From an uncultured Spirochaetales bacterium (GTDB lineage: Bacteria; UBP6; UBA1177): a stretch of 64,000 nt of DNA. Where the stretch lies: NCBI GenBank assembly GCA_902774115.1, contig CACYHH010000002.1:1-64000 (forward strand). Direction: 5' to 3'. Below, piece after piece: positions 1 to 64,000 of this stretch. The notes beneath the pieces were generated by a model that saw nothing but the letters and a program-made list of their open reading frames with translations, had not been told where the DNA came from and ran no database searches. The number at the start of each line of letters is the position of its first letter. The first letter of the stretch is position 1. A program made the translations under genes and the position numbers.

Positions 1-1
1 T

Positions 2-2785
2 ACGAATGGTCAGGTAATCTGGGAATCTGACGAGGAATCTGAGGCGGTTCGCATACAAATTCCGACTCCACTGGCTTTTGAAACCGGCAACCAGAAATAC
101 TACACCTACAACGCATTCGGCGATCTTGAAAAAACAGTTTATGTTATGACAGAAAGCGGTAAAGGTCTCGGTTCTCCCGACCTGAATCCGTGGCTGAATG
201 ACAGTCAGATCACGACGAATTTCACTTATGACATTTTCGGGCGCATCACATCAAGGACAAACGACCGTTCGGGTGTCACTGAATACAGTTATTACAGCAA
301 TGACACCGCATCAAGCCACAGACGCAACAAGCTCGAAAGCATTCAGATCACTCCGGCACTTACTGACAATGATCTGAACTATACCGATTCAGACAGCAGC
401 ACTCAGACATACACTTACACCTACGATGAATACGGAGATGAAGCAAGTGTCGAATATACAGAAGGCAACAACTATTCGCTTGAAGTCAGTTTCACCCGTG
501 ACAACTACGGCAGAATCACCGGCAAAACATCTGATGGTTCGATTCCTGTCACTCAGACCTTCACCTACAACATGAGAAACCTGCTTGAAACAGCAACAGA
601 CACAGTCGGCAATGCCGCAACAAGCGTGACAAGATACTATGATTCATTCGGAAATCCGTATTCAGAAGCGGTTTCGGCGAACAACATCACAAAAACCGTT
701 TCACGCCGGATGACCGATGCAAAAACCTATCAGTTCACCTATCCTGACGGAAAAACTCTCCGCAAAACTGCGACAGGAAACGATCTTGATTCGATTGAAT
801 ACGGCACGACCGGCAATCTTTCAGGACTCGCCTCATACAGCCGTGCAAACGGTGTTCTGACTGCAATCACGAAAGGTCAGAACCTCATCGAAACATTCAG
901 CTACAACAACTGGAACATGCTTGACAATCACACTGTCAGCAATGCAAATGCCGATGTTTACGACATGAGCTACAACTATTCACGCGGCTGGCACCTGATT
1001 GAGAAAGCTGACGGCATAAAGCATACTTCGGATAAATACTCTTACGATTCCTACTACCGCCTGAAAGAAGTCAAATACGATTTCGCGAACAACACAGCTG
1101 CAAGAACAGACAGCTTCTTTGCTGACGGCGTTCACAACATCGAACAAAGCACCGAAAACGGCACGACCTTCGCATGGGGAGTAGATAAACTCAACCGACT
1201 GCGTGACAAAAAAGTCGGCGGAAACCCCGCTGTCGAATACGACTACGATGAAAGAAACAACATGATTTCCGAGGACAGAAGCGGCACAACTGACGATAGA
1301 ACATATATCTACGACGATTTGAACCGCCTCATTGAAGTCAAAGACGGCAGCAGCAACACGATTGCAGCTTACACTTACGACGCATTCAACCGCCGCATAA
1401 CAAAAACCATCGGAAACACGACAGAAAGATACTCCTATGACGATTGGAACATCGTTGAAATCGCAACAAATTCAAATGATTACACAAATATCATCGATTC
1501 CGGCACAGACAGACATATCGCAATCGAAGTCACATCAAACAATGTATCAACACTTTACTATTTCCTTACCGACGAGCGCGGAAATGTGACAGCCCTCACC
1601 GATGCAAGCGGCAACATCCTTGAACGCTACAGATACAGAGTCTACGGCGACTTTGAGATCCTTGATGCTCAATTTACCCCGAAAAACTGCAACAACCAGA
1701 CCTGCTACGCGACAAACCTGCACAACTTCCTCTGGGGCGGCTCGCTCTACGAACCCGAAACAGGCCTTTACTGGATGCGCAACAGATACTACCACATCGA
1801 TATGCACCGCTTCATAAATCAAGACCCAATAGGCATCTGGGGCGATGCCAACAACCTCGGCAACGGCTTCGCTTATGTCGCAGGAATGGTCATTGAGGCA
1901 AGTGATCCGACGGGGCTAGTAACAGCCTTTAGAGAAGAATCATGTATGGATGATGTTATGAAGGTTGTAAATGACAATTCAGTAGTTGCAAAATTATGGG
2001 ATATAGCAGAAATAGATAGAAACAACAAGGTGCATATTGAATGTGATGATGATAAAAATGTAGGTAGTTTTACGTATAAATATGATGAAAAAGAGATGTC
2101 TCAAGATTACCTTGTGGTTATCGGTGGTAAAGAGGCCCTTTCGTTGGCTGAGAAGTTGGCTCACGAACTGACTCATTTTATCTATGATAAATTTATAATT
2201 AATGCTCCAAATATTAATGAGTTAAAAGCTTTTTTGGAGCAAATACAACAATATTTAAAAAAAGAAAAAGATGCAGACAAAATTAAAATGCTGAAAGAAG
2301 TGATAAATGAGCTGGAAAAACTGATAGAAGAACTTGAGAAAGCAGTTAAAGAAGCAGAAAAGAATGCTGTAAAGAACCAAAACAAGGCAAAAGAAGAAGA
2401 GGAAAAAAAGAAGAAAGGAGGAGAACAATATCCTGGAGATCCAGATTCTTCAGAAGACAAAATTCAGACATATTTTGCAAATCAGTTCATCAAAAAAATT
2501 CTTGAAATACGAGAAAAAAAGAGCTTTCTCGAAATTATGGATGAAGTTGGTCCAATTATCAAATATGACAACAATGGCAGAAAAGTTTTTATTTTCAATC
2601 CATACTACAAAGGCAAAGATCCGTTGAAAGAACTGTTTTGGAATAAACAGAATTCCGATGGTACAAATGGATTTGTCAGGAATCCGTTCGCACCTGGAGC
2701 TAAATACGGATATGATTCAACGACCCATGAAAAATGGCAGCAATCTGGTTTTATACAGCCAAATGTAGACCCGTATTGGCAATAG
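2..2785 (+). CDS. Rhs/YD-repeat polymorphic toxin with HExxH C-terminal domain (5' partial)
   Basis: The frame is open to the window edge, so the N-terminus lies outside; the first in-window ATG (146) is internal. Many YD repeats (Y-D-x-x-N-R-L type) lead to the Rhs-core end (RYYHIDMHRFINQDPIG, then NGFAYV...SDPTGL near 1917). The following variable part is AT-richer. It carries AHELTHF (nt 2159-2179), a zincin-type HExxH motif, then a Lys/Glu-rich predicted coiled coil (about 2215-2420) and a 63-residue tail shared with the second Rhs protein. Rhs proteins are shells that deliver a C-terminal toxin between cells. The metallopeptidase activity is an inference from one short motif; no third zinc ligand was assigned. 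The WG-repeat lipoprotein gene starts 9 bases downstream. Confidence 0.9.
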   Translation, partial: TNGQVIWESDEESEAVRIQIPTPLAFETGNQKYYTYNAFGDLEKTVYVMTESGKGLGSPDLNPWLNDSQITTNFTYDIFGRITSRTNDRSGVTEYSYYSNDTASSHRRNKLESIQITPALTDNDLNYTDSDSSTQTYTYTYDEYGDEASVEYTEGNNYSLEVSFTRDNYGRITGKTSDGSIPVTQTFTYNMRNLLETATDTVGNAATSVTRYYDSFGNPYSEAVSANNITKTVSRRMTDAKTYQFTYPDGKTLRKTATGNDLDSIEYGTTGNLSGLASYSRANGVLTAITKGQNLIETFSYNNWNMLDNHTVSNANADVYDMSYNYSRGWHLIEKADGIKHTSDKYSYDSYYRLKEVKYDFANNTAARTDSFFADGVHNIEQSTENGTTFAWGVDKLNRLRDKKVGGNPAVEYDYDERNNMISEDRSGTTDDRTYIYDDLNRLIEVKDGSSNTIAAYTYDAFNRRITKTIGNTTERYSYDDWNIVEIATNSNDYTNIIDSGTDRHIAIEVTSNNVSTLYYFLTDERGNVTALTDASGNILERYRYRVYGDFEILDAQFTPKNCNNQTCYATNLHNFLWGGSLYEPETGLYWMRNRYYHIDMHRFINQDPIGIWGDANNLGNGFAYVAGMVIEASDPTGLVTAFREESCMDDVMKVVNDNSVVAKLWDIAEIDRNNKVHIECDDDKNVGSFTYKYDEKEMSQDYLVVIGGKEALSLAEKLAHELTHFIYDKFIINAPNINELKAFLEQIQQYLKKEKDADKIKMLKEVINELEKLIEELEKAVKEAEKNAVKNQNKAKEEEEKKKKGGEQYPGDPDSSEDKIQTYFANQFIKKILEIREKKSFLEIMDEVGPIIKYDNNGRKVFIFNPYYKGKDPLKELFWNKQNSDGTNGFVRNPFAPGAKYGYDSTTHEKWQQSGFIQPNVDPYWQ
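748..1917 (+). repeat. Rhs core duplication, copy 1
   Basis: This segment encodes GKTLRKTATG through SDPTGL and is repeated with high similarity at 4738-5900. Similarity ends sharply at the toxin junction on the right and at the start of the orphan tip on the left, as expected when an extra Rhs tip is added by recombination. Confidence 0.85.
2594..2785 (+). repeat. Conserved Rhs C-terminal tail, copy 1
   Basis: The last 63 codons plus stop align without gaps to 6698-6889. By hand count 36 of 63 residues are identical, including NPYYxxKDPLK, RNPFxPGAxYGYDSTT and GFIQPxxDP. The preceding toxin domains show no evident similarity. Confidence 0.85.
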
Positions 2786-2794
2786 GAGATTGAA

Positions 2795-4696
2795 ATGAAA
2801 AAACTAATATTTTTAACCATTCTATTCTTTGCAGCCTGTTCAAATCATTCATCTGTGCCGGATTCTGCAAAAACAAAAGCACGCTATATTTTTTCGGATA
2901 AAAACGGACTTTTCGGTCTTCTTGATGAAAACGGAAAAGAGGTGATTCCGGCTGAATATCTCTACATAGACAAGATAAAAGACGGTCTGATTCCAGCTTT
3001 TACGACCCAAAAAGAGTTTGTTTTTCTCAATGAAACTGGAAAAAAGATAAAAGATGTCAAATTCCGAGACATTGATCGTTCTTATTCGGAAGGACTGCTT
3101 GCAGTTTCGGATATTCAAAGCGGCAACTGGGGATTCGTTGATAAAAATTTGAATTATGTTGCAAAGCCGCAATTCGATACTGTTGACAGATTTTCTAATG
3201 GAACGGCGGAGGTCAGAAAAGACGGTTTCTGGGGAGTTATAAATGAAAAAGGGGATTTTATCGCTAAACCTGAATTTAAAGGAATCATTCGTTTGGATGA
3301 GGGTATGACGGCTCTGAAAAAGGAGACCTTGTGGTTTGTAATAGATAAAAACGGGCTTTTTGTTTTTCCTCCTCAATTCGACGGAATAGATGGTCACAGT
3401 CTCGGGACGATGGTTGTTTCGAAAAACGGAAAATTCAGAGTTGTCGATCTTAAAAAGGCAAAGGTTTCAGAAGAGGAATATGATGGATTTTTCGGAATGA
3501 CCAAAGGGAAAGCTGTTTTAAAAAAAGGTTCGTCTATCTATTTGGTAACCGCTGAAAACAATAAAATTTTTCTTATGCAGGATACGGCAAAAGAGATCAC
3601 CTATATTTTTAACAGCAACGGAAATGCCATCGGAAACAACAGTTTCTATCTTGACTATAAGAAAAAAGACAAGAAAGAAAATCACTTCGTAGTTTTCGAC
3701 GCTTCAACCGGCAAAAAAATCTGCGATAAAGTCAAACCCTCTTTTTTTACAGAAATGGATGAGAACTGCAACGAAAAGATGGAAACTCCGCATAGCATCG
3801 AAATCACAGAGGATGAAGATAGCAAATATGAAAATGTAAGAAAAAGTATGTGCCCTGAAGAAAAATCAGTTTCATTCAAATACAAGGGAAAATGGGGATT
3901 CCTTGACGAAAACGGGAAGGAAATTATTCCGGCAGAATACGATAGCGTAAGCGCGTTTTATTTCGGCAGGACATGGGTTAAGAAGGAAGAACATTACTTC
4001 GTGATAGACAGGAGCGGAAAAAAGATTTTTGAGATAGATCCTGACTGGAAATCTCTTGACGAACTGCGCTATGTCGAGCCTGTCTGCTATGAATGGAAAG
4101 AGAAGGAAATCCTCGCGGAAGATTACTGGCTGCCGAGGAGAAGGATCGAAAAAATGTTCGGGAAAGCCGAACCGAATCCTGTTCTTTTAAAAATGGGAGC
4201 CGATGAACTTCTGCAAAAAATTATTGAACACTATGCTCATTTTCACGATAAAGAATCATGTTATCTGGTGGCTTCCAAAAGTTCTGAAAACACATTCCGC
4301 CGTATCGAAAAGCACGATGTATCGGGTATAGCGGAGAAAATGCAGAAGAACGATGCTGAGAAATTTGTTGAAAAATTCATTGAAACAAACAGAAAATCAA
4401 TAGCCGTTTCAGGTTTGGAAAAATATTCCTGTGAAAAAGACGGTATTGTAAGCGACAGCATCTGTTATGGAGAAAACGGAAGCGAAGAATATGACATGGA
4501 GAGCTGTCTGAATAAAGTTTCAGGACACCGAATCATTAAATTTTCGATCCCTCTCTATGACCCTGAATCAGACACCATAATGGTTTACAGGGAAGAGTAT
4601 TGCGGACCTTTGTGCGGAACAGGCTGGCTTCTGTTTCTTGAGATGAAGGACGGGGAACTGGTTTATACCGGAAGCATCTTTATGTTTATTTCGTGA
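2795..4696 (+). CDS. WG-repeat lipoprotein, candidate immunity or accessory protein
   Basis: The 633-residue product starts with a lipoprotein signal (MKKLIFLTILFFAAC, Cys15). Repeated units of the WG type follow: KNGLFGLLDENGKEVIPAEY near residue 40, then GNWGFVDKN, GFWGVINEKG and a second group near residue 365 (GKWGFLDENGKEIIPAEY). The C-terminal 200 residues are not recognised. It starts 9 bases after the first Rhs stop with a good ribosome site (GGAG), and lies exactly where an immunity gene would be expected between an Rhs gene and its displaced tip. WG repeats are thought to form beta structures in envelope proteins; the immunity role is inferred only from position. Confidence 0.8.
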   Translation: MKKLIFLTILFFAACSNHSSVPDSAKTKARYIFSDKNGLFGLLDENGKEVIPAEYLYIDKIKDGLIPAFTTQKEFVFLNETGKKIKDVKFRDIDRSYSEGLLAVSDIQSGNWGFVDKNLNYVAKPQFDTVDRFSNGTAEVRKDGFWGVINEKGDFIAKPEFKGIIRLDEGMTALKKETLWFVIDKNGLFVFPPQFDGIDGHSLGTMVVSKNGKFRVVDLKKAKVSEEEYDGFFGMTKGKAVLKKGSSIYLVTAENNKIFLMQDTAKEITYIFNSNGNAIGNNSFYLDYKKKDKKENHFVVFDASTGKKICDKVKPSFFTEMDENCNEKMETPHSIEITEDEDSKYENVRKSMCPEEKSVSFKYKGKWGFLDENGKEIIPAEYDSVSAFYFGRTWVKKEEHYFVIDRSGKKIFEIDPDWKSLDELRYVEPVCYEWKEKEILAEDYWLPRRRIEKMFGKAEPNPVLLKMGADELLQKIIEHYAHFHDKESCYLVASKSSENTFRRIEKHDVSGIAEKMQKNDAEKFVEKFIETNRKSIAVSGLEKYSCEKDGIVSDSICYGENGSEEYDMESCLNKVSGHRIIKFSIPLYDPESDTIMVYREEYCGPLCGTGWLLFLEMKDGELVYTGSIFMFIS

Positions 4697-4714
4697 TTCA
4701 AACTGGTAAATTTT

Positions 4715-6889
4715 ATGCATGAAAAACAAATTGAAAATGGCAAGACACTCCGCAAAACTGCAACCGGCAGCGATCTTGATTTGATTGAATACAACAATTC
4801 CGAAATCGCTTCATACAGCCGCGCAAACGGCGTTCTGACTGCCGTCACAAAAGGCCAGAACCTCACCGAAACTTTCAGTTACAACAGCTGGAATATGCTT
4901 GAAAACCACAACATCAAAAAATCTCAAACTGATGTCTATGATATGAGCTACAACTATTCACGCGGCTGGCACCTTGTCGAGAAAGCAGACGGCATCAGGA
5001 ACACATCGGACAAATACAGCTACGATTCCTACTACCGCCTGAAAGAAGTCAAATACGACTTTGCGAACAACGCAGCTGCACGAACCGACAGCTTCTTTGC
5101 TGACGGCGTCCACAACATCGAACAGAGCACCGAAAACGGCGTAACCTATGCATGGGGCGTGGATAAACTCAATCGTTTGCGTGAAAAGGAAATCGGCGGA
5201 AATACTGCAGTCACATACAAATATGACGAGCGGAACAACATGATCGGAGAAGACTTCGACGGAAGTGAGCCAGCTGACATCAGCTACATTTACGACGATT
5301 TGAACCGCCTTGTCGAAGTCAAGGACGGAAGTAATCAAACAATTGCAGCTTATACCTACGACGCGTTTAACCGCAGAATCACAAAAACAGTCGGCAGCAC
5401 GACTGAAAGATATACCTACGACGATTGGGATATTGTAGAAATCTCAACAAATTCAAATGATTATACAAATATCATCGATTCCGGCACAGACAGACATATC
5501 GCGATCGAAGTCACAGCAAACAACACTTCCACACTTTATTATTTCCTGACCGACGAGCGCGGAAATGTGACAGCCCTCACCGATGCAAACGGCAATGTTT
5601 TAGAGCGTTACAGATACCGGGTCTATGGCGATTTTGAGATCCTTGATGCCCAGTTCTCTCCGAAAAACTGCAGCAACCAGACCTGCTACGCGACAAACCT
5701 GCACAACTTCCTCTGGGGCGGCTCACTCTACGAACCCGAAACAAACCTTTATTGGATGCGCAACCGTTATTACCACATCGATATGCACCGCTTCATCAAC
5801 CAAGACCCCATCGGAATCTGGGGTGATGCCAACAATCTCGGCAACGGCTTCGCCTATGTTGCAGGAATGGTCATTGAAGCAAGTGATCCGAGCGGGTTAG
5901 ATGTGGAAGTTATATATTGGCATCCAGTTATAGATGAGGATCATAAGGAATCAATTGCAGGTCATATTTCCATTCGCATAAATGATACTTCTTATTCATG
6001 GGAAGGAGACGGAATGAATATTGATAGTATAGAAAACTATCTTAATGAAAATACGTATTATCGAATGGGTGAAGGAATAACATTGAATCTGTCGGCAGAT
6101 AAAGAAAAAGAATTGAAAAATTACTTGGAAAGTTTACCTCAAGAAAAAGGCTATTACAACTTGATAACTAATAATTGTGGACAGGTTGCACTTAGAGGAA
6201 TTCAGCAACTTAATAATGGAGAACAACCATCTTCTTTTTTTGGGGTAGTTGTAAATTGGCTTTCAAAATTTTGGACTGTTTCTCCTTTTGGTGTAGCTTG
6301 GATTTTAAAACTTTCCAGCTTAAGCAGTAATGTCTATAATCAATATAATAGCAAATTTGTTGGTGTCGAACTAATCCGTTTGAGCAACGGAAAGTTTTTG
6401 AGTTATGAAAAATATGAGAATTCTGATGGTAGTATTACGCGAAAGTATAGCGATGGTTCCGTTGTAAATATCGATAAAAATGGAATAAAAACTATTTTAA
6501 AAGAAGGGAAAAATATAGAGGATATTAAAGCTGATGATTTTAAGTATCCCACTCCAGATGGCGAAGATCCTATAAGTACGATGCAAAATATAATGAAGCT
6601 AAACATATTAACAAAAATGCTCAAACTCGGTGAAAATGAACAACCACCATTTTTTACCGATACAAGCACTGGACCAAACGGAGCAATAATGATTTATCGC
6701 AATCCATATTATGTGAACAAAGACCCGTTAAAAACTATCTTGTTTGATGGAAATAACGGTTCTGGAAAACCCATGATTTATCGCAATCCGTTTGTTCCTG
6801 GTGCAGAATATGGCTATGACTCAACTACTTACGAAAAATTTCAACAAAAAGGATTTATCCAGCCGGAGATTGATCCATGGCTAAGATAA
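4715..6889 (+). CDS. Orphan Rhs tip with papain-like (NlpC/P60-type) toxin domain
   Basis: The 724-residue product lacks an Rhs N-terminus: after eight residues it joins the core at GKTLRKTATG and stays parallel to the first Rhs protein until SDPSGL (about residue 395). The C-terminal region differs. It has GHISIRIND (His near 417) and later NLITNNCGQVALRG (Cys near 489). This His-before-Cys order with N-N-C-G resembles circularly permuted NlpC/P60 or LRAT-like thiol enzymes, so a cysteine peptidase or acyltransferase toxin is my inference. Residues 662-724 are the shared tail. No clear ribosome site precedes the ATG, fitting a silent cassette that gains a full N-terminus by recombination. 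Confidence 0.8.
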   Translation: MHEKQIENGKTLRKTATGSDLDLIEYNNSEIASYSRANGVLTAVTKGQNLTETFSYNSWNMLENHNIKKSQTDVYDMSYNYSRGWHLVEKADGIRNTSDKYSYDSYYRLKEVKYDFANNAAARTDSFFADGVHNIEQSTENGVTYAWGVDKLNRLREKEIGGNTAVTYKYDERNNMIGEDFDGSEPADISYIYDDLNRLVEVKDGSNQTIAAYTYDAFNRRITKTVGSTTERYTYDDWDIVEISTNSNDYTNIIDSGTDRHIAIEVTANNTSTLYYFLTDERGNVTALTDANGNVLERYRYRVYGDFEILDAQFSPKNCSNQTCYATNLHNFLWGGSLYEPETNLYWMRNRYYHIDMHRFINQDPIGIWGDANNLGNGFAYVAGMVIEASDPSGLDVEVIYWHPVIDEDHKESIAGHISIRINDTSYSWEGDGMNIDSIENYLNENTYYRMGEGITLNLSADKEKELKNYLESLPQEKGYYNLITNNCGQVALRGIQQLNNGEQPSSFFGVVVNWLSKFWTVSPFGVAWILKLSSLSSNVYNQYNSKFVGVELIRLSNGKFLSYEKYENSDGSITRKYSDGSVVNIDKNGIKTILKEGKNIEDIKADDFKYPTPDGEDPISTMQNIMKLNILTKMLKLGENEQPPFFTDTSTGPNGAIMIYRNPYYVNKDPLKTILFDGNNGSGKPMIYRNPFVPGAEYGYDSTTYEKFQQKGFIQPEIDPWLR
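4738..5900 (+). repeat. Rhs core duplication, copy 2
   Basis: Direct repeat of 748-1917. The intervening segment holds the first toxin domain and the WG-repeat gene, so recombination between copies would swap one toxin tip for the other. Confidence 0.85.
6698..6889 (+). repeat. Conserved Rhs C-terminal tail, copy 2
   Basis: Gap-free partner of 2594-2785, same length (63 codons plus stop), at the very end of an otherwise different toxin. Confidence 0.85.
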
Positions 6890-7218
6890 TCGATAGAATA
6901 ATGAAAAAGATATATAGTAATCAGCCATTTTATATTTTTATTTTAGCTTCTGAGTTCACTTATTTGTTGTTTTTTTTAGGAATATTGTTTAGTTGGGGTT
7001 GTGGATCAAAAATGGGCAATATTAAATTATTGTCAGATATCGGTGGTTTTTCATTTTTGATAGGGGGATCATGTTTTTTAATAGTTCATATAAGTTACAT
7101 ACTATTCAGCTTTTTTTCTCCACAAATAAAAAAGTTTAGAAAATCAATAATTTTGTTATTTTTGTTTCGCTTGTTCTGTGTGTTAACAGCCTTAGATATG
7201 TTTGCCTATACTTCATAA
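6877..7218 (+). CDS. Small membrane protein, candidate immunity protein
   Basis: 113 residues with about three hydrophobic segments (near 17-40, 53-78 and 88-110). The ATG overlaps the end of the second Rhs gene by 13 bases and has GGAG about nine bases upstream, inside the Rhs coding sequence, so the two are translationally coupled. The gene is very AT-rich compared with the Rhs core, as is common for transferred toxin-immunity cassettes. No family is recognised; the immunity role rests on position and coupling. Confidence 0.7.
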   Translation: MAKIIDRIMKKIYSNQPFYIFILASEFTYLLFFLGILFSWGCGSKMGNIKLLSDIGGFSFLIGGSCFLIVHISYILFSFFSPQIKKFRKSIILLFLFRLFCVLTALDMFAYTS

Positions 7219-7233
7219 TAGGAGAAAACTTAT

Positions 7234-7506
7234 ATGAGAAAAAATTTGTTTAAGATATATTTAATCTTATTGATAATATTTCTGATTTACAATCTGACTC
7301 TTCCATATATTCCATTGTTTAGGAAAGATGGATTGTTCTTTATCTCTCGCTATGTAATTGGTGGAATTATTTTCTTGATTTTCGAAGTGTTTTTTGTGGC
7401 AAGTTTTTTTGTCAGAGAATTGGATAGCAAGAGATTAGCTATAATTATAGCTTTTGTTTTGTTTTGTTCTTGCCATTTTATCCAAATGTTTTATTTGTAT
7501 TGGTAA
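7234..7506 (+). CDS. Small membrane protein, second candidate immunity gene
   Basis: 90 residues, strongly hydrophobic, about three membrane segments (7-27, 38-60, 68-88). It starts 15 bases after the previous gene with AGGAG upstream. It is as AT-rich as its neighbour and resembles it in layout more than in sequence. Either it or its neighbour, or both, may protect against the second Rhs toxin. No family recognised. Confidence 0.65.
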   Translation: MRKNLFKIYLILLIIFLIYNLTLPYIPLFRKDGLFFISRYVIGGIIFLIFEVFFVASFFVRELDSKRLAIIIAFVLFCSCHFIQMFYLYW

Positions 7507-7604
7507 GTAAAAAAATAGAGGAAAGTATGCTTTCCAAAATATTGAGAAACCATAGTGGTAAACAAAAACTGGACAGAAATTTACGGTTTGTTTGTCAAAA
7601 CCGG

Positions 7605-8216
7605 CTAAGCCAGTTTCTTCTCGAAACGGCCGTTGTTTTCGGAAAAACCCATTTTAAGCAGGTATCTGCGGTGGATCTCTGAATTTGTGCTTGTAAAAAG
7701 TGCGGGAATGTGCTGCGAAGCGAGGTATGTGTAAAGATATTTTCCGGCCGAGCAGTCGCGGTAAACCGGTGTGGTGTAGTCGATTTTCACGTCGATCGAG
7801 CCGTCTTCCTTTTTTGTTCCGAGCAGGATCCCTGCTGTGTCAGAACCGTAGCAGACAAGATAAACTGCGTCGCACGTAGCATTTTTATCGGCTTCGGGAA
7901 AGTATTTCTGAATATCTTTTTCGTATAGTTTCCAGAAATAGTTGATCAAAGATTTATCGTTATCCAGTTTCAGCACATAGTATTTTTTCTTGTTTTTGAA
8001 GAGTTTCGCGAGGTTGTAGATGTTGATGAGGGCGAGGCAGAAGTTCATCGCGGCAGTTGGATATGAGACGATGCAAAGGGCGTATGCAGTGAATATCAGG
8101 CTTCCGACAGTGTTGATGAATCTCAGCTTTACAACGGAAGTCATGAGCATCGAAATCAGTACGAGCGCCGATCCGATGTAACCTATAGCTTCGACTATAA
8201 CTTTTGTTTCACTCAT
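7605..8216 (-). CDS. YgjV-like membrane domain fused to a GNAT-like domain
   Basis: Start chosen at the ATG with TCGGAGG upstream; a longer frame to 8243 lacks a site. Residues 1-75 form three or four hydrophobic segments ending in MNFCLALINIYNLAKLFK, resembling the YgjV family of inner-membrane proteins. Residues 80-203 are soluble; the end (SEIHRRYLLKMGFSENNGRFEKKL) matches the final strands of GNAT acetyltransferases, where a small-residue helix precedes a GF strand. The substrate is unknown. It is convergent with the Rhs cassette and divergent from nfo. Confidence 0.65.
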   Translation of the reverse strand: MSETKVIVEAIGYIGSALVLISMLMTSVVKLRFINTVGSLIFTAYALCIVSYPTAAMNFCLALINIYNLAKLFKNKKKYYVLKLDNDKSLINYFWKLYEKDIQKYFPEADKNATCDAVYLVCYGSDTAGILLGTKKEDGSIDVKIDYTTPVYRDCSAGKYLYTYLASQHIPALFTSTNSEIHRRYLLKMGFSENNGRFEKKLA

Positions 8217-8339
8217 TTTTTCCTCCGAAAAACAACCGGTCATTATCGTAAAAATGCGCGGCGGAAAGGCAAATTTTATAAAAAGTCGGAAACAATTTTT
8301 TTTCTGCTAAAATATTCCGTTTTTTGAAAGGAGGATATT

Positions 8340-9197
8340 ATGGTTAAATTCATCGGTGCCCACATTTCGGCGGCAGGCGGGGTCGAAAACGCTCCGAAAA
8401 ACGCGGCTGAAATCAACGCTACGGCTTTCGCTCTCTTCACTAAAAACCAGAAACAGTGGTTTGCTCCGGCTCTTTCCGCTGCTTCGATTGAGGCTTTCAA
8501 AAAAAATTGTCAGGAACTCGGTTTCGCTGCAAACGCGATACTTCCGCACGACAGCTATCTCATAAATCTCGGGCATCCGGCTGATGAAGGACTTGAAAAA
8601 TCGAGGAACTCTTTCTGCGACGAGATGAAACGCTGCGAGATCCTCGGGCTTGACAGGCTCAACTTCCACCCCGGAAGCCATCTTCGCGAGATCACAGAAA
8701 GCGAGTGCCTTTCAAAAATCGCCGAATCGATAAATATAGCGCTCGATAAGACAAAAGGTGTCACGGCAGTCATCGAAAACACGGCGGGACAAGGCTCGAA
8801 TGTCGGATACAGATTCGAGCACCTGGCTGAAATCATTGATAAAGTTGAAGATAAATCGCGTGTCGGGATCTGCATCGACACTTGCCACGCCTTTGCCGCG
8901 GGTTACGATCTCACCACGCCGGAAGCGTGCGGAAAAACTTTTGCCGAACTCGATAAAGTTGTCGGGCTCAGATATCTTCGAGGAATGCACTTCAACGACG
9001 CAAAAAAGATGCTCGGAAGCAAGGTCGACAGACACGAAACTCTCGGTAACGGCGCAATCGGGACAGACTGCTTCAAATGGCTCATAGAACAGCCTTTCAC
9101 CGACAATATCCCTCTGATTTTGGAGACTCCGGAACCTGAAAAATGGCCGGCTGAAATAGAACTGCTCAAAAGTTTTGTCAAACAGGAGGACAAATGA
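8340..9197 (+). CDS. nfo: Endonuclease IV
   Basis: The 285-residue product has the length of E. coli Nfo. It cuts DNA 5' of abasic sites in base-excision repair. All nine expected metal ligands are visible at the usual spacing: His70, His110, Glu145, Asp180, His183, His217, Asp230, His232 and Glu262. GGAGG precedes the ATG, and a -10-like TAAAAT lies at 8308-8313 with a poor -35. The next gene overlaps its stop by four bases (ATGA), so repair enzyme and CARF-like nuclease are co-translated. Confidence 0.97.
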
Positions 9198-10792
9198 GAC
9201 TTCTCGTAACGATACTTTCGCGTCAGACCGTCGTTCAGGCTTCTCTTATCCGCGAAGCTGCTCCCGATGTCATAATTTTTGTTTCTACAGTGATGGCGCA
9301 GGAAAACGACTGGCACAAAAATATTCCGGTCTTAGTGAAGCGTGAAAACGGCGAAGACATCAAATATGTCAATGTTTTTATTGAGAAAAATATGAATCTT
9401 GGCGCGATCATCGAGATGCTCAAAAGGCACGTCCGAAACGTTTTCGACGAATACAAAATCACCGAGATCTACTGCGACGCCTCCTGCGGAAAAGGGATCC
9501 ACAGGATCGTTTTCGCCGAGTATCTCAAGCGTTTTGCAGAAAAGCAGGATCTTGATTTTTTCCTCGTCTATTTCGATCTCGATACGCGCCAGATCAATAA
9601 AATAGCTATAAAGGAACAGTCTTTCCGTGAATACAGATCATCTGTTTCGATCGACTGGCACCTGAAGGAGCGTCTCACGCTTTACGGAGCGGAACTCACC
9701 GATTTTCTTGCGATTTATGACGGCAAGACGAATTATTTCGCAGAAAACGCCGATCAGTTCGAGGAGCTTTACACAAATCTCTGCAACTCAATGAATCTGC
9801 GGGCTTTTTTCTCGTCCTACGACAACATGAAAACGATCATAGACCTTAAAGGCGAGCTCCACGATTTCATGATGAAAAACTTCCGCGACGAGCAGATCGA
9901 CAAGTTTCTGCAGAGGATCTTCGGCGTCATGCCGCACCTGCGCCCCGAAATAAACGAGGCGAAAAACGAAATCAGAGCAAAACTCACCGGTTTCTTTAAC
10001 GAAATGAGCCGAAGAAGAGAACTCCAGACTTTCTCAGATTCCTTTGATTTCAGAACGACTCTCGCCGGCTGCCAGAAAAATTTCAACGCAGAAATGCCCG
10101 ATGCAGTCATCAGAAAGATCCTTCCGCTTGCCGGAGAAGTCGACAAAGCCGACCTCAGAAGCGATGTCCAGCACTTTTTAGACGTTCTTTTCTCCAAAAT
10201 TTCGGAAAAAACTACTTCTCTCGCCGATGTCAAAAGCATGGATGTCACAGCGGCCGTTTTCAACCGCTTCAAACAGAAGTATGTCAAGGAAATCGAGCGC
10301 GAGAGCACTCTGAATACACGTTCTCAAATATCTGTAATCTTTGAGAAAATCATAAGTTATGCCGTGTGCCGCGCGATGGAAAAGTATCCGCTCCTGAAAG
10401 AGTCGATAGCATCAGTATTCCAGAACGTGAAACTGAGCGGCAAGGCAAGTTCGCTCATCGAGATAGACACACTCGTCGTCTTCAAAAACGGATATCTCCA
10501 CATTCTGGAAGCGAAAAGCTCGCATGTTTCCAACAAAGACCTCAATTCGCGGATCTTGGTCATGAAAAAATATCTCGGCGAAAGCGTAGGAATGGACATC
10601 GTCTTCCCCTTCACAGAGCACGACATCCGGATGTTCATGGAAAAAAACGACCCCTTCATCCGCAAATTCTACAGCAAAGGGCTGAAATCGGCGGCAGGCT
10701 GGGGCACATTCTTCGCCACGACCGACAAAACGGTCACTCCGATCGACAGAATCGCCGAAAGACTCCGCGATCTCGCGATGATGTACAGCTGA
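9194..10792 (+). CDS. CARF-like sensor fused to PD-(D/E)XK nuclease (Card1/Can2-like)
   Basis: 532 residues. The N-terminal 130 look like a Rossmann-type CARF domain: a first strand [18 protein letters not shown], and [15 protein letters not shown] where CARF proteins keep a Gly/Lys ligand loop. The C-terminal domain shows a complete restriction-type core: E384 in a helix (FEKIISYAV), D425 (IEIDTLVVF), then E439-A-K441 (LHILEAKSS). This order matches Card1/Can2 proteins, which are activated by cyclic oligoadenylates in type III CRISPR defence. This one is longer, with about 200 helical residues in between. No CRISPR array or cas gene is in the window. The ATG overlaps nfo by four bases. Nuclease domain fairly sure; CARF call moderate. 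Confidence 0.65.
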
Positions 10793-10793
10793 T
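10742..10793 (+). repeat. 52-bp direct repeat, left copy (3' end of the CARF nuclease gene)
   Basis: Encodes [16 protein letters not shown] plus stop. It recurs at 12570-12621 with four mismatches, all synonymous (AGA/AGG, CTC/TTG, GAT/GAC). Confidence 0.95.
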
Positions 10794-10798
10794 GTGGG

Positions 10799-12154
10799 CT
10801 AACTTGTAAGTTCTACGTGAGATCTGATCATTATCTTGAAAAACATTTCGTATAGTGCGCTGTAGTCCTGATTTTTGTCAGCAAGAGAGAGTGCTTCCAA
10901 GTAATCTTTTTTATCTTCGACTTTAATATAAATCGGTAGAAATCCCGCTCTTACAAGTTGAAGATTCATAAAAGCTCTTGCTGTGCGTCCGTTTCCGTCG
11001 TTAAACGGGTGAATAACAGTCAATTTGTGATGAATCCTTGCAATGCATTTTATAAATTCACTAGAGGAAAGTTCGTTGTGCCGTTTATTTAAATCATTGA
11101 TATCTTTGTCTAATTCTGCGATTCCAGCGGTGATGTCACGATAATCTGCAGTTTCAAATTTTGTTCCCATCACCAACGTGTTACTTCTTCTTGCAAGTCC
11201 GCCTGTATTAGGATTCGGATAACATGAAAAAAGTTTTCTGTTCAATATGAAGATATCGTAAATAGAGAGATTTCTGTTTGCTTCTTTAAAAATCTCCTGA
11301 TACATCGCGTAATGTCCGGCGATTGAAAGATAAGCCTCATTCTCTTCTTTACAGTATTGGCTGTTTTGCTTGTTTAATCTTAAATCTGCAACAATTTCAG
11401 AAACTTCTTCTATAGAAACATTAACTCCTTCCATACGGCTGTCGTTGAAGAGATATTTGTTCTGAAAAACATAGAAAGCATGTTTGTTTTGTTCTAAATT
11501 CAACTGTTCTGTAAAGCAGTCAAGCAGATCTGAAAACAGTTTTAAATGAGTTAAATGCAGCTTTTTGCGTTGTTTGTCAGGAGCATATTGTTTTATGCTT
11601 TCTTCTGAAATTGATTCATTGATGAAAGTAGAATTGAAGTCATAAGCTATTCTGTAAAGACACGCTTGAAAACTGACTCCGAAAAAATGAGCAATCTGAA
11701 GCACGTCGTCAAAATTTATAAAGCCGTCTTTTCTGTTTTGCCTGTAAAAATCTATTTGAGTTTTAAGTTTTGAGCGCGGCATAAGGAGAGAAGAAGCAAA
11801 TCTGTCAGCAAATTTCTCAATGTCGTTTTTTATGCCGTCAATCGGACAGGATATGAATTTATCAGCATCCTTAAAATGGTGACAAAGTTCATGGGCAGCT
11901 GTGAAGCGCTGGCGTGTTATTTGACGCCCATAATTTATGCCGACAACAGGAATATCGTCTTCGGAATTAGCAGGAATATAAACTCCTTCCAAATTATGAC
12001 AATTCATGAATTTGAATAAAATACCTTCCCGCTTCATCAAGGCAAAAGGATTTATCGGGTATTCGATTTTCTGATTTTTAAAGACCTCGGAAAGATAATC
12101 TGAAGCCATTTTCTCAGGATCTGAGTATTTCCTGAAATCAATTTTAAGAGGCAT
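10799..12154 (-). CDS. ImmA/IrrE metallopeptidase fused to a Fic domain
   Basis: 451 residues with two enzyme domains. Residues 30-170 are ImmA/IrrE-like: AAHELCHHF gives the zinc motif (His88, Glu89, His92) and EKFADRFASSLLMP (Glu113) the third ligand. The C-terminal half is Fic: IHPFNDGNGRTAR (His382 to Arg393) is a complete active-site loop, which in relatives transfers AMP or another phosphate-linked group to proteins. DSRMEG (238-243) resembles the autoinhibitory S/TxxxE(G/N) motif with Asp at the first position. The start overlaps the upstream Xre gene by 11 bases. ImmA/IrrE proteases often cleave a paired Xre regulator, so the Fic enzyme may be released by proteolysis; that is inference. 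Confidence 0.88.
   Translation of the reverse strand: MPLKIDFRKYSDPEKMASDYLSEVFKNQKIEYPINPFALMKREGILFKFMNCHNLEGVYIPANSEDDIPVVGINYGRQITRQRFTAAHELCHHFKDADKFISCPIDGIKNDIEKFADRFASSLLMPRSKLKTQIDFYRQNRKDGFINFDDVLQIAHFFGVSFQACLYRIAYDFNSTFINESISEESIKQYAPDKQRKKLHLTHLKLFSDLLDCFTEQLNLEQNKHAFYVFQNKYLFNDSRMEGVNVSIEEVSEIVADLRLNKQNSQYCKEENEAYLSIAGHYAMYQEIFKEANRNLSIYDIFILNRKLFSCYPNPNTGGLARRSNTLVMGTKFETADYRDITAGIAELDKDINDLNKRHNELSSSEFIKCIARIHHKLTVIHPFNDGNGRTARAFMNLQLVRAGFLPIYIKVEDKKDYLEALSLADKNQDYSALYEMFFKIMIRSHVELTS
10800..10809 (+). repeat. 10-bp boundary repeat, left
   Basis: taacttgtaa occurs here and at 12561-12570, just inside the two 52-bp repeat copies and in the same orientation. It may mark the ends of the inserted module. 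Confidence 0.6.
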
Positions 12155-12476
12155 TGCCGCTTTGTCTCTGTGCTTTTATCTGTTCTTTAAAGCGAATCAA
12201 ATTCATAATTTCAGCTTGATCTGTCTCGTCAAGACTTTCAAAACTTCGTGCAAACATTACCGCCGGTTGACTCATTTCGTCATCATTCAGAAGATAATCA
12301 GCACTGACTCCGAAAAGAATACTCAGCTTTTCCAAATCTTCCGCCATAACTTTGCGGTTGCCGTTTTCCATCTGGGTAAAAGCAGTTCTGTTGATACCGA
12401 GGTGTTTTGCCACATATTCCTGTGACAGATTCAGCTGAGTACGCAGTTTTTTAATTTTTTCATTAAGTTTTTTCAT
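12144..12476 (-). CDS. Xre-family transcriptional regulator
   Basis: 110 residues from the ATG preceded by GGAGGG; a TTG four codons upstream overlaps that site and was not used. Residues 5-65 form a Cro/CI-type helix-turn-helix (LRTQLNLSQEYVAKHLGINR, then a recognition helix and SADYLL). The C-terminal part is helical and ends in Gln/Arg-rich residues. It leads the two-gene module with the ImmA-Fic protein and probably represses its own promoter (12506-12534), where a TTCGA/TCGAA inverted repeat sits beside the -35. It is the likely substrate of the downstream ImmA/IrrE domain. Confidence 0.88.
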   Translation of the reverse strand: MKKLNEKIKKLRTQLNLSQEYVAKHLGINRTAFTQMENGNRKVMAEDLEKLSILFGVSADYLLNDDEMSQPAVMFARSFESLDETDQAEIMNLIRFKEQIKAQRQSGNAS

Positions 12477-12505
12477 CACACCCTCCAAAATCGACTTGCT
12501 TGATA

Positions 12506-12534
12506 ATTATAGGTCCAAAAGTTTGAAAAGTCAA
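12506..12534 (-). promoter_or_regulatory. Promoter of the Xre/ImmA-Fic module
   Basis: On the minus strand: TTGACT (12534-12529), 17-bp spacer, perfect TATAAT (12511-12506), about 30 bases before the start codon. Confidence 0.75.
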
Positions 12535-12536
12535 CA

Positions 12537-12556
12537 TTCGAAGTGCGAAAATCGAA
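12537..12556. promoter_or_regulatory. Candidate Xre operator
   Basis: Inverted repeat TTCGA-N10-TCGAA abutting the -35 of the module promoter. Position and symmetry suit a homodimeric Xre repressor; arms are only 5 bp. Confidence 0.4.
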
Positions 12557-12560
12557 CATT

Positions 12561-12570
12561 TAACTTGTAA
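12561..12570 (+). repeat. 10-bp boundary repeat, right
   Basis: Second copy of taacttgtaa (see 10800-10809); its last base is the first base of the right 52-bp repeat. Confidence 0.6.
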
Positions 12571-12621
12571 TCGACAGAATCGCCGAAAGGTTGCGCGACC
12601 TCGCGATGATGTACAGCTGAT
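12570..12621 (+). repeat. 52-bp direct repeat, right copy (remnant 3' end of the CARF nuclease gene)
   Basis: Encodes the same 16 residues and stop as 10742-10793, with only synonymous differences. It is now detached from any long frame. It shows where the nuclease gene ended before the Xre/ImmA-Fic module was placed between. Confidence 0.93.
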
Positions 12622-12625
12622 AATT

Positions 12626-12653
12626 TTGCTATTGCTTTCAAAAGCACTATGAT
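12626..12653 (+). promoter_or_regulatory. Promoter of citF-like gene
   Basis: TTGCTA, 16-bp spacer, TATGAT, then a GC-rich tgcccg. It begins four bases after the right 52-bp repeat, so the insertion left it intact. Confidence 0.5.
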
Positions 12654-12697
12654 TGCCCGTTTTTAGGTTTTTTGAACAAATTTTTCGGGAGGGATTC

Positions 12698-14263
12698 ATG
12701 AAATTCAACGGCAAAGAGTACAAAAATTTCGTTTCGGCTTTCGACGAGTCGAATCTTTTCACCCATTTCGCTCCGAGAAAGACTCCTACCTTCATTCCGC
12801 GCGGCAAAAGTAAGGTAAAGACGCTTGATGAAGTTATCGAAATTCTGAATGACGGCGATGTCATCAGTTATCCGCACTACTACAGAACAGGCGACAGAGG
12901 CCTTGAGGCGGTCGTTAAAAAACTCCGCGATCACGGCAAAAGAAACATCGTTCTTTACGGAAACGCGATTTTTGACCACACTGATCCGTGGCTTTATGAA
13001 GCATTTAAAGACGGAATAATTACAGGTATTTACGGCAATATTTACAGAGCGATGGGAAACCATCTCGTTGCCGGCGACCTTCTTCCGTGGGTCGGCGTAG
13101 GACTCAGCCACGGCAACAGAGTCCGCAAGCTCCAGATGGGCGAAGTTCATGTAAAACTCGCTTTCCTGCCCGTTCCGATGGCTGATATCCACGGAAACGC
13201 GAACGGCGTCATGGGAAATCCCGACGAATACTGCGGGCCGCTCGGACTTGCGACTGCCGATGCGGAATATGCCGACTACACCTGTCTTCTTGCCGGCACG
13301 GTTTCGGAAGAGACGCTTATTCCGGCTGAGATCACGATGGAACTCACCGATTTCGTAGTTCCGATGGAAAAACCGGGACTTTCGGAAGGAATAGGCTCCG
13401 GAACGCTCGATTTCGAGAAGATCCGCTCCAACAAGTTCAACGCTCAGATCGCTGAGAACGTCACCAACATCATGAAGGCCGCAGGCGTTATGAAAGACGG
13501 TTTCGCGTTCCAGGTCGGAAGCGGCGCAGGACTTATCGTTCTCGACAACATCAGACAGTATCTCAAGGAAAACAACATCACGGCGAACTTCGCGATCGGT
13601 GGGATCACTTCGATGCACGTCGAAATGCTTGAAGAAGGAACGCTGCGCCACATTTTCCACGGACAGCTTTTCGAACCGAGCGAAAAAGTAATAAAATCGC
13701 TTCTCATGAACCCGTTCCATATTGCTATTTCGACCGGTTTCTATGCGTCCATCGCAAACAAGGAATGTGCAGTAAACATGCTTGATGTCGCTGTTCTTTC
13801 GGCTCTTGAAGTCGACAGAGATTTCAACGTCAACACCGTCTGCGCTTCAGGCAGGATCATCGGCGGAATCGGCGGCGGACAGGATGTTGCGGCAGGAGCT
13901 GACCTCACGATCATGTTCGTTCCGCTTGCTACGGGAAAAGACGGCAAAGGCTTCCCGAAGATCGTCGAAAAAGTCTATACCCGCACGACTCCGGGAGAGG
14001 TCATCGATGTCGTCGTCACCGAAGATTACGTCTGCGTCAATCCGAAGAGCCGCTCTTCATACAAAGAAGCTATTCTTGAAAACGGCAGGAAATACGGACT
14101 CAATATCATTTCAATGGACGAACTTCTTGCAAAATCAAAAGAAAAGGCTGAAAGTTTCGGCGTAATCCCGAAGCCGAAACCCACTACCGACGAGGTTGTT
14201 CACGTTATCGAGTGGCGTGACGGAACACTTCTTGACACAATCAAAAGGGCAATGCCGAAATAA
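12698..14263 (+). CDS. citF: Citrate lyase alpha subunit (citrate:acyl-carrier transferase)
   Basis: 521 residues from the ATG with GGGAGGG upstream; a longer frame to 12653 lacks a site. The product matches CitF along its length, including the GNHLVAGDLLPWVGVGLSHGNRV region, PVPMADIHGNANG, the FQVGSGAGL loop and the Gly-rich GRIIGGIGGGQD. CitF moves citrate onto the acyl-carrier subunit CitD so that CitE can split it to acetate and oxaloacetate. Neither citD, citE nor the prosthetic-group genes lie beside it, so its partners must be elsewhere or it acts as another CoA transferase. Confidence 0.88.
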   Translation: MKFNGKEYKNFVSAFDESNLFTHFAPRKTPTFIPRGKSKVKTLDEVIEILNDGDVISYPHYYRTGDRGLEAVVKKLRDHGKRNIVLYGNAIFDHTDPWLYEAFKDGIITGIYGNIYRAMGNHLVAGDLLPWVGVGLSHGNRVRKLQMGEVHVKLAFLPVPMADIHGNANGVMGNPDEYCGPLGLATADAEYADYTCLLAGTVSEETLIPAEITMELTDFVVPMEKPGLSEGIGSGTLDFEKIRSNKFNAQIAENVTNIMKAAGVMKDGFAFQVGSGAGLIVLDNIRQYLKENNITANFAIGGITSMHVEMLEEGTLRHIFHGQLFEPSEKVIKSLLMNPFHIAISTGFYASIANKECAVNMLDVAVLSALEVDRDFNVNTVCASGRIIGGIGGGQDVAAGADLTIMFVPLATGKDGKGFPKIVEKVYTRTTPGEVIDVVVTEDYVCVNPKSRSSYKEAILENGRKYGLNIISMDELLAKSKEKAESFGVIPKPKPTTDEVVHVIEWRDGTLLDTIKRAMPK

Positions 14264-14270
14264 TTTTATT

Positions 14271-14381
14271 GCGCCGCCACACGTTAAGGTTGCGGCGGTC
14301 ATAACTCCAAAAATTTCATCGCCGCTCCCTAAATTCCTTAAGTTCTCTAAATTCCCTAAGTTCCTTAATTTGTGGCGGCGC
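14271..14381. repeat. Intergenic inverted-repeat element (GGCGGC-ended)
   Basis: Perfect 10-bp ends gcgccgccac (14271-14280) and gtggcggcgc (14372-14381). The interior holds smaller GCGGCGG/GCCGC pieces and a tract repeating a taaattcc/taagttcc unit (14329-14370). Similar GGCGG-ended elements occur at 36341, 47994 and 54136. No coding potential. Confidence 0.55.
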
Positions 14382-14394
14382 CGTGATTTGAGAT

Positions 14395-14826
14395 TTAAAT
14401 ATTATCTATTTTCTCGATTCTGCGTTCGTGACGACCGCCTTCAAACGGGGTCGAAAGGAAGATCTTAAGCCATTTTTCAGCGTCTTCGTAAGAGGTGAAA
14501 CGTCCTCCCAAAGCGATAATGTTCGCATTGTTGTGTTGTCTGGAAAGGCGCGCATAGTCATCATTCGTGACGAGTGCGGCGCGGATCCCTTTGAAACGGT
14601 TCGCCGCTATTGATATTCCTATTCCCGAGCCGCAGACCAAAAGGCCGAAATCAGCGCGTTTTTCAAGAATGTCGCGGGCTACTGCCTGAGCGAAATCGGG
14701 GTAATCGACTGAATCGGGAGAGTTTGTCCCGTTGTCGATGACTTCATAGCCTTCTTTGCGCAGAAGAGCGACAAGTTTGTCTTTGAGTTCGAATCCGCCG
14801 TGATCGGCACCGGCTGAAATTATCAT
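14395..14826 (-). CDS. rpiB: Ribose-5-phosphate isomerase B
   Basis: 143 residues with the family's hallmarks: SAGADHGGFELK at the N-terminus (substrate loop), VDYPDFAQ, the CGSGIGISIAANRFKGIRAAL active-site loop carrying the catalytic Cys, and HNNANIIALGGR. It interconverts ribose 5-phosphate and ribulose 5-phosphate in the pentose-phosphate pathway. AGGAG precedes the ATG. Probably transcribed with the small membrane gene 15 bases upstream. Confidence 0.96.
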   Translation of the reverse strand: MIISAGADHGGFELKDKLVALLRKEGYEVIDNGTNSPDSVDYPDFAQAVARDILEKRADFGLLVCGSGIGISIAANRFKGIRAALVTNDDYARLSRQHNNANIIALGGRFTSYEDAEKWLKIFLSTPFEGGRHERRIEKIDNI

Positions 14827-14841
14827 GGTAAACTCCTGATT

Positions 14842-15219
14842 TTATTTCTTGTTTAATTCTTTTTCGAGTATTTTTTCGATCTCTTTTTCATCTTCTTCGG
14901 TGATTCCGGTCGCGGAAGAAGTTTTTTCCTTTATCGAATCTTTAGCGTCTTCGGCAGCTTTTTTTGTCTCGTCGACCGCTTTTTTTGCAGTTTTTTCAGC
15001 ATCTTTAGAGATTTCTTTCACCATTTTCTGCACTTTTTCACTCTCTTTTTTGATTGCTTTTTCGCTTTTTTCGATAGTATCTCCTGCTGTCGGGATAATG
15101 TTTTTCCACAAAGGTTTGCCGTTCCAGCAGAAGTTTGCCAGAAGAAAAATGAAAACTGCGATTTTGACTATTTTAAGAATCAATGAACCGAAGCCGCCGC
15201 TGCTCTTTTTTTTGCCCAT
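14842..15219 (-). CDS. Membrane-anchored Lys/Glu-rich helical protein
   Basis: 125 residues: a basic N-terminus, one membrane segment (about 13-27, ILKIVKIAVFIFLLAN), then a charged stretch (residues 45-125) of Lys, Glu and Ala heptads that should form a long amphipathic helix or coiled coil. The repetition of KxxEKxxK resembles LEA or apolipoprotein-like helices, but such composition is weak evidence of family. Strong ribosome site (AGGAGG). Function unknown. Confidence 0.75.
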   Translation of the reverse strand: MGKKKSSGGFGSLILKIVKIAVFIFLLANFCWNGKPLWKNIIPTAGDTIEKSEKAIKKESEKVQKMVKEISKDAEKTAKKAVDETKKAAEDAKDSIKEKTSSATGITEEDEKEIEKILEKELNKK

Positions 15220-15263
15220 TTTTCACCTCCTGAAAATCAAAGCGCCCTAATATAGCACAAAAT

Positions 15264-16589
15264 TTACTCTCTTGAATAAAATTTTGCATTTTTGAAGCGG
15301 ATTTTTTTCCTCAAAGCTCTTTTCTGTTTTTCGGTGATTCTGTCCGGGAAGTGCACCGAGAGAACTTTTGTTATGCCGCACTCAGCCGAAAAACGCTCGA
15401 TATTTGTGAGAAAATAGTTGTTGAAAGCAGGATTTTTCGCATATTTGTCAAAAAAAATCCTGCCGGAAGCGATGCTTTCCTTCACGCAGAAAGCTCTTCC
15501 GTTGAATTGTTCCGATCTTTTTATTTCATCCTGAGAAAAAATGCCGAAAAAGAACGGAATCGCGGCCAAAATATTTATCGTTATTGATAAATATTTGATT
15601 TTATTGCTAAAATAAAGTGCTGCAAAAAACGATGCGGCGAAGATTATTTTGACAAAAACAGGAGCCTGTACAACCGGAACAGCTGTTTTTTCGGCAAGAT
15701 CGGCAAAAAATGAGATGAAAAACGATGCGGGAGAAATCAAAAAATCGGCGGTTTTCAGCATTAAGCGGGCAGCAGTTTCGGAAAACGGAATCAAAAACTG
15801 TGCCAGAGTGACGAACGGAACCGAAAGCGAGACCACGGGAATAACAAAAAAGTTCACGAACGGCGAAAGAACTGAAAAAGTACCTGAAAGAGATGCGCTT
15901 GCAATAAGAAGGATCCAGTTCACGGTTGCAGATACGCAAATTAGGGAAATTGCTAAAGATTTTGGTAAAAGTCTCCAAAGTTTCAGTACGGTTGCCACGC
16001 ATAAAGCGCTCATTAAAAAGCTCATCGAGATCGAACTGCCCGGAATCAGCAGCGCGACTGCGGCAAGAGAGCAGAAAAAAATGAAAACGGGGTGGGGAAA
16101 TGAGCCGGAAATCATGAAAAAATCGAAAAAGAGGATGAATGCGAGCGAGCGGAGAGTCGGGATCGAAGCGCCGGTTATGAAAAAATAGTAGGCTGATGCC
16201 GCGGTTTTGAGAAAAAAGAGGAGAATATTCTTGATGTAAGGTCTGAGCGGCACGAAAAAAAGAAGTGACCTGAAAACAATGCTGAAAAGAAGCACCATGA
16301 TTCCCGTGTGAAATGCCGAAATCGCGACAAGGTGCATCGTTCCGGTAACGGCGAGATCGTGCCTGAATTTCTGGGAAAAATCGCGTTTCCCGATCGAAAG
16401 AGCTGAAATGAATTCGTGATTTTCAATGGTTACAGTCTGTCTTTCGATGCGGTTCTGTAAATTTCCGATAAATGCCGGCACACTCAATTTTGTCGAATCT
16501 GTAAAATAAAAGTCTCTAATGAATGAAAATGAAAATGCTGCGATAATTAGGAATATTATAAAATATTCAAGTTTTGTTTCAATTGGCAT
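15264..16589 (-). CDS. ComEC/Rec2-type competence membrane protein lacking the beta-lactamase domain
   Basis: 441 residues with about ten membrane segments. GTMHLVAISAFHTGIMVLLFSIVFR matches the ComEC competence-domain signature (L-x-A-I-S-G-x-H; here Ala replaces Gly), and FFITGASIPTLRSLAFI matches the next conserved helix pair. In ComEC this domain forms the inner-membrane channel for single-stranded DNA. The usual C-terminal metallo-beta-lactamase nuclease is absent; the last 90 residues are not recognised. No strong ribosome site precedes the ATG. Confidence 0.82.
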   Translation of the reverse strand: MPIETKLEYFIIFLIIAAFSFSFIRDFYFTDSTKLSVPAFIGNLQNRIERQTVTIENHEFISALSIGKRDFSQKFRHDLAVTGTMHLVAISAFHTGIMVLLFSIVFRSLLFFVPLRPYIKNILLFFLKTAASAYYFFITGASIPTLRSLAFILFFDFFMISGSFPHPVFIFFCSLAAVALLIPGSSISMSFLMSALCVATVLKLWRLLPKSLAISLICVSATVNWILLIASASLSGTFSVLSPFVNFFVIPVVSLSVPFVTLAQFLIPFSETAARLMLKTADFLISPASFFISFFADLAEKTAVPVVQAPVFVKIIFAASFFAALYFSNKIKYLSITINILAAIPFFFGIFSQDEIKRSEQFNGRAFCVKESIASGRIFFDKYAKNPAFNNYFLTNIERFSAECGITKVLSVHFPDRITEKQKRALRKKIRFKNAKFYSRE

Positions 16590-16634
16590 AATAAAATTTT
16601 ATCAAACAAGAAATCTACGAATTGTAAAATATAC

Positions 16635-16654
16635 GTTGAAAAATAAATTTCAAC
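16635..16654. other. AT-rich perfect hairpin
   Basis: gttgaaa-aataaa-tttcaac, 7-bp arms, in the spacer between the divergent comEC-like gene and the DUF4412-like gene. It could be a regulator site; without a proper T-run it is not called a terminator. Confidence 0.3.
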
Positions 16655-16698
16655 AAAAAACTGCTTGTTGGGGGGCGATAAAAAAATTATTAAAGGTA

Positions 16699-16726
16699 TT
16701 GAGAAAAAAAAGAAAGTGACTACACT
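16699..16726 (+). promoter_or_regulatory. Promoter of the DUF4412-like gene
   Basis: TTGAGA, 16-bp spacer, TACACT, 34 bases before the ATG. Confidence 0.5.
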
Positions 16727-16760
16727 ATTACGGTTTTTGATTTTTTTTATGAGGTGAAAT

Positions 16761-17489
16761 ATGAAAAAGTTTTTGTTTGTTCTCTCAGTTTTCGTTTGTT
16801 CGTCGCTTCTTGCGGCCGATATTTGGGAAACGCGTGAAGAAATCGATGTGAACGGTATGATTGCTGAAAAGAGCACGGTTATTTCCGGAAACATGATGAA
16901 AGTCGTCAACACTTCGCCGAACGGTGAGACCGAGACTCTTATCGATCTTGATGCTGATAAAATCACGATTGTCAACCATAAATACAAGTCTTTCCAAGTG
17001 ATTCAACTCAGCAAATACATCGAATTTGCACGGCAGCTTTTCGATGAACTCAAGGAAAAGACCGGGAAATTCGATCCCGACAAAGTTATGCCCAAAGTTG
17101 CGTTTGAAAAGCAGTACAATGAAGTAATTGAAAAATGGAACTGCGAAGTCTGGTCTGTTTCAGTTGACGGCAGACCTTATTCGAAAGTTTGGGTCGCTCC
17201 GGAACTGAAAAATAAGCAACTTGCTGAATTTAAAAAGAAATTCGCTTCATCGCTGCCCGACAGCCTTGCAAAATACCGCACTGTTGAAGCTCAGGTGGAA
17301 GACAAATTCGTCGAAATCGGCATGGTTGTAAAATCAGTCAAACTTGCACAGAATCCGAAGATGTCCGACGTCAAAACCACTGTAAAAAAGATCGCAAAAT
17401 CTGATCTCAAAAAAATAGATATCGTAATTCCTGCGGGTTATGTCAACAAATCGGCTCCGGAAACGGTAAACCCTCAGACTAAACAGTAA
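16761..17489 (+). CDS. Exported DUF4412-like protein
   Basis: 242 residues with a cleavable signal peptide (FLFVLSVFVCSSLLAA, cleavage near 19). The mature part reads ETREEIDVNGMIAEKSTVISGNMMKVV, then ETLIDLDADKITIVNHKYKSFQVI. This pattern (export signal, gel-like 'x-x-G-x-x-M-R' strand, a D-L-x-x-x-x-x-x-I-N strand, a conserved Tyr or Phe) resembles DUF4412/LolA-like periplasmic proteins. The function is unknown. It ends 20 bases before a lipoprotein gene with the same direction and probably shares its transcript. Confidence 0.7.
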   Translation: MKKFLFVLSVFVCSSLLAADIWETREEIDVNGMIAEKSTVISGNMMKVVNTSPNGETETLIDLDADKITIVNHKYKSFQVIQLSKYIEFARQLFDELKEKTGKFDPDKVMPKVAFEKQYNEVIEKWNCEVWSVSVDGRPYSKVWVAPELKNKQLAEFKKKFASSLPDSLAKYRTVEAQVEDKFVEIGMVVKSVKLAQNPKMSDVKTTVKKIAKSDLKKIDIVIPAGYVNKSAPETVNPQTKQ

Positions 17490-17509
17490 TTTAGAAGGAG
17501 AAACTTGAG

Positions 17510-18256
17510 ATGAAAAAACTTTCTTTACTTGCCCTTTGCGTAATTTTTTCAATGCTTTTCTTTGTTTCCTGCGGCAGCGACGGAGATGAAGACACAGTCG
17601 ATACCGGAACCACATCTGATACTGACAAAACCGACTCGGATGCTGATACAACCGATACAACTGATCCGACGGAACCGACCGATGATCCGACAGAACCGAC
17701 GGATAACCCGACAGAACCGACGGATAACCCGACAGAACCGACGGATAACCCGACGAACCCGACAGAACCGACGGATGACCCGACGGAACCGACCGATGAT
17801 CCGACAGAACCAACTGACCAAACCGATCCGACGAACCCGGGCGAAGGCGGTGACAACCTCAATACCGGCGACACAAGCGGAAATCAGGCTCAGTCCGGCA
17901 AAGTCGGCGCTGCATGCACAAGCGACAGCCAGTGCTCCCAGACATACGGCAGCGGAGACGACGGTCAGGAAGCGTTCTGTCTTACCCAGAGTGGCGACGG
18001 ATTCCCGGGCGGATACTGCTCTTTTATGTGTGATATGACTGACCATGCTGCATGTGATAACGCAGGCGGCGTTTACCATGCAAACAGTCAGGGCAGCTGG
18101 GGTGACGGATACTGCTACCACAAATGCACCAAACCTTCAGACTGCCGCACAGGATACCGCTGCTCGAACAAGATCCACGCTTGTCTCCCTGACTGCGAGG
18201 TAAACGAGTGTGTTTACAACACTGTTTGCGATGAAACAGACAAAGTCTGCCTTTAA
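17510..18256 (+). CDS. Lipoprotein with (DxPTEPT) spacer and Cys-rich domain
   Basis: 248 residues. Lipobox FFVSC (Cys21) follows a typical signal. Residues 30-105 are Asp/Thr, then tandem PTEPTDN/PTEPTDD units. The C-terminal 130 residues carry about 16 cysteines in CTSDSQCSQTY..., GGYCSFMC, YCYHKC, CSNKIHACLPDCEVNEC and VCDETDKVCL, a disulfide-rich surface domain like those of Myxococcota lipoproteins. Surface display is inferred. It stands 14 bases before pgk. Confidence 0.82.
   Translation: MKKLSLLALCVIFSMLFFVSCGSDGDEDTVDTGTTSDTDKTDSDADTTDTTDPTEPTDDPTEPTDNPTEPTDNPTEPTDNPTNPTEPTDDPTEPTDDPTEPTDQTDPTNPGEGGDNLNTGDTSGNQAQSGKVGAACTSDSQCSQTYGSGDDGQEAFCLTQSGDGFPGGYCSFMCDMTDHAACDNAGGVYHANSQGSWGDGYCYHKCTKPSDCRTGYRCSNKIHACLPDCEVNECVYNTVCDETDKVCL
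17686..17815 (+). repeat. In-frame tandem repeat (21-bp period) in a lipoprotein gene
   Basis: Near-identical units encode PTEPTDN or PTEPTDD. Identical neighbouring copies could expand or contract by slippage without breaking the frame. Confidence 0.8.
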
Positions 18257-18270
18257 TTTCGGAGGATAAA

Positions 18271-19557
18271 ATGGAAAATCTCACTCTTAAAACTTTGAAT
18301 GAAGCCGACCTTCAGGGAAAAATCGTCCTTGTCAGAGTCGATCACAATGTCGTTAAAAAAGGAAAAATCGAAGACCCTTACAGAATAGACTCGACTTTCG
18401 CCACGATCTGCAGGATTTATGCAAAAGGCGGCAGACCGGTACTTATGACCCATGTCGGTCGCCCGAAAGACAAAAAAACAGGCGAAATCACGATGGAAGA
18501 AAAGACTTCCGTAATGCCGGTCGTAAAATATCTCGAGAAAAAACTCTCGCTCAGAATCAAAGTTCCGGAGTTCAAGGCTGAAGACGCTTTCGGCTACAAA
18601 AGTCTCTGCAAAGAAGTTATGGATCCGCTTCTTGGCGAACTCAAATCGGGTAAAATCGACATGATTTACCTTCCTAACACACGCTGGTTCGCAGGGGAAG
18701 AGGCGAAAGACGAAAAAGCTGAGAAACTTGCTGACGAAATGGCTGCAATAGCCGATGTTTTCGTAAACGACGCTTTCGGTTCATGGCAGAGCCACACTTC
18801 GACTGTAAGAATTGCAAAACGCCTTCCGGCATTCGCCGGGATCCTTATGGAAAAGGAAATCGAGAATCTGAAACGCATCTACGAGCCGGCCCGTCCTTTC
18901 CTTGCAGCTGTCGCGGGATCGAAGTTCGATACCAAGATCGAGCCCCTTTCGGCACTTCTCGAAAAGGCTGACCACCTTGTTTTAGGCGGAGTCATCTACA
19001 ACGCATACCTCTGCGCAAAATACGGTGTCAAAATCGCGGGCGTTGAGGAGGAAGACGTTGCTTCGGCAAAGAAATTCGTCGATTTCTCGGCAAAATTCCC
19101 GGGCAAAATCGTTGAACTTCCCTACATTGTCGAATCCGACACGATGGACGGTAAATTCGAAGGGCAGCACAGAACGGTCGCTCTCAAAGACCTCAAACCG
19201 GGAATGGAACTCAAGTTCGTTCTCGACGCAGCGCCTGAAACCTTCGCAGATCCGGCAGTCGCAGAGATTTTTGCAAACGCGAAAACCTTCTTCGTAAATG
19301 CTGTCATGGGCTTTACACCCAACTTCGGAAGCGGCACGGCTGCGATGTATTCACTTATCGACAAGAACAAGGATGCTAATAAACTTTACGGCGGCGGTGA
19401 CACATTGCAGGATTTCAAAAAACTCCTTCCGGGAACTTATATGGCGGCTGTCGACAACACGAAATACTACATGTTCACAGGCGGCGGTGCAGTGCTGAAA
19501 GCAATAGAAGAAAAAACTCCTGCCGGAATGGAACCTGTAAAAATGCTTCTTAAATAG
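18271..19557 (+). CDS. pgk: Phosphoglycerate kinase
   Basis: 428 residues. VLVRVDHNVVKKGKIEDPYRIDST matches the N-terminal substrate signature, with His for the usual Phe after VRVD. MTHVGRPKD, the Arg/Gly patch FGSWQSHTSTV, GSKFDTKIE and the C-terminal GGGDTLQDF and GGGAVLKAIE nucleotide loops follow. It makes ATP and 3-phosphoglycerate in glycolysis. GGAGG precedes the ATG. Residues around 100-125 and 270-300 are somewhat longer than in typical Pgk, so it is a divergent member. Confidence 0.93.
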   Translation: MENLTLKTLNEADLQGKIVLVRVDHNVVKKGKIEDPYRIDSTFATICRIYAKGGRPVLMTHVGRPKDKKTGEITMEEKTSVMPVVKYLEKKLSLRIKVPEFKAEDAFGYKSLCKEVMDPLLGELKSGKIDMIYLPNTRWFAGEEAKDEKAEKLADEMAAIADVFVNDAFGSWQSHTSTVRIAKRLPAFAGILMEKEIENLKRIYEPARPFLAAVAGSKFDTKIEPLSALLEKADHLVLGGVIYNAYLCAKYGVKIAGVEEEDVASAKKFVDFSAKFPGKIVELPYIVESDTMDGKFEGQHRTVALKDLKPGMELKFVLDAAPETFADPAVAEIFANAKTFFVNAVMGFTPNFGSGTAAMYSLIDKNKDANKLYGGGDTLQDFKKLLPGTYMAAVDNTKYYMFTGGGAVLKAIEEKTPAGMEPVKMLLK

Positions 19558-19577
19558 CGCTTCTATTCGGAAAAGTC

Positions 19578-20573
19578 GTGAAAAGGCGTATTCGCAATAT
19601 CTTCGTTTTACTCTTTATAATTTCAATTTCTCTGAATATTTTTCAGTCATTGGATTATGATGAATCCCAAACTGAAGAAGATGACGAAAAGCCGTTCATA
19701 CTTTATCCGACTGACCATTCTTCCCTCGATTTTCCGCTCACTTACGATGTCGATCTGCCGCAGTTCAGGACTTTTTCGCCTCACGGTGACAACATTCTCT
19801 ATGCCGATTTCGTGATGCGAGGAACTATCGCAGATTCTTTCGCGAAAAGGTACAATACGAAACTTCCGCAGAATATAGTTAAAAATATTCAGGAAATCGT
19901 TTATTTCCTTAACGGTTACAAAATCCGCTTCCGCGAAGGCGACGCTCTGACTTTTTTCTACAACGAAAAAACGGGCGAAATCCTTTATCTCAGATATAAA
20001 AATTCGTCAGTGAGATCGGTTTCGGAAGTCTATCTTTTCGATGCCGGAAACGGAGCATTTTATTACACTGCCGACGGTTATGCGCTTCAGCCGTGCATTA
20101 CAAACGGTCCGTTCAAAGGCTGCCCCAAGGTCAGGTTCGTCTATGAAAACAATAATCTGGTTCCTGTTTTTGAAGTTCCTGCAAACGATGAAGTGCATGT
20201 TCCGTTTTTGGCGAAACTCATGGAATTCGACCAGTCGCGCGGCTTCGGCGGAACGATGGAACTGATATACAGCAACTACGCGACACGCGCTTTTTTCCGC
20301 GGACTTGCGAACATAAATCCGTCGCTTAAAAGGAATGCTCTTTACAAAGAAAAAGCGGTGATCGGCAAAAGCGGCTACATATTCAGCGACAAAAAAGGCG
20401 GCGTTATTTATTATCTCAGAAAAAGTGATAATTCGATAGTTTCTCCGTTCACATTTCACCACACGGAAGGACGCCAGCTTTCTGAAAAAAGTATGCTGAA
20501 TTTCCAGATTCTGAGGAATTTTTATTCAAAAGCGTCGGAATACGCCAAAAGTTTCGAGAAAAATTATTTCTGA
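19578..20573 (+). CDS. Exported LytM/M23-like protein, probably inactive
   Basis: 331 residues with GTG start, one N-terminal hydrophobic segment (8-24) and an acidic linker. Residues 80-185 resemble the regulatory domain of Csd3/ShyA-type endopeptidases, ending in FYYTADGYALQPCITNGPFKGCP. The last 130 follow the M23 fold: RGFGGTMELIYSNYATRAFFRGL stands where active enzymes have GYGNxVxIxHxxGYxTxYaHL, and GGVIYYLRKSD stands where they have LHYE. The metal-binding His residues are not kept, so it likely activates or scaffolds, as EnvC or NlpD do. Fold assignment is inference by eye. It lies 20 bases after pgk. Confidence 0.65.
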   Translation: MKRRIRNIFVLLFIISISLNIFQSLDYDESQTEEDDEKPFILYPTDHSSLDFPLTYDVDLPQFRTFSPHGDNILYADFVMRGTIADSFAKRYNTKLPQNIVKNIQEIVYFLNGYKIRFREGDALTFFYNEKTGEILYLRYKNSSVRSVSEVYLFDAGNGAFYYTADGYALQPCITNGPFKGCPKVRFVYENNNLVPVFEVPANDEVHVPFLAKLMEFDQSRGFGGTMELIYSNYATRAFFRGLANINPSLKRNALYKEKAVIGKSGYIFSDKKGGVIYYLRKSDNSIVSPFTFHHTEGRQLSEKSMLNFQILRNFYSKASEYAKSFEKNYF

Positions 20574-20584
20574 TGGAGGGATAA

Positions 20585-21541
20585 ATGAAAAAGATCGTTA
20601 TTTCGTGTAAACTGCCGGGCAAAAGGTATGAAAGTCTGCTTGCCGACAAAAATTTCGAGACTGTTGTTCTGAACGAAGAGGAACACAAAAATTTAGCTGA
20701 AAGCCTTGAAAAACTGAATCCTGACGGTCTGATTTCGATGCTTTCGGATAAAATCGACGCAGCTCTGCTTGCAAAAATGCCGAATTTAAAGGTTGTTTCG
20801 AACTATGCAGTCGGTTTCAACAACATAGACCTCGCTTACTGCCGCGAACACGGGATCACAGTAACGAATACACCCGGAGTTCTCACCGATTCGACTGCCG
20901 ACATCGCGATCCTGCTTCTCCTTATGACTTCAAGACGCGCGGTCGAGGCTGAAAAATATGCAAGAGAAGGCAATTTCAAAGGCTGGGCACCTGAACTTTT
21001 CAACGGAGTATCGCTTGACGGCAAGAAATTCGGTGTTCTCGGAATGGGCAGGATCGGTTTCGCGACTGCAAAAAGGGCGAAAGCGTTCGGTCTTGACATA
21101 ATCTACTGGAGCAGACGCAGAAACGAAGCTGCCGAGAATGAACTCGGTGCAAAATACTGCGAATTTGCGGAACTTCTGAAGGAGTGCGACTTCCTTTCGC
21201 TGCATCTGCCTTACGTTCCGGAACTTCACCACATGATAGGCGCGAAAGAACTCAGAACGATGAAGAAAAGCGCGATAATTATAAACACGGCACGCGGTCA
21301 GCTTATTGACGAAGCGGCCCTTGCCGACGCACTCGAAAAGAAGGAAATTTACGCAGCCGGATTCGATGTCTATGAGTTCGAGCCGAAAATCAACGAAAAA
21401 CTTATGACTCTTGAAAACGCAGCGCTTCTTCCTCACATCGGAAGTTCTGCCGTGGAAACACGCTCCGAAATGGCGAGAATGGTGATCGACGACTGCTGCG
21501 CCGTCCTTTGCGGGAAAGCCCCGGAAAATCTGGTGAAATAA
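20585..21541 (+). CDS. D-2-hydroxyacid dehydrogenase (glyoxylate/hydroxypyruvate reductase type)
   Basis: 318 residues. LKVVSNYAVGFNNIDLAYC and TNTPGVLTDSTADIAILLLL are the family's substrate-side motifs. The Rossmann loop is GVLGMGRIGFATAKRAKAFG. Catalytic Arg in INTARGQLIDEAAL, Glu in VYEFEPK and His in LLPHIGSS are all present. Such enzymes reduce glyoxylate or hydroxypyruvate with NAD(P)H. The basic WSRRRN after the second strand suggests NADPH. It starts 11 bases after the LytM-like gene with GGAGG. Confidence 0.93.
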   Translation: MKKIVISCKLPGKRYESLLADKNFETVVLNEEEHKNLAESLEKLNPDGLISMLSDKIDAALLAKMPNLKVVSNYAVGFNNIDLAYCREHGITVTNTPGVLTDSTADIAILLLLMTSRRAVEAEKYAREGNFKGWAPELFNGVSLDGKKFGVLGMGRIGFATAKRAKAFGLDIIYWSRRRNEAAENELGAKYCEFAELLKECDFLSLHLPYVPELHHMIGAKELRTMKKSAIIINTARGQLIDEAALADALEKKEIYAAGFDVYEFEPKINEKLMTLENAALLPHIGSSAVETRSEMARMVIDDCCAVLCGKAPENLVK

Positions 21542-21548
21542 AAAATCC

Positions 21549-23417
21549 TTAGAATCTTCCTTCAACAAGGAACATAAGTCCGTGAACATCCATGACTTCG
21601 ATGACATCGGACTCGCTTTTGTAGGTGCCGTCATCCTGTGCAACCATTCTCTGACGGTTATGGTCACGGGTGAAGGAGTATTCAAGCATTGCGGTGAATG
21701 AATCGCTGAACTGGTATTTGATGTCGGCTTTGACGAAGAAGATGTCGAGCGCGTCTCTGCCGGTCGGGAGCATTTCACGTGTTCTGTCGAAAGCGGTGCT
21801 GACTGCGTCCGTAGAAAGTCTTTCGCGGATGACCATCGTGTTTTTGCGTCCGTTTTCGTCTCTGACGGTGTACGTCGCCGGAATTTTGTAGCCGAAACTT
21901 GCGCCGAACCAGAAGTTCCATACAAAGTAGTCAGCCGAAACGGTGAAAAGGTGTTCCGGAGTCTGTTTTGCCTCGCTCGGGATCGTGGTCCACGGGTTTA
22001 CGCCGGGAGCGTCAAAAGTCATGAATGAAAGGTCTCTGTAGCTGTACAAAAACATTGCTCTGAGTCCTTTCCAGCGGAAGCCGAGGTCAACTGCAGCGCC
22101 GTGGGCAAAGTAGTCGTCGGTTATCGGTTTTGCTTCACTCTTTGCCGATGACAGGTAGTCTGCATTCTGAAGGCGTTCGTTCTGGAAAAGGTATTCTCCG
22201 CGGATCCTCCACGAAATGTCGGTCGTGTAGTCAGGACGGATCCATGTTCCATCGGAATAAGAGTTGATTCCGAGCGGGTCACCGAAACGCGATCCGTTGT
22301 TGTATTCGAGATAAGCGTCGATTCCGTATGATTTGATGGTGTCGTCGCCAGGTTTTTTAAGCATATAATCAGGAATGTTTACGTTATCGCCTTTGTCGAT
22401 GTAAGCCCCCTGAAGGCTTGCCTTGAGCCCGAGTTCCTTGTTGTTGTAGGTTAAGCCGCCGAAAAATCCGTAAACAGTCTCTTTCGGAACGATTTCGGTT
22501 GAGAGTTTATCTGTTTTCGACTGAGCGTGAGCTTTGAAACCGAAGTATATCGAAAAATCGGAGTAACCGTAAAGAACCTGAAATCCAGGAACAGGCGAAG
22601 AGTCGCTCTGCGGCCATACCGAAGCGTTTCCGCCCCAGCGGAGTCCGCGCAGCGTTCCGATCGCGATATTGTCGGCGTTGTAAGGATAAAGTGTGATATT
22701 GAATCTGTGTTTTGTCGGATGGCGGAAGTCTATTTCAAGGAAAGAGCGGTCTTCTTTGAGCGATGTGATAAGTTTGTCCGACATAGCGTCGACCGAATTG
22801 TACATCGCGAAAGAAAGCGACATTCTTGCCGTGAGATAGGGGAGAAATCCTTTTTCTTCGTGGAAAAGCGAAAGTTTGGTAGAACTTTTCACGTTGTTGG
22901 AATATCCGTAGATTCTGTCGGCGAAATCTTCGTATTCATATCTTGAACCTATATCCCATTTCGGAGAATACTGCGAATTGTCGCGGAGGTTGTCGTCACC
23001 CATGATGAACGCGATGCTGCTTTTGGTGTAGCTTGTCTGGATGAGACCGTTCGTGTCCTCTGTGCCGTGGATCTCTTTCTTTGCCGCAGCCTCGTCTGTT
23101 TTTTCGCCTTCAGCAGGTTTTGTTTCAGCCTGTGCAGTTACGGTTTCTTCACTTTCTTTAGCTTCGGCTTCCTTCTTTTCAGCCTCTTTTTTCGCCATTT
23201 CCTCTGCAACAGCCTCTCTGACGAGTTTTGCGAGCTCTTCCTTCGATACCGTTATTTTGTCGTCGTCAGCCTTTGCCGGAGCGGCTTCCTGCTGATTCTG
23301 AGCAGCTTCCGCGGTTTCTTCGGCCGGTGCTTCAGATTCGTTTTCTTCGGGCTGCGCTTCCTGTGCAAATAGAGCGAAAACGAAGAAAAAAGCTGTTAAA
23401 AAAATGAATTTTTTCAT
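21549..23417 (-). CDS. Outer-membrane beta-barrel protein with Ala/Glu-rich N-terminal linker
   Basis: 622 residues: signal peptide (cleavage near ALFAQ), then about 100 residues of Glu/Ala/Lys coiled coil. The remainder alternates hydrophobic and polar residues with repeated aromatic girdles (RYEYEDF, GFKAHAQS, LGLKASLQGAYID, WRIRGEYLF) and ends in GLMFLVEGRF, a C-terminal Phe that fits recognition by the BAM complex. A large porin-like barrel; the cargo is unknown. It is convergent with the dehydrogenase gene (7 bases apart). Confidence 0.75.
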   Translation of the reverse strand: MKKFIFLTAFFFVFALFAQEAQPEENESEAPAEETAEAAQNQQEAAPAKADDDKITVSKEELAKLVREAVAEEMAKKEAEKKEAEAKESEETVTAQAETKPAEGEKTDEAAAKKEIHGTEDTNGLIQTSYTKSSIAFIMGDDNLRDNSQYSPKWDIGSRYEYEDFADRIYGYSNNVKSSTKLSLFHEEKGFLPYLTARMSLSFAMYNSVDAMSDKLITSLKEDRSFLEIDFRHPTKHRFNITLYPYNADNIAIGTLRGLRWGGNASVWPQSDSSPVPGFQVLYGYSDFSIYFGFKAHAQSKTDKLSTEIVPKETVYGFFGGLTYNNKELGLKASLQGAYIDKGDNVNIPDYMLKKPGDDTIKSYGIDAYLEYNNGSRFGDPLGINSYSDGTWIRPDYTTDISWRIRGEYLFQNERLQNADYLSSAKSEAKPITDDYFAHGAAVDLGFRWKGLRAMFLYSYRDLSFMTFDAPGVNPWTTIPSEAKQTPEHLFTVSADYFVWNFWFGASFGYKIPATYTVRDENGRKNTMVIRERLSTDAVSTAFDRTREMLPTGRDALDIFFVKADIKYQFSDSFTAMLEYSFTRDHNRQRMVAQDDGTYKSESDVIEVMDVHGLMFLVEGRF

Positions 23418-23432
23418 GAGTTTCTCTCCAAA

Positions 23433-24599
23433 TTATTTGCAATCCAAACATTCAATATCGTTCATGTCACGTGGCACGAGAATCCAGGTCGAAGGTCTTG
23501 CGCTCGTGTGCTGCTTCAGAATTCCTGTGAAATTGTAGTGATGCGTCGTGTTGCCGGCTTCCGGTTTTTCGGCGACGGCGTTGAAAAGCGGAGCCGTGTA
23601 GAGTGTCTGAGCCATAATTGAGGCTCCTGACGAGGTTTCAAGAGGGAACTGCGAGTATTCGATATAGGACGAATCTTCCTCGTTGAACCATGCAACCGAA
23701 ACATTTTTCACCGTTACAAGTGAAGCCTCGTGTTTTTCCATTTCGTTGCTGTCGTTCAGAATATCGCCCACATCTTTTGGCTCAGGAATGAGAGAAGTGT
23801 CGATTTTAAGCTCTTTTTTGCCGTCTTTTTCAACATAAACGGGCTTGAAAGTCGGGAAACTCATTTCCGTGAAGCCGAAAAACTCGAAGACCGAGCCGTT
23901 TGCGCTTTCGATCAGAGCTCCGACAGGAAGTGAAATCGTTTCATCGACATTGTCATCGACGTAAGGCGTGGAGTAAGTGTACATATAAACCGAGGAATAG
24001 TCGTCGACTCCGACTTCATGCAGGTAGAAACCGCCTTCAATAACGGCGATAACAACCATTTGGCGGTCTTTCAAAGTCAAATTACGGTTGTTGAAAGCGG
24101 AAGGATTGCCTTTCGCCCCTTTGACAGTTCCCTGAATCGCAGAAATTGTTGCAACTTCCGTGTAAAAAACGGGCGAAACACCCATTTTCCCTGTCGGTTC
24201 ATATTGCGAATTCTCTTCGTGTTTTTTGACTTCCTGCACGACTACACGGTCGTTGTCAAGGCAGTATCTCATCTTTACTTCGACATTTTCGGCATATCCG
24301 TTTGCAATAGTTATTCTTGAAACAGCCGCATTTTCGCCGTAAAGCATGCTGACATCGACTTCGCCGTTGTAACTTGTGAGAGGTTTTTTGTCATAGCCGA
24401 GAGCGGTTATGTTTATAGTTGTGACGATGCCGTCTTTCGGATTATCGATTCTGTGTTCCGGACTTCCCAAATCGAAGTCTTCGGCAAATTCGACTGCAAA
24501 ACCGGCAAGCCCTTTGTTTTTCGGCTCGACTCCTGTCGTTTCACCGCACGAAACAATCAGAAAAATCAGAAATATGAGAGAAAAAAGCATCTTTTTCAT
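23433..24599 (-). CDS. Lipoprotein, OB-like C-terminal region
   Basis: 388 residues from the ATG preceded by AGGGGTG. Lipobox LIVSC (Cys18). Two beta-rich halves: residues 40-200 look like an Ig-type fold (ALGYDKKPLTSYNGEVDVS), and the last 200 include HEASLVTVKNVSVAWFNEE and NFTGILKQH...WILVPRDMNDIE. That end pattern (GIL...LxPRxxxDI) is shared with the two OB-like repeats of the lipoprotein at 40087. It lies 15 bases upstream of the barrel gene on the same strand and may be its surface partner. Confidence 0.72.
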   Translation of the reverse strand: MKKMLFSLIFLIFLIVSCGETTGVEPKNKGLAGFAVEFAEDFDLGSPEHRIDNPKDGIVTTINITALGYDKKPLTSYNGEVDVSMLYGENAAVSRITIANGYAENVEVKMRYCLDNDRVVVQEVKKHEENSQYEPTGKMGVSPVFYTEVATISAIQGTVKGAKGNPSAFNNRNLTLKDRQMVVIAVIEGGFYLHEVGVDDYSSVYMYTYSTPYVDDNVDETISLPVGALIESANGSVFEFFGFTEMSFPTFKPVYVEKDGKKELKIDTSLIPEPKDVGDILNDSNEMEKHEASLVTVKNVSVAWFNEEDSSYIEYSQFPLETSSGASIMAQTLYTAPLFNAVAEKPEAGNTTHHYNFTGILKQHTSARPSTWILVPRDMNDIECLDCK

Positions 24600-24634
24600 A
24601 GCGAACACCCCTACTCACAAACAAAAAGCAGAAT

Positions 24635-24662
24635 ATCCTATTTGCAATGAAAAAATTTTCAA
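24635..24662 (-). promoter_or_regulatory. Promoter of the lipoprotein/barrel operon
   Basis: Minus strand: TTGAAA (24662-24657), 16-bp spacer, TAGGAT (24640-24635). Confidence 0.6.
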
Positions 24663-24732
24663 TTTTAATTTAAATTTTTGTGTATGCCGTAGTGCGTGCA
24701 GATACCGGCAGATGTCAGAAGTTTTTTTAGAG

Positions 24733-25701
24733 CTAAAATCCTGCCAAGGTTGCGATGTCTTCGGGGCAATCGATTTCGCCTTCACCGTTATAGCAGGCAT
24801 ATTCGGCAAAACCCTGATTGTTTATATCGGTGATATCGGTCGAAAGAGATACGTCTAATGCTATTTTGAAGGTTTCCCCTGCTGCAAATGTCGAATTTTT
24901 ATCAATGAAAAGCTGCATTCTTCCGTCTGAATACCAATTTGCTGATGCCGCTTCAGACTTGTTTCCGGAGCGCATGCCTACAGCGAGGTTTTTGTTGCAG
25001 CTTAAATCTTCATCTATCGCTCTGCTTTTATTTACTACGGCTGACGGAGCAAAGTCGATTTCGCCGTTGAATCCGAGATCATCTGCAAAATCACGGATCG
25101 TTTCCAGGTCACTTGTCATTAAATAAAGAGAAGTCGCGAAATAGATTCCTTTTTCTTTATCAAGAATTTTGGAGCCGCCGATCAAAATAATGGTATCATA
25201 GGTGTAAATCATAATTTTATCGAAATCCTTGTAAGTTGTGCCGTCTATAGCGATCTCAAAATTTCCGGTAGCATCGCTTTTGTTCAAGTCAGGATCGTTT
25301 TCAAAATCCAGATTGGTAAGAGTTCCTTCGCCTTTGAAAAGAATGTGGTTTTCGTATTTCGATTTGTTGTAGCTTTCCTTGAATCCGTCTGACTCTGAAG
25401 CGGTGTCAGAATTGTCACCTTCTTCATTTTCAGAAGCGGTATCTGTTCCGTCCGTTCCGTTTTCTTCACCGTCAGGAGCGGTATCTCCATCTTTGTTGTC
25501 ATCGGAAGTTCCTTCTCTGACACAGACATTGGTTTCCTGCTCACAGACAAGCCCTTTGTTGCAAGTTTCGTTCGGATAGCACTCGTGGTAAAGCGTACCC
25601 TGTTCCGAATTGTTGTCTTTTTCATTATTTTCAGAAGTTTCGACAGTGCATCCGAAAGCAATAAAGAAAACAGCAATCAAAAGAAACAACCCTTTTTTCA
25701 T
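24733..25701 (-). CDS. Lipoprotein with Cys motif and acidic spacer
   Basis: 322 residues starting at the ATG preceded by GGAGGT; the frame runs on to 25815 but without a start signal. Lipobox IAFGC (Cys18). A small disulfide motif CYPNETCNKGLVCEQETNVC follows, then an Asp/Glu/Gly/Thr spacer (residues 60-105) and a beta-rich domain that ends in AEYACYNGEGEIDCPEDIATLAGF. Several DxDxN-like loops could bind calcium. Function unknown. Confidence 0.78.
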   Translation of the reverse strand: MKKGLFLLIAVFFIAFGCTVETSENNEKDNNSEQGTLYHECYPNETCNKGLVCEQETNVCVREGTSDDNKDGDTAPDGEENGTDGTDTASENEEGDNSDTASESDGFKESYNKSKYENHILFKGEGTLTNLDFENDPDLNKSDATGNFEIAIDGTTYKDFDKIMIYTYDTIILIGGSKILDKEKGIYFATSLYLMTSDLETIRDFADDLGFNGEIDFAPSAVVNKSRAIDEDLSCNKNLAVGMRSGNKSEAASANWYSDGRMQLFIDKNSTFAAGETFKIALDVSLSTDITDINNQGFAEYACYNGEGEIDCPEDIATLAGF

Positions 25702-25735
25702 AACTATACCTCCATAAAAAAACAAAAAGTAGCGT

Positions 25736-25763
25736 ATTGTATTCATAACAAAAAAAATTTCAA
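25736..25763 (-). promoter_or_regulatory. Promoter of lipoprotein gene 24733-25701
   Basis: Minus strand: TTGAAA (25763-25758), 16-bp spacer, TACAAT (25741-25736). Confidence 0.65.
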
Positions 25764-25779
25764 AAAATTGTTTATTTTT

Positions 25780-25869
25780 GTCATGTCGAGGCTTAGCCGA
25801 AACATCTATCGTCATATTGAGCGTTAGCGAAATATCTCATACAGATCCTTCGCCTGGCTCAGGATGACG
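25780..25869. repeat. Palindromic intergenic repeat (TCATnnTGAGC...GATGA type)
   Basis: Two direct arms (25781-25807, 25812-25836) of the form TCAT-x-T-x-GAG-x-x-TTAGC-x-GAAA and one inverted arm (25842-25867, reading AGATCCTTCGCC... to GGATGA). The same pattern is widespread between genes in unrelated bacteria. No frame; it lies between two minus-strand transcription units. Confidence 0.75.
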
Positions 25870-25874
25870 TATTT

Positions 25875-26327
25875 TTACAGCATTTTCAGCTTGATTTTGT
25901 CGCCGGGAAGGATCGATTTTCCGCTTTCCCAGTTCACTTCGAGGACGAATCTGACAGGTTTCACGCTGGGAAGAGTCGTTTTGCTGAGCGGAACGCCGCG
26001 GCGCACGGAAACGACGTTGAAATCACGGTCGATAAAGATTACCGCAAGTTCGACAGTGGTATTTTTCATCCAGAAAAAACGCTCGCGGTCATTGTCGAAA
26101 ATAAAGAAAAGCCCTTGGTTTTTCTCCATTTTTCTGCAATACATGAGTCCTTTTTCATGTTTTTCGTCAGTTTCGGCGATTCCGACTGAAAAAAACTTTT
26201 TTTCGCCGGTGGCCGAAGTCACTTCAACTGTCGCATCTTTGGGATAACCGCAGATATTTTCAGCCGAAATGAGAAAAAAGTTTAACAGAATCAGCGTCAA
26301 ATACGCCGTTTTTACCAGTGATTTCAA
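25875..26327 (-). CDS. Exported DUF192-family protein
   Basis: 150 residues. TTG start with AGGA eight bases upstream; a signal peptide (TAYLTLILLNFFLISA) supports it. The body fits DUF192: VGIAETDEKHEKGLMYCRKMEKNQGLFFIFDNDRERFFWMKNT, then IDRDFNVVSVRRGVP and the C-terminal LEVNWESGKSILPGDKIKL. Function of the family is unknown; members are small beta proteins of the envelope. Its first 68 bases overlap the end of thiL in another frame, so the export signal is encoded inside thiL. Confidence 0.88.
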   Translation of the reverse strand: MKSLVKTAYLTLILLNFFLISAENICGYPKDATVEVTSATGEKKFFSVGIAETDEKHEKGLMYCRKMEKNQGLFFIFDNDRERFFWMKNTTVELAVIFIDRDFNVVSVRRGVPLSKTTLPSVKPVRFVLEVNWESGKSILPGDKIKLKML

Positions 26328-27165
26328 GTTTTTGTCCTGATTCGTCGGTTACTTTTCCTATTTCGAAGGCTCCGTCGATTTTATGATCCGCGCTGAATAG
26401 CATAATAAACTCCTCTCCGCTTCCGAAAAGAAATCTTTCAAGCGGTTCGGAATAAGTACGGCTGTATTCGGCGACTTCTTCATGAACCGGGATTTTGTCA
26501 AAGTCGATTTCAATTGAAACATCAGAGAGCGCGCAAAGCAGTCTGAGTTCGCTCATAAGGGAATCGCTTATATCTATCGCTGCATTCAACTCATTGATTT
26601 TATTTGGAATATGTAAAAAAGGATCGGGGCATAAAAAGCGCTGTTTCGACTTTTCAAACCCCGGGATTTTGTGTTTTAAAGCCTTGTAACCGCAGAGTGA
26701 AAGCCCTGTTTCGGCTGCTAAATAGACGAAATCACCCGGTTTTGCCGCACTTCTGAGGAGCGGTTTTTCAGGCTTGTTACCGAACATCGTGACGCCGAGA
26801 GTGAATTTTTCAGCCGCAGTCGTGTCGCCGCCAAGCAGTGCGATTCCGTATTTTTCCGCAAAATTACGGATTCCTTCGATCATTTTCTTCGCGTTTTCAA
26901 AGCCGTTTTCTGGAACCGCGATGTTTAGAAGATAGTGAGTCGGCTTCGAGCCCATCGAAATCACGTCGCTCGCATTTGCCGCCATAAGCCTCCAGCCAAC
27001 AGCTTCAGCCGGCATGAAAGAAAGGTCGAAGTGGACATTTTCGCAGAAATGATCGGTAGTTACGACAAGTGATTTTTCGTTCCACACCGCGCAGTCATCG
27101 CCGATGAAAGCGTTTTTTCCGCCTTTCGCGAAATTTATGAGTTCCCATTCTCTGTTGTTCAGCAT
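26260..27165 (-). CDS. thiL: Thiamine-monophosphate kinase
   Basis: 301 residues from the ATG with GGAGG five bases away; a GTG two codons earlier touches that site. FIGDDCAVW, TTDHFCENVHFDLSF, AVGWRLMAANASDVISMGSKP and LLGGDTTAAEKFTLGVTMFG are the family's metal and nucleotide motifs; IDISDSLMSEL and LFGSGEEFIMLF complete the site. It phosphorylates thiamine monophosphate to the diphosphate cofactor. No TPP-type element is visible upstream. Confidence 0.93.
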   Translation of the reverse strand: MLNNREWELINFAKGGKNAFIGDDCAVWNEKSLVVTTDHFCENVHFDLSFMPAEAVGWRLMAANASDVISMGSKPTHYLLNIAVPENGFENAKKMIEGIRNFAEKYGIALLGGDTTAAEKFTLGVTMFGNKPEKPLLRSAAKPGDFVYLAAETGLSLCGYKALKHKIPGFEKSKQRFLCPDPFLHIPNKINELNAAIDISDSLMSELRLLCALSDVSIEIDFDKIPVHEEVAEYSRTYSEPLERFLFGSGEEFIMLFSADHKIDGAFEIGKVTDESGQKLEITGKNGVFDADSVKLFSHFG

Positions 27166-27274
27166 TTTCACCTCCGAAAACGGCGCTTTTTAGCAAAAAC
27201 GGATAAAAAAATAAATAAAAATGTAACTTTTTCATACTTTACAGGTCGTATCGGTGTTGTTTGTTGAGGTCGTT

Positions 27275-27886
27275 ATGGAAAAGGAAAGAGAAAATCTTGA
27301 AAAAGTGCCTGAAGAATACGGCAAGCTGCTGAAATCCTACAAGAAATCCGATGACGAGATCGGTGAAGAATTTCAGAAAAAAATCAATGCCCGGCTTGAA
27401 GAAATCGCCGCAGTCAGGAAAAGACGCGCAAAATTCATTGCGTTTTCGAGAACAGTTTCGGCTGTTGCCGCTGTTTTTGCAGTTGTTTTTTTTATTTTTC
27501 TTTTTGCTCCGGACACAAGTGAAAACGGTGAAAAAATTTCCGAATCAACTGTCGCGGCCGGTAATCCTGTGACAATAAATCTTGTCTATGATGCGGTGGA
27601 AGATCTTGAAAATGTTAAGTTTTCCATCAAACTTGATGACGGTGTCTCATTCCTGTCATCAAACGAAAAAATCAGGAACACCCGCTCCCACGAGTGGACG
27701 GGAAAGCTCAAAAAAGGGAAAAACACGATCCCGTTTGTCGTAAAAACAGAGAAAAACGGCCGGATGGAAATCCTCACCTCGGCTGAATATTCAAACTATT
27801 CACACAAGCACAAAATAGTTCTTGACGCGCAGAAAAATGAGACTAAAGTTTCGATGTTCGTTTTTGCTCCGTCACCTTTGAACTAA
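27275..27886 (+). CDS. Single-pass membrane protein (anti-sigma-like layout)
   Basis: 203 residues from the ATG with GAGG upstream. Residues 1-55 are charged and helical (EEFQKKINARLEEIAAVRKRR), one membrane span follows (about 60-80), then a beta-rich extracytoplasmic domain of about 110 residues (VTINLVYDAVEDLENVKFSIKLDDGV, a CARDB or Fn3-like pattern). This layout is seen in anti-sigma factors, but no zinc motif or sigma gene is nearby. A TTG-start gene follows after 6 bases. Confidence 0.68.
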   Translation: MEKERENLEKVPEEYGKLLKSYKKSDDEIGEEFQKKINARLEEIAAVRKRRAKFIAFSRTVSAVAAVFAVVFFIFLFAPDTSENGEKISESTVAAGNPVTINLVYDAVEDLENVKFSIKLDDGVSFLSSNEKIRNTRSHEWTGKLKKGKNTIPFVVKTEKNGRMEILTSAEYSNYSHKHKIVLDAQKNETKVSMFVFAPSPLN

Positions 27887-27892
27887 GATGCT

Positions 27893-28795
27893 TTGAAATT
27901 TCAAATATTTGTTTTTATTACTCTTTTCTTATTGTTTACAATTGTTTCCGCTAGTGATGAAAAGCCTTTTGAACTGACTGTCGAAATCAGCGAAGGGGCA
28001 AATGCGCCGGATTGGGAAAGCGTGGTTTTTGCCGGTCTCGATAAAGAGTCTGAAAAAGAGGAAGAATCAGCCGAGAAAGAAGAAAAAGCTGAAGAAAAAG
28101 ATGGGGAAAAGAAAAAAACGCCCGAAAAAAAGCATGAAATAAGTGATAAAACAGAGCCTGATGATGCTGACACAGAAGTTTTTGAAGCTAAACCAAAGGA
28201 AGATGAGCCCGCAAAAGAGGAATACAGCCCTGCTTCCAGAAACTGGGGCGAATACTACGGAACGACTCCTAAATACGACTATCCGGTTTACGAAAAAAAG
28301 GAGAAAAAAGACGGCGAAAAAGTCGCAAAAACCGAAAAAGAACCTGAAATCATTAAGGAAGATGACTCATCGTCACTTTCGGTCGATCTTGTTCTCCAGA
28401 CCCAGCACGACACAGAGTTTGATCCGATGCTGAGTACAGGCGTCAGGGTAAATTTCGCGAACATTTATTCAACTCTTTCGGTGGGAACCGACTACAGTAC
28501 ATCCTCGCAGCGGGCATATTCTTTAGGCATAACCGCCGGAGGTTTCTACAAAATAAGCGATTTCGCGCTGAAAGCAGGACTCGGTTACAAAAAAATCTGG
28601 GACAACACCGGACATTCAAACTTCAACGACTGGTCGTTAGGTGTCGAAGCTGGCGGAAGTTACAGTGTTTTCAGCTGGTTTGCCTTGGGAGCCGGAATCG
28701 GGATGAATTACAGCGTCCTCAAGGATTCAGGTTTTACAAACGGCAAATTCGTTCCGACGTTTTTCGCCGATTTTGAGTTCAGCCTTATCAAATAA
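27893..28795 (+). CDS. Exported protein with Glu/Lys linker and small beta-barrel
   Basis: 300 residues; TTG start is the only one that keeps the signal peptide (FVFITLFLLFTIVSA). Residues 45-165 are rich in Glu, Lys, Asp and Pro. The last 130 alternate like an eight-strand barrel (SVDLVLQTQHDTEF, FALKAGLGYKKIW, WFALGAGIGMNYS, TFFADFEFSLIK). Probably an outer-membrane protein with a periplasmic spacer. It follows the anti-sigma-like gene by 6 bases. Confidence 0.68.
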   Translation: MKFQIFVFITLFLLFTIVSASDEKPFELTVEISEGANAPDWESVVFAGLDKESEKEEESAEKEEKAEEKDGEKKKTPEKKHEISDKTEPDDADTEVFEAKPKEDEPAKEEYSPASRNWGEYYGTTPKYDYPVYEKKEKKDGEKVAKTEKEPEIIKEDDSSSLSVDLVLQTQHDTEFDPMLSTGVRVNFANIYSTLSVGTDYSTSSQRAYSLGITAGGFYKISDFALKAGLGYKKIWDNTGHSNFNDWSLGVEAGGSYSVFSWFALGAGIGMNYSVLKDSGFTNGKFVPTFFADFEFSLIK

Positions 28796-28805
28796 TTGAA
28801 ATTCT

Positions 28806-29681
28806 TCAGTTTTTAGAACCGGGATGCGCCTTTCGGTAAACTTTTGTGAGTTCTTCGATCGAAAGGTGGGTGTAGATTTCTGTCGTCGAAAGGTTGCTGT
28901 GCCCTAAAAGAGACTGCAGGTATCTGAGATTCATGCCGTTTTCCAAAAAATGGGTCGCAAAACTGTGACGCAGCATGTGGGGGGTGATTTTGCGGTAAAT
29001 CCCGCAGTTTTTTGCCAGAGTGTCGATTATGTACTGCACGCCGCGCTCTGTCAGCGGTTCCCCTTTAAGATTGCAGAAAATTATTGAATCCTTTTCTTTC
29101 CCGGTCGGACGCTTCATAAGATAATTCTCAATAGAATCAATGGCTTGGCTCGTTACCGGAAGCAGTCTTTCCTTTTTGCCTTTTCCCAAAACACTGACAG
29201 TTTTTCCTTTAAAATCCATGTCCTTTATTTTGAGCGAAATGAGTTCTCCGACACGGACTCCGCTGCTGTAAAGCATTTCGATTATCGCCCTGTCGCGCAG
29301 ACCTTTGAGGTTCTGCGGATAGTTGTATTCGATGAGTCTTGCCATTTCTTCGCGTGTCAAAGCTCCGGGAAGAACGCCGTCCTTTTTCGGACCGGTCAGC
29401 GTAAGTGCCGGATTATCTTCAATAATTTTGCGTTTGTGCAGAAGAAGGTAGAACTGTCGTATCGATACGATTTTACGCCGCAGCGACGATGCCTTGACCT
29501 CAGAATAAATCGATCCGAGATAGTCTTTAAGATCGTCTTTAGACAGTTCGGTGAGATCAAGGTCAAGTTCCGCGAAGTAACGCCGCATAAGCTCTATATC
29601 GAGGCAGTATGAATCGGCCGTTTTTATTGAATAACGTTTCTCGTGAAGCAGAAAATCGTGAAAAAGTTTAATGCTATCCAT
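28806..29681 (-). CDS. Tyrosine recombinase, XerC/XerD type
   Basis: 291 residues, the usual length. N-terminal SAM-like domain (1-95), then the catalytic domain with Arg143 (GVRVGEL), Lys167, His235-x-x-Arg238-His239 (HMLRHSFATHFL), His261 (LLGHSNLSTTEIYTHLS) and Tyr270. Chromosome-dimer resolution is the usual role; without a second copy I cannot choose XerC or XerD. Its start overlaps the stop of the S9 peptidase gene by one base (TGATG). Nothing nearby suggests a mobile integrase. Confidence 0.9.
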   Translation of the reverse strand: MDSIKLFHDFLLHEKRYSIKTADSYCLDIELMRRYFAELDLDLTELSKDDLKDYLGSIYSEVKASSLRRKIVSIRQFYLLLHKRKIIEDNPALTLTGPKKDGVLPGALTREEMARLIEYNYPQNLKGLRDRAIIEMLYSSGVRVGELISLKIKDMDFKGKTVSVLGKGKKERLLPVTSQAIDSIENYLMKRPTGKEKDSIIFCNLKGEPLTERGVQYIIDTLAKNCGIYRKITPHMLRHSFATHFLENGMNLRYLQSLLGHSNLSTTEIYTHLSIEELTKVYRKAHPGSKN

Positions 29682-31540
29682 CAGTTATCCTTTGCACAAC
29701 TTTCGATGAAATCAGCGCTTTTCCGGAAGTATATATTCCGGTTTTCTTTTTTGCGGTAGCCGTGACCTTCGTCTTCAAAAACGTGTTTCTGCACTTTTTT
29801 GCCCGCCTTTTTGAGTTTGTCGATGAGAATGTAGGCGTCGCTGACCGGAACTCTCGGATCGTTTGCACCGTGGAAAACAAAAAGTTCGCCTTTTATTTTT
29901 TCAGCCATGTTTGTCGGTGAAACCGAAGCTAAAAACTCTCTGTCGGTGAGCGGGCCGTATTCGGCTTCACGCAGATGACGGCGGTAACTTGAAGTGTTTT
30001 CAAGGAAATTTATGAGATCGACGACTCCGACATTGTCGATTCCGCAGATGTAGTCGTCGGCGAACTGCGCCATTGATGCGACTGTCATGAATCCGCCGTA
30101 ACTTCCGCCGCTTGCAATGAATCTGTTCGGTTTTGAAATGCCGCTTTTTACTAAATCTTCAAGTATCGCGCCGCCGTCTTTGACCGCGTTCATGCGGAGT
30201 TTGTAATTGTCGAGATCCATGTATCTTTTGCCGTAGCCCGACGATCCGCGGACATTCGGAGCGACAACGGCGATCCCTTTTGAAAGATAATACTGGAACT
30301 GCGTTGTAAAACCCGGTCTGAACTGACCTTCCGGTCCGCCGTGGAAGTAAACGATCGTCGGATAAGGTGCTTTGCCCGTTTTCGGGAGATAGAGGAAGTA
30401 GGGGATTTCTTCGCCGTCGAAACTTTTGACTTTTCTGAGTTCTGGCGCCGCAAAAAGCGAAACATCGATCCCGTTGTCTTTCGAATATCCGAAAACTTCT
30501 GATTTTTTTGTAGTTAAATCAATAACTTGTAATGCCGGAAGCTCGCTGTCTTTTGAAATTCTGACAACCGCTCTGCCGTTTTTGAGTGAACTTACCGAAA
30601 CAAGCGATTTGCCGAAATCAAGCGGCTCGGTTTGAGCGTCGTGATAGTAAAAACAGCGGTTGTACCCCTCTTCGTTCGTGCAGAAAAGTGCCGAATTGCG
30701 GTTTGTTTTATCAACGGCGGCGAGTTCTATTCCCCACTTGTCCTCAAAAAGAGTTTTCTTTGAGTTTTCTTTGATTATTTCAAGATATTCCATGTCGTTT
30801 TTTTCGTTCGTACGCATCAGGATGCCGCCGTCGAAAAATGCAATCGGAATATATTTTTTGTTCTCGTCGCCAACTTTCATTTTTTTCGCTTTGCCGTTCT
30901 GGAAGCGGTAGGGAACGGTTTTCATGTTGCTTTCGTATGTATAGAAAAGAAAATCGTCCTTCGACAAAGCGTCGGTTATGCTGTTAAATCCTTTCTTTTC
31001 AACAAGTAAAGTCCGTTTTTTTGCAGCAATATCAAAGTGATAGATATAAAAATCCTTGCCGTTCGCCTCGTTTGAAGCAAACAGAAACTCATTTTCGTTT
31101 ATCCATGTCGGGTCTTCGTAGCGGACGGCGTCATCGGCGAGAAGGGGCTCGTATTTGCCCGTCTCAAAAGAGTAGAGATAGAAGTCGTACTGCTCGTTTC
31201 CCCCTTTTGAAGAGATGAAAATGAGCTGCGATTCTTCCGGGCTCACTTTGTAGCCGTCGACCGCATCGTTCAGAAAGGTTAGCTGTTTAGTTTCTTTTCC
31301 GTCAGCCGACTCAAGATAGAGCTGGGCTGCGTTCTCTTTTCTTGCGAGATAGAGTTTCCGGCCGTCTTTCATAACGAAACCTGTATGAGAAGTCTCGATT
31401 CCGGTGTAGTCGAGTATCGTTTTCACCTTTTCGGCAGGCTGAACAGCCTCTTTTTTTGTTTCAGCGGCCGGTTTTTCGGTTTTTGAACAGGAAACAATGC
31501 AAAACAGAATCGTAAGGGAGATAAAAATGATTTTTTTCAT
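29681..31540 (-). CDS. S9 prolyl-oligopeptidase-family lipoprotein
   Basis: 619 residues. Lipobox CIVSC (Cys18), a seven-bladed propeller-like region (about 60-370) and an alpha/beta-hydrolase domain. Catalytic Ser480 (ASGGSYGGFM), Asp561 (HGANDPRVP) and His593 (DEGHGY) are complete; YFHGGPEGQ forms the oxyanion loop. Such enzymes cut peptides after selected residues (acylaminoacyl or prolyl sites). As a lipoprotein it should work in the periplasm or on the cell surface. Confidence 0.92.
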   Translation of the reverse strand: MKKIIFISLTILFCIVSCSKTEKPAAETKKEAVQPAEKVKTILDYTGIETSHTGFVMKDGRKLYLARKENAAQLYLESADGKETKQLTFLNDAVDGYKVSPEESQLIFISSKGGNEQYDFYLYSFETGKYEPLLADDAVRYEDPTWINENEFLFASNEANGKDFYIYHFDIAAKKRTLLVEKKGFNSITDALSKDDFLFYTYESNMKTVPYRFQNGKAKKMKVGDENKKYIPIAFFDGGILMRTNEKNDMEYLEIIKENSKKTLFEDKWGIELAAVDKTNRNSALFCTNEEGYNRCFYYHDAQTEPLDFGKSLVSVSSLKNGRAVVRISKDSELPALQVIDLTTKKSEVFGYSKDNGIDVSLFAAPELRKVKSFDGEEIPYFLYLPKTGKAPYPTIVYFHGGPEGQFRPGFTTQFQYYLSKGIAVVAPNVRGSSGYGKRYMDLDNYKLRMNAVKDGGAILEDLVKSGISKPNRFIASGGSYGGFMTVASMAQFADDYICGIDNVGVVDLINFLENTSSYRRHLREAEYGPLTDREFLASVSPTNMAEKIKGELFVFHGANDPRVPVSDAYILIDKLKKAGKKVQKHVFEDEGHGYRKKENRNIYFRKSADFIESCAKDN

Positions 31541-31577
31541 AGCAACTCCAAAATTGAGATTATTTTTAAAGGCTGAA

Positions 31578-32501
31578 TCAAAGTTTATCGACTATATTGT
31601 CGCGTCTCAGAAACTCTCTGTGATGACCGGGATGCTCTTCGAGGATTCTGGTCAGATATTTGAGATTGCTGTCCATTCCTTTGCGGTAAAGGTCTTCGTT
31701 GATGTCGTATCTTTTCTGAAAGTGAAGGATAAGATTTGCGTTTACTCCGTCCAAAGCATTTGCAAGACGGTCTTCCATGATTTTGAAGAAACCTATGGTT
31801 TTGGTCAGAAGATCGGCTTCCGACGAATAGAAAGGAATGTTTCCCATTTCGAATTCGCGGTACAGGAAAAGAAGTTTTTCCAGGTAAATTCTGTCTGCCA
31901 TCTGTCCGATGAGGTCGGCGGAAGCGAGAATTTTCGCGAATCTTTCAGTTTCGGCATCGATAAATTTTATGTCGGCAAGTTTTACGCTGAGATCTGTAAG
32001 AAGAATCATCTGTTTGGTTTTTTCAATATCTTCAGAAGGATAGCCTTTCTGCGACATATATTTTTCTGCAAAAACCATGCTGCGTCTTACATGAGTCGAA
32101 GTGTAGACGGCACCGTTTTCAACCGGATCGTTGATTTCGGGAATGTAGCCGGTATCGTGAAAAACGGCGGCGATTCCTACAAGAAAAACATTGTGTTTCG
32201 TGAATTTTTCGCCGTTCAGCATCAGGGAATCGGCAATGCGGAGCGATGCCAGAGTTACATCGATAACGTGTCTGAAATCGTGGTATTCGGTGTCGCAGGA
32301 TTTGTATCCTTCGTATTTGCCGGTGTAGAGACGGTAAACATCATCGAAAATCGCGAGAGCTTTTTCTATGGAACCTTCATCAAGACCGGTTACCTGCATC
32401 AAACGCAGAAATACGCCCCTGCATTCTTCGACATTCCGCGTGTCTGCTAACCTTGCGAGCTGAAGAGGAAAAGCTGATTTATTAATCGTAAAATCACTCA
32501 T
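31578..32501 (-). CDS. HD-domain phosphohydrolase
   Basis: 307 residues, all helical. EYHDFRHVIDVTLASLRIADSL and AAVFHDTGYI supply the His...His-Asp metal set, and ASADLIGQMADRIYLEKL the distal Asp, as in HDc/PDEase-like enzymes acting on nucleotides or phosphoesters. The substrate is unknown. Its promoter (32510-32537) places the transcript start only about 2-5 bases before the ATG and no ribosome site exists between, so the message looks leaderless. Confidence 0.82.
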   Translation of the reverse strand: MSDFTINKSAFPLQLARLADTRNVEECRGVFLRLMQVTGLDEGSIEKALAIFDDVYRLYTGKYEGYKSCDTEYHDFRHVIDVTLASLRIADSLMLNGEKFTKHNVFLVGIAAVFHDTGYIPEINDPVENGAVYTSTHVRRSMVFAEKYMSQKGYPSEDIEKTKQMILLTDLSVKLADIKFIDAETERFAKILASADLIGQMADRIYLEKLLFLYREFEMGNIPFYSSEADLLTKTIGFFKIMEDRLANALDGVNANLILHFQKRYDINEDLYRKGMDSNLKYLTRILEEHPGHHREFLRRDNIVDKL

Positions 32502-32509
32502 GGCTCAAT

Positions 32510-32537
32510 ATTGTATAAATAATTTATTGTTTGTCAA
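32510..32537 (-). promoter_or_regulatory. Promoter of the HD-domain gene (near-leaderless)
   Basis: Minus strand: perfect TTGACA (32537-32532), 16-bp spacer, TACAAT (32515-32510); the ATG begins eight bases later at 32501. Confidence 0.7.
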
Positions 32538-32557
32538 ATGATTTTTTACCATTACCT

Positions 32558-33706
32558 TTATTTCAATGTTACAGGATCCGGCGAGAAAATAGTTCCTGCG
32601 TTGTTGACGATAAACGCGCAGTCGCTGCCGTCTTCGATTTTGACCTGCTCGATGAAGTTCGCCGGACCGTCGAATTTGCTCGATTCATCTTTGATCTTGT
32701 TGTCTGATCCGCCTTGCAAAGCTTTGTTTTCTGCAAAAAGAATCTTCTGCTCGTCTGTCCATGTGACAAGAGCGTCGATTTTCAGACCGTCTTCAGAAAT
32801 CAAACCGTCGTGGATAACTGAAGACGATTTTTCGACCATATTCATTATGCTGTTTCCGCCGATCGTTCCTTTTGCGTTGACGGTAAGTCCCGGCATTCCG
32901 TCGTTGTCCCAGTCCTGAACGCACGGGTCGGTCGAATTTGTCGGAAGGTTGTATCCTGCCGGATTGTCGCCGTAGCATGCAGGATCGATTCCGCGGATCT
33001 CCCAGAAAACATCCTGATTGAATCCGAAAGTATCGTCATCATTTTTGGTGATATACGATTCTTTGTCAGCCGTTCCAAGAGCGTCTGCAAAAGACTGAGG
33101 CATGATAACTTGAAGAAGCGCGCTCATCGAGTTGTCGATTTTGATGTTGCAGTATGTTGCCTTGATATGAACTTTGTCCTGTTCCTGTTCCTGAACGATG
33201 TGGAAATATGTTCTCGTCCAGCCTTCTGCGAGGTCGATCGTAGCGACTTTCGAAGAAGATGTGAACCACATTTTCTGTGCGTAATATCCGCATACTTCCG
33301 GGTATTCTCCCGGATCGCATGTGCATTTTTCGGTGTCTTCCCAGTCGCCGTCTTTGCATACCTGATAAAGTTTGCCGTGCTGGGTAGAACCGCAGACTGT
33401 TTCGCCGAGTTTCGTTTCGCCTTCGGTGCAGTTTCCTGCTACCGGTCCTGTCGGTTCGTCGGTCGGATCAGTCGGTTCACCGGTCGGATCTGTCGGGTTT
33501 GTCGGCTCGTCGGTCGTCGGATCAGTCGGATTTGTCGGTTCGTCAGTCGGATCAGTATCGGTTGCCGTATCGGGATTGTCATTGGTGTCTGTGTCAGTGT
33601 CTGTGCCGGTATCCGAAGTATCGTTGCCGCCGTTACCGGAGTCACCGCATGAAACAACAAATAGAGCCATTACAAAAACTGCTAAAATCACTGTGAATTT
33701 TTTCAT
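32558..33706 (-). CDS. Lipoprotein with Pro/Thr repeat spacer
   Basis: 382 residues. Lipobox LFVVSC (Cys20), then Asp/Thr-rich and PTDPTDEPTN/PTGEPT repeats (residues 30-90). The remainder has a Cys-pair region (NCTEGETKLGETVCGS, CKDGDWEDTEKCTCDPGEYPEVCG) and a beta-rich domain without known relatives. It is built like the lipoprotein at 17510 but the domain differs. RBS AGGAGG. It lies 9 bases downstream of the FadL-like gene and may share its message. Confidence 0.8.
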   Translation of the reverse strand: MKKFTVILAVFVMALFVVSCGDSGNGGNDTSDTGTDTDTDTNDNPDTATDTDPTDEPTNPTDPTTDEPTNPTDPTGEPTDPTDEPTGPVAGNCTEGETKLGETVCGSTQHGKLYQVCKDGDWEDTEKCTCDPGEYPEVCGYYAQKMWFTSSSKVATIDLAEGWTRTYFHIVQEQEQDKVHIKATYCNIKIDNSMSALLQVIMPQSFADALGTADKESYITKNDDDTFGFNQDVFWEIRGIDPACYGDNPAGYNLPTNSTDPCVQDWDNDGMPGLTVNAKGTIGGNSIMNMVEKSSSVIHDGLISEDGLKIDALVTWTDEQKILFAENKALQGGSDNKIKDESSKFDGPANFIEQVKIEDGSDCAFIVNNAGTIFSPDPVTLK

Positions 33707-33715
33707 TTTATCCTC

Positions 33716-35314
33716 CTAAAAGTAAAGTGTAAGCCACAAGCCGCCTGTAAATATCTGACCGCTGCTTTTATATCCCGGATAACCGGGGTTGTTTGTCTGA
33801 AAACCTTCTGATTCCGCTATCGGAGTCCCGACAGGGCAGTCTCCGAAGCCGTCGCATTCGGAATCCGGGAACTCGTCGACTGTTTTTCCGTCTTTTCCGA
33901 CTGAATTTGCCTCGCCTTCCTCCTTTTTCGTCGTTCTTTCAAGCATTATGTGAGCCTGAAAGTTGCCGCCGAGCTCAAGCTGCAGATTTTCCGGAAGATC
34001 CCATGTGTAGCTGAAACCCGCCGCGATGCTCATCCTGTCGTTGTCGACATAGTTTGTTCTGCCGTCCTGCTTGGGGACAGGCGACATGAAGTAGCCGAGG
34101 TCGAGACCGGTTTTGATTGCGTGGTATTTGAAATTGGTGCCGAGAGTGAATTCCCAGCTGTCTTTCCATTTGTATTTCTTGACATATTCCGAAGCCCAGC
34201 CGCCGACTTTCATGTTGCCGTTTTCGTCTTTTTCCTGAATAGTGTTGTCCCAGTATATGTTGTATTCCGGGCTTTCATTGTAACGGTTTTTGTATTTTGA
34301 CCACTGTCTCCAGATAGCGGTAAAACCGACGCTGAGCTCAAGGTCGTTCTTGAATTTGTAGTCAACGATGGCGATTGACGGCGAGAGTGCAAGCGGTCTG
34401 AAAGCGTAAGCGACATGCACCCTGTTTCTGTTGATTTCGGCCTCTTTGTCGCGGTCGATATACCAGAAAGTGATTTTTGTATCGACATCGATGTCGGTTT
34501 TTGCCGGAAGATGTGCCGTGAAACCGAGCTGGATCGGCCCCCACGGTCTTACGATAAGTCCGAAATGGGGAACGAGTTTCGGTTTGATTTCAGCCATCGT
34601 CCCGATTTTATTCTCGTTTTTGCCCGCATCCGGAGTAAAGATCGGAGCCTGGACATTTGCTTCAGCCGTGATATTGACGCCGACTCCGGCATAAACCCAT
34701 TTGTAGCCGCCGGCAAGTGCAAGCGAAAGGTTGAAAGAGGTCATTCTGTCGTCGTAAAGCTCGTAGTGGAGCGAGTTAGAGAAATTTGCTTCTCTTTCGT
34801 CCGCGAAAAAGGATTTCTCCTTCATCAGCGAACCCATCGGGAGCATTCCGTAAAAACCAAGCGCAATATAGTCTTTCCAGATCGGAAGCACTAGTCCGAC
34901 CGCGCCGTAGAGGTTGCCTTCTTTGGAATCGTCTTTACCTCTTGCATCAAGATCCGCAGTAGGACGGGTCTTGTACGGAAGGTTTGTTTCGTATTTGTCC
35001 CTGTTTGTCTGGTTAGCGCCGTAAATTCCCGAGTTTTCGGTGATGTTTCCCACGATATTCAGAGAATCAGGACGGTCGAAAAGGGTTATGTCAAGATTAC
35101 GGTAGCTGTAAAAAAAGTTGAGAGTGAAACTTCTTTTTGTTTTCGGAAGAAGTGCCGGATTGAAATAAGTAGCCTCGGCACCGCCGACGAACATTCTCGC
35201 GCTGAAAGGATTCACTGTGCTTGTTGCGCCCAAAGTCTCGGTGACAGTTGATGCACAAAGTGTGGTAAATGAAAAAAACACTAATAAAAACAATGATTTA
35301 TTTGCGAATTTCAT
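33716..35314 (-). CDS. FadL/OmpP1-family outer-membrane transporter
   Basis: 532 residues from the ATG preceded by GGGGGA; the frame extends to 35422 without a start signal. Signal peptide (FLLVFFSFTTLCAS), then the FadL-type start GATSTVNPFSARMFVGGAEATYFNPALLPKTKRSF (hatch region with N-P-A). The barrel shows strands such as GVNITAEANVQ and LQLELGGNFQA and ends in GGLWLTLYF. FadL proteins carry fatty acids or other hydrophobic compounds inward. A long Cys/Gly loop sits before the last strand. Confidence 0.85.
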   Translation of the reverse strand: MKFANKSLFLLVFFSFTTLCASTVTETLGATSTVNPFSARMFVGGAEATYFNPALLPKTKRSFTLNFFYSYRNLDITLFDRPDSLNIVGNITENSGIYGANQTNRDKYETNLPYKTRPTADLDARGKDDSKEGNLYGAVGLVLPIWKDYIALGFYGMLPMGSLMKEKSFFADEREANFSNSLHYELYDDRMTSFNLSLALAGGYKWVYAGVGVNITAEANVQAPIFTPDAGKNENKIGTMAEIKPKLVPHFGLIVRPWGPIQLGFTAHLPAKTDIDVDTKITFWYIDRDKEAEINRNRVHVAYAFRPLALSPSIAIVDYKFKNDLELSVGFTAIWRQWSKYKNRYNESPEYNIYWDNTIQEKDENGNMKVGGWASEYVKKYKWKDSWEFTLGTNFKYHAIKTGLDLGYFMSPVPKQDGRTNYVDNDRMSIAAGFSYTWDLPENLQLELGGNFQAHIMLERTTKKEEGEANSVGKDGKTVDEFPDSECDGFGDCPVGTPIAESEGFQTNNPGYPGYKSSGQIFTGGLWLTLYF

Positions 35315-35360
35315 ATATATCCCCCAAATAGATTTACAATAAGCGTGGTTCAGACGGGCG

Positions 35361-35389
35361 AATTTATTAAAAATCATATTTAAAGTCAA
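35361..35389 (-). promoter_or_regulatory. Promoter of the FadL-like gene
   Basis: Minus strand: TTGACT (35389-35384), 17-bp spacer, TAAATT (35366-35361), then GC-rich cgcccg. Confidence 0.5.
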
Positions 35390-35400
35390 GAATCGGCGAT

Positions 35401-35428
35401 TTGTATCTTTAGCCGTTTTCACTATAAT
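35401..35428 (+). promoter_or_regulatory. Promoter of the small lipoprotein/coaE operon
   Basis: TTGTAT, 16-bp spacer, perfect TATAAT (35423-35428), then gccgcg. Confidence 0.6.
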
Positions 35429-35457
35429 GCCGCGAATTTTTTGTTCCGGAGGAAAAG

Positions 35458-35742
35458 ATGCGTTTGTTTTTTATCGCTGTTTCGGTGCTTTTTCTGATGT
35501 TTCTGGCCGGTTGCGAAGTAGAGCCGAAGTTGCCTGAAAACGCGCTCGTGATTGATCAGGTTATTTATGTCGATGAAGTTCAGGAAGGTGTCCCGCAGAC
35601 AGTGCAGATGCCGGACGGCAAAGTCGTAACCTACAAAATGCCGATGAAACTCAAGGACAAGCAGCTTATTAAAATCCGTGAAGTCGAAGGCGAGCCGCCT
35701 TACTACATCCGTGTCAGCCTCAAGGAACGTGATGGAAAATAG
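35458..35742 (+). CDS. Small lipoprotein resembling a DnaJ C-terminal subdomain
   Basis: 94 residues. Lipobox LAGC (Cys19). The mature part reads VIDQVIYVDEVQEGVPQTVQ, DGKVVTYKMPMKLKDKQLIKIREVEGEPPYYIRVSLKE. The order of a substrate strand, 'P-x-x-x-K-D-x-Q-x-I-K-I' and a final 'Y-I-R-V' strand recalls the Hsp40/DnaJ C-terminal domain; this is a resemblance only. RBS GGAGG. The coaE start lies inside its last codons. Confidence 0.68.
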   Translation: MRLFFIAVSVLFLMFLAGCEVEPKLPENALVIDQVIYVDEVQEGVPQTVQMPDGKVVTYKMPMKLKDKQLIKIREVEGEPPYYIRVSLKERDGK

Positions 35743-36331
35743 AAAAAATAAAGTCGTTGCCGCGCTTACAGGTTCCATTGCGACAGGAAAAACGGTCGTT
35801 CTCGACTATTTCCGGGACAATTTAGGGTTCAAAGTCGTTTCAGCCGATTCGGTCGGGCATGAAGTCCTGAAAAATCCCGGAATTATCGGAAAAATCGGGC
35901 TGGCATTCGGGAAAGATGTGATAAAAAACGGAGAAATCGACCGCAAGGCTTTGGGAAAAATCGTTTTTTCAGACAAAGCTGAACTTTTGAAACTGAATGA
36001 AATCACTCATCCTGCAATTTTATCAAAAACATTCGAAATAATTGATGAATTATCGCTGACTTCGCCGGTAATTCTTGAAGCCGCGATTCTTATCGAGGCG
36101 GGCTGGCACAAATATTTTGACACAGTAATGCTCACATGGTGTAAACCGGAAATCCAGCTTAACCGCCTGATGACTCGCGACAACATAACCGAGGAAGAGG
36201 CGAAGATAAAAATTGCTTCGCAGATGTCTTTTGAAGAGAAAAAACCTTTCGCGACTCACATAATCGACACATCTTACGGGATCGAAGTGACGAGATTCAC
36301 ACTCGAAAAAATCGCAAAGGAAATATTGTAA
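35732..36331 (+). CDS. coaE: Dephospho-CoA kinase
   Basis: 199 residues from the ATG that overlaps the previous stop by 11 bases; the frame runs upstream to 35678 inside the lipoprotein gene and was not used. Walker A GSIATGKT (14-21), then SADSVGHEVL, the CoA-binding lid with ITHPAI and VILEAAILIEAG, and RLMTRDNITEEEAKIKIASQM. It makes the final phosphorylation of coenzyme A. The enzyme is housekeeping; coupling to a lipoprotein is unusual. Confidence 0.93.
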   Translation: MENRKNKVVAALTGSIATGKTVVLDYFRDNLGFKVVSADSVGHEVLKNPGIIGKIGLAFGKDVIKNGEIDRKALGKIVFSDKAELLKLNEITHPAILSKTFEIIDELSLTSPVILEAAILIEAGWHKYFDTVMLTWCKPEIQLNRLMTRDNITEEEAKIKIASQMSFEEKKPFATHIIDTSYGIEVTRFTLEKIAKEIL

Positions 36332-36340
36332 TTTTTTCTG

Positions 36341-36396
36341 TGGCGGTCGTTATATCGAAATAACGAAATACCGGTATAACGACAAGATTTACCGCC
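36341..36396. repeat. Intergenic inverted-repeat element (GGCGGT-ended)
   Basis: Outer arms ggcggt/accgcc (36342-36347, 36391-36396) enclose a 9-bp inverted pair gtcgttata/tataacgac (36346-36354, 36375-36383) and a smaller cgttat/ataacg hairpin. It lies between the convergent coaE and spmAB-like genes and could also stop transcription. Confidence 0.5.
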
Positions 36397-36400
36397 GCGT

Positions 36401-37687
36401 TTACCAGAACAGATGACAGAAAGCGACAGCCGCCATAATTCCGGCGAAATCGGCGCAAAGTGCCGCCGGAAGTGCGTGTCTGCTGTTTTTGATACTGACC
36501 GCTCCGAAGTAAAGTGCTAAAACATAGAAAGTCGTTTCGGTCGAACCCTGCATTACAGAAACCAGAAACGAAAGGAATGAATCGGGCTCGTTTCCGACGA
36601 TCTGGCTCATTATTCCGAATGCCCCGCTTCCTGAAAGAGGACGCATGAGTGCCATCGGAAGGGCTTCGGCAGGCATTCCTACCAAATTGGTTGCCGGACT
36701 CAGAGCGCGGATCATTATGTCCATTGCGCCGCTTGCCTTGAACATTCCGACTGCCGCGAAAATAGCGACCATGAAAGGAATTATTCTTACTGCGGTGTTG
36801 AAACCTTCTTTTGCTCCGCTGCACAAAGTTTCGTAGATTTTCACGTTTTTCAGATAGCCGAAAATAAGTATTGCTGCGACTATCATCGGGATGAGCCAGT
36901 CTGAAACGGCTTTTGTCACGCCTGTGAAAGTGATATTACTGAGATCTGAGGTGGAAATCTGATGGATCATTCCGGCAAAAATGAGAAGCATGAAGAAAGA
37001 AACTGTGATCTTTTTGCCGGTTGAAGCTCCTTTTTCTTTAACTTCAGGCTCTTTTTTTTCAACTTCTGTCTGATTTTCGCTTGGTACGCAGTCCGGAGTT
37101 CCTCTCTGCATGAGTTTTGTCGCTATTATCGCAACTGTCGTCGAAACGATCGTCGCTAAAAGTGACGGGATAAGTATCGAAGCCGGTTCTTTCGCTCCTG
37201 CTGCCGCGCGGATCGTGATGACACCGAGCGGAAGAAGCGTCACGCTTGAAGTGTTTATTGCCAAAAACAGGCACATCGCATTCGTCGCGCGTCCTTTTTC
37301 GCCATTCAGCTTGTCGAGTTCCTGCATCGCGTTGATGCCGAAAGGAGTCGCCGCGTTTCCCATGCCGAGCATGTTTGCCGACATGTTCATCACTATCGCA
37401 CCGATCGCCGGATGATCTTTCGGGATTTCCGGGAAAAGTTTCGACATTACCGGTCGTACGATTTTTGCGATTATTTTGAGTGCTCCGGCATCTTCTAAAA
37501 CTTTCATCATCCCCATCCAGAAAGCCATAGAGCCGATGAGCCCGATGGCGAGCATGACAGCCGCTTTCGACTCTTCGAAAAGGGCAAGGGTCACTTCGCT
37601 CATTTTGCCGAGCCATGCGGCTGAAGCTGTCGAAATAAGGATTATTGAAAGCCAGATAATGTTGATTGCAGAAGTTTTTTCTTTCAT
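36401..37687 (-). CDS. SpmA-SpmB fusion (nucleoside-recognition/Gate domain membrane protein)
   Basis: 428 residues, eight or more membrane spans. The N-terminal half matches SpmA: SMAFWMGMMKVLEDAG, FPEIPKDHPAIGAIVMNMSANMLGMGNAATPFGINAMQEL. After a charged linker (about 200-225) the C-terminal half matches SpmB: GAKEGFNTAVRIIPFMVAIFAAVGMFKASGAM and MRPLSGSGAFGIMSQ. In Bacillus the two separate proteins affect spore-core dehydration. Here they are one chain in a non-sporulating type of cell. Its ATG overlaps the upstream nucleotidase stop by one base. Confidence 0.9.
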   Translation of the reverse strand: MKEKTSAINIIWLSIILISTASAAWLGKMSEVTLALFEESKAAVMLAIGLIGSMAFWMGMMKVLEDAGALKIIAKIVRPVMSKLFPEIPKDHPAIGAIVMNMSANMLGMGNAATPFGINAMQELDKLNGEKGRATNAMCLFLAINTSSVTLLPLGVITIRAAAGAKEPASILIPSLLATIVSTTVAIIATKLMQRGTPDCVPSENQTEVEKKEPEVKEKGASTGKKITVSFFMLLIFAGMIHQISTSDLSNITFTGVTKAVSDWLIPMIVAAILIFGYLKNVKIYETLCSGAKEGFNTAVRIIPFMVAIFAAVGMFKASGAMDIMIRALSPATNLVGMPAEALPMALMRPLSGSGAFGIMSQIVGNEPDSFLSFLVSVMQGSTETTFYVLALYFGAVSIKNSRHALPAALCADFAGIMAAVAFCHLFW

Positions 37688-40032
37688 CAGTTAAGCATCA
37701 AAATGCGTTTGCCGCGCCCGCATTCATCGGGTTTGGTCTGATTCTGTGACCAGGAAATCGGGTTGAGTTCGCCTGTCTGATCAAAGAAGTCTATTACTGC
37801 ATCACGGAGCGAAACCGAGGTGTCGAGTCTTGTCGTGTTTGCTTCGAGCATGTAGAATCCGCTGCCGCCGCGACCCATGTAGTCGTTTGTCGCCATTTTG
37901 AAAAGAAGGTTCGGAAGAAGAACCTCGTAGTTGTCGATTACGAGGGTATTGCCGATCTGGAGACATTTTGTCAGAGCGTAGGAATTGTGCTTTTTCTGCA
38001 GTTCTTCAGGCGGATTGCAGTCAAGCTCGACGCCGATCCCGGCAACCTGAACCTGTGTTTTGCATCCGCGTGTTGCCGATTTTCTTGCAACGAAGTCGAA
38101 AAGCGTTTTCAATTCGTTTCCGCTTAAATACATAGTCGTTATTGAGTTTTCGAACGGGAATACTTCGTAAAGTTTTTCAAGCGTTATATCGCCTGTCGGA
38201 ATGTCGGCTCTGATTCCCATCGAGTTCGTAACGCAGAGCTGCGCCTTCGCAAGTTCGTGGTTCATCATCGCATCTGTAACGATGTTGCCGAGAGGACTGT
38301 CACCGTTGGCGGGATCGTTTCTTACGATCGTCGAAGTTGCGTATCCGACTTTTTTCTGGAGATACTGCGAATAGTCGAGTCCCTGGACGTAAGGTTTCAG
38401 CATATTTACAAAGTCGCCGTTTTCCGCGATTTTTTCGGTGATCGCGTGAGTTGCATATTTGTGCCAGACGATCCGTTTGTTCTGAACCGCGATTTCGAGT
38501 TCGCCGATGACTTTGAGGTTTACGCCGCTGTGGATGATGATAACGTCTCTTCCGTCAGGCCCATGGAGAACTTTAGGCGGGTCAAGGACAACATGGTGGT
38601 GACCGCCGAGAATGAGGTCAACGCCCTTGACGTTTTCCGCGATCTTGTAGTCGCCGTCAAGTCCCTGATGCGAAAGAACTACGACAATGTCAACGAGCGG
38701 ACGGAGACTGTTGACGTAAGTCTGCGTCGTTTCGATCGGGTCAAGGAAGTTGAAACCCGTGCTTCCGCCGATCTGGTAGCCCGAGTTTATCGAGCTGTCG
38801 TTTGCAACGCCGACAATTCCCACGGTGAGACCGCCGGTCATCACGATGAGGTAAGGCGAGGAAATATCCATGAGTCCTTTGTGACCGTCGGGATCGAAAA
38901 GATAGTTCGATGCGAGCATCGGGAAACCGCCCGATTTTTTGTAAGCCGCAACAAGTCCGCCAGTGCCGTTGTCGAACTCGTGGTTGCCGATAACCATAGC
39001 GTCAACGCCGAGTTTCTGCATAGAAAGCATTTCGACATCGCCTTTGTAGAGGTTGAACTCCGGTGCGCCCTGGAAAGTGTCTCCGCTGTCGAGGTAAAGC
39101 ACCGGAATGCCGTCGCGTTCGTGCTTTGCCCTGATTTCATCAATAAGAGTTTTAGCTCTTGCTATTCCGCCTGTGTTGATGAGACCAGGACGGTAGTCAG
39201 AGTAATCGCATTTTCCGTCGCGGTTGATATCTTCGCTCTCTTTTTCGGCTTTTACCATCGCCTGATTGTATGCACTGTCGCTCTCGTAATCCTTGCGGAG
39301 AATAAGTTTCCCGTTGTTGTCGCGCCAAGTTCTTTTCTGCGAATCATAAGGATAGTCGCATTTTCCGTTGAAGTTGCGGTCGTAAACCAGTGCACAGTCG
39401 TAGGTGTCGCACCAGCCGTCGAAGTTTATGTCCTCGTTTTTGTTGCACTCACCGTTATTGTTTTTGTCCCAGCAGGTGAGATGCGCGGTCGAATAAGGAT
39501 CCCAGCAGTCACCGGAACTGCATCCGCGGCCTGTCTGCTCGACCGGATCGTAATCCAGATCCTCTTCAGGGTCGCAGATGTTGTTGTTGTTCGTGTCCCA
39601 GCAGCGCTGGCAGTCGAGGATGTCACAGCGGCCGTCCTCGTTGATGTCTTCAATGACAAGACCCTTTTCGATCGAACCTTCTGCGTAGTAACCTTTTTCG
39701 ATGAGTTCTTCTTTCGTGTAGTAGACATACTTGTTGTTTTCATAGACCTGATATTTGCCGGTCGCACTGTTGTATATGCCGTTGCAGTAGGAGCCTCCGC
39801 CGCTGTAATCCAAATCCCAGCACGGCGGATTGCTTGACTGGAGTCCCATGTTTCTATCGAACATATTGGGTTCCATCCAGAACGGAAGATACTTTCCGTG
39901 GGTGTCAGTGGTGTGGATAAATACCAGTTTCTGCGGAAGACCTTCGTCTACCGGCGCACCGCCGTAGCTGTTATCAAAGCATGATGTCATAAGCATTGCC
40001 GCCATGACAAAAAGAATAGCTTTAAACTTCAT
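37687..40032 (-). CDS. 5'-nucleotidase-family lipoprotein with inserted calcium-type repeats
   Basis: 781 residues. Lipobox MTSC (Cys18). The metallophosphatase motifs are VFIHTTDTHGKY, LDSGDTFQG, MVIGNHEFDNG and LSHQGLDGDYK ... LILGGHHHV; the C-terminal UshA-type nucleotide domain begins near 545. Between the first and second motif (about 75-275) there is an insertion with at least five EF-hand/dockerin-like loops (DINEDGRCDILDC, DTNNNNICDPEED, DKNNNGECNKNED, DRNFNGKCDY, DINRDGKCDY), each with paired Cys. UshA-type enzymes release phosphate and nucleosides. The insertion may bind calcium and shape or anchor the protein. Confidence 0.88.
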   Translation of the reverse strand: MKFKAILFVMAAMLMTSCFDNSYGGAPVDEGLPQKLVFIHTTDTHGKYLPFWMEPNMFDRNMGLQSSNPPCWDLDYSGGGSYCNGIYNSATGKYQVYENNKYVYYTKEELIEKGYYAEGSIEKGLVIEDINEDGRCDILDCQRCWDTNNNNICDPEEDLDYDPVEQTGRGCSSGDCWDPYSTAHLTCWDKNNNGECNKNEDINFDGWCDTYDCALVYDRNFNGKCDYPYDSQKRTWRDNNGKLILRKDYESDSAYNQAMVKAEKESEDINRDGKCDYSDYRPGLINTGGIARAKTLIDEIRAKHERDGIPVLYLDSGDTFQGAPEFNLYKGDVEMLSMQKLGVDAMVIGNHEFDNGTGGLVAAYKKSGGFPMLASNYLFDPDGHKGLMDISSPYLIVMTGGLTVGIVGVANDSSINSGYQIGGSTGFNFLDPIETTQTYVNSLRPLVDIVVVLSHQGLDGDYKIAENVKGVDLILGGHHHVVLDPPKVLHGPDGRDVIIIHSGVNLKVIGELEIAVQNKRIVWHKYATHAITEKIAENGDFVNMLKPYVQGLDYSQYLQKKVGYATSTIVRNDPANGDSPLGNIVTDAMMNHELAKAQLCVTNSMGIRADIPTGDITLEKLYEVFPFENSITTMYLSGNELKTLFDFVARKSATRGCKTQVQVAGIGVELDCNPPEELQKKHNSYALTKCLQIGNTLVIDNYEVLLPNLLFKMATNDYMGRGGSGFYMLEANTTRLDTSVSLRDAVIDFFDQTGELNPISWSQNQTKPDECGRGKRILMLN

Positions 40033-40086
40033 GAGTTACTCTCAAATTAAATCTCAACCCGCTGAAATGACAAGTGTTTAATGTCG

Positions 40087-41673
40087 TTAATCGCCAGCTG
40101 CTGCAACAATGTCGTCGCCTGATCTCGGAGCAAGCTGGAATGCACTGTAGGAATAGATAAGAATTCCTGAAATCGAGTTGAACTCAACACCGATACTTCT
40201 GTCTCCGGGATAATAGTAAAGATCTTTGCTGATCGCAAGGTTTCCGGTAACTTCAAAAGTGCCGTGACCAAGGTTGTTGTTGGTAACTTCAACATTTTTA
40301 ACTTTTACAAGAACACTTTCATATTTTTCTGCATCAGTACCGTGATCGGTTGTCGGTTCCCACTCTTCGCCATTCTGCGTGTAAGGCGTTGAAATTTTTG
40401 AAGAATCATTGATTTCTGCCGGAGCTGGGACTGCTGCTGTTCCAAGTTTGTCGATCTGATCTTCACTGGCAACAGAAATCTGTGTGCTGTCATAATACTC
40501 CTCAACTGTTCCGGTGATTTTAAGCTTGTCGCCGATCGCATAAGCATTTACAGGTGCAGTACCTTTTATGAAAACGTAAATTCCGGTGTAAGGCTCTGCC
40601 TGTGAAATAATTTCAGAAATATACAAACCTTTGATTGCGGTGTTCTCATGCGTCGAGCTATCCTGCTTATAGGCGATCGCGGTAACAACCGATTCACTGA
40701 TTTCTACAGTTGATCCTGTAGTGATTTCTCCCTTCTGGATTGCGCTGATTTTTGCATTTTTTTCGATTTTGACATCAAAATCCTCATAAGATCTCGGAGC
40801 AAGCTGGAAAGCCTCGAAAGAGTAGGTAAGGATTCCTGCAATTGAATTAAACTTAACGCCTTCGTTTCTGCTGCCGTTGTAATAATAGAGATCTTTGCTT
40901 ACAGCAAGGTTTCCTGTAACTTCAAATGCACCGTGACCGAGGTTGGAGTTAGTGATTTTAACGTCTTTAACTTTAACAAGAACACCTTCGTATTTTTCTG
41001 CATCGGCACCGTGGTTCGCAGTCGGAGAGTACTCTTCGCCTGCAAGTTCATAAGGTGTTGCGATTGTTGCCGGATCTGCAATTTCGGCCGGTTTCGGAAG
41101 CGGACAGGAACCAAGTTTTTTGATATCGGAAGCTTCAATCTGTGAATTTTCATAATGTTCCTTGTAAATTCCTTTAACTTCAAGTTTGTCGCCTACTTTG
41201 TAGTCGTTTACAGTCGCTGTATCCTTGATGAAAACATAAATTCCGGTGTAGGGCTCTGCCTGTTTGATGATTTCGGAAACATAAAGTCCTTGGATTGCCG
41301 TTTTGTTGTGTTCTTCGTCCTCTTTGTAGTAAATTCCTGTAACAATACATTCGGTCGTAACATCGGCGTCTACATTAGTTTCGCCTTTCTGAATCTTGGA
41401 GATTGTATCATCGCCGTTTTCACAGTCGGTTTCGTTAGTCGGTTCGGTCGGCTCAGTCGGTTCGGTCGGCTCGGTAGGTTCAGTAGGTTCAGTCGGTTCA
41501 GTCGGTTCAGTCGGCTCTGTCGGTTCAGTCGGCTCTGTCGGTTCAGTCGGGTCGCAGATACCCTCGCCGTCGCAGCACTCTTCTTCGGGATTGCACTTGT
41601 GCGTTGTCGATCCGCAGGCAATCGTAAACAGGCACAAAGCCATAACGATCAATGAAATCAATGATTTTTTCAT
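40087..41673 (-). CDS. Lipoprotein with (EPT)n spacer and two tandem OB-like domains
   Basis: 528 residues from the ATG preceded by GGAGAG; a GTG four codons earlier overlaps it. Lipobox TIAC (Cys20); CNPEEECCDGEGICDP and a long TEPTEP repeat (about 40-80) follow. Two domains of about 210 residues repeat each other. Each has a TAI(Q/K)GLYVSEII...QAEPYTGIYVFIK half and an LGHGxFEVTGNLAxSKDLYYY...GIL.YS..AFQLAPRS half, resembling the OB domains of YhcR-type extracellular nucleases. No nuclease motif is seen, so it may bind nucleic acid or another surface partner. Confidence 0.82.
   Translation of the reverse strand: MKKSLISLIVMALCLFTIACGSTTHKCNPEEECCDGEGICDPTEPTEPTEPTEPTEPTEPTEPTEPTEPTEPTEPTEPTNETDCENGDDTISKIQKGETNVDADVTTECIVTGIYYKEDEEHNKTAIQGLYVSEIIKQAEPYTGIYVFIKDTATVNDYKVGDKLEVKGIYKEHYENSQIEASDIKKLGSCPLPKPAEIADPATIATPYELAGEEYSPTANHGADAEKYEGVLVKVKDVKITNSNLGHGAFEVTGNLAVSKDLYYYNGSRNEGVKFNSIAGILTYSFEAFQLAPRSYEDFDVKIEKNAKISAIQKGEITTGSTVEISESVVTAIAYKQDSSTHENTAIKGLYISEIISQAEPYTGIYVFIKGTAPVNAYAIGDKLKITGTVEEYYDSTQISVASEDQIDKLGTAAVPAPAEINDSSKISTPYTQNGEEWEPTTDHGTDAEKYESVLVKVKNVEVTNNNLGHGTFEVTGNLAISKDLYYYPGDRSIGVEFNSISGILIYSYSAFQLAPRSGDDIVAAAGD
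41430..41550 (-). repeat. In-frame (EPT)n tandem repeat, 9-bp period
   Basis: On the minus strand the units encode Glu-Pro-Thr. Similar spacers occur in the genes at 17510 and 32558, with different periods. Confidence 0.8.
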
Positions 41674-41728
41674 CTTTCTCTCCACAAAAAATTATTAAAA
41701 GTTCAAAGACTCAAACAGCAAACGCGCG

Positions 41729-41756
41729 ATTATATACAAAATAAAAATTTTTTAAA
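41729..41756 (-). promoter_or_regulatory. Promoter of the OB-domain lipoprotein gene
   Basis: Minus strand: TTTAAA (41756-41751), 16-bp spacer, perfect TATAAT (41734-41729), then cgcgcg. Confidence 0.6.
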
Positions 41757-41803
41757 GGAAAATTTATTTGTTTACGCTGTCTTTTGAATTTGAATGGATT
41801 TTT

Positions 41804-43060
41804 TTAATTTTTCGCGTCGTTGATTGCTGAAATTATTCCTGAAATATCGTCTTTGTCGAAAAGGGTCTGTTCTCTCGTCGCCATATTTTTCATGAGGATC
41901 TTGCCGTTTGCCGCTTCGTCTTCTCCGATGACAAAAACGAATGAAGCGTTCGTCTTTTCCGCTTTCTGCAGCGCTTTTTTAAGTTTTTTCGGTTTGTAGT
42001 CGGCAAGGAAACGGACATTTTCTTTCGACATTTTTTTAGTAAATTCAACAAGTTGCAAAACTGCTTCGTCGCAGAGCGCATATCCTGCCGAAAGAGGTTT
42101 TTCTTTGTAGAAATCTTCGGGAATTAGGTCGAAAAGACGCTCTAAACCCATTGCAAAACCGGTTGCCGGAGTGTCGCTTCCGCCGATATCGCTGACAAGG
42201 TTGTCGTATCTGCCGCCGCCTGCGACTGCGTTTTGCGATCCCCCTGTTTTCGCAACGATCTCGAACGCCGTTTTTGTGTAGTAGTCAAGCCCTCTTACGA
42301 TGAAAGGATCGAGAACGAACGGCACGCCGAAAGCATGAAGCGCCTTCTGAAGCTCTTCAAAGTGGTTTTTGCAGTCGTCGCACAAGTAATCGGTCATTTT
42401 CGGCACGTCTGTGAAGCGGTTTTTCGGGTCGCACGCCTTGCAGTCGAGAAGACGCAGCGGGTTGAGTTCAAGTCTTGTCCGGCAGTCTTCGCAGAGCTCG
42501 TCTTTTTTAGCCGAGAAGTATTCGATCAGTTTTTCGCGGTAAGCGGCACGGCAGTTCTTGCAACCGATTGAATTGAGGTGAATTTCGTAATCGATCCCGA
42601 AGTGCTCAAGCACACGAGACGCGGTAAAAATCATTTCGGCATCCATCTGCGGAGTTTCGTCGCCGAAAATCTCGACTCCGAACTGGTGAAACTGGCGGAA
42701 ACGCCCTTTCTGCGGACGCTCGTATCTGAAAAACGGCGCAATGTAGAACGCTTTGAAAGGCGACGGATAGTTGATTCCGATTCCGTGCTCGACAAAAGCC
42801 CTGACTACGCTCGCAGTCCCTTCAGGCCTCATTGCGACGTGTCTGCCTTTTTTGTCGAGGAAATCGTACATCTCCTTTTTTACAACGTCCGTCGTCTCGC
42901 CGACACCGCGTTTGAAAAGGGCGATTTCTTCAAGAATCGGCGTTCTGAACTCGCCGAAATTTGCCGCAGCCATCATTTTTTTTATGTCTTCTTCCATTTT
43001 TCCCCAGCGGAAAGCCTTTTCGCCGAAGAGGTCGTTCATTCCCTTGATTGCCGAAATCAT
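41804..43060 (-). CDS. hisS: Histidyl-tRNA synthetase
   Basis: 418 residues. Class II motifs are visible: KGMNDLFGEKAFRW and MRPEGTASVVRAFVEHG (motif 2 approach), FFRYERPQKGRFRQFHQFGVEIFG, the His-specific FIVRGLDYYTKTAFE and AVAGGGRYDNLVSDIGG, TPATGFAMGLERL (motif 3), then an anticodon-binding domain (320-418). Two extra Cys-x-x-Cys pairs (NSIGCKNC, CEDCRTRLELNPLRLLDCKAC and CDDC) form a zinc-finger-like insert known in some HisS enzymes. Confidence 0.97.
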   Translation of the reverse strand: MISAIKGMNDLFGEKAFRWGKMEEDIKKMMAAANFGEFRTPILEEIALFKRGVGETTDVVKKEMYDFLDKKGRHVAMRPEGTASVVRAFVEHGIGINYPSPFKAFYIAPFFRYERPQKGRFRQFHQFGVEIFGDETPQMDAEMIFTASRVLEHFGIDYEIHLNSIGCKNCRAAYREKLIEYFSAKKDELCEDCRTRLELNPLRLLDCKACDPKNRFTDVPKMTDYLCDDCKNHFEELQKALHAFGVPFVLDPFIVRGLDYYTKTAFEIVAKTGGSQNAVAGGGRYDNLVSDIGGSDTPATGFAMGLERLFDLIPEDFYKEKPLSAGYALCDEAVLQLVEFTKKMSKENVRFLADYKPKKLKKALQKAEKTNASFVFVIGEDEAANGKILMKNMATREQTLFDKDDISGIISAINDAKN

Positions 43061-43094
43061 TGTGTTTCTCCAATATAAACAACAAAAACGGGCG

Positions 43095-43122
43095 ATGGTA
43101 GCACAAAAAGCGGATTTTTCAA
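43095..43122 (-). promoter_or_regulatory. Promoter of hisS
   Basis: Minus strand: TTGAAA (43122-43117), 16-bp spacer, TACCAT (43100-43095), then GC-rich cgcccg. Confidence 0.55.
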
Positions 43123-43127
43123 GCGTA

Positions 43128-43179
43128 GCAGACCCTTCAGTCGCTTCGCGCCAGCTTCCCTGCTTCAGGGACGCCTGAA
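43128..43179. repeat. Intergenic CCCTTCAGTCGCTTCGCG-type repeat with hairpin
   Basis: The stretch is GC-rich, non-coding and ends in a perfect hairpin ttcagg-gacg-cctgaa (43164-43179). Repeats with the words CCCTTCAG and CTTCGCG are common between genes of many bacteria. It sits just after the nucleotidase stop. Confidence 0.45.
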
Positions 43180-43182
43180 AAC

Positions 43183-44592
43183 TTACAGGTTTTTGTATGC
43201 TTCTTCCAGATCAAGTCCTTTTTTAGACGATTCGATGAGATAGTTTTCAAGCGGGATCCTCCAGCTGACAGTTGTGATTTTTCCCGGTGAACCGGTGAAT
43301 CTGTAGCCGTCTCCGCCCTGATAGATAAAATCGGTCGTGATGATTTTGTAGGTTTTCGACTTGTCGATTTCTTCGTTTCCGACAAACCATTTTCCCTCTT
43401 TTTTTTCTGCACCGCAGTAGGCGTTTTCCGATTTCGAAAGGTTGAAAATCAGGTCTTCGCCTTTAATTTCAGCCTTTACGATGAAGTTGTCGAAAGGAAA
43501 TATCGAAAGAATGTCGCTTTTTTTGACGTTTCCCGCTTTTATTGTGTCGCGGAATCCTCCCGGATTGCTGAACGCTGCGTCGTATCCGGGGAAAGATCTG
43601 AGCATCGAGCAGGCGAAAAGTTTCTGCAAAGCCGGTGTCTCAAGCGGTTTTTCTGCTGAAATGAGCTTTTGTCCGGCCTTTTTTTCAAGCTGAGTCAGAT
43701 ATTTGTCGATAGTTTTCTTAACTTCGAGTGAACCGGTTGATTTTAAAGAAATTTCTCTTTTCAAAGGAACGATCTCGGCATTGACGACTTTTGAATTTTT
43801 CCCTTTTTTTTCGATCAGAACCCTTGCGTAACTCGGAAGATAACCTGCATTCTGGATGAAAAGTACGCCGTCTTCTTCTTCAATAGCTTCTTTGTGGTCG
43901 TGTGCCGTGAAGACGACTAAAGGTTTTTTCGCAAGTGCCGGAACCCATTTTTTCGCCTCGTTGTGCGATTCGTGAGCCACTATGATATTGAGATCGGCGT
44001 TTTCTTTGAAAATAGCGCGCAGAACGGTGTTCCCCGGTTTTGCGATCATCGATTCGACGAAAGGTCTTGACATGCTTATCCGTTTTACATCATCGGTTAT
44101 TGCCGAAGCAAAAAGGATTTTTTCTTTTCCGGCGTAGATAACGGTGCCCGGCTCAAGAAGATTCTTCATATCCCTTGAAACTAAATTCGAGCAGAGGTAC
44201 TGCATTTTTGCCGTTTGGGCGTTGTTTTTGAGTTCCTGCTCTCCGAAATCGAATTCGTGGTTTCCGAGCGCCGCTACTCTGTAGCCGAGAAGGCTCATGA
44301 TTTCAGCCATTGAAGCGCCTTTGAAAAAGGTCGAAACGGCAGTTCCTGTGTAGTTGTCTCCGCCGGAAAGTCTGATGACTGAGCAGTTTGTGCAGTTTTT
44401 CTCCTCATCCTCCCACATTTCGTAAAGGGCGACCCCTTTGTACCAGCCGTCGTTTTCGTATATGTGGCCGTGCTCGTCGTTTGTGTAGAGCAGAAGGATA
44501 GTCGAGGTTTCATCTTCCCGAAAAAATCCTCCGACCTGCGTGCAGCCTGCAAAAACAAAAATCAGAAACAGAAACAAGTATTTCTTAAGCAT
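43183..44592 (-). CDS. Second 5'-nucleotidase-family lipoprotein
   Basis: 469 residues from the ATG preceded by AGGAG; the frame extends to 44766 across the promoter and was not used. Lipobox VFAGC. Metallophosphatase motifs: LLYTNDEHGHIYEN, RLSGGDNYTG (Gly-Gly where SGD is typical), AALGNHEFDFGE, VAHESHNE and VFTAHDHKE. The C-terminal nucleotide-binding domain follows (NPGGFRDTIKAGNV, FPFDNFIVKAEIKG, TTDFIYQGGDGY). It is shorter than the one at 37687 and lacks calcium loops. Periplasmic or surface release of phosphate from nucleotides is likely. Confidence 0.9.
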   Translation of the reverse strand: MLKKYLFLFLIFVFAGCTQVGGFFREDETSTILLLYTNDEHGHIYENDGWYKGVALYEMWEDEEKNCTNCSVIRLSGGDNYTGTAVSTFFKGASMAEIMSLLGYRVAALGNHEFDFGEQELKNNAQTAKMQYLCSNLVSRDMKNLLEPGTVIYAGKEKILFASAITDDVKRISMSRPFVESMIAKPGNTVLRAIFKENADLNIIVAHESHNEAKKWVPALAKKPLVVFTAHDHKEAIEEEDGVLFIQNAGYLPSYARVLIEKKGKNSKVVNAEIVPLKREISLKSTGSLEVKKTIDKYLTQLEKKAGQKLISAEKPLETPALQKLFACSMLRSFPGYDAAFSNPGGFRDTIKAGNVKKSDILSIFPFDNFIVKAEIKGEDLIFNLSKSENAYCGAEKKEGKWFVGNEEIDKSKTYKIITTDFIYQGGDGYRFTGSPGKITTVSWRIPLENYLIESSKKGLDLEEAYKNL

Positions 44593-44624
44593 CGAAAACT
44601 CCTGATTAAAACCAAAAACGGCGG

Positions 44625-44652
44625 ATAATACCCGAAAACGGGGATATGTAAA
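44625..44652 (-). promoter_or_regulatory. Promoter of the second 5'-nucleotidase gene
   Basis: Minus strand: TTTACA (44652-44647), 16-bp spacer, TATTAT (44630-44625), then ccgccg. Confidence 0.6.
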
Positions 44653-44660
44653 ATTGCGAC

Positions 44661-44689
44661 TTGAATTTTTCATGCGGTTTGTGTATAAA
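44661..44689 (+). promoter_or_regulatory. Promoter of the three-gene outer-membrane cluster
   Basis: TTGAAT, 17-bp spacer, TATAAA, then agcgagccg. It starts nine bases from the divergent nucleotidase promoter, so both may be controlled together. Confidence 0.55.
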
Positions 44690-44740
44690 AAGCGAGCCGT
44701 TAAGATTGTTGGATAAGGAAAAGAAAATCCGGATGGCGAT

Positions 44741-45349
44741 ATGAAAAAAGTGCTTCTGTTTTTCACAATTTTTCTCTTTTTCGGCTTTTTAAGCGCGGAA
44801 GAAGTAAAAAATGACTCTTCCGAGCTGCAGCAGCCTGAAACTACGCAGGAAACAGCCGGTGATACCGATCAGAAGCAGGCGGAAAAAGATAATGATTTTT
44901 TCCATTTTCAGCCTACAGTTGGAATCGGAATCGGTCTTTTGAGCATGCTTAGGTTAAACACAAATCTTGATTTTTATTTTAATCTCAAGAATACGCCTCG
45001 CGACTATAATATCTATCTCGGGTTCGGTGCCGGATTGTATTTTGCTCCTCTTTGGGAATATTTTTATGAATTTCCGCTTTACGGAAACTTTGTTGTCGAT
45101 TTCACGACTAAACGCAGCAGAATTCTTAAATCGGCGAGTCTCAGGATAGAAGCCGGTTATCTGATGCTTTACTGGGAGGCTCACAAAAGTATTTTTAGAT
45201 TTGATGTGAAAGATACACTGTTTTATTGGTTTATATTCGGCATAGGTACTGATCTTCTGTTCAAACATGACATCGTTATCAGGATCGGATTTGAAAACGG
45301 AGAATTGATTCTTCCGACTTTCTCAATGGCTCTCGGTTACCGCTTTTAG
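44741..45349 (+). CDS. Small outer-membrane beta-barrel protein, paralogue 1 of 3
   Basis: 202 residues: signal peptide ending FLSAEE, a short Glu/Gln linker, then strands such as FHFQPTVGIGIGLLSML, DFYFNLKNTPRDYNIYLGFGAGL and a final SMALGYRF with C-terminal Phe. It shares its start (MKKxxLFF...FLSAEE) and end with the next two products. Function unknown; probably an eight-strand barrel. Confidence 0.75.
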   Translation: MKKVLLFFTIFLFFGFLSAEEVKNDSSELQQPETTQETAGDTDQKQAEKDNDFFHFQPTVGIGIGLLSMLRLNTNLDFYFNLKNTPRDYNIYLGFGAGLYFAPLWEYFYEFPLYGNFVVDFTTKRSRILKSASLRIEAGYLMLYWEAHKSIFRFDVKDTLFYWFIFGIGTDLLFKHDIVIRIGFENGELILPTFSMALGYRF

Positions 45350-45356
45350 GTGATTG

Positions 45357-46073
45357 ATGAAAAAAGCACTTCTCTTTTTTGCAGCTTTTTTCTTTTTCGT
45401 TTTTTTGAGCGCGGAAGAAGTGCAGGTTTACGAAGATGACAATATGATCTTGTGGGGAGAAAGGTGGACCGAGCAGGAGTCCGAACCGGAACCTGAACCG
45501 GAAGTTGAAGAAACTCCTGAAGAGGAAAAAGAGCCTGAAAAAGCAGAAGAAGCAGAAGAAGCAGCATCTGTTACGGAAAACATGGAATGCTGCTGCGATG
45601 TTTCAAGTGAAACAGAAGAAAAACCAAAGTTCTTTTATGTCCAGCCGGCCATCGGCTTCGGGACAGGTCTTTCGCTTTATCGTCCGACAGTTTCTGTCGC
45701 TGCCGACTTTCTTGTAAAACATTCCCCCAAACTCAATTATTATATTGGTTTGGATGTAGAAGCGAGAGCCGCCATTGTTGAATTTGAAGCGAGGGAACTG
45801 GCTGTCCAGGTCAATGCGGTTTTTGATTTCATGCAGAGAAATGTGCCTGAACTGAAATCGGCAAGTCTCTGGATAGCGCTGGGGGCGGATTTTGTGTTTT
45901 ACAGAGGCAGGGACGAAGACTATTGGGATGATTATTTTACCTTCTACTGCTCTCAAGCATGGGGAATAGGAGTCGATCTGGTTTTTAAAAACTCTGTGAT
46001 TTTAAGATTCGCTTTGGACGGATTTGTTGGGGTTTACCCTGATTTGACGATTCTTGTCGGCTACAGGTTCTGA
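45357..46073 (+). CDS. Small outer-membrane beta-barrel protein, paralogue 2 of 3
   Basis: 238 residues from the ATG with AGGTG upstream (a TTG directly before it is not needed). Signal peptide ends FLSAEE. A Glu/Pro-rich linker (about 35-70) and ECCCDV come next, then a barrel like that of its neighbours (FFYVQPAIGFGTGLSLYRP, KLNYYIGLDVEARA) ending LTILVGYRF. Begins 7 bases after paralogue 1. Confidence 0.75.
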   Translation: MKKALLFFAAFFFFVFLSAEEVQVYEDDNMILWGERWTEQESEPEPEPEVEETPEEEKEPEKAEEAEEAASVTENMECCCDVSSETEEKPKFFYVQPAIGFGTGLSLYRPTVSVAADFLVKHSPKLNYYIGLDVEARAAIVEFEARELAVQVNAVFDFMQRNVPELKSASLWIALGADFVFYRGRDEDYWDDYFTFYCSQAWGIGVDLVFKNSVILRFALDGFVGVYPDLTILVGYRF

Positions 46074-46087
46074 TTTGGAGAGTTGAA

Positions 46088-46690
46088 ATGAAAAAAATCT
46101 TTCTTTTTTTAGCTCTGTTTTTTCTATTTTCCGTATTGTCAGCCGAAGAAGCATGTGAAGGAAACCGGCAGTGTCCGGAAGCCGGAAAAAGTGTGAAGAA
46201 TTGTGCGTGTAATCAGTATAAAGCTATAAAAGAACCGAAAAAAATCTATTTTGCGCCGGTTTTAGGATGGAGATTTGCTATAACTGCAGCTCTTGATATG
46301 GACCTGGATTTTCTTGTGAAGCATACAGAACGAAAAAACAACATTTATCTTGGTTTAAGTACCGGTCTTGCGTTCAATCGGTGGGGAGATTACGGGTTTG
46401 ACAATGTTTTTGAAATGCCCTTGCATGCCAATATTGTTTTTGATTTCAAACAAAAGAATTGTGTTGTGGACTATTTGTCTTTACGGCTTTTCGGAGGAGC
46501 AGATCTGTTTTTCGAAAGAAAAGAATTGTTTAATCCTCATAGGTATGAATACGACGGGTTAAGCAAAGTCGATTGGAGAGTCGGAATAAGTCTTGATGTT
46601 GTGTTTTCGGTCAATATTGTTTTCAGAACAGGTCTTACGACAGAATATTCTTACCCGGTTCCGTTTTTGGGTCTTGGTTACCGTTTTTGA
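46088..46690 (+). CDS. Small outer-membrane beta-barrel protein, paralogue 3 of 3
   Basis: 200 residues. Signal peptide ends VLSAEE; a short segment with five Cys (ACEGNRQCPEAGKSVKNCAC) replaces the acidic linker. The barrel repeats the pattern of the others (IYFAPVLGWRFAITAALDMDLDFL, KNNIYLGLSTGLAF) and ends FLGLGYRF. RBS GGAGAG, 14 bases after paralogue 2. Three consecutive diverged copies show local duplication. Confidence 0.75.
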   Translation: MKKIFLFLALFFLFSVLSAEEACEGNRQCPEAGKSVKNCACNQYKAIKEPKKIYFAPVLGWRFAITAALDMDLDFLVKHTERKNNIYLGLSTGLAFNRWGDYGFDNVFEMPLHANIVFDFKQKNCVVDYLSLRLFGGADLFFERKELFNPHRYEYDGLSKVDWRVGISLDVVFSVNIVFRTGLTTEYSYPVPFLGLGYRF

Positions 46691-46691
46691 T

Positions 46692-47285
46692 CTAAAATTT
46701 AGAGACGAATCTGTTTCCTTCGATGTATTTGCGCCAGGGTTTGTCCTTGAATTCTCCGGCGTAGTCGATGTTTATGCGCGGCGCGGAAACTATGTTGAAA
46801 TCGGGGAGAGCGGGATTTTTTTCGAGAAAAAGTTCTTTTCCGCTCACAAGGTCGTATCCGTTCAGGCTTTTGTCGAGAAGAAGCGCTTTCGCAAGTTTGC
46901 CGGGACCGTTCGTGAGGTCGGTTTCCTTGATGATTCCTTTGCGGTTTGCCCTGATCAGTTCTATCCCTTTGACCGGTTCTACTGCGCGGATAAGGACAGC
47001 CTGCGGATCGTCTTTCGGCGCCGAAACGACATTCAGGCAGAAGTTCATCCCGTAGATCATGTAGATGTAGGCGTGTCCGCCCGGCAGAAACATCGCCTCG
47101 GTCCTTTCGGTGCGCCGTCCGCCGAAAGTGTGGCAGCCTTTGTCAAGAACGCCGCAGTAAGCCTCGGTTTCGACGATTTTTGCGACGATCCTGCCGTGTT
47201 CAGTTTCTCTCACAAGATAGTGACCGAGCAGATCTTCCGCGACGCTGAGAGCGCCTCTCATGAAAAAAGAGCGTGGAAAACGCAT
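46692..47285 (-). CDS. 3-methyladenine DNA glycosylase (AAG/MPG family)
   Basis: 197 residues. RSFFMRGALSVAEDLLGHYLVRE, VETEAYCGVLDKGCHTFGGRRTERTEAMFLPGGHAYIYMIYGMNFCLNVV and AVLIRAVEP follow the family closely; Glu39 of VETEAY is the catalytic acid and the Tyr-rich YIYMIYG flips the base. LTNGPGKLAKAL completes the fold. It removes alkylated purines from DNA. It is convergent with the barrel cluster (1-base gap). Confidence 0.95.
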   Translation of the reverse strand: MRFPRSFFMRGALSVAEDLLGHYLVRETEHGRIVAKIVETEAYCGVLDKGCHTFGGRRTERTEAMFLPGGHAYIYMIYGMNFCLNVVSAPKDDPQAVLIRAVEPVKGIELIRANRKGIIKETDLTNGPGKLAKALLLDKSLNGYDLVSGKELFLEKNPALPDFNIVSAPRINIDYAGEFKDKPWRKYIEGNRFVSKF

Positions 47286-47411
47286 GAAAACTCCGTTAAA
47301 ACAAACCGTTAAAGACGCCGGAATTTACGGCAAAGCAAAAAAATTTCCTAATTTTTTCTATGTTGTATAGTCGCTCGTTTTGATTTCTTTGTTTTTTTTA
47401 AGGAGGAAAAC

Positions 47412-47984
47412 ATGATCAACATCGCTCTTTTCGGAGTTCCGGGAGCAGGAAAAGGAACACAGGCACAGCTGCTTAAAGAACATTTCAACCTTTGCCACAT
47501 TTCGACAGGCGAGCTTATCCGCCAGGAGATCCGCGGCGGCACAGAACTCGGCAAAAAGGCGAAAGCCATCATCGACAGAGGCGAACTTCTTGACGACGCA
47601 ATCATTTCCGACATGTTCAAAAGCGAACTCAAAAAGAATATCGGCGGCAACGGATTCCTTTTCGACGGTTATCCGAGAACGCTGAAACAGGCTGAGATCT
47701 TCGACAATATGCTGAAAGAACTCGGTCTCAAACTTGACTGCATGGTAGAGATCCTTCTTTCGGAAGAGGAATCGACGAAGAGGATCCTCAAAAGAGCGGA
47801 GATCGAAGGAAGATCCGACGACAACCCCGAGACCGTTAAGGCGCGTTTCGAGGAATACCGCGGCAAAACGGCTCCGATCGCCGACCACTACAAAAAACTC
47901 GGCCTTTACAAGAGCGTAGACGGCTTCGGAAAGATCGAAGACATCCAGAAAAAGATAGTCGAGATCATCGAAACGCTTCGTTAA
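47412..47984 (+). CDS. adk: Adenylate kinase
   Basis: 190 residues; P-loop GVPGAGKGT (8-16), HISTGELIRQEI, the NMP-binding segment, GFLFDGYPRTLKQAEIFD and RAEIEGRSDDNPETVKARFEEYRGKTAPI. The lid is of the short type without zinc Cys. It balances AMP, ADP and ATP. GGAGG precedes the ATG and a -10-like TATAGT lies at 47366-47371, though no convincing -35 is seen. Confidence 0.96.
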   Translation: MINIALFGVPGAGKGTQAQLLKEHFNLCHISTGELIRQEIRGGTELGKKAKAIIDRGELLDDAIISDMFKSELKKNIGGNGFLFDGYPRTLKQAEIFDNMLKELGLKLDCMVEILLSEEESTKRILKRAEIEGRSDDNPETVKARFEEYRGKTAPIADHYKKLGLYKSVDGFGKIEDIQKKIVEIIETLR

Positions 47985-47993
47985 TTCGTTATT

Positions 47994-48032
47994 TGCCGCC
48001 AATTTTCTTGTCGATATTTCGACACGGCGGCA
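47994..48032. repeat. Intergenic double hairpin (TGCCGCC/GGCGGCA)
   Basis: Perfect 7-bp outer arms (47994-48000, 48026-48032) around an inner tgtcga-tatt-tcgaca hairpin (48009-48024). It follows the adk stop and may slow or end its transcription; it lacks a clean T-run. It belongs with the GGCGG-ended elements at 14271 and 36341. Confidence 0.5.
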
Positions 48033-48050
48033 TCAATAGACAATCTAAAA

Positions 48051-48078
48051 TTGACTTTCAGCTTTTTGAGAGTAGTAT
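48051..48078 (+). promoter_or_regulatory. Promoter of tRNA-Leu(CAA)
   Basis: TTGACT, 16-bp spacer, TAGTAT, 14 bases before the tRNA 5' end. Confidence 0.65.
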
Positions 48079-48092
48079 CTCGCGTCAATTTT

Positions 48093-48179
48093 GCCGGAGT
48101 GGTGAAATAGGTAGACGCACTGGACTCAAAATCCAGCGGGGGCGACCCCATACCGGTTCGATTCCGGTCTCCGGCACCA
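48093..48179 (+). tRNA. tRNA-Leu (anticodon CAA)
   Basis: 87 nt including an encoded CCA. Acceptor gccggag/ctccggc, long variable arm (class II), anticodon loop ctcaaaa between ctgga/tccag, T-loop ttcgatt. Confidence 0.95.
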
Positions 48180-48195
48180 TTTCTATTTCATGAAA

Positions 48196-50214
48196 TTATT
48201 TTTTGAAAACGCAGTTGGAAAATTCCTGAGGCATTTTGTTTTTGTAGGGCGAAGGATTCGTGCCGAGCGGATGGTCGTAGAAAAATTTTACAAGAGCGTC
48301 GATGTCGCTCTGTGATGTATGAGGATCGTGACCTCCGCCGTGGTTGCAGAGAATCGCACTGTGACCGTTTTCAAGGAGATAGTCTCCGTCATTCTGCGCC
48401 GTTTCGTTGAAATCGATCGTGAAATTGATCAGTCCGTCTTCAACGCTCCATGTGTCGCTTCCTGCATCGCCGAACATGAACATCTGGGTGTATTTGTTGT
48501 GGTTTTCTTTAAAATCAGGCCATGTGAAGAAAGAGCCTATCGGGATCATGGTTCCTTCGCTGATTTCGACTGTGCCGAGTGCTTCACGGTTTGCAGAGTT
48601 CGAGAAATATGCGCCTGAGTAGGTGAGAACGCTTGCAATCTTATCTGATCTCATCAGGGCGATGCTGTCGGCAGCTATTGCGCCTGCTGAAAATCCCGAA
48701 ATGTGGATACGCTCTTCATCAACCATATTTTTTGTCTTGAGACATTCCAGAATCGCGTCAAACATATCTGCTTCAGCGTTTCCGTCAGACAGTGTTACGA
48801 TATCCCAGTCAAGACCTGTCGGCGGTATGCTGAGCTGGAATTTGTCGCCTCTTGCTTCCGGAATGACAAGGATAAACGGCATCGTTTCATTGTTTACATT
48901 TCCTGCAAGAACTGTGTCGATGTCGGCTGCTTCAACATTGTACGGATGGTAGAAGAAAACAACCGGAAGTTTTTCTTCGGTGTTTGAAGGCATACGGAGA
49001 TAAAAATTCCTTGCAAGCGTATCGGAGCCTTCGCCGACCATCAGGTTTTTGTTGTAACCTTCCTTGAAATTTTCGCATGTAAGCGGTTCTCCGTCAGGAG
49101 TTTCCGGTTCTTCGGGTTCTTCTTCTTCAACAAGATCTTCTTCGGTGAAGAAGTGGCAGATCTTGTCAAATTCTTCGGGGAGAGCGTCTCTGTAAGGCGA
49201 TTTGACTGTTCCCAGAGGATGATCCGCAAAGAATTTTATTACGCTGTTCTCGCTGATTCCGGCAACATCGTGGTCTCTGCCGTGGTTGCAGAGGATCGCG
49301 TCGTGGCCCATTCCTGAAAGGTAGCCTGCTCCGAGGCGTGCCATCTGGTTGAAGTATATAGTGAACATTCCGCTGATTCCCCAGGAATCCTCTTCTTTGT
49401 CGCCGTAAACGAAAACCTGAGGATATTTGTTGTGTTTTTCCTCAAGATCGGGCCAGCTGAAGAAGTCGCCGACTTTCATTCCCATGATTTCGCCGAGAGC
49501 GTCGCGGCTCGCCTTGTCCGAGAAGTATGCGCCGGAATAGGAGAGGATGCTTGCGACTTTCTCAGGTCTCTGAACGCCTACGCTGTTTGCGATTATCGCG
49601 CCTGCCGAGAAACCTGAAACGTGGATGTGCTTCTCGTCTATTTTCCAGTTTTTCTCAAGGCAGGTAAGTATTGCGTCGAACATATCGATTTCCGCGCTTC
49701 CGTCCTTGAGGTTCATCATATCCCACTCGATCCCTTTCGGCGGAATGTTGTCGAATGCGAAAACGTCGCTTCTCGATTCGGGAACGACAAGGATAAACGG
49801 CATCGTTTCGTTGTTTACGTAGCCCGAAAGGAATCTTTCAAAATTTTTGGCAGTGTCGCCGAAGCCGTGGTAAAGGAAAATTACCGGAACTTTTTCCAAT
49901 GAATCGACATTTTCCGGCAGTCTCAGATAGAAAGAACGCTCAAGTTCGTCACTGCCTTCTCCGACGATCAGATTTTCGTTGAGTCCTTCAGCAAAATCCT
50001 CGCATTTGAGAGACTCTGTTACAGGTTTTTCCTGATCGGATGGTTCATTGTCTCCGTCAGTTTCCGCGGGTTCTTCATCTCCGTCGGTTTCCGCAGGTTC
50101 GCTGTCACCGTCGGAAATTTCGTCGGGTTCTTTTTCATCTTTTTTTGAATCTCCGCATGAAACGGCAAAGAAAAGCACTAAAACAAGTGCTAAAAACCAT
50201 GAAAATTTTTTCAT
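48196..50214 (-). CDS. Lipoprotein with two tandem esterase (alpha/beta-hydrolase) domains
   Basis: 672 residues from the ATG preceded by AAGGAGAG. Lipobox FAVSC, then a Glu/Asp/Gly spacer. Two domains repeat (about 85-375 and 395-670), both starting CE(D/N)F.EG.N.NL.VGEGSD.L.R.FYLR(L/M)P. Each has a complete nucleophile motif (HVSGFSAGA and HISGFSAGA) and a His near the end (CNHGRDHDV, CNHGGGHDP). FLYHGFGD and FFYHPYN give the oxyanion loops; the second lacks the usual HG. The form resembles PHB-depolymerase/feruloyl-esterase-like enzymes. The substrate is unknown, but surface polymer breakdown is plausible. Confidence 0.85.
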   Translation of the reverse strand: MKKFSWFLALVLVLFFAVSCGDSKKDEKEPDEISDGDSEPAETDGDEEPAETDGDNEPSDQEKPVTESLKCEDFAEGLNENLIVGEGSDELERSFYLRLPENVDSLEKVPVIFLYHGFGDTAKNFERFLSGYVNNETMPFILVVPESRSDVFAFDNIPPKGIEWDMMNLKDGSAEIDMFDAILTCLEKNWKIDEKHIHVSGFSAGAIIANSVGVQRPEKVASILSYSGAYFSDKASRDALGEIMGMKVGDFFSWPDLEEKHNKYPQVFVYGDKEEDSWGISGMFTIYFNQMARLGAGYLSGMGHDAILCNHGRDHDVAGISENSVIKFFADHPLGTVKSPYRDALPEEFDKICHFFTEEDLVEEEEPEEPETPDGEPLTCENFKEGYNKNLMVGEGSDTLARNFYLRMPSNTEEKLPVVFFYHPYNVEAADIDTVLAGNVNNETMPFILVIPEARGDKFQLSIPPTGLDWDIVTLSDGNAEADMFDAILECLKTKNMVDEERIHISGFSAGAIAADSIALMRSDKIASVLTYSGAYFSNSANREALGTVEISEGTMIPIGSFFTWPDFKENHNKYTQMFMFGDAGSDTWSVEDGLINFTIDFNETAQNDGDYLLENGHSAILCNHGGGHDPHTSQSDIDALVKFFYDHPLGTNPSPYKNKMPQEFSNCVFKK

Positions 50215-50253
50215 AATTACTCTCCTTAATAAATACACCAAAAACACGCAAAA

Positions 50254-50281
50254 ACTTTAAATTTTCAGTTTGTTTTGTCAA
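50254..50281 (-). promoter_or_regulatory. Promoter of the tandem-esterase gene
   Basis: Minus strand: perfect TTGACA (50281-50276), 16-bp spacer, TAAAGT (50259-50254). Confidence 0.65.
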
Positions 50282-50317
50282 ATTTGTACGAAAACTGCCG
50301 CTGAAGGGCAAAAAAAA

Positions 50318-50392
50318 TGGCGACCTTTGGGGGACTCGAACCCCCGTTACCGGCGTGAAAGGCCGATGTCCTAACCACTAGACGAAAAGGTC
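50318..50392 (-). tRNA. tRNA-Glu (anticodon TTC)
   Basis: 75 nt with encoded CCA. Acceptor GACCTTT/AAAGGTC with G discriminator; anticodon loop CTTTCAC; T-loop TTCGAGT. Confidence 0.95.
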
Positions 50393-50413
50393 ACCAAAAA
50401 AAGTGAGAGCGAA

Positions 50414-50489
50414 TGGTGGGTCGGGCGGGACTCGGACCCGCGACCCCCTGATTAAAAGTCAGATGCTCTTCCATCTGAGCTACCGACCC
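50414..50489 (-). tRNA. tRNA-Lys (anticodon TTT)
   Basis: 76 nt with encoded CCA. Acceptor GGGTCGG/CCGACCC, A discriminator; anticodon loop CTTTTAA; T-loop TCCGAGT. It lies 21 bases upstream of tRNA-Glu and shares its promoter. Confidence 0.95.
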
Positions 50490-50536
50490 ATTCAACTCAA
50501 GAAATCGTTTAATCAACGAACCAGAAAAACGGCGGT

Positions 50537-50564
50537 ATAATAGTGAAAAGTCTCTGAATGTCAA
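50537..50564 (-). promoter_or_regulatory. Promoter of the tRNA-Lys/tRNA-Glu operon
   Basis: Minus strand: perfect TTGACA (50564-50559), 16-bp spacer, TATTAT (50542-50537), then accgccg. The GC-rich discriminator is of the kind linked to growth-rate control of stable RNA. Confidence 0.75.
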
Positions 50565-50628
50565 ACTTTTACAGCGTTAATTGTGTAAATATTTAATTTT
50601 ATTTGTTTTTTATGACGAAACTTTATTC

Positions 50629-50666
50629 TTCCTCTAAGGTGAAGGGAGTGCCCGAAGGGCGATGGC
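50629..50666. repeat. Intergenic GTGCCCGAAGGGCG-type repeat
   Basis: A GC-rich stretch in an AT-rich spacer: cctctaaggtgaagggag then gcccgaagggc (GCCC-gaa-GGGC, 50650-50660). Similar words are common in intergenic repeats of many bacteria. The rest of 50491-50756 holds the tRNA promoter and a weak -10 (50724-50729) ahead of the permease gene. Confidence 0.45.
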
Positions 50667-50756
50667 GTATGCTGTCTTTGCAAGATTTTTCCCCTAAAAT
50701 CTGTCTATTTTTTATTTTTTGAGTAAAATACCGCGTTTGTTTTTCGGAGGTGTTTC

Positions 50757-51611
50757 ATGGCAAAGAAAGAAGTCAGTACCGGAAAGATGATTTTAATGCA
50801 TCTTTCATTGATTTTGATATGCGCTATCGTGATTTATCCGGTGCTCTGGGTCATAAAAATGGCTCTTTCGAGCGGCCAGGGATTCTCGCTTTCGGCGAAT
50901 CCGATCCCGGCAGAGTTCACTTTGAGCAACTTCAAGGACGTCATTTTTACGACAGATTCAAACGGAAGCTGGCTTTTCGGAAGACAGTTCTTAAACAGTG
51001 TCATAATCTCCGCGGCGACGACACTTCTCGGCATAACCCTTGCAACTACGGCTGGTTACGCATTTTCGCGCTTCGAGTTTCCGGGAAAAAATTTCGGAAT
51101 GAAAATGTTCCTCGTAAGCCAGATGTTTCCGGGTGTCGTCATGGCGATCCCGCTTTATATCCTGCTTGACAAGCTCGGACTTCTCAACAGTATGGCTGGG
51201 CTCGTTCTCGTCTATTCGACAACGGCGATCCCTTTCTGCGTCTGGATGCTCAAAGGCTATTTCGACACGATCCCGAAGGATCTTGAGGAAGCCGCAATCA
51301 TGGACGGCGCTTCGCAGTGGACGATTTTTGTTAAAATAGTTATGCCGCTTGCCAAACCAGCGATAGTCGTTACGGCGCTTTTCAGCTTCATGACGGCGTG
51401 GAACGAATTCATTCTTGCAGCGACTTTCCTCGGCGATGAAAGGGCTTTCACGCTTCCCGTCACGCTCCAGCACTATGTCGGAAGCTATTCGACAGAGTGG
51501 GGACACTTCGCGGCAGGTGCGATAATCGTTTCGCTTCCCGTTATGATTCTTTTCTTTATCTTGCAGAAAAGCCTTATCGGCGGACTTACTGCCGGCGGTG
51601 TAAAAGGATAA
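50757..51611 (+). CDS. Sugar ABC-transporter permease, MalG type
   Basis: 284 residues, six membrane spans. The EAA loop LEEAAIMDGASQWTIFVKIVMPLAKPAI, which binds the ATPase, and the MalG-type ATTAGYAFSRFEFPGKNFGMKMFLVSQMFPGVV and MTAWNEFILAATFL are clear. The sequence ends GGLTAGGVKG, as MalG does. It should pair with a MalF-like permease, a binding protein and an ATPase, but none is beside it. GGAGG before the ATG; own weak -10 TAAAAT. Confidence 0.92.
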   Translation: MAKKEVSTGKMILMHLSLILICAIVIYPVLWVIKMALSSGQGFSLSANPIPAEFTLSNFKDVIFTTDSNGSWLFGRQFLNSVIISAATTLLGITLATTAGYAFSRFEFPGKNFGMKMFLVSQMFPGVVMAIPLYILLDKLGLLNSMAGLVLVYSTTAIPFCVWMLKGYFDTIPKDLEEAAIMDGASQWTIFVKIVMPLAKPAIVVTALFSFMTAWNEFILAATFLGDERAFTLPVTLQHYVGSYSTEWGHFAAGAIIVSLPVMILFFILQKSLIGGLTAGGVKG

Positions 51612-51621
51612 TTCTTAGATT

Positions 51622-52128
51622 TTACTCGTCATCGTCGTTGTTCCAATCCAAATCCAGATCATGGGAATTGTCTCTGAAACAGCGGACGTTGAATTTGTGG
51701 TCTTTGTTGTAGTTTCCGACGGCACCTGTGTCGAAGTTTACGCGGAAAGCGACGATCGCGCTTTTCGAGCGTGCCGAAGATGACCAGTACCAGCCGGAAT
51801 CTTTACCTTGATAGCTGTGATTTTCGCCGTCATTGCAGCCGCCGCAGCCGAACTCTTCCTTCAGATCGTCCCAGGTAAGATGCTGGTTGACCCTTGAAAC
51901 AGGGCAGGAGCCGCCGGGCTCGGTCGCCGGACAGTTTGTGATCCGGCTCCTGAGTTCGTCTATTGTCGGCAGATGCCAGTCGTCGTAGCCTTTGTTCTCA
52001 AGCTCGTCGCAGTATTTCACCGCTTCGTCCCAGGTCATCGGATCGGTTGCGGCATCAGACCATTCGTCAAGGCATGAGACACAGAAAAACAATGGAATTA
52101 AAAGGAATAAAAAGGGGATTTTTTTCAT
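51622..52128 (-). CDS. DUF1566-type lipoprotein
   Basis: 168 residues. Lipobox CVSC (Cys19). MTWDEAVKYCDELENKGYDDWHLPTIDELRSRI is the DUF1566/Lcl signature; the end carries SGWYWSSSARSKSAIVAFRVNFDTGAVGNYNKDHKFNVRCFRD, as in that family. An Asp-rich tail (DLDLDWNNDDDE) closes it. Related domains occur in surface adhesins and paralogous proteins. It stands 7 bases downstream of tig on the same strand. Confidence 0.88.
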   Translation of the reverse strand: MKKIPFLFLLIPLFFCVSCLDEWSDAATDPMTWDEAVKYCDELENKGYDDWHLPTIDELRSRITNCPATEPGGSCPVSRVNQHLTWDDLKEEFGCGGCNDGENHSYQGKDSGWYWSSSARSKSAIVAFRVNFDTGAVGNYNKDHKFNVRCFRDNSHDLDLDWNNDDDE

Positions 52129-52135
52129 ATTTTGA

Positions 52136-53437
52136 TTATTCGGCTTTCTTATCGTCAGCTTTTTCAGGAGCTTTTTCGGTGAAAACCATCTTTTCGACCA
52201 TTTTGTCGAGAACTTTCTGCTCTTTTATCTCGTATTTCTTCGCGTTGATCCTCTCTTCACCGGCATATTCGCGGAGTTTGTTCGCAAATTCAGCCGGAAG
52301 ACCGTACTGCGCGGCTTCCTGAGCGAAAGCGATATCGACATCTTTATCGGTTACGGTGATGTTGAGTTTGTCAGCGAAAGTGTTGAGGAGTATGTATCTC
52401 TTGATTGCAAATTTCGCATCGTCTTCGATCTTTGCAAGTTCTTCTGCGGGAACTTCTTCTACCTTGTTTTCTCTCTTGTAGTCGTCAATGCGCGCATTCT
52501 TTTCGTTCATAAGGAATGACGGCGGAACTTCGAATTCGTATTCTTTGACGTAGGTCTCGATCGCGATGTTCTTTTTGCCCTGCATCGAAATGTCGTCAAG
52601 GTAGTTTTCGATGTTCTTTTTGATCTGGTCTTTGAGTTCAGCTACGGTGTTCGGATAGCCTTCTTTTCCTGCGAGGAATTCATCGGTAAGTTCCGGAGCG
52701 TTTTCGCATTTTTCGACTTTTGTTATGTCGATCGTGAACTGAACGGTCTTTCCTGCAAGCTCTGCCGCTCTGTAATCTTCGGGGAATTTGACGTCAGCTG
52801 TGAAGGAATCGCCTTTTTTGTGACCGTAAAGCGCTTTTTCGAAATCGGGAACGAATTTTCCGTCGCCGACAATGACCGTAACGTCTTTTCCTGCGGTGTT
52901 TTCAACTTCTTTGCCGTCGATTCTGCCGACAAAAGAAATGACGAGTCTGTCTTTTTCAGCCGTAAGTTCTTCGTCGCTCTCTTTGTATTCTATAAATCTT
53001 GCCTTGATCGCCTCAAGTTCGTTTTCAAGCATGGTTTCGTCGTATTTGATCGGGGTGAATTCGTGCTCGAAAGGTTTGAGTTCAGCATCTATTTCGGGGA
53101 AAACTTCAGCGCGGAGTTTGAAGCTGAAAGCAGCTGTTTCGGAAAGTTCCGTCTCATCGAAGATCTCGGGATTCGTAGCAAGTCTGAGTTTTTCCTTGAG
53201 AACCGCGTCCTGCATACCTTCGGAAATGAAGTGATGTTCGATGTCAGCTTTTACGTTTTTGCCGTAGAACTGCTTCAGAACATTGAGGGGAACTTTGCCC
53301 GGTCTGAAACCTTTGACCGTTACCGTGTGCGAAAGCTGGGAATATTCCTGCTTGAACTTAGCCTGAACTTCTTCAGCGGAAAAAGTGATTTCGAGTTCTT
53401 TCTCTACTGTGCTGAGATGATTGATTTTGTAATCCAT
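52136..53437 (-). CDS. tig: Trigger factor
   Basis: 433 residues, the family length. N-terminal ribosome-binding domain with FRPGKVPLNVLKQFYG (Phe-Arg-x-Gly-Lys-x-P signature), a central PPIase (FKBP-like) domain (about 150-245, including FPEDYRAAELAGKTVQFTIDITKVE), and a helical C-terminal arm. It folds nascent chains at the ribosome exit. The C-terminus is Lys/Glu-rich. RBS GGAG. Confidence 0.96.
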   Translation of the reverse strand: MDYKINHLSTVEKELEITFSAEEVQAKFKQEYSQLSHTVTVKGFRPGKVPLNVLKQFYGKNVKADIEHHFISEGMQDAVLKEKLRLATNPEIFDETELSETAAFSFKLRAEVFPEIDAELKPFEHEFTPIKYDETMLENELEAIKARFIEYKESDEELTAEKDRLVISFVGRIDGKEVENTAGKDVTVIVGDGKFVPDFEKALYGHKKGDSFTADVKFPEDYRAAELAGKTVQFTIDITKVEKCENAPELTDEFLAGKEGYPNTVAELKDQIKKNIENYLDDISMQGKKNIAIETYVKEYEFEVPPSFLMNEKNARIDDYKRENKVEEVPAEELAKIEDDAKFAIKRYILLNTFADKLNITVTDKDVDIAFAQEAAQYGLPAEFANKLREYAGEERINAKKYEIKEQKVLDKMVEKMVFTEKAPEKADDKKAE

Positions 53438-53492
53438 TTTTTTCTCCTTTAACCTGTTATTGTCAAAAAACCGTTGTTATTACAAGCGAATC

Positions 53493-53575
53493 TGGTGCGA
53501 AGGGGGGGACTCGAACCCCCACGGTTGCCCGCCAGATCCTAAGTCTGGTGCGTCTGCCAATTCCGCCACTTTCGC
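53493..53575 (-). tRNA. tRNA-Leu (anticodon TAG)
   Basis: 83 nt with encoded CCA and a class II variable arm. Anticodon loop CTTAGGA between CCAGA and TCTGG. The acceptor stem has one A-C mismatch (sixth pair). Confidence 0.93.
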
Positions 53576-53642
53576 AAAATACAACTTTCCCTGTTTTTGG
53601 AAAGCTAAAAATATGTGAGGTGATCAAAAGTAGAAAAAAAGA

Positions 53643-53718
53643 TGGTAGGCCCTAAAGGATTCGAACCTTCGACCCACTGATTAAGAGTCAGTTGCTCTAC
53701 CAGCTGAGCTAAGGGCCC
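53643..53718 (-). tRNA. tRNA-Lys (anticodon CTT)
   Basis: 76 nt with encoded CCA. Acceptor GGGCCCT/AGGGCCT (first pair G-U); anticodon loop CTCTTAA; T-loop TTCGAAT. Confidence 0.94.
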
Positions 53719-53731
53719 ACACGTAATGTAG

Positions 53732-53806
53732 TGGGGTGGGAGGTGGGGCTCGAACCCACAACGCCCGGATCCACAATCCGGTGCTCTACCATTGAACTAC
53801 ACCCAC
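53732..53806 (-). tRNA. tRNA-His (anticodon GTG)
   Basis: Anticodon loop TTGTGGA; C discriminator, encoded CCA, and a G just before the acceptor (53807) that fits the extra G-1 of tRNA-His. The acceptor has one T-T mismatch at the sixth pair. Confidence 0.93.
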
Positions 53807-53839
53807 CACGTATCTTCAAATTAAAAAGAACATCAAAAA

Positions 53840-53916
<77 letters not shown>

Positions 53917-53948
53917 ACACTCAAAGCATCCGGCTGCCAATGACCTGA

Positions 53949-54027
<79 letters not shown>

Positions 54028-54039
54028 AAAGGCGGACGC

Positions 54040-54067
54040 ATACTACGAATAATTTTTAAAAAATCAA
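54040..54067 (-). promoter_or_regulatory. Promoter of the five-tRNA cluster
   Basis: Minus strand: TTGATT (54067-54062), 16-bp spacer, TAGTAT (54045-54040), then gcgtccgcc, 12 bases before tRNA-Pro. Confidence 0.7.
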
Positions 54068-54135
54068 GTTTTTTGTTTGATTCCAACGCTTTGTGTTGAC
54101 AAGATGATGAAATTACTGCATTTTCTCGCTTAAAA

Positions 54136-54188
54136 CGTGACGCCGTTACGTCGTGTCGTCGTCACGATGAGATAAACTTGGCGGCGTG
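54136..54188. repeat. Intergenic inverted repeat (CGTGACG/CGTCACG) with TTGGCGGCGTG
   Basis: Perfect 7-bp arms at 54136-54142 and 54160-54166, followed by ttggcggcgtg (54178-54188). It lies just after the argS stop and may end its message. It shares the GGCGGCG end with the elements at 14271 and 36341. Confidence 0.4.
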
Positions 54189-54190
54189 AT

Positions 54191-55906
54191 CTACATTTTT
54201 TCCGGCGCTTCGATGCCTAAAAGGTCAAGTCCGGTTTTGATAGTTCTTGCGACTGCTTCGGCAAGCAGAAGGCGCGACTGCATTTTTTCGGGTTCCGCTT
54301 TGAGGATCGGGGTCGAGTTGTAGAAAGTGCCGAATTTCTGAACCAGATCGAAAATGTGGTCAGCGATGAAGTTGGGTTTATAGAGTTCAGCCGCTTTTTC
54401 GACACATTCAGGGAACTTGGCAATGCTTGCGGCGATGCTTCTTTCGATGCCGCTTTCTATCCTGATTTCTGAATTAAAATCAATGGTTACACCCTTTTCT
54501 GCGGCTTTGCGCTTGATCGACTGTACCCTTGCATAGGAGTATTGCAGGTAAGGCGCGGTATTGCCGTCGAAACTGAGAGCTTTTTCCCACGAAAAGTCGA
54601 TGTTGCTCGTTCTGTTCTGCGAAAGGTCGGAGTATTTGAGGGCTCCGATTCCGACAGCCTTCGCGATTTTTTTCTTTTCATCTTCCGGAAGTTCGGGATT
54701 TTTCTCTTCGACGACGCTCAAGCCCTTGCTTTCGGCCTCTTTGAAGAGGTCTGCGAGCTTTATCGTGTTTCCGGCGCGGGTTTTCAGAATTTCACCGTTG
54801 AAAGATAAAACTCCGAACGGGATGTGGACGAATTCCATCTTCCAGCCGGCGCGCTCGGCGATGTTGAATATCTGCTTGAAATGGACTGCCTGCCTGTCGT
54901 CGGTGACGTAAAGCGCCTTGTTCATTTTGTAGTTTTCGTACTTGTATTTTATCGTCGCCAGGTCGCTTGTAGCATATAGGAATGCGCCGTCTTTTTTCCT
55001 TACGATGCAGGGATGCAGATTTTCTTTCTCGTCAAAAAATACGACTAAAGCCCCTTCGCTTTCGACTGCAAGCCCTTTTTCGACAAGTTCGTTAATAACC
55101 TTCGGCATTAGAGGATGATAGAACGATTCACCGTAGTAAGTATCGAAATTTACTCCCAAATAATCGTAAATCTTTTTGCACTCAGCAAGCGTTATCTCGA
55201 CAAATTTCTTCCAGAGAGCCATGTTTTTTTCATCGCCGTCCTGGACTTTTTTGAGTTCCGTTCTCGCAAGTTCGTCGAGGTCAGTGTCTTTTCCCGCTTC
55301 GTCGCCGAATTTAATGTAGAGCCTTTCGAGTTCCGCGATCGGGTCTTTTTCGAAATTTTCCTTGTCAAGCCATCTGTTGTAAGCCACGATAAGTTTTCCG
55401 AACTGCGTTCCCCAGTCGCCTAAATGGTTGTCGGCAACGACATTGTAACCAATGAAATTCATTATTCTTTTTATGCTGTCACCGATGATCGTTGTACGCA
55501 GGTGTCCGACGTGCATCGGTTTTGCGATATTGGGCGAAGAGTAGTCGATGACGACTGTTCCGTCTGTGTTTATATGCGAAAAATCCCACTTTTCCGTAAA
55601 AGTTTTTCTGACTGTTTCCGCGACAAAACTGTTTTTCATGAAAAAGTTGATGAAACCGGGACCTGCGACCTCGGCTTTTTCCAGAATATCGTTAGCGGGA
55701 ATTGCGGAAATTACGCTTTCTGCAATCATTTTCGGCGGCTGTCTGAATATTTTTGAAGCCGTCATTGCGAAATTTGTCTGGTAGTCGCCGAATTTTTCAT
55801 CGGTCGCAGGCTGAAGAACGAGCCTGTTCCAGTCTTCGAAGTCGGGTTTTATTGTTTTTACAGCTTCTTTTAAAAGTTTTTCGAGCCTGATTCTCAAAAG
55901 TTCCAT
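54191..55906 (-). CDS. argS: Arginyl-tRNA synthetase
   Basis: 571 residues from the ATG preceded by GAGGAG. The class I HIGH motif is PMHVGHLRTTIIGDSIKRIM after VVIDYSSPNIAK; ADNHLGDWGTQFGKLI, YVTDDRQAVHFKQIF and LSFNGEILKTRAG (the KMSK substitute of ArgS) follow, with the anticodon domain LPDALR-like C-terminus (YLQYSYARVQSIKRKA). It charges tRNA-Arg; a tRNA-Arg gene lies in the same region. Confidence 0.97.
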   Translation of the reverse strand: MELLRIRLEKLLKEAVKTIKPDFEDWNRLVLQPATDEKFGDYQTNFAMTASKIFRQPPKMIAESVISAIPANDILEKAEVAGPGFINFFMKNSFVAETVRKTFTEKWDFSHINTDGTVVIDYSSPNIAKPMHVGHLRTTIIGDSIKRIMNFIGYNVVADNHLGDWGTQFGKLIVAYNRWLDKENFEKDPIAELERLYIKFGDEAGKDTDLDELARTELKKVQDGDEKNMALWKKFVEITLAECKKIYDYLGVNFDTYYGESFYHPLMPKVINELVEKGLAVESEGALVVFFDEKENLHPCIVRKKDGAFLYATSDLATIKYKYENYKMNKALYVTDDRQAVHFKQIFNIAERAGWKMEFVHIPFGVLSFNGEILKTRAGNTIKLADLFKEAESKGLSVVEEKNPELPEDEKKKIAKAVGIGALKYSDLSQNRTSNIDFSWEKALSFDGNTAPYLQYSYARVQSIKRKAAEKGVTIDFNSEIRIESGIERSIAASIAKFPECVEKAAELYKPNFIADHIFDLVQKFGTFYNSTPILKAEPEKMQSRLLLAEAVARTIKTGLDLLGIEAPEKM

Positions 55907-55938
55907 TTTATGCTCCTCAAAAATCCAAAAAACGCGGA

Positions 55939-55966
55939 ATCTTACATTTTTTGCGTTTTGAGGCAA
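55939..55966 (-). promoter_or_regulatory. Promoter of argS
   Basis: Minus strand: TTGCCT (55966-55961), 16-bp spacer, TAAGAT (55944-55939), then tccgcg. Confidence 0.55.
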
Positions 55967-55988
55967 TATTTGTCGGTTTGATTTCAAG

Positions 55989-56016
55989 TGGAATTTATGA
56001 AAAATATAGGTATAAT
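55989..56016 (+). promoter_or_regulatory. Candidate promoter of the Cys-tail operon
   Basis: Perfect TATAAT (56011-56016) followed by aagcgg; the -35 at 16 bp (TGGAAT) is poor. Confidence 0.4.
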
Positions 56017-56051
56017 AAGCGGTTTTTTGTTGCAGTTAGGAGGAAAAAAGA

Positions 56052-57878
56052 ATGAAGCAGATTCTTAAAGTCTTGATTTTAAACATGCTTTTTGCAGGAA
56101 TTCTGAATGCTATGCCAATCAGCAATATTCCGACTTTCGAGTATGAAGGCGCTTACGATTACTTTATTCTTTCAAAGTCGCTTCTTGCAAACACAGGGGC
56201 TTATTCGACTTACGAACCGCAGGGCGATACTTCGATAGGTGTCGAGGGTGCGAGCGATTTCCTGCTTGAAAGCGATATCCCGAAAGATGCAGTTGTCGAG
56301 CAGGCCTTTCTTGTCTGGTTCGCTTCGGTGAATGATGCCGACAAAATGATGTTTACTGATAATCAGGTAACATTTATGACTCCCGACGGCGAGGATCACA
56401 CCGTTACAGCTTCACTTCAGGGAAATTCGGCTTCTCCGCAGGGATTTGAGTTCGAATCCATTTACAGAAGCGGCTATTACTACTATGTTTACAGAGTCGA
56501 TGTAACCAATATCATTGCCAATTATCAGTATAGCGGCGAAAACGGCGAAATACGTTCGCTCGCCGGCGAATACAAAGTAAGCGGCGTTGACGACATTTAT
56601 GACTGCGCTCAGAGCGGCAAAAACCATAATTACTGCGTTAATGCAAGCATGATCGGCGGCTGGCAGCTTATTCTTGTTTACGGTTCTTCGCAGATCGCCC
56701 GCAAAAGACTCTATCTTTACAACGGTCTGACCTGGAGTTCCAACACGACACTCAAGCCTACGACGATAAATATCGCCAACTTTGAACTTCCCGAAAAGGC
56801 GGCTGTAAAAGTTTCCTTTGTCACGGCGGACGGCGATGATGTTCTTTCGGCTCCCGAATATCTGGAAGTCAGAGGCGGTCTTGCTTCCCAGTCTCTCGTT
56901 CTCGGCGACGCGGACGGTTCATGCAACCCGCTCAACCAGCCTTTCAACAGCAAATTCAGAACTGTAAACCACAAAGGCGAAGTTTCGGACTGCCGCGAAG
57001 AACTTTCCTTCGATATCGACACTTTTTTTCTGCAGTATGACGAAAATGTTGAAGACAGCATAATAAATCCGCATGTCCAGTACGGCACGAATTCGATGGA
57101 ATTTTACATCAAAACGGGTGCCGACATCGTTCTTACGAACTATGTCATCCTTTCGGTCGATACGCGCCTTCCTGCATTCGATATTCCAGAACAGAACGAG
57201 AAATTTCTCCTTGCCACGACCGGCGAGGACGGCAAAGTCTGCAAGGATACCGCTTTCGGCTATCAGATTGTCGTCGAGAACCACGGTCAGGAACCGGCTG
57301 AATTTGTCATGGTCAGCGATACTCTGAGAGATATGCAGAGTTACATTCCGGGAACTTTCCAGATCGACTACACCGGCACCGGAAAATGTTTCGAAAATTA
57401 TCCCGACAACGGCGATTTCCCGCTCAAATCGGGCATTATGGTTGCCGATAATATGGAAATCTGTCAGAATGAGTCGAACTGCGAGAGAGTTCTCATGCGT
57501 TTCCTCGTAAAGATGCCCGAAAATTCGCCGAAGAACTCTTCTTTCAACAATACCGCTCTCATATGGGATGCAAAAACCGGAGAAGAGTCGGCTTACAAAA
57601 CAAATCAGGGTCTTCCGGTCAGAGCGACTTTCGCTTCTCAGTGCGAGGCACTTGACGATGCTGCGGTCAAGGCAAAGCTTTACACGAAAGAGAGCATGAC
57701 CTGCGACGGCAGCAAGGAAGTTCCCGACGATCCCGAACCGACTACTTCCGACAAAGACGACACCGACAGCGCAGCTCAGCCGGAAGAAGATGCTTCTGAC
57801 GACGCTGGAAAAGAGGAAAACCCGTCCGACAGTGCTGAAGAAGATGACGATTCGGGCTGCACGCTGACACTTATTTAG
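56052..57878 (+). CDS. Secreted beta-rich protein with C-terminal SGC tail
   Basis: 608 residues with signal peptide (cleavage near ILNA). Residues 30-400 are beta-rich, with alternating Gly/Tyr strands and pairs of Cys; DTLRDMQSYIPGTFQIDY near 420 resembles the DUF11-type repeats of surface proteins. A Pro/Asp/Glu/Ser linker (about 555-600) leads to the end DDSGCTLTLI, with Cys603 sixth from the terminus. The next gene's product ends in DSGCSLSVI. No membrane helix follows the Cys, unlike MYXO-CTERM signals. RBS AGGAGG. Likely operon with the protease and UbiA genes. Confidence 0.85.
   Translation: MKQILKVLILNMLFAGILNAMPISNIPTFEYEGAYDYFILSKSLLANTGAYSTYEPQGDTSIGVEGASDFLLESDIPKDAVVEQAFLVWFASVNDADKMMFTDNQVTFMTPDGEDHTVTASLQGNSASPQGFEFESIYRSGYYYYVYRVDVTNIIANYQYSGENGEIRSLAGEYKVSGVDDIYDCAQSGKNHNYCVNASMIGGWQLILVYGSSQIARKRLYLYNGLTWSSNTTLKPTTINIANFELPEKAAVKVSFVTADGDDVLSAPEYLEVRGGLASQSLVLGDADGSCNPLNQPFNSKFRTVNHKGEVSDCREELSFDIDTFFLQYDENVEDSIINPHVQYGTNSMEFYIKTGADIVLTNYVILSVDTRLPAFDIPEQNEKFLLATTGEDGKVCKDTAFGYQIVVENHGQEPAEFVMVSDTLRDMQSYIPGTFQIDYTGTGKCFENYPDNGDFPLKSGIMVADNMEICQNESNCERVLMRFLVKMPENSPKNSSFNNTALIWDAKTGEESAYKTNQGLPVRATFASQCEALDDAAVKAKLYTKESMTCDGSKEVPDDPEPTTSDKDDTDSAAQPEEDASDDAGKEENPSDSAEEDDDSGCTLTLI
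57849..57878 (+). other. C-terminal SGC sorting-like motif, copy 1
   Basis: Encodes the last residues, SGCTLTLI, preceded by an acidic Asp/Glu linker. It matches the end of the next protein (59679-59705) at every chemically important position: D-S-G-C-(T/S)-L-(T/S)-(L/V)-I. Confidence 0.7.
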
Positions 57879-57905
57879 GATACAAACTTTCCAAGGAGTT
57901 TATAA

Positions 57906-59705
57906 ATGAAAAAAATCATGTTGCTTTTGGTTGTTTTACTTCCGTTTTTTATGTTTGCGGAAAATCTTTTCTATTATTCAAACGGCAAGAAAATTCCTCT
58001 TTCGGAGACTTCGGGGTTCACTTTCATCGACGGTAGAGTGACTAAAAACGCCGGGAATCTCCCGGAAAATCTCAAATTCATGCTCAGGCACGAAAACATT
58101 TTCCTTTTTGAAAAACTGAGTTCCGAAAACAGGGCGGAACTGGAGAAATACGGAAAAATTCTTCCGGCATACAACAGGAACGGCGGCGAAAAAGTTTATG
58201 CCAGCGGCATGATTTTCGTGAAAATCCAGGGTGTCGCCGATGTTGAAAAGTGGTGCGAAACCCAAGGTTTGAGCCTTGTCAAAAAGTTTAAATACGCCCC
58301 GGACTGGTATCTTGTCAAAACAACGGAAAATCCGGTCGGAAAATCTGTGGAACTTGTCGAAAAGAAGATTGCGGCGCAGGCTGAGCCGAGCTTTTTCATG
58401 AATTTCGAGAAGAGGACCTACATTCCGAACGATCCTTTGTTTTTCAATCAGTGGCATCTCCACAATTTCGGCGACGCTTCGCTTACCGGAACCGATCACA
58501 CGCATGTCGCCGATGCATGGGATCTGATGCTTGCGTTCAAAGGCGAACTCGGCGGTTCGACGGTAAAACTTGCGATAATCGACGACGGTTTCGATCTTAC
58601 GCATGAAGATTTTCAGGGACGTTTCCTTCCAGGACACGATTTTGCAGACGGAGACGATATGCCTAACCCCGGAGCGCAGGATCAGCACGGAACGTCGGTA
58701 GCCGGAGTTGCAGGCGGTGCGACGGACAACGGGATCGGTATTGCCGGAGCGTGTCCGAACTGTCAGATTATCCCGATAAGAATGAAAATGTCGGGAATAA
58801 CTTCGCTTGACGCTTCTGCGATCGAGGCTTTTGACTGGGCGGCAAATGCCGGTGCCGATATAATCTCGAACAGCTGGGGACCTGCCGACAACAGCGGTCA
58901 GACGGTCGATATGAACCAGACTTTGAAGGATCTTGTTGCAAATATCGCGGTCAACGGCAGAAACGGTCTCGGAACAGTCATCCTTTTTGCTGCAGGAAAC
59001 GGCGGTGAAAGCATCGAAACCGACGGCTTTGCAAGCAACCCCGATGTTTTTGCGATCGGGGCGACAAACGCGTCGGGAAACAGGGCTTCCTATTCCGATT
59101 TCGGCAATTCCCTTGATTTCATGGCTTCGAGCTGCGATATCGATTCTTCGGGCGGTGACGGCTGGGGCGGCGGCAGCTACATCGACGGTATCTGGACGAC
59201 CGACAACATGGGAAATTCAGGCTATAACGCAGGAAACGAGGCTGACGGCGACGCTCTCGGAAACTACACGAACAGTTTCGGAGGAACTTCTTCGGCCTGT
59301 CCTCTTGCTGCCGGTATCACAGGGCTTGTCATGACGGCAAATCCGAATCTTACGAGAGATCAGATATACGAAATTTACAAGGAAACCTCCGACAAAAACG
59401 GTTTTGATGCCTACGATGCCAACGGTTTCAATATGAATTACGGTTACGGCAGGATCAATGCGTGCGAAGCTGTCAAAAAGGCTCTTGAAATGGCGGGAAC
59501 CAGTACTGCGGGCGTCGTTTGCGGCGAAACTCCGGTCGCACCTGAACCTGAACCGGAGCCGGAACCTGAACCGTCTGAAAACGATGACGACAAACCAGCT
59601 GATACGGATACCGATACGGAACCGTCCGAACAACCTGATGAAGATAACGGCGGAGCGATTCCTGTGGTAAAAAAAGATTCCGGCTGCTCTCTTTCCGTTA
59701 TTTAG
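57906..59705 (+). CDS. Secreted subtilisin-family (S8) protease with C-terminal SGC tail
   Basis: 599 residues. Signal peptide (cleavage near MFAEN), an N-terminal pro-region (to about 190) and a subtilase domain with Asp226 (LAIIDDGFD), His261 (DQHGTSVAGVAGG), oxyanion Asn365 (AAGNGGES) and Ser462 (FGGTSSACPLAAG). After a Pro/Glu/Asp repeat linker (545-590) it ends KDSGCSLSVI, with Cys594 sixth from the end. The tail and linker match the preceding protein, so the two are probably handled by the same anchoring route. RBS AAGGAG; 27 bases after the first gene and 3 before the UbiA gene. Confidence 0.92.
   Translation: MKKIMLLLVVLLPFFMFAENLFYYSNGKKIPLSETSGFTFIDGRVTKNAGNLPENLKFMLRHENIFLFEKLSSENRAELEKYGKILPAYNRNGGEKVYASGMIFVKIQGVADVEKWCETQGLSLVKKFKYAPDWYLVKTTENPVGKSVELVEKKIAAQAEPSFFMNFEKRTYIPNDPLFFNQWHLHNFGDASLTGTDHTHVADAWDLMLAFKGELGGSTVKLAIIDDGFDLTHEDFQGRFLPGHDFADGDDMPNPGAQDQHGTSVAGVAGGATDNGIGIAGACPNCQIIPIRMKMSGITSLDASAIEAFDWAANAGADIISNSWGPADNSGQTVDMNQTLKDLVANIAVNGRNGLGTVILFAAGNGGESIETDGFASNPDVFAIGATNASGNRASYSDFGNSLDFMASSCDIDSSGGDGWGGGSYIDGIWTTDNMGNSGYNAGNEADGDALGNYTNSFGGTSSACPLAAGITGLVMTANPNLTRDQIYEIYKETSDKNGFDAYDANGFNMNYGYGRINACEAVKKALEMAGTSTAGVVCGETPVAPEPEPEPEPEPSENDDDKPADTDTDTEPSEQPDEDNGGAIPVVKKDSGCSLSVI
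59679..59705 (+). other. C-terminal SGC sorting-like motif, copy 2
   Basis: Encodes SGCSLSVI at the end of the S8 protease. The gap between the two copies is one gene, and the UbiA prenyltransferase begins three bases later. Confidence 0.7.
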
Positions 59706-59708
59706 CTC

Positions 59709-60515
59709 ATGTTCCGCAAACTTCACGCATTTTTCAGGCTTTACCGTGCAGATGTCTTTCTTCTCTCGTTTCTTGCTTTTTTTGCGGGAAGACTTCTTGG
59801 GAAAGATGATTTTTCATGGCTTTTTTTGGTTCAGGCGCTTTTTGTTGCACTTTTTCCCTATAACTTTGTTTACACGCTCAATTCAATAACCGATGTTGTC
59901 GAAGATTCGGCAAACAAGCCGTGGCGTCCTCTTCCGAGCGGCGTTATAACTCGGCGTGACGCGGTTTTGTGGCTGATTTTTCTTACTTTCGGAACGATAA
60001 CAGGCTCGGTCGTGCTTTTTGAAGGATTGGAAAAATTTCTTGTTTTTTCCGTCCTGATTTTCGGAGTTGCATACTCGCTGCCGCCTTTTACGCTTAAAAA
60101 ACGCGGAGTTGCAGCGTGTCTCGTGACCGGGGTCGGCATAGCTTATCCCATGATAATTGCAGGAGGAAAGAGCTTTCTTCCGTGTTCTCTGAGTCTTCTG
60201 CTTCATGTTTTGGGTGTTACCGCTCTGAAAGATCTTTCCGATACCGAAGGCGACATTCTTGCGGGAAGGAAAAACAGGCTGAGTCTTGAAAAAACTTGTG
60301 CACTTTCGGCATTTTTCATGCTTCTTTCGGCTGCGGGATTCCTGCTTAGCCCGCAGAAAATCGCGGTTATTCTGCCTGTTTCTTCGCTTATCCTTCTTTT
60401 CGCAAATTTCTTCTTCGCAAAAAAGAATTTCAAAGAAAAAATCTACGGAAGGATAATTTTTATCACCGGAATAACAGCGGTCGCTGCTGTTGCAGTGCTG
60501 AAAATAGCTGTCTGA
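59709..60515 (+). CDS. UbiA-family prenyltransferase
   Basis: 268 residues, about eight membrane spans. First aspartate motif: NSITDVVEDSANKPWRPLPSG (N58...D62...D66, close to NDxxDxxxD). Second: LKDLSDTEGD near residue 175, of the K-D-x-x-D-x-x-G-D type. UbiA enzymes use polyprenyl diphosphates and magnesium to prenylate quinone, heme or lipid precursors. It begins three bases after the stop of the SGC-tailed protease, with no site of its own, so it is translationally coupled. A role in modifying those Cys tails is a hypothesis; a quinone or lipid pathway remains the default. Confidence 0.88.
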   Translation: MFRKLHAFFRLYRADVFLLSFLAFFAGRLLGKDDFSWLFLVQALFVALFPYNFVYTLNSITDVVEDSANKPWRPLPSGVITRRDAVLWLIFLTFGTITGSVVLFEGLEKFLVFSVLIFGVAYSLPPFTLKKRGVAACLVTGVGIAYPMIIAGGKSFLPCSLSLLLHVLGVTALKDLSDTEGDILAGRKNRLSLEKTCALSAFFMLLSAAGFLLSPQKIAVILPVSSLILLFANFFFAKKNFKEKIYGRIIFITGITAVAAVAVLKIAV

Positions 60516-60550
60516 CCGCTTGCCGACACCGTAATGTGATGTTTTTACAG

Positions 60551-60578
60551 TTGCCCGCGGATTGTTTTTGAGTATAAT
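60551..60578 (+). promoter_or_regulatory. Promoter of the Ca-repeat/VWA lipoprotein gene
   Basis: TTGCCC, 16-bp spacer, perfect TATAAT (60573-60578), then actgcgg. Confidence 0.6.
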
Positions 60579-60604
60579 ACTGCGGTTGTTTTTTGGAGGT
60601 ATAT

Positions 60605-62590
60605 ATGAAAATTAAAATTTTGATTGTTTTGCTGACGCTGCTTTTTGCTGCTGCCTGCGGTTCAGAAAACGATGACCCTTACGGCGAATACGGCGGTGAC
60701 AATGACAGCGTATATTCAACTGACGATGATTCAGCTTTACCCGGCAATATGGCTTCGGATGATGATTCCGGTACGACGGAGGATGAACCTGTCGATCCGG
60801 AATGGGCTGAAAAGGATGACGACGGTGACGGTATCCCAAACGGAACCGAAGGGAAAGGCGATGACGACGGCGACGGTATTCCCAACTATCTTGACGATGA
60901 CAGCGACAACGACGGGATTCCCGATTCGGTAGAAGCTCCGCGCGGTGTTCCTGTCGATGACGACGGCGACGGTTTGCCGAATTTCCGTGACGATGACAGC
61001 GACGGTGACGGTATTCCTGATGCTTTCGAAGGAACGGGTGACGAGGACGGCGACGGTTTGCCGAATTTCCGTGACGATGACAGTGACGGCGACGGTCTTT
61101 TGGATTCTGACGAGTGTTTTTCCGCTCCGTGTGTCGACAGTGATGACGACGGAAAGCCCGATTATCTTGATACGGACAGCGATAACGACGGTCTTCCGGA
61201 TCTTTATGAAGGTCTGGACGATCCGGACAAAGACGGAATTCCTAATTTTATAGACAACGACAGTGACGGCGACGGTGTCTCTGATTCGCTTGAAAACGGC
61301 GAAACGATGCCTCCGCTTGACAGTGACAGCGACGGAATTCCAGATTTTCTCGATTTCGACAGCGACGGAGACGGTCTGTCAGACAAAATCGAATATGAAA
61401 TCGGTACGGATCCGAGAGTTGCCGACAGCGACGGTGACGGTTTTGACGACAACAGTGAATTTATTCTGGGTACAGATCCGAACGATTCAGCGAGCGTGAT
61501 TTCGGAAGACACTTTCTATGTTCTGCTGCCGTACCAGGGAGATCCGGTTGTACAGCATCTTAAGTTCAGTACAGATATTCAGAAAGTTGACGTTCTTATT
61601 ATGGTCGACCTTTCCGGATCAATGATGGAAGAACACGACAATCTGAAAAACGGAATAAAATCAACTATTATTGACGGAGTGCGCAACGAAATTCCCGATT
61701 CTGCTTTCGGTCTTGTCAAATTCGGAACTCTGGAAAGCCAGACATATTCTCTTGCTCAGCCCATAACGACTGATGCCGATGCCGTTAAAAGCGCAGTTGA
61801 CGGAATTTCCGACTGCGGAGGTTCGGAAGAATACCACAATTTAGCTCTTTGGGCGGCTGCGAGCGGCGAATACAAATACGAAGACATAAAAATGCCGGGT
61901 GACATATTGAAATGCAGTTCACTTATAGCCGGAAACGAAAGTGTCACTATAAATCCGCCCGACTGCTCGGCTTATCCGGGAAATATCGGCGGTGCTTGCT
62001 TCAGAGACGAATCCCTGCCGATATTCATAATGGCGAGCGATGAGGATTTTGCCGACGGTGACTGGTGCGGCTGGGAGAGCGGTTCAAGAACGACAAGAGA
62101 CATGGCTATCGCAAAAATGAACGCGATAAATGCAAAGTTCATCGGTCTCGATTCAGGTAATTCAACAAGTGATTTCAACTATATTTCAGACGGAACCGGT
62201 TCCAACGACGGTGCAGGAACACGTTTCAATTTCAAAGTTAACGCTGACGGAACAGGATTTTCGAACGCTATAGTTGATGCCGTTATCGCTCTTACAAACA
62301 ATATCCAGATCGATATCACAACGAAAGTAAAGCATGTCCCGAACGAATTCGGAATTGAAGATACTACAAAATTCGTAAAATCAATAAGTCCCGAAACTTT
62401 CCAGAACGTCAAGCCGGGTCAGGAAGTTACTTTTGACGTAACGTTTGAAAATGATTTCTACAAAAACGAATCTTATGAGTCAAAGGTTTTCACCGCAACG
62501 ATAAGCGTTCTGGGCGACGGTGCTTTCCTTGATATGAGAGATGTCGTCATCGTTGTTCCGGGGCGTGATTACACCGGTCAGAACGAATAA
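60605..62590 (+). CDS. Lipoprotein with thrombospondin-3-like calcium repeats and VWA domain
   Basis: 661 residues from the ATG preceded by GGAGG. Lipobox FAAAC (Cys18). Residues 65-300 are about a dozen Asp-rich units (DDDGDGIPN, DSDGDGIPD, DNDGLPD), typical of TSP3/calcium-binding linkers. A VWA domain follows: VDVLIMVDLSGSMMEEH carries the MIDAS DxSxS, and IFIMASDEDFADGDWCGWESG an Asp-rich loop. The end (VKPGQEVTFDVTFENDFYKNESYESKVFTATI) looks like a beta adhesion domain. Such lipoproteins sit on the cell surface and mediate adhesion or assembly. Confidence 0.87.
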   Translation: MKIKILIVLLTLLFAAACGSENDDPYGEYGGDNDSVYSTDDDSALPGNMASDDDSGTTEDEPVDPEWAEKDDDGDGIPNGTEGKGDDDGDGIPNYLDDDSDNDGIPDSVEAPRGVPVDDDGDGLPNFRDDDSDGDGIPDAFEGTGDEDGDGLPNFRDDDSDGDGLLDSDECFSAPCVDSDDDGKPDYLDTDSDNDGLPDLYEGLDDPDKDGIPNFIDNDSDGDGVSDSLENGETMPPLDSDSDGIPDFLDFDSDGDGLSDKIEYEIGTDPRVADSDGDGFDDNSEFILGTDPNDSASVISEDTFYVLLPYQGDPVVQHLKFSTDIQKVDVLIMVDLSGSMMEEHDNLKNGIKSTIIDGVRNEIPDSAFGLVKFGTLESQTYSLAQPITTDADAVKSAVDGISDCGGSEEYHNLALWAAASGEYKYEDIKMPGDILKCSSLIAGNESVTINPPDCSAYPGNIGGACFRDESLPIFIMASDEDFADGDWCGWESGSRTTRDMAIAKMNAINAKFIGLDSGNSTSDFNYISDGTGSNDGAGTRFNFKVNADGTGFSNAIVDAVIALTNNIQIDITTKVKHVPNEFGIEDTTKFVKSISPETFQNVKPGQEVTFDVTFENDFYKNESYESKVFTATISVLGDGAFLDMRDVVIVVPGRDYTGQNE

Positions 62591-62818
62591 GTTTTTTCTG
62601 ATTTAAGATAAATTATCCTGGAAGTTTGTTTTTCTGCAAAATTTAAAATCCCGGCAATAACTGCATATTTGTGATAATTTTAATTTTTGATTTGAAAAAT
62701 TATTGACTTTTATAAAAAATAAAATATCTGTTTGTTTATTGTTTTGCTTTTGTTTTTTAGAATTTGTAAATTGATTTTCGGAATAGAACTGATAAGACTT
62801 TTTATTGGATTTAATATA

Positions 62819-63157
62819 ATGTTAGAAGCTGAAATGCATGTGACGAGAGAAGCAGGAACTTTCCACTACGGCTGGTTCTGTAATCTCGCCGTTGATTTCA
62901 ACAAATCGAAGGAAAGTGTGAAAAATAGCGCTTTGTTTCTTCCGGAATTCAGCAGTTCAGTGCTTTCGGCAAGCGAGATAGGGGAAATAAGGAATCAGAT
63001 AAATTATATGCTTGAGGCGGAGGATGATGCCGATGAAGAGTTTTTTAACGATTTTACCGATCCTTTCGTGGTTGAAACGGGTGATCCGTTCGTCATCGAG
63101 AACGCCGATCCGTTTAAAGTCGATTACGGTGATCCTTTTGTCGTTTCTGACGAGTGA
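62819..63157 (+). CDS. Small DPF-repeat protein
   Basis: About 113 residues from MLEAEMHVTREAGTF (an ORF to 62732 gives 28 hydrophobic residues ahead and could instead be the real start). Four tandem 8- or 9-residue units end the protein: TDPFVVETG, DPFVIENA, DPFKVDYG, DPFVVSDE. Codon use in this frame is like that of its neighbours and the repeats leave little doubt. A TTGACT (62703-62708) lies upstream, with no good -10. No family recognised; acidic repeats could bind metal or a partner. Confidence 0.55.
   Translation: MLEAEMHVTREAGTFHYGWFCNLAVDFNKSKESVKNSALFLPEFSSSVLSASEIGEIRNQINYMLEAEDDADEEFFNDFTDPFVVETGDPFVIENADPFKVDYGDPFVVSDE
63051..63157 (+). repeat. DPFxV tandem repeat
   Basis: Four units of about 27 bases encoding D-P-F-(V/K)-(V/I) plus four to five residues, in the frame of the 62819 gene. 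Confidence 0.7.
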
Positions 63158-63782
63158 GATTTTTTGTGCCGAAGCCTCTCCGGTCGAGGCTCTTGCCGCT
63201 TTTCTGAAAGGATACGGCGTGACGAGCGAATCTTTGGAGAATGATTACAGCTGCATCACTCTTGACGAAATGATCGAAAAGGCGTTGCGGAATGTTGCCG
63301 ATCTTGAAAAAGCGGTCGTTTCGGCGCGTAAAAACACCCGTGTCGCCGGACTTCTGCCTGAAATAAGTTTCTGGGGGAAGTATAAAAGTGATGAAAAACT
63401 CTACCTTTACCAGCGCAACAACATTGCCGTCGGTAAAGACTACATCACGGTCGGACCGGACGACAACAACACGACTTACGGCGATCTGAAATCTTACGAA
63501 GTCGGCGGAAAAATCAGTTTCGATCTGAAAAAACTGCTTTACAACCCTGATACGATAAGGTTCGGCGAGCAGGAGCACAAACTTTACATGATGCGGATAG
63601 AGATGGTCGATCGTCTGAGCAGTGTCTATTATTTTTCGGCGATGATGAATGCGGCCGAAAGTCTGGAGATCAAAATTCCTGAAGAACAGATGATAATTTT
63701 CAGGATAATTGATAAGAAAAACAACGGCTGGCTTAGATCCTATGCGGGTTTCGATATGTATTCATGCGGTAAAAAACAATGA
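63129..63782 (+). CDS. Exported TolC-like outer-membrane protein (short)
   Basis: About 218 residues from GTG 63129, which overlaps the DPF gene by 29 bases and gives a short signal (ILLSFLTSEIFCA). The frame also opens at ATG 63033 after GGCGGAGG, but that would overlap far more and give a mixed signal, so I prefer the GTG. ITLDEMIEKALRNVADLEKAVVSARKNTRVAGLLPEISFWGKYKSD resembles the first helix pair and strand of TolC-type proteins. The product is too short for a full TolC unit. The next ATG overlaps its stop. Confidence 0.6.
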   Translation: MILLSFLTSEIFCAEASPVEALAAFLKGYGVTSESLENDYSCITLDEMIEKALRNVADLEKAVVSARKNTRVAGLLPEISFWGKYKSDEKLYLYQRNNIAVGKDYITVGPDDNNTTYGDLKSYEVGGKISFDLKKLLYNPDTIRFGEQEHKLYMMRIEMVDRLSSVYYFSAMMNAAESLEIKIPEEQMIIFRIIDKKNNGWLRSYAGFDMYSCGKKQ

Positions 63783-64000
63783 AAAAAATGCTTTTTCTGC
63801 TGATTTTTGCAATTTTTTGTATTTCGTGCGGCATAGATGCTCCCGAACCTAATGTCTATGCACCTTTCCGGTGTGTCGAAGAACCTGAAAACAGGGTTTA
63901 TTTTCCGGAAGAAAAGCTGGTTTTTAAATTCAATTCCGATGTCAATCCGAATTCTGTTGCAGCAGGTTTTTCGGTTTCATCGGAAAATCTGGGGAAGCTC
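63779..64000 (+). CDS. Lipoprotein with Ig-like (Big_5-type) domain, 3' partial
   Basis: The 74 codons visible start at the ATGA overlapping the previous stop. Signal and lipobox CISC (Cys17), then APEPNVYAPFRCVEEPE. VFKFNSDVNPNSVAAGFSVSSENLGKL resembles the start of SbsA/Big_5 Ig-like domains (V-x-F-s-x-x-v-x-p-x-S-v). The gene runs off the window. Third in the cluster with the DPF and TolC-like genes. Confidence 0.72.
   Translation, partial: MKKMLFLLIFAIFCISCGIDAPEPNVYAPFRCVEEPENRVYFPEEKLVFKFNSDVNPNSVAAGFSVSSENLGKL

Follow-up and report, generated by a model that had tools for sequence, protein, structure and literature searches.

A short cysteine tail on exported proteins of candidate phylum UBP6 and its likeness to the MYXO-CTERM signature

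Two unrelated exported proteins, encoded side by side, end in almost the same nine residues, which raises the question of what such an ending is for. Both genes lie in the window, by which we mean the whole 64,000-nucleotide stretch of DNA analyzed here. The original prediction was that the ending is a short signal for anchoring or lipidation at the C terminus, possibly served by the adjacent UbiA enzyme or by one encoded elsewhere.

The host is a member of the candidate phylum UBP6 (rumen MAGs). The nearest named relatives of the window subtilase are ruminant MAGs, several of them UBP6 (UBA1177, UBA1196, and UBA1209). The phylum is represented in our genome collection by 28 genomes in four families, labeled f1 to f4. 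Family f1 comprises the host's own genus g1 (15 genomes, including the host genome, G000) and genera g2 to g4; f1 to f3 together hold 25 genomes, and f4 consists of G025 to G027.

The tail in the window, the genome, and the phylum

The first gene (56052..57878, + strand) encodes a DUF11-like secreted protein of 608 aa; a Pfam and NCBIfam search with it gave no match. The second (57906..59705, +) encodes a secreted S8 subtilase of 599 aa (PF00082, E 1.9e-44). Sec signal peptides were read from the sequence of both, MKQILKVLILNMLFAGILNA at 56052..56111 and MKKIMLLLVVLLPFFMFA at 57906..57959, with approximate boundaries. The first protein ends ...EEDDDSGCTLTLI and the second ...PVVKKDSGCSLSVI, each followed by a stop codon. 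An acidic Pro/Asp/Glu linker (57717..57848, +) leads into the tail DSGCTLTLI plus stop (57849..57878, +) of the first, and an acidic Pro/Glu/Asp linker (59532..59675, +) into the tail DSGCSLSVI plus stop (59676..59705, +) of the second, as read from the sequence and, for the tails, also from pattern scans. The description on which the original prediction was built was borne out: the two secreted proteins are adjacent and carry the SGC tail behind an acidic linker, the cysteine is the sixth residue from the C terminus in both, and nothing hydrophobic and nothing basic follows. The proteins are also mutually unrelated, falling into separate BLAST clusters with only the second a Peptidase_S8, and a UbiA-family prenyltransferase gene identified by profile search (59709..60515, +), in the same operon as the subtilase, starts three bases past the subtilase stop. 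Elsewhere in the window, two RHS/YD-repeat proteins (146-2785 and 4715-6889) have near-alike cores and different C-terminal domains, and flank a WG-repeat-like lipoprotein.

The search for further tail proteins that the original prediction called for yielded, with the window's two included, 17 intact Sec-exported proteins in the host genome that have GC[STA] and four further residues, mostly hydrophobic, as their C terminus. This count is a minimum, as it comes from pattern scans and the stretches around their matches and covers only the GC+5 hydrophobic pattern. All 17 have a signal peptide, as scored with a simple script for 15 of them and by eye for the two from the window. By contrast, the tail is absent from the 25 N-terminal lipoproteins that these stretches also encode; since the loci were picked around tails, this is suggestive and no census. 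A permissive pattern, GC-x-phi-x-phi-phi-stop, gave 27 matches in the host genome against 5 for its reverse, and the strict tail pattern gave 13 against 0; the stop was written TRR, which also fits TGG, and TGG-ending matches were discounted by hand. Because forward matches so far outnumber reversed ones, a chance origin of the tail is excluded. The carriers include subtilases, a gingipain-like protease, the DUF11-like first window protein, and others, among them a small Cys-rich secreted paralogous family with eight tail-bearing members. One further secreted protein (L083:10942-11952, -) has SGCTVSLI followed by more residues, possibly an internal tail.

Every one of the 15 genomes in the genus contains the strict tail, at 4 to 13 matches each with 0 in the reversed control, which matched only once in each of two genomes outside the genus. 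In the operon orthologs at 13 fetched loci of relatives among the UBP6 MAGs, the tail is retained and the linker varies in length and sequence. In f2, f3, and g2 to g4, the tail reads GCGC[STA] with three residues to follow, so that four or five residues separate the cysteine from the chain end, depending on the form. This GCGC form is present at 1 to 18 per genome in 10/10 f2, f3, and g2-g4 genomes, with no reversed match in the phylum. Outside the phylum, ten of about 358 genomes have one or two matches, mostly TGG-ending, and only about four have a match with a real stop. Among 45 distinct GC+5 tails, in which the G and the C are fixed by the search pattern, the following positions are occupied by S/A/T, L/M/V/I, L/T/I, F/L/I/V/M, and I/V/F/L/M; the terminal residue is hydrophobic in all 45, which is partly built into the pattern. 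The tails of some f1 genera end in a non-hydrophobic R or S. In two species, the ortholog of the first window protein (L069:4101-5960 and L070:4079-5959) ends SACTILFID or SACTILLID, with Ala in place of Gly and an extra Asp past the tail.

The small secreted family of the genus occupies exchangeable gene slots, bounded by a promoter-like leader on the left and by tail DNA on the right. The leader contains ACTAAATATA(T/A)G with G7-G9 or a long T tract upstream (L074:4133, L075:1365, L082 (-) 3973, and the left flanks of L161 and L169), and these tracts could make expression phase-variable. In several genomes the slot is filled by an unrelated gene with an orphan tail, out of frame, past its stop codon. 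Such orphan tail DNA, 24-49 bp long, lies in the host genome at C2:399592(-), C4:103193(-), C1:158677(+), and C4:106164(-) and at L042, L048, L049, and L052. The downstream flanks of several orphans match loci at which another species has the tail gene intact; genes are thus exchanged at these loci, with the right boundary at the tail DNA. A lipoprotein-acyltransferase unit with an orphan tail end is 92% identical in two species (L078:4590-6239 and L171:7810-9462) and has different surroundings in each, as if it moved as a whole.

Full-length relatives and a candidate protease

A TIGR03901 search found, in at least 16 of the 25 f1 to f3 genomes, 1 to 3 proteins, mostly of about 1000 aa, that bear a signature, a helix, and a basic end (for example, ...EGSCAVTAVDDSNTGVLALLSALLFVLGFAFFTRKKSI in the host genome and ...GACGCTLVAHDSELPATALLTLLFAGIAAAFVRRRFSQS in f3). 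The cut-off is passed only by the long-form proteins of five f3 genomes; the host's own scores 12.1 bits against a cut-off of 20, and most others are likewise below it, although their tripartite architecture is plain from the sequences. Neither window tail gave a TIGR03901 match. The only long-form gene found in the host genome (L154:2797-3939 and 3735-5795) is split into two overlapping frames, through either an assembly frameshift or a real break.

The signatures of the long forms are GGCSIVA or GSCAVTA in the genus, SGCSIVT in f2, GCSCATV, NCTCSVTA, and RGCSITT in other f1 genera, and CGCSVVG, CGCTLVA, CDCSLIAG, and CTCTMVT in f3. The number of cysteines shifts in parallel in short and long forms, with GCS/SCA in the genus and GCGC/CDC/CTC in f3, a co-variation with few independent events behind it. 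The first window protein matches 13 long-form proteins over ~75-170 aa (best E 5e-13), and, since these are homologs, the two endings occur within one protein family. The original prediction had set the tail apart from MYXO-CTERM. The absence of the helix and of the basic cluster stands, but the separation has to be softened, since the short tail is the MYXO-CTERM-like signature followed immediately by the chain end, and the same genomes carry the full form.

Every f1 genome encodes exactly one PF02517 protein. The host's, a candidate protease of the CPBP family (213 aa; contig C7, L088:4874-5515), scores 50.9 bits against a cut-off of 22.4, and its scores against MrtP, MrtC, and Mrt_core are 78-83 bits; the second, non-Mrt-type CPBP proteins of f3 and f4 have far lower Mrt scores. 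With Mrt_core (NF040914), the scan of 61 genomes gave 93-104 bits in f4 and one match of 78-87 bits (78-85 in f1) in each f1 to f3 genome except G024, which is 65% complete. Most CPBP proteins of unrelated genomes reach at most 45 bits, although a few of those genomes (G037, G041, G047, and G055) also have myxosortase-like proteins; that of G055 (L153), at 443 bits as MrtX, served as the positive control. The EExxxR, FxxxH, and HxxxN motifs and the FFPSLLFG stretch of the UBP6 protease align with this bona fide MrtX, and in the alignment that includes MrtX, residues E122, E123, R127, F157, H161, and H198 are invariant. An AlphaFold model of the protease has a pLDDT of 91; Foldseek with it found nothing in the PDB at E<=0.001, nor did the protease match any PDB sequence in a profile search. 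Because the host's Mrt_core score, 79.6 bits, is under the curated cut-off of 100, we call the protein myxosortase-like and not a myxosortase. Family f4, despite its higher-scoring Mrt homolog, has neither GCGC short tails nor TIGR03901 matches.

MYXO-CTERM proteins require the type II secretion system (T2SS) for surface display, MrtX cleavage of TraA requires conserved Cys residues, and the generic MYXO-CTERM signature is reported as GCGC (PMC11980579). The T2SS protein GspD scores over its cut-off in 25/28 genomes of the phylum, the host genome included.

A proposed pathway and its alternatives

The signal peptides on all 17 tail proteins, the lack of tails on the 25 lipoproteins, and the myxosortase-like CPBP protein that accompanies the tail lend good support to the idea of a short signal for anchoring or lipidation. 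We consider it probable that the tail is a stripped-down, helix-less MYXO-CTERM-type signal whose cysteine is lipidated, whose end is trimmed by the Mrt homolog, and whose carriers are exported by the T2SS. The Sec system would carry the protein over the inner membrane, where an inner-membrane enzyme would lipidate the signature cysteine. The single myxosortase-like CPBP protease would then cut off the four or five residues past the cysteine, as Rce1 does with the -aaX of a CaaX box. Finally, the folded hydrolase or adhesin, with its long acidic stalk, would be taken by the T2SS to the cell surface and held there by its C-terminal lipid. We infer the lipidation, the cleavage, the surface location, and the use of one protease for both forms. 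Several observations count against this reading: the sub-cut-off score of the protease (79.6 of 100 bits), the lack of matches to it from Foldseek and from the PDB profile search, the absence of a helix that would present the tail to a membrane enzyme, and the better-scoring Mrt homolog of f4, a family without GCGC tails or TIGR03901 matches. In addition, the few full-length signals could be the protease's only substrates.

This last point leads to an alternative that we regard as unlikely, in which the cysteine is lipidated and the Mrt homolog, serving only the 1 to 3 long forms, leaves the short tail uncut. The tail would then be a stand-alone lipid-attachment box, its hydrophobic residues only guiding the lipidating enzyme. 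The short form has no helix needing removal, lipidation and cleavage are handled as separate steps by Guo et al., and long-form substrates in at least 16/25 f1 to f3 genomes would alone explain why the protease is retained. Against this alternative, the hydrophobic end of all 45 GC+5 tails suits the leaving peptide of a protease, although a lipidating enzyme could want the same.

It seems rather improbable that the tail is not lipidated at all and is instead a docking peptide for a PDZ-like or secretion receptor, or that its cysteine is joined to a surface partner through a disulfide or thioester bond. Hydrophobic free C termini fit PDZ-type readers, and a T2SS is present, but such a role leaves unexplained both the identity of the short tail with the full-length signature and the parallel shift in cysteine number in the two forms, and an R or S, rather than a hydrophobic residue, closes the tail in some f1 genera.

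The suggestion that UbiA serves the tail is left without support, though not disproved. It would make the tail an extracytoplasmic CaaX box, prenylated by the neighboring UbiA and trimmed by an Rce1-like protease, which we consider very improbable. The subtilase-UbiA pair is retained in operons of the genus, yet the operon was seen in that one genus only. Orthologs of the window-type UbiA occur in most f1 to f3 genomes examined, which fits co-inheritance as well as function; in G017 (45%) and G019 (34%) (L157 and L159), of two other genera, they lie beside other genes with no adjoining tail gene. Family f4, without tails, has 0-1 UbiA per genome, but G026 has an Mrt homolog and no UbiA, and UbiA proteins occur in nearly all bacteria (here 55/61 genomes and all 14 controls), with about three unrelated paralogs per genome. 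The UbiA active site is normally reached from the cytoplasm, UbiA enzymes are to our knowledge not known to modify proteins, and f1 has no ICMT homolog. In G017, G022, and G023 (L155, L140, and L141), a different UbiA paralog, of the G000:C1:133098 type, immediately follows a tail gene.

Finally, orphan tail DNA of 24-49 bp does follow unrelated genes, out of frame, where loci have been exchanged, but we reject as barely credible the notion that a recombination site in the DNA at the 3' ends of mobile family genes gave rise to the tail as a by-product, because the subtilase, gingipain-like, and f3 tails, which differ in DNA and vary at third codon positions, retain the shared in-frame protein pattern.

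Comparison with known sorting systems

The resemblance to the MYXO-CTERM/MrtX system of Myxococcus xanthus is broad: the UBP6 carriers, hydrolases and adhesins, have a Sec signal peptide, a disordered linker, and a near-terminal cysteine signature (generic GCGC), and the genome encodes an Mrt-type CPBP protease and a T2SS. Unlike MYXO-CTERM, the UBP6 tail has no transmembrane helix, no Arg-rich basic end, and no TIGR03901 match. Because the definition of MYXO-CTERM includes the helix and the basic end, the short tail is formally no member and is, rather, a variant.

JDVT-CTERM/MrtJ, Synerg-CTERM/MrtS, and CGP-CTERM, reportedly described by Haft in 2024 (cited in PMC11980579), resemble it in their invariant signature cysteine and in having a dedicated protease from the same CPBP superfamily; all three are tripartite, with helix and basic end, unlike the UBP6 tail. 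GlyGly-CTERM/rhombosortase, PEP-CTERM/exosortase, and LPXTG/sortase are likewise C-terminal tags on exported proteins, but with other proteases and other signatures, and again all tripartite. Our literature searches for a helix-less C-terminal sorting signal found no description of one, and we know of no prokaryotic C-terminal sorting signal described other than as tripartite with a helix. Those reviewed in PMC11980579 are tripartite and have a membrane helix. The UBP6 tail suggests that the membrane segment, hitherto regarded as a defining part of sorting tags, is not needed for them to function. A signature-only form would uncouple recognition of the cysteine from membrane anchoring and would tie myxosortase mechanistically to the CaaX protease Rce1. 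As substrates of very small size, short tails would also help in the search for the lipidating enzyme, listed as missing in the myxosortase field. Profiles based on the helix overlook short-tail proteins and leave the surface proteomes of such lineages under-annotated.

The eukaryotic and archaeal CaaX box, with Rce1, likewise has, at the very C terminus, a cysteine followed by a few residues, most of them aliphatic, and has a CPBP glutamic protease as its counterpart to the candidate here. The UBP6 tail differs in having four or five residues past the cysteine where CaaX has three and in sitting on exported proteins. The ICMT profile (PF04140) has no match in any f1 genome, which rules out a full CaaX pathway with ICMT for f1. 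Whether UBP6 has an extracytoplasmic CaaX-like pathway, in which a minimal cysteine tail, lacking any membrane segment, is lipidated on exported proteins and trimmed by the Rce1-like myxosortase homolog, and which is derived from or ancestral to the tripartite MYXO-CTERM signal still found on a few proteins of these genomes, we judge to be evenly poised. In functional terms, the nearest analogy is the CaaX box that Rce1 trims, here placed on proteins that are exported.
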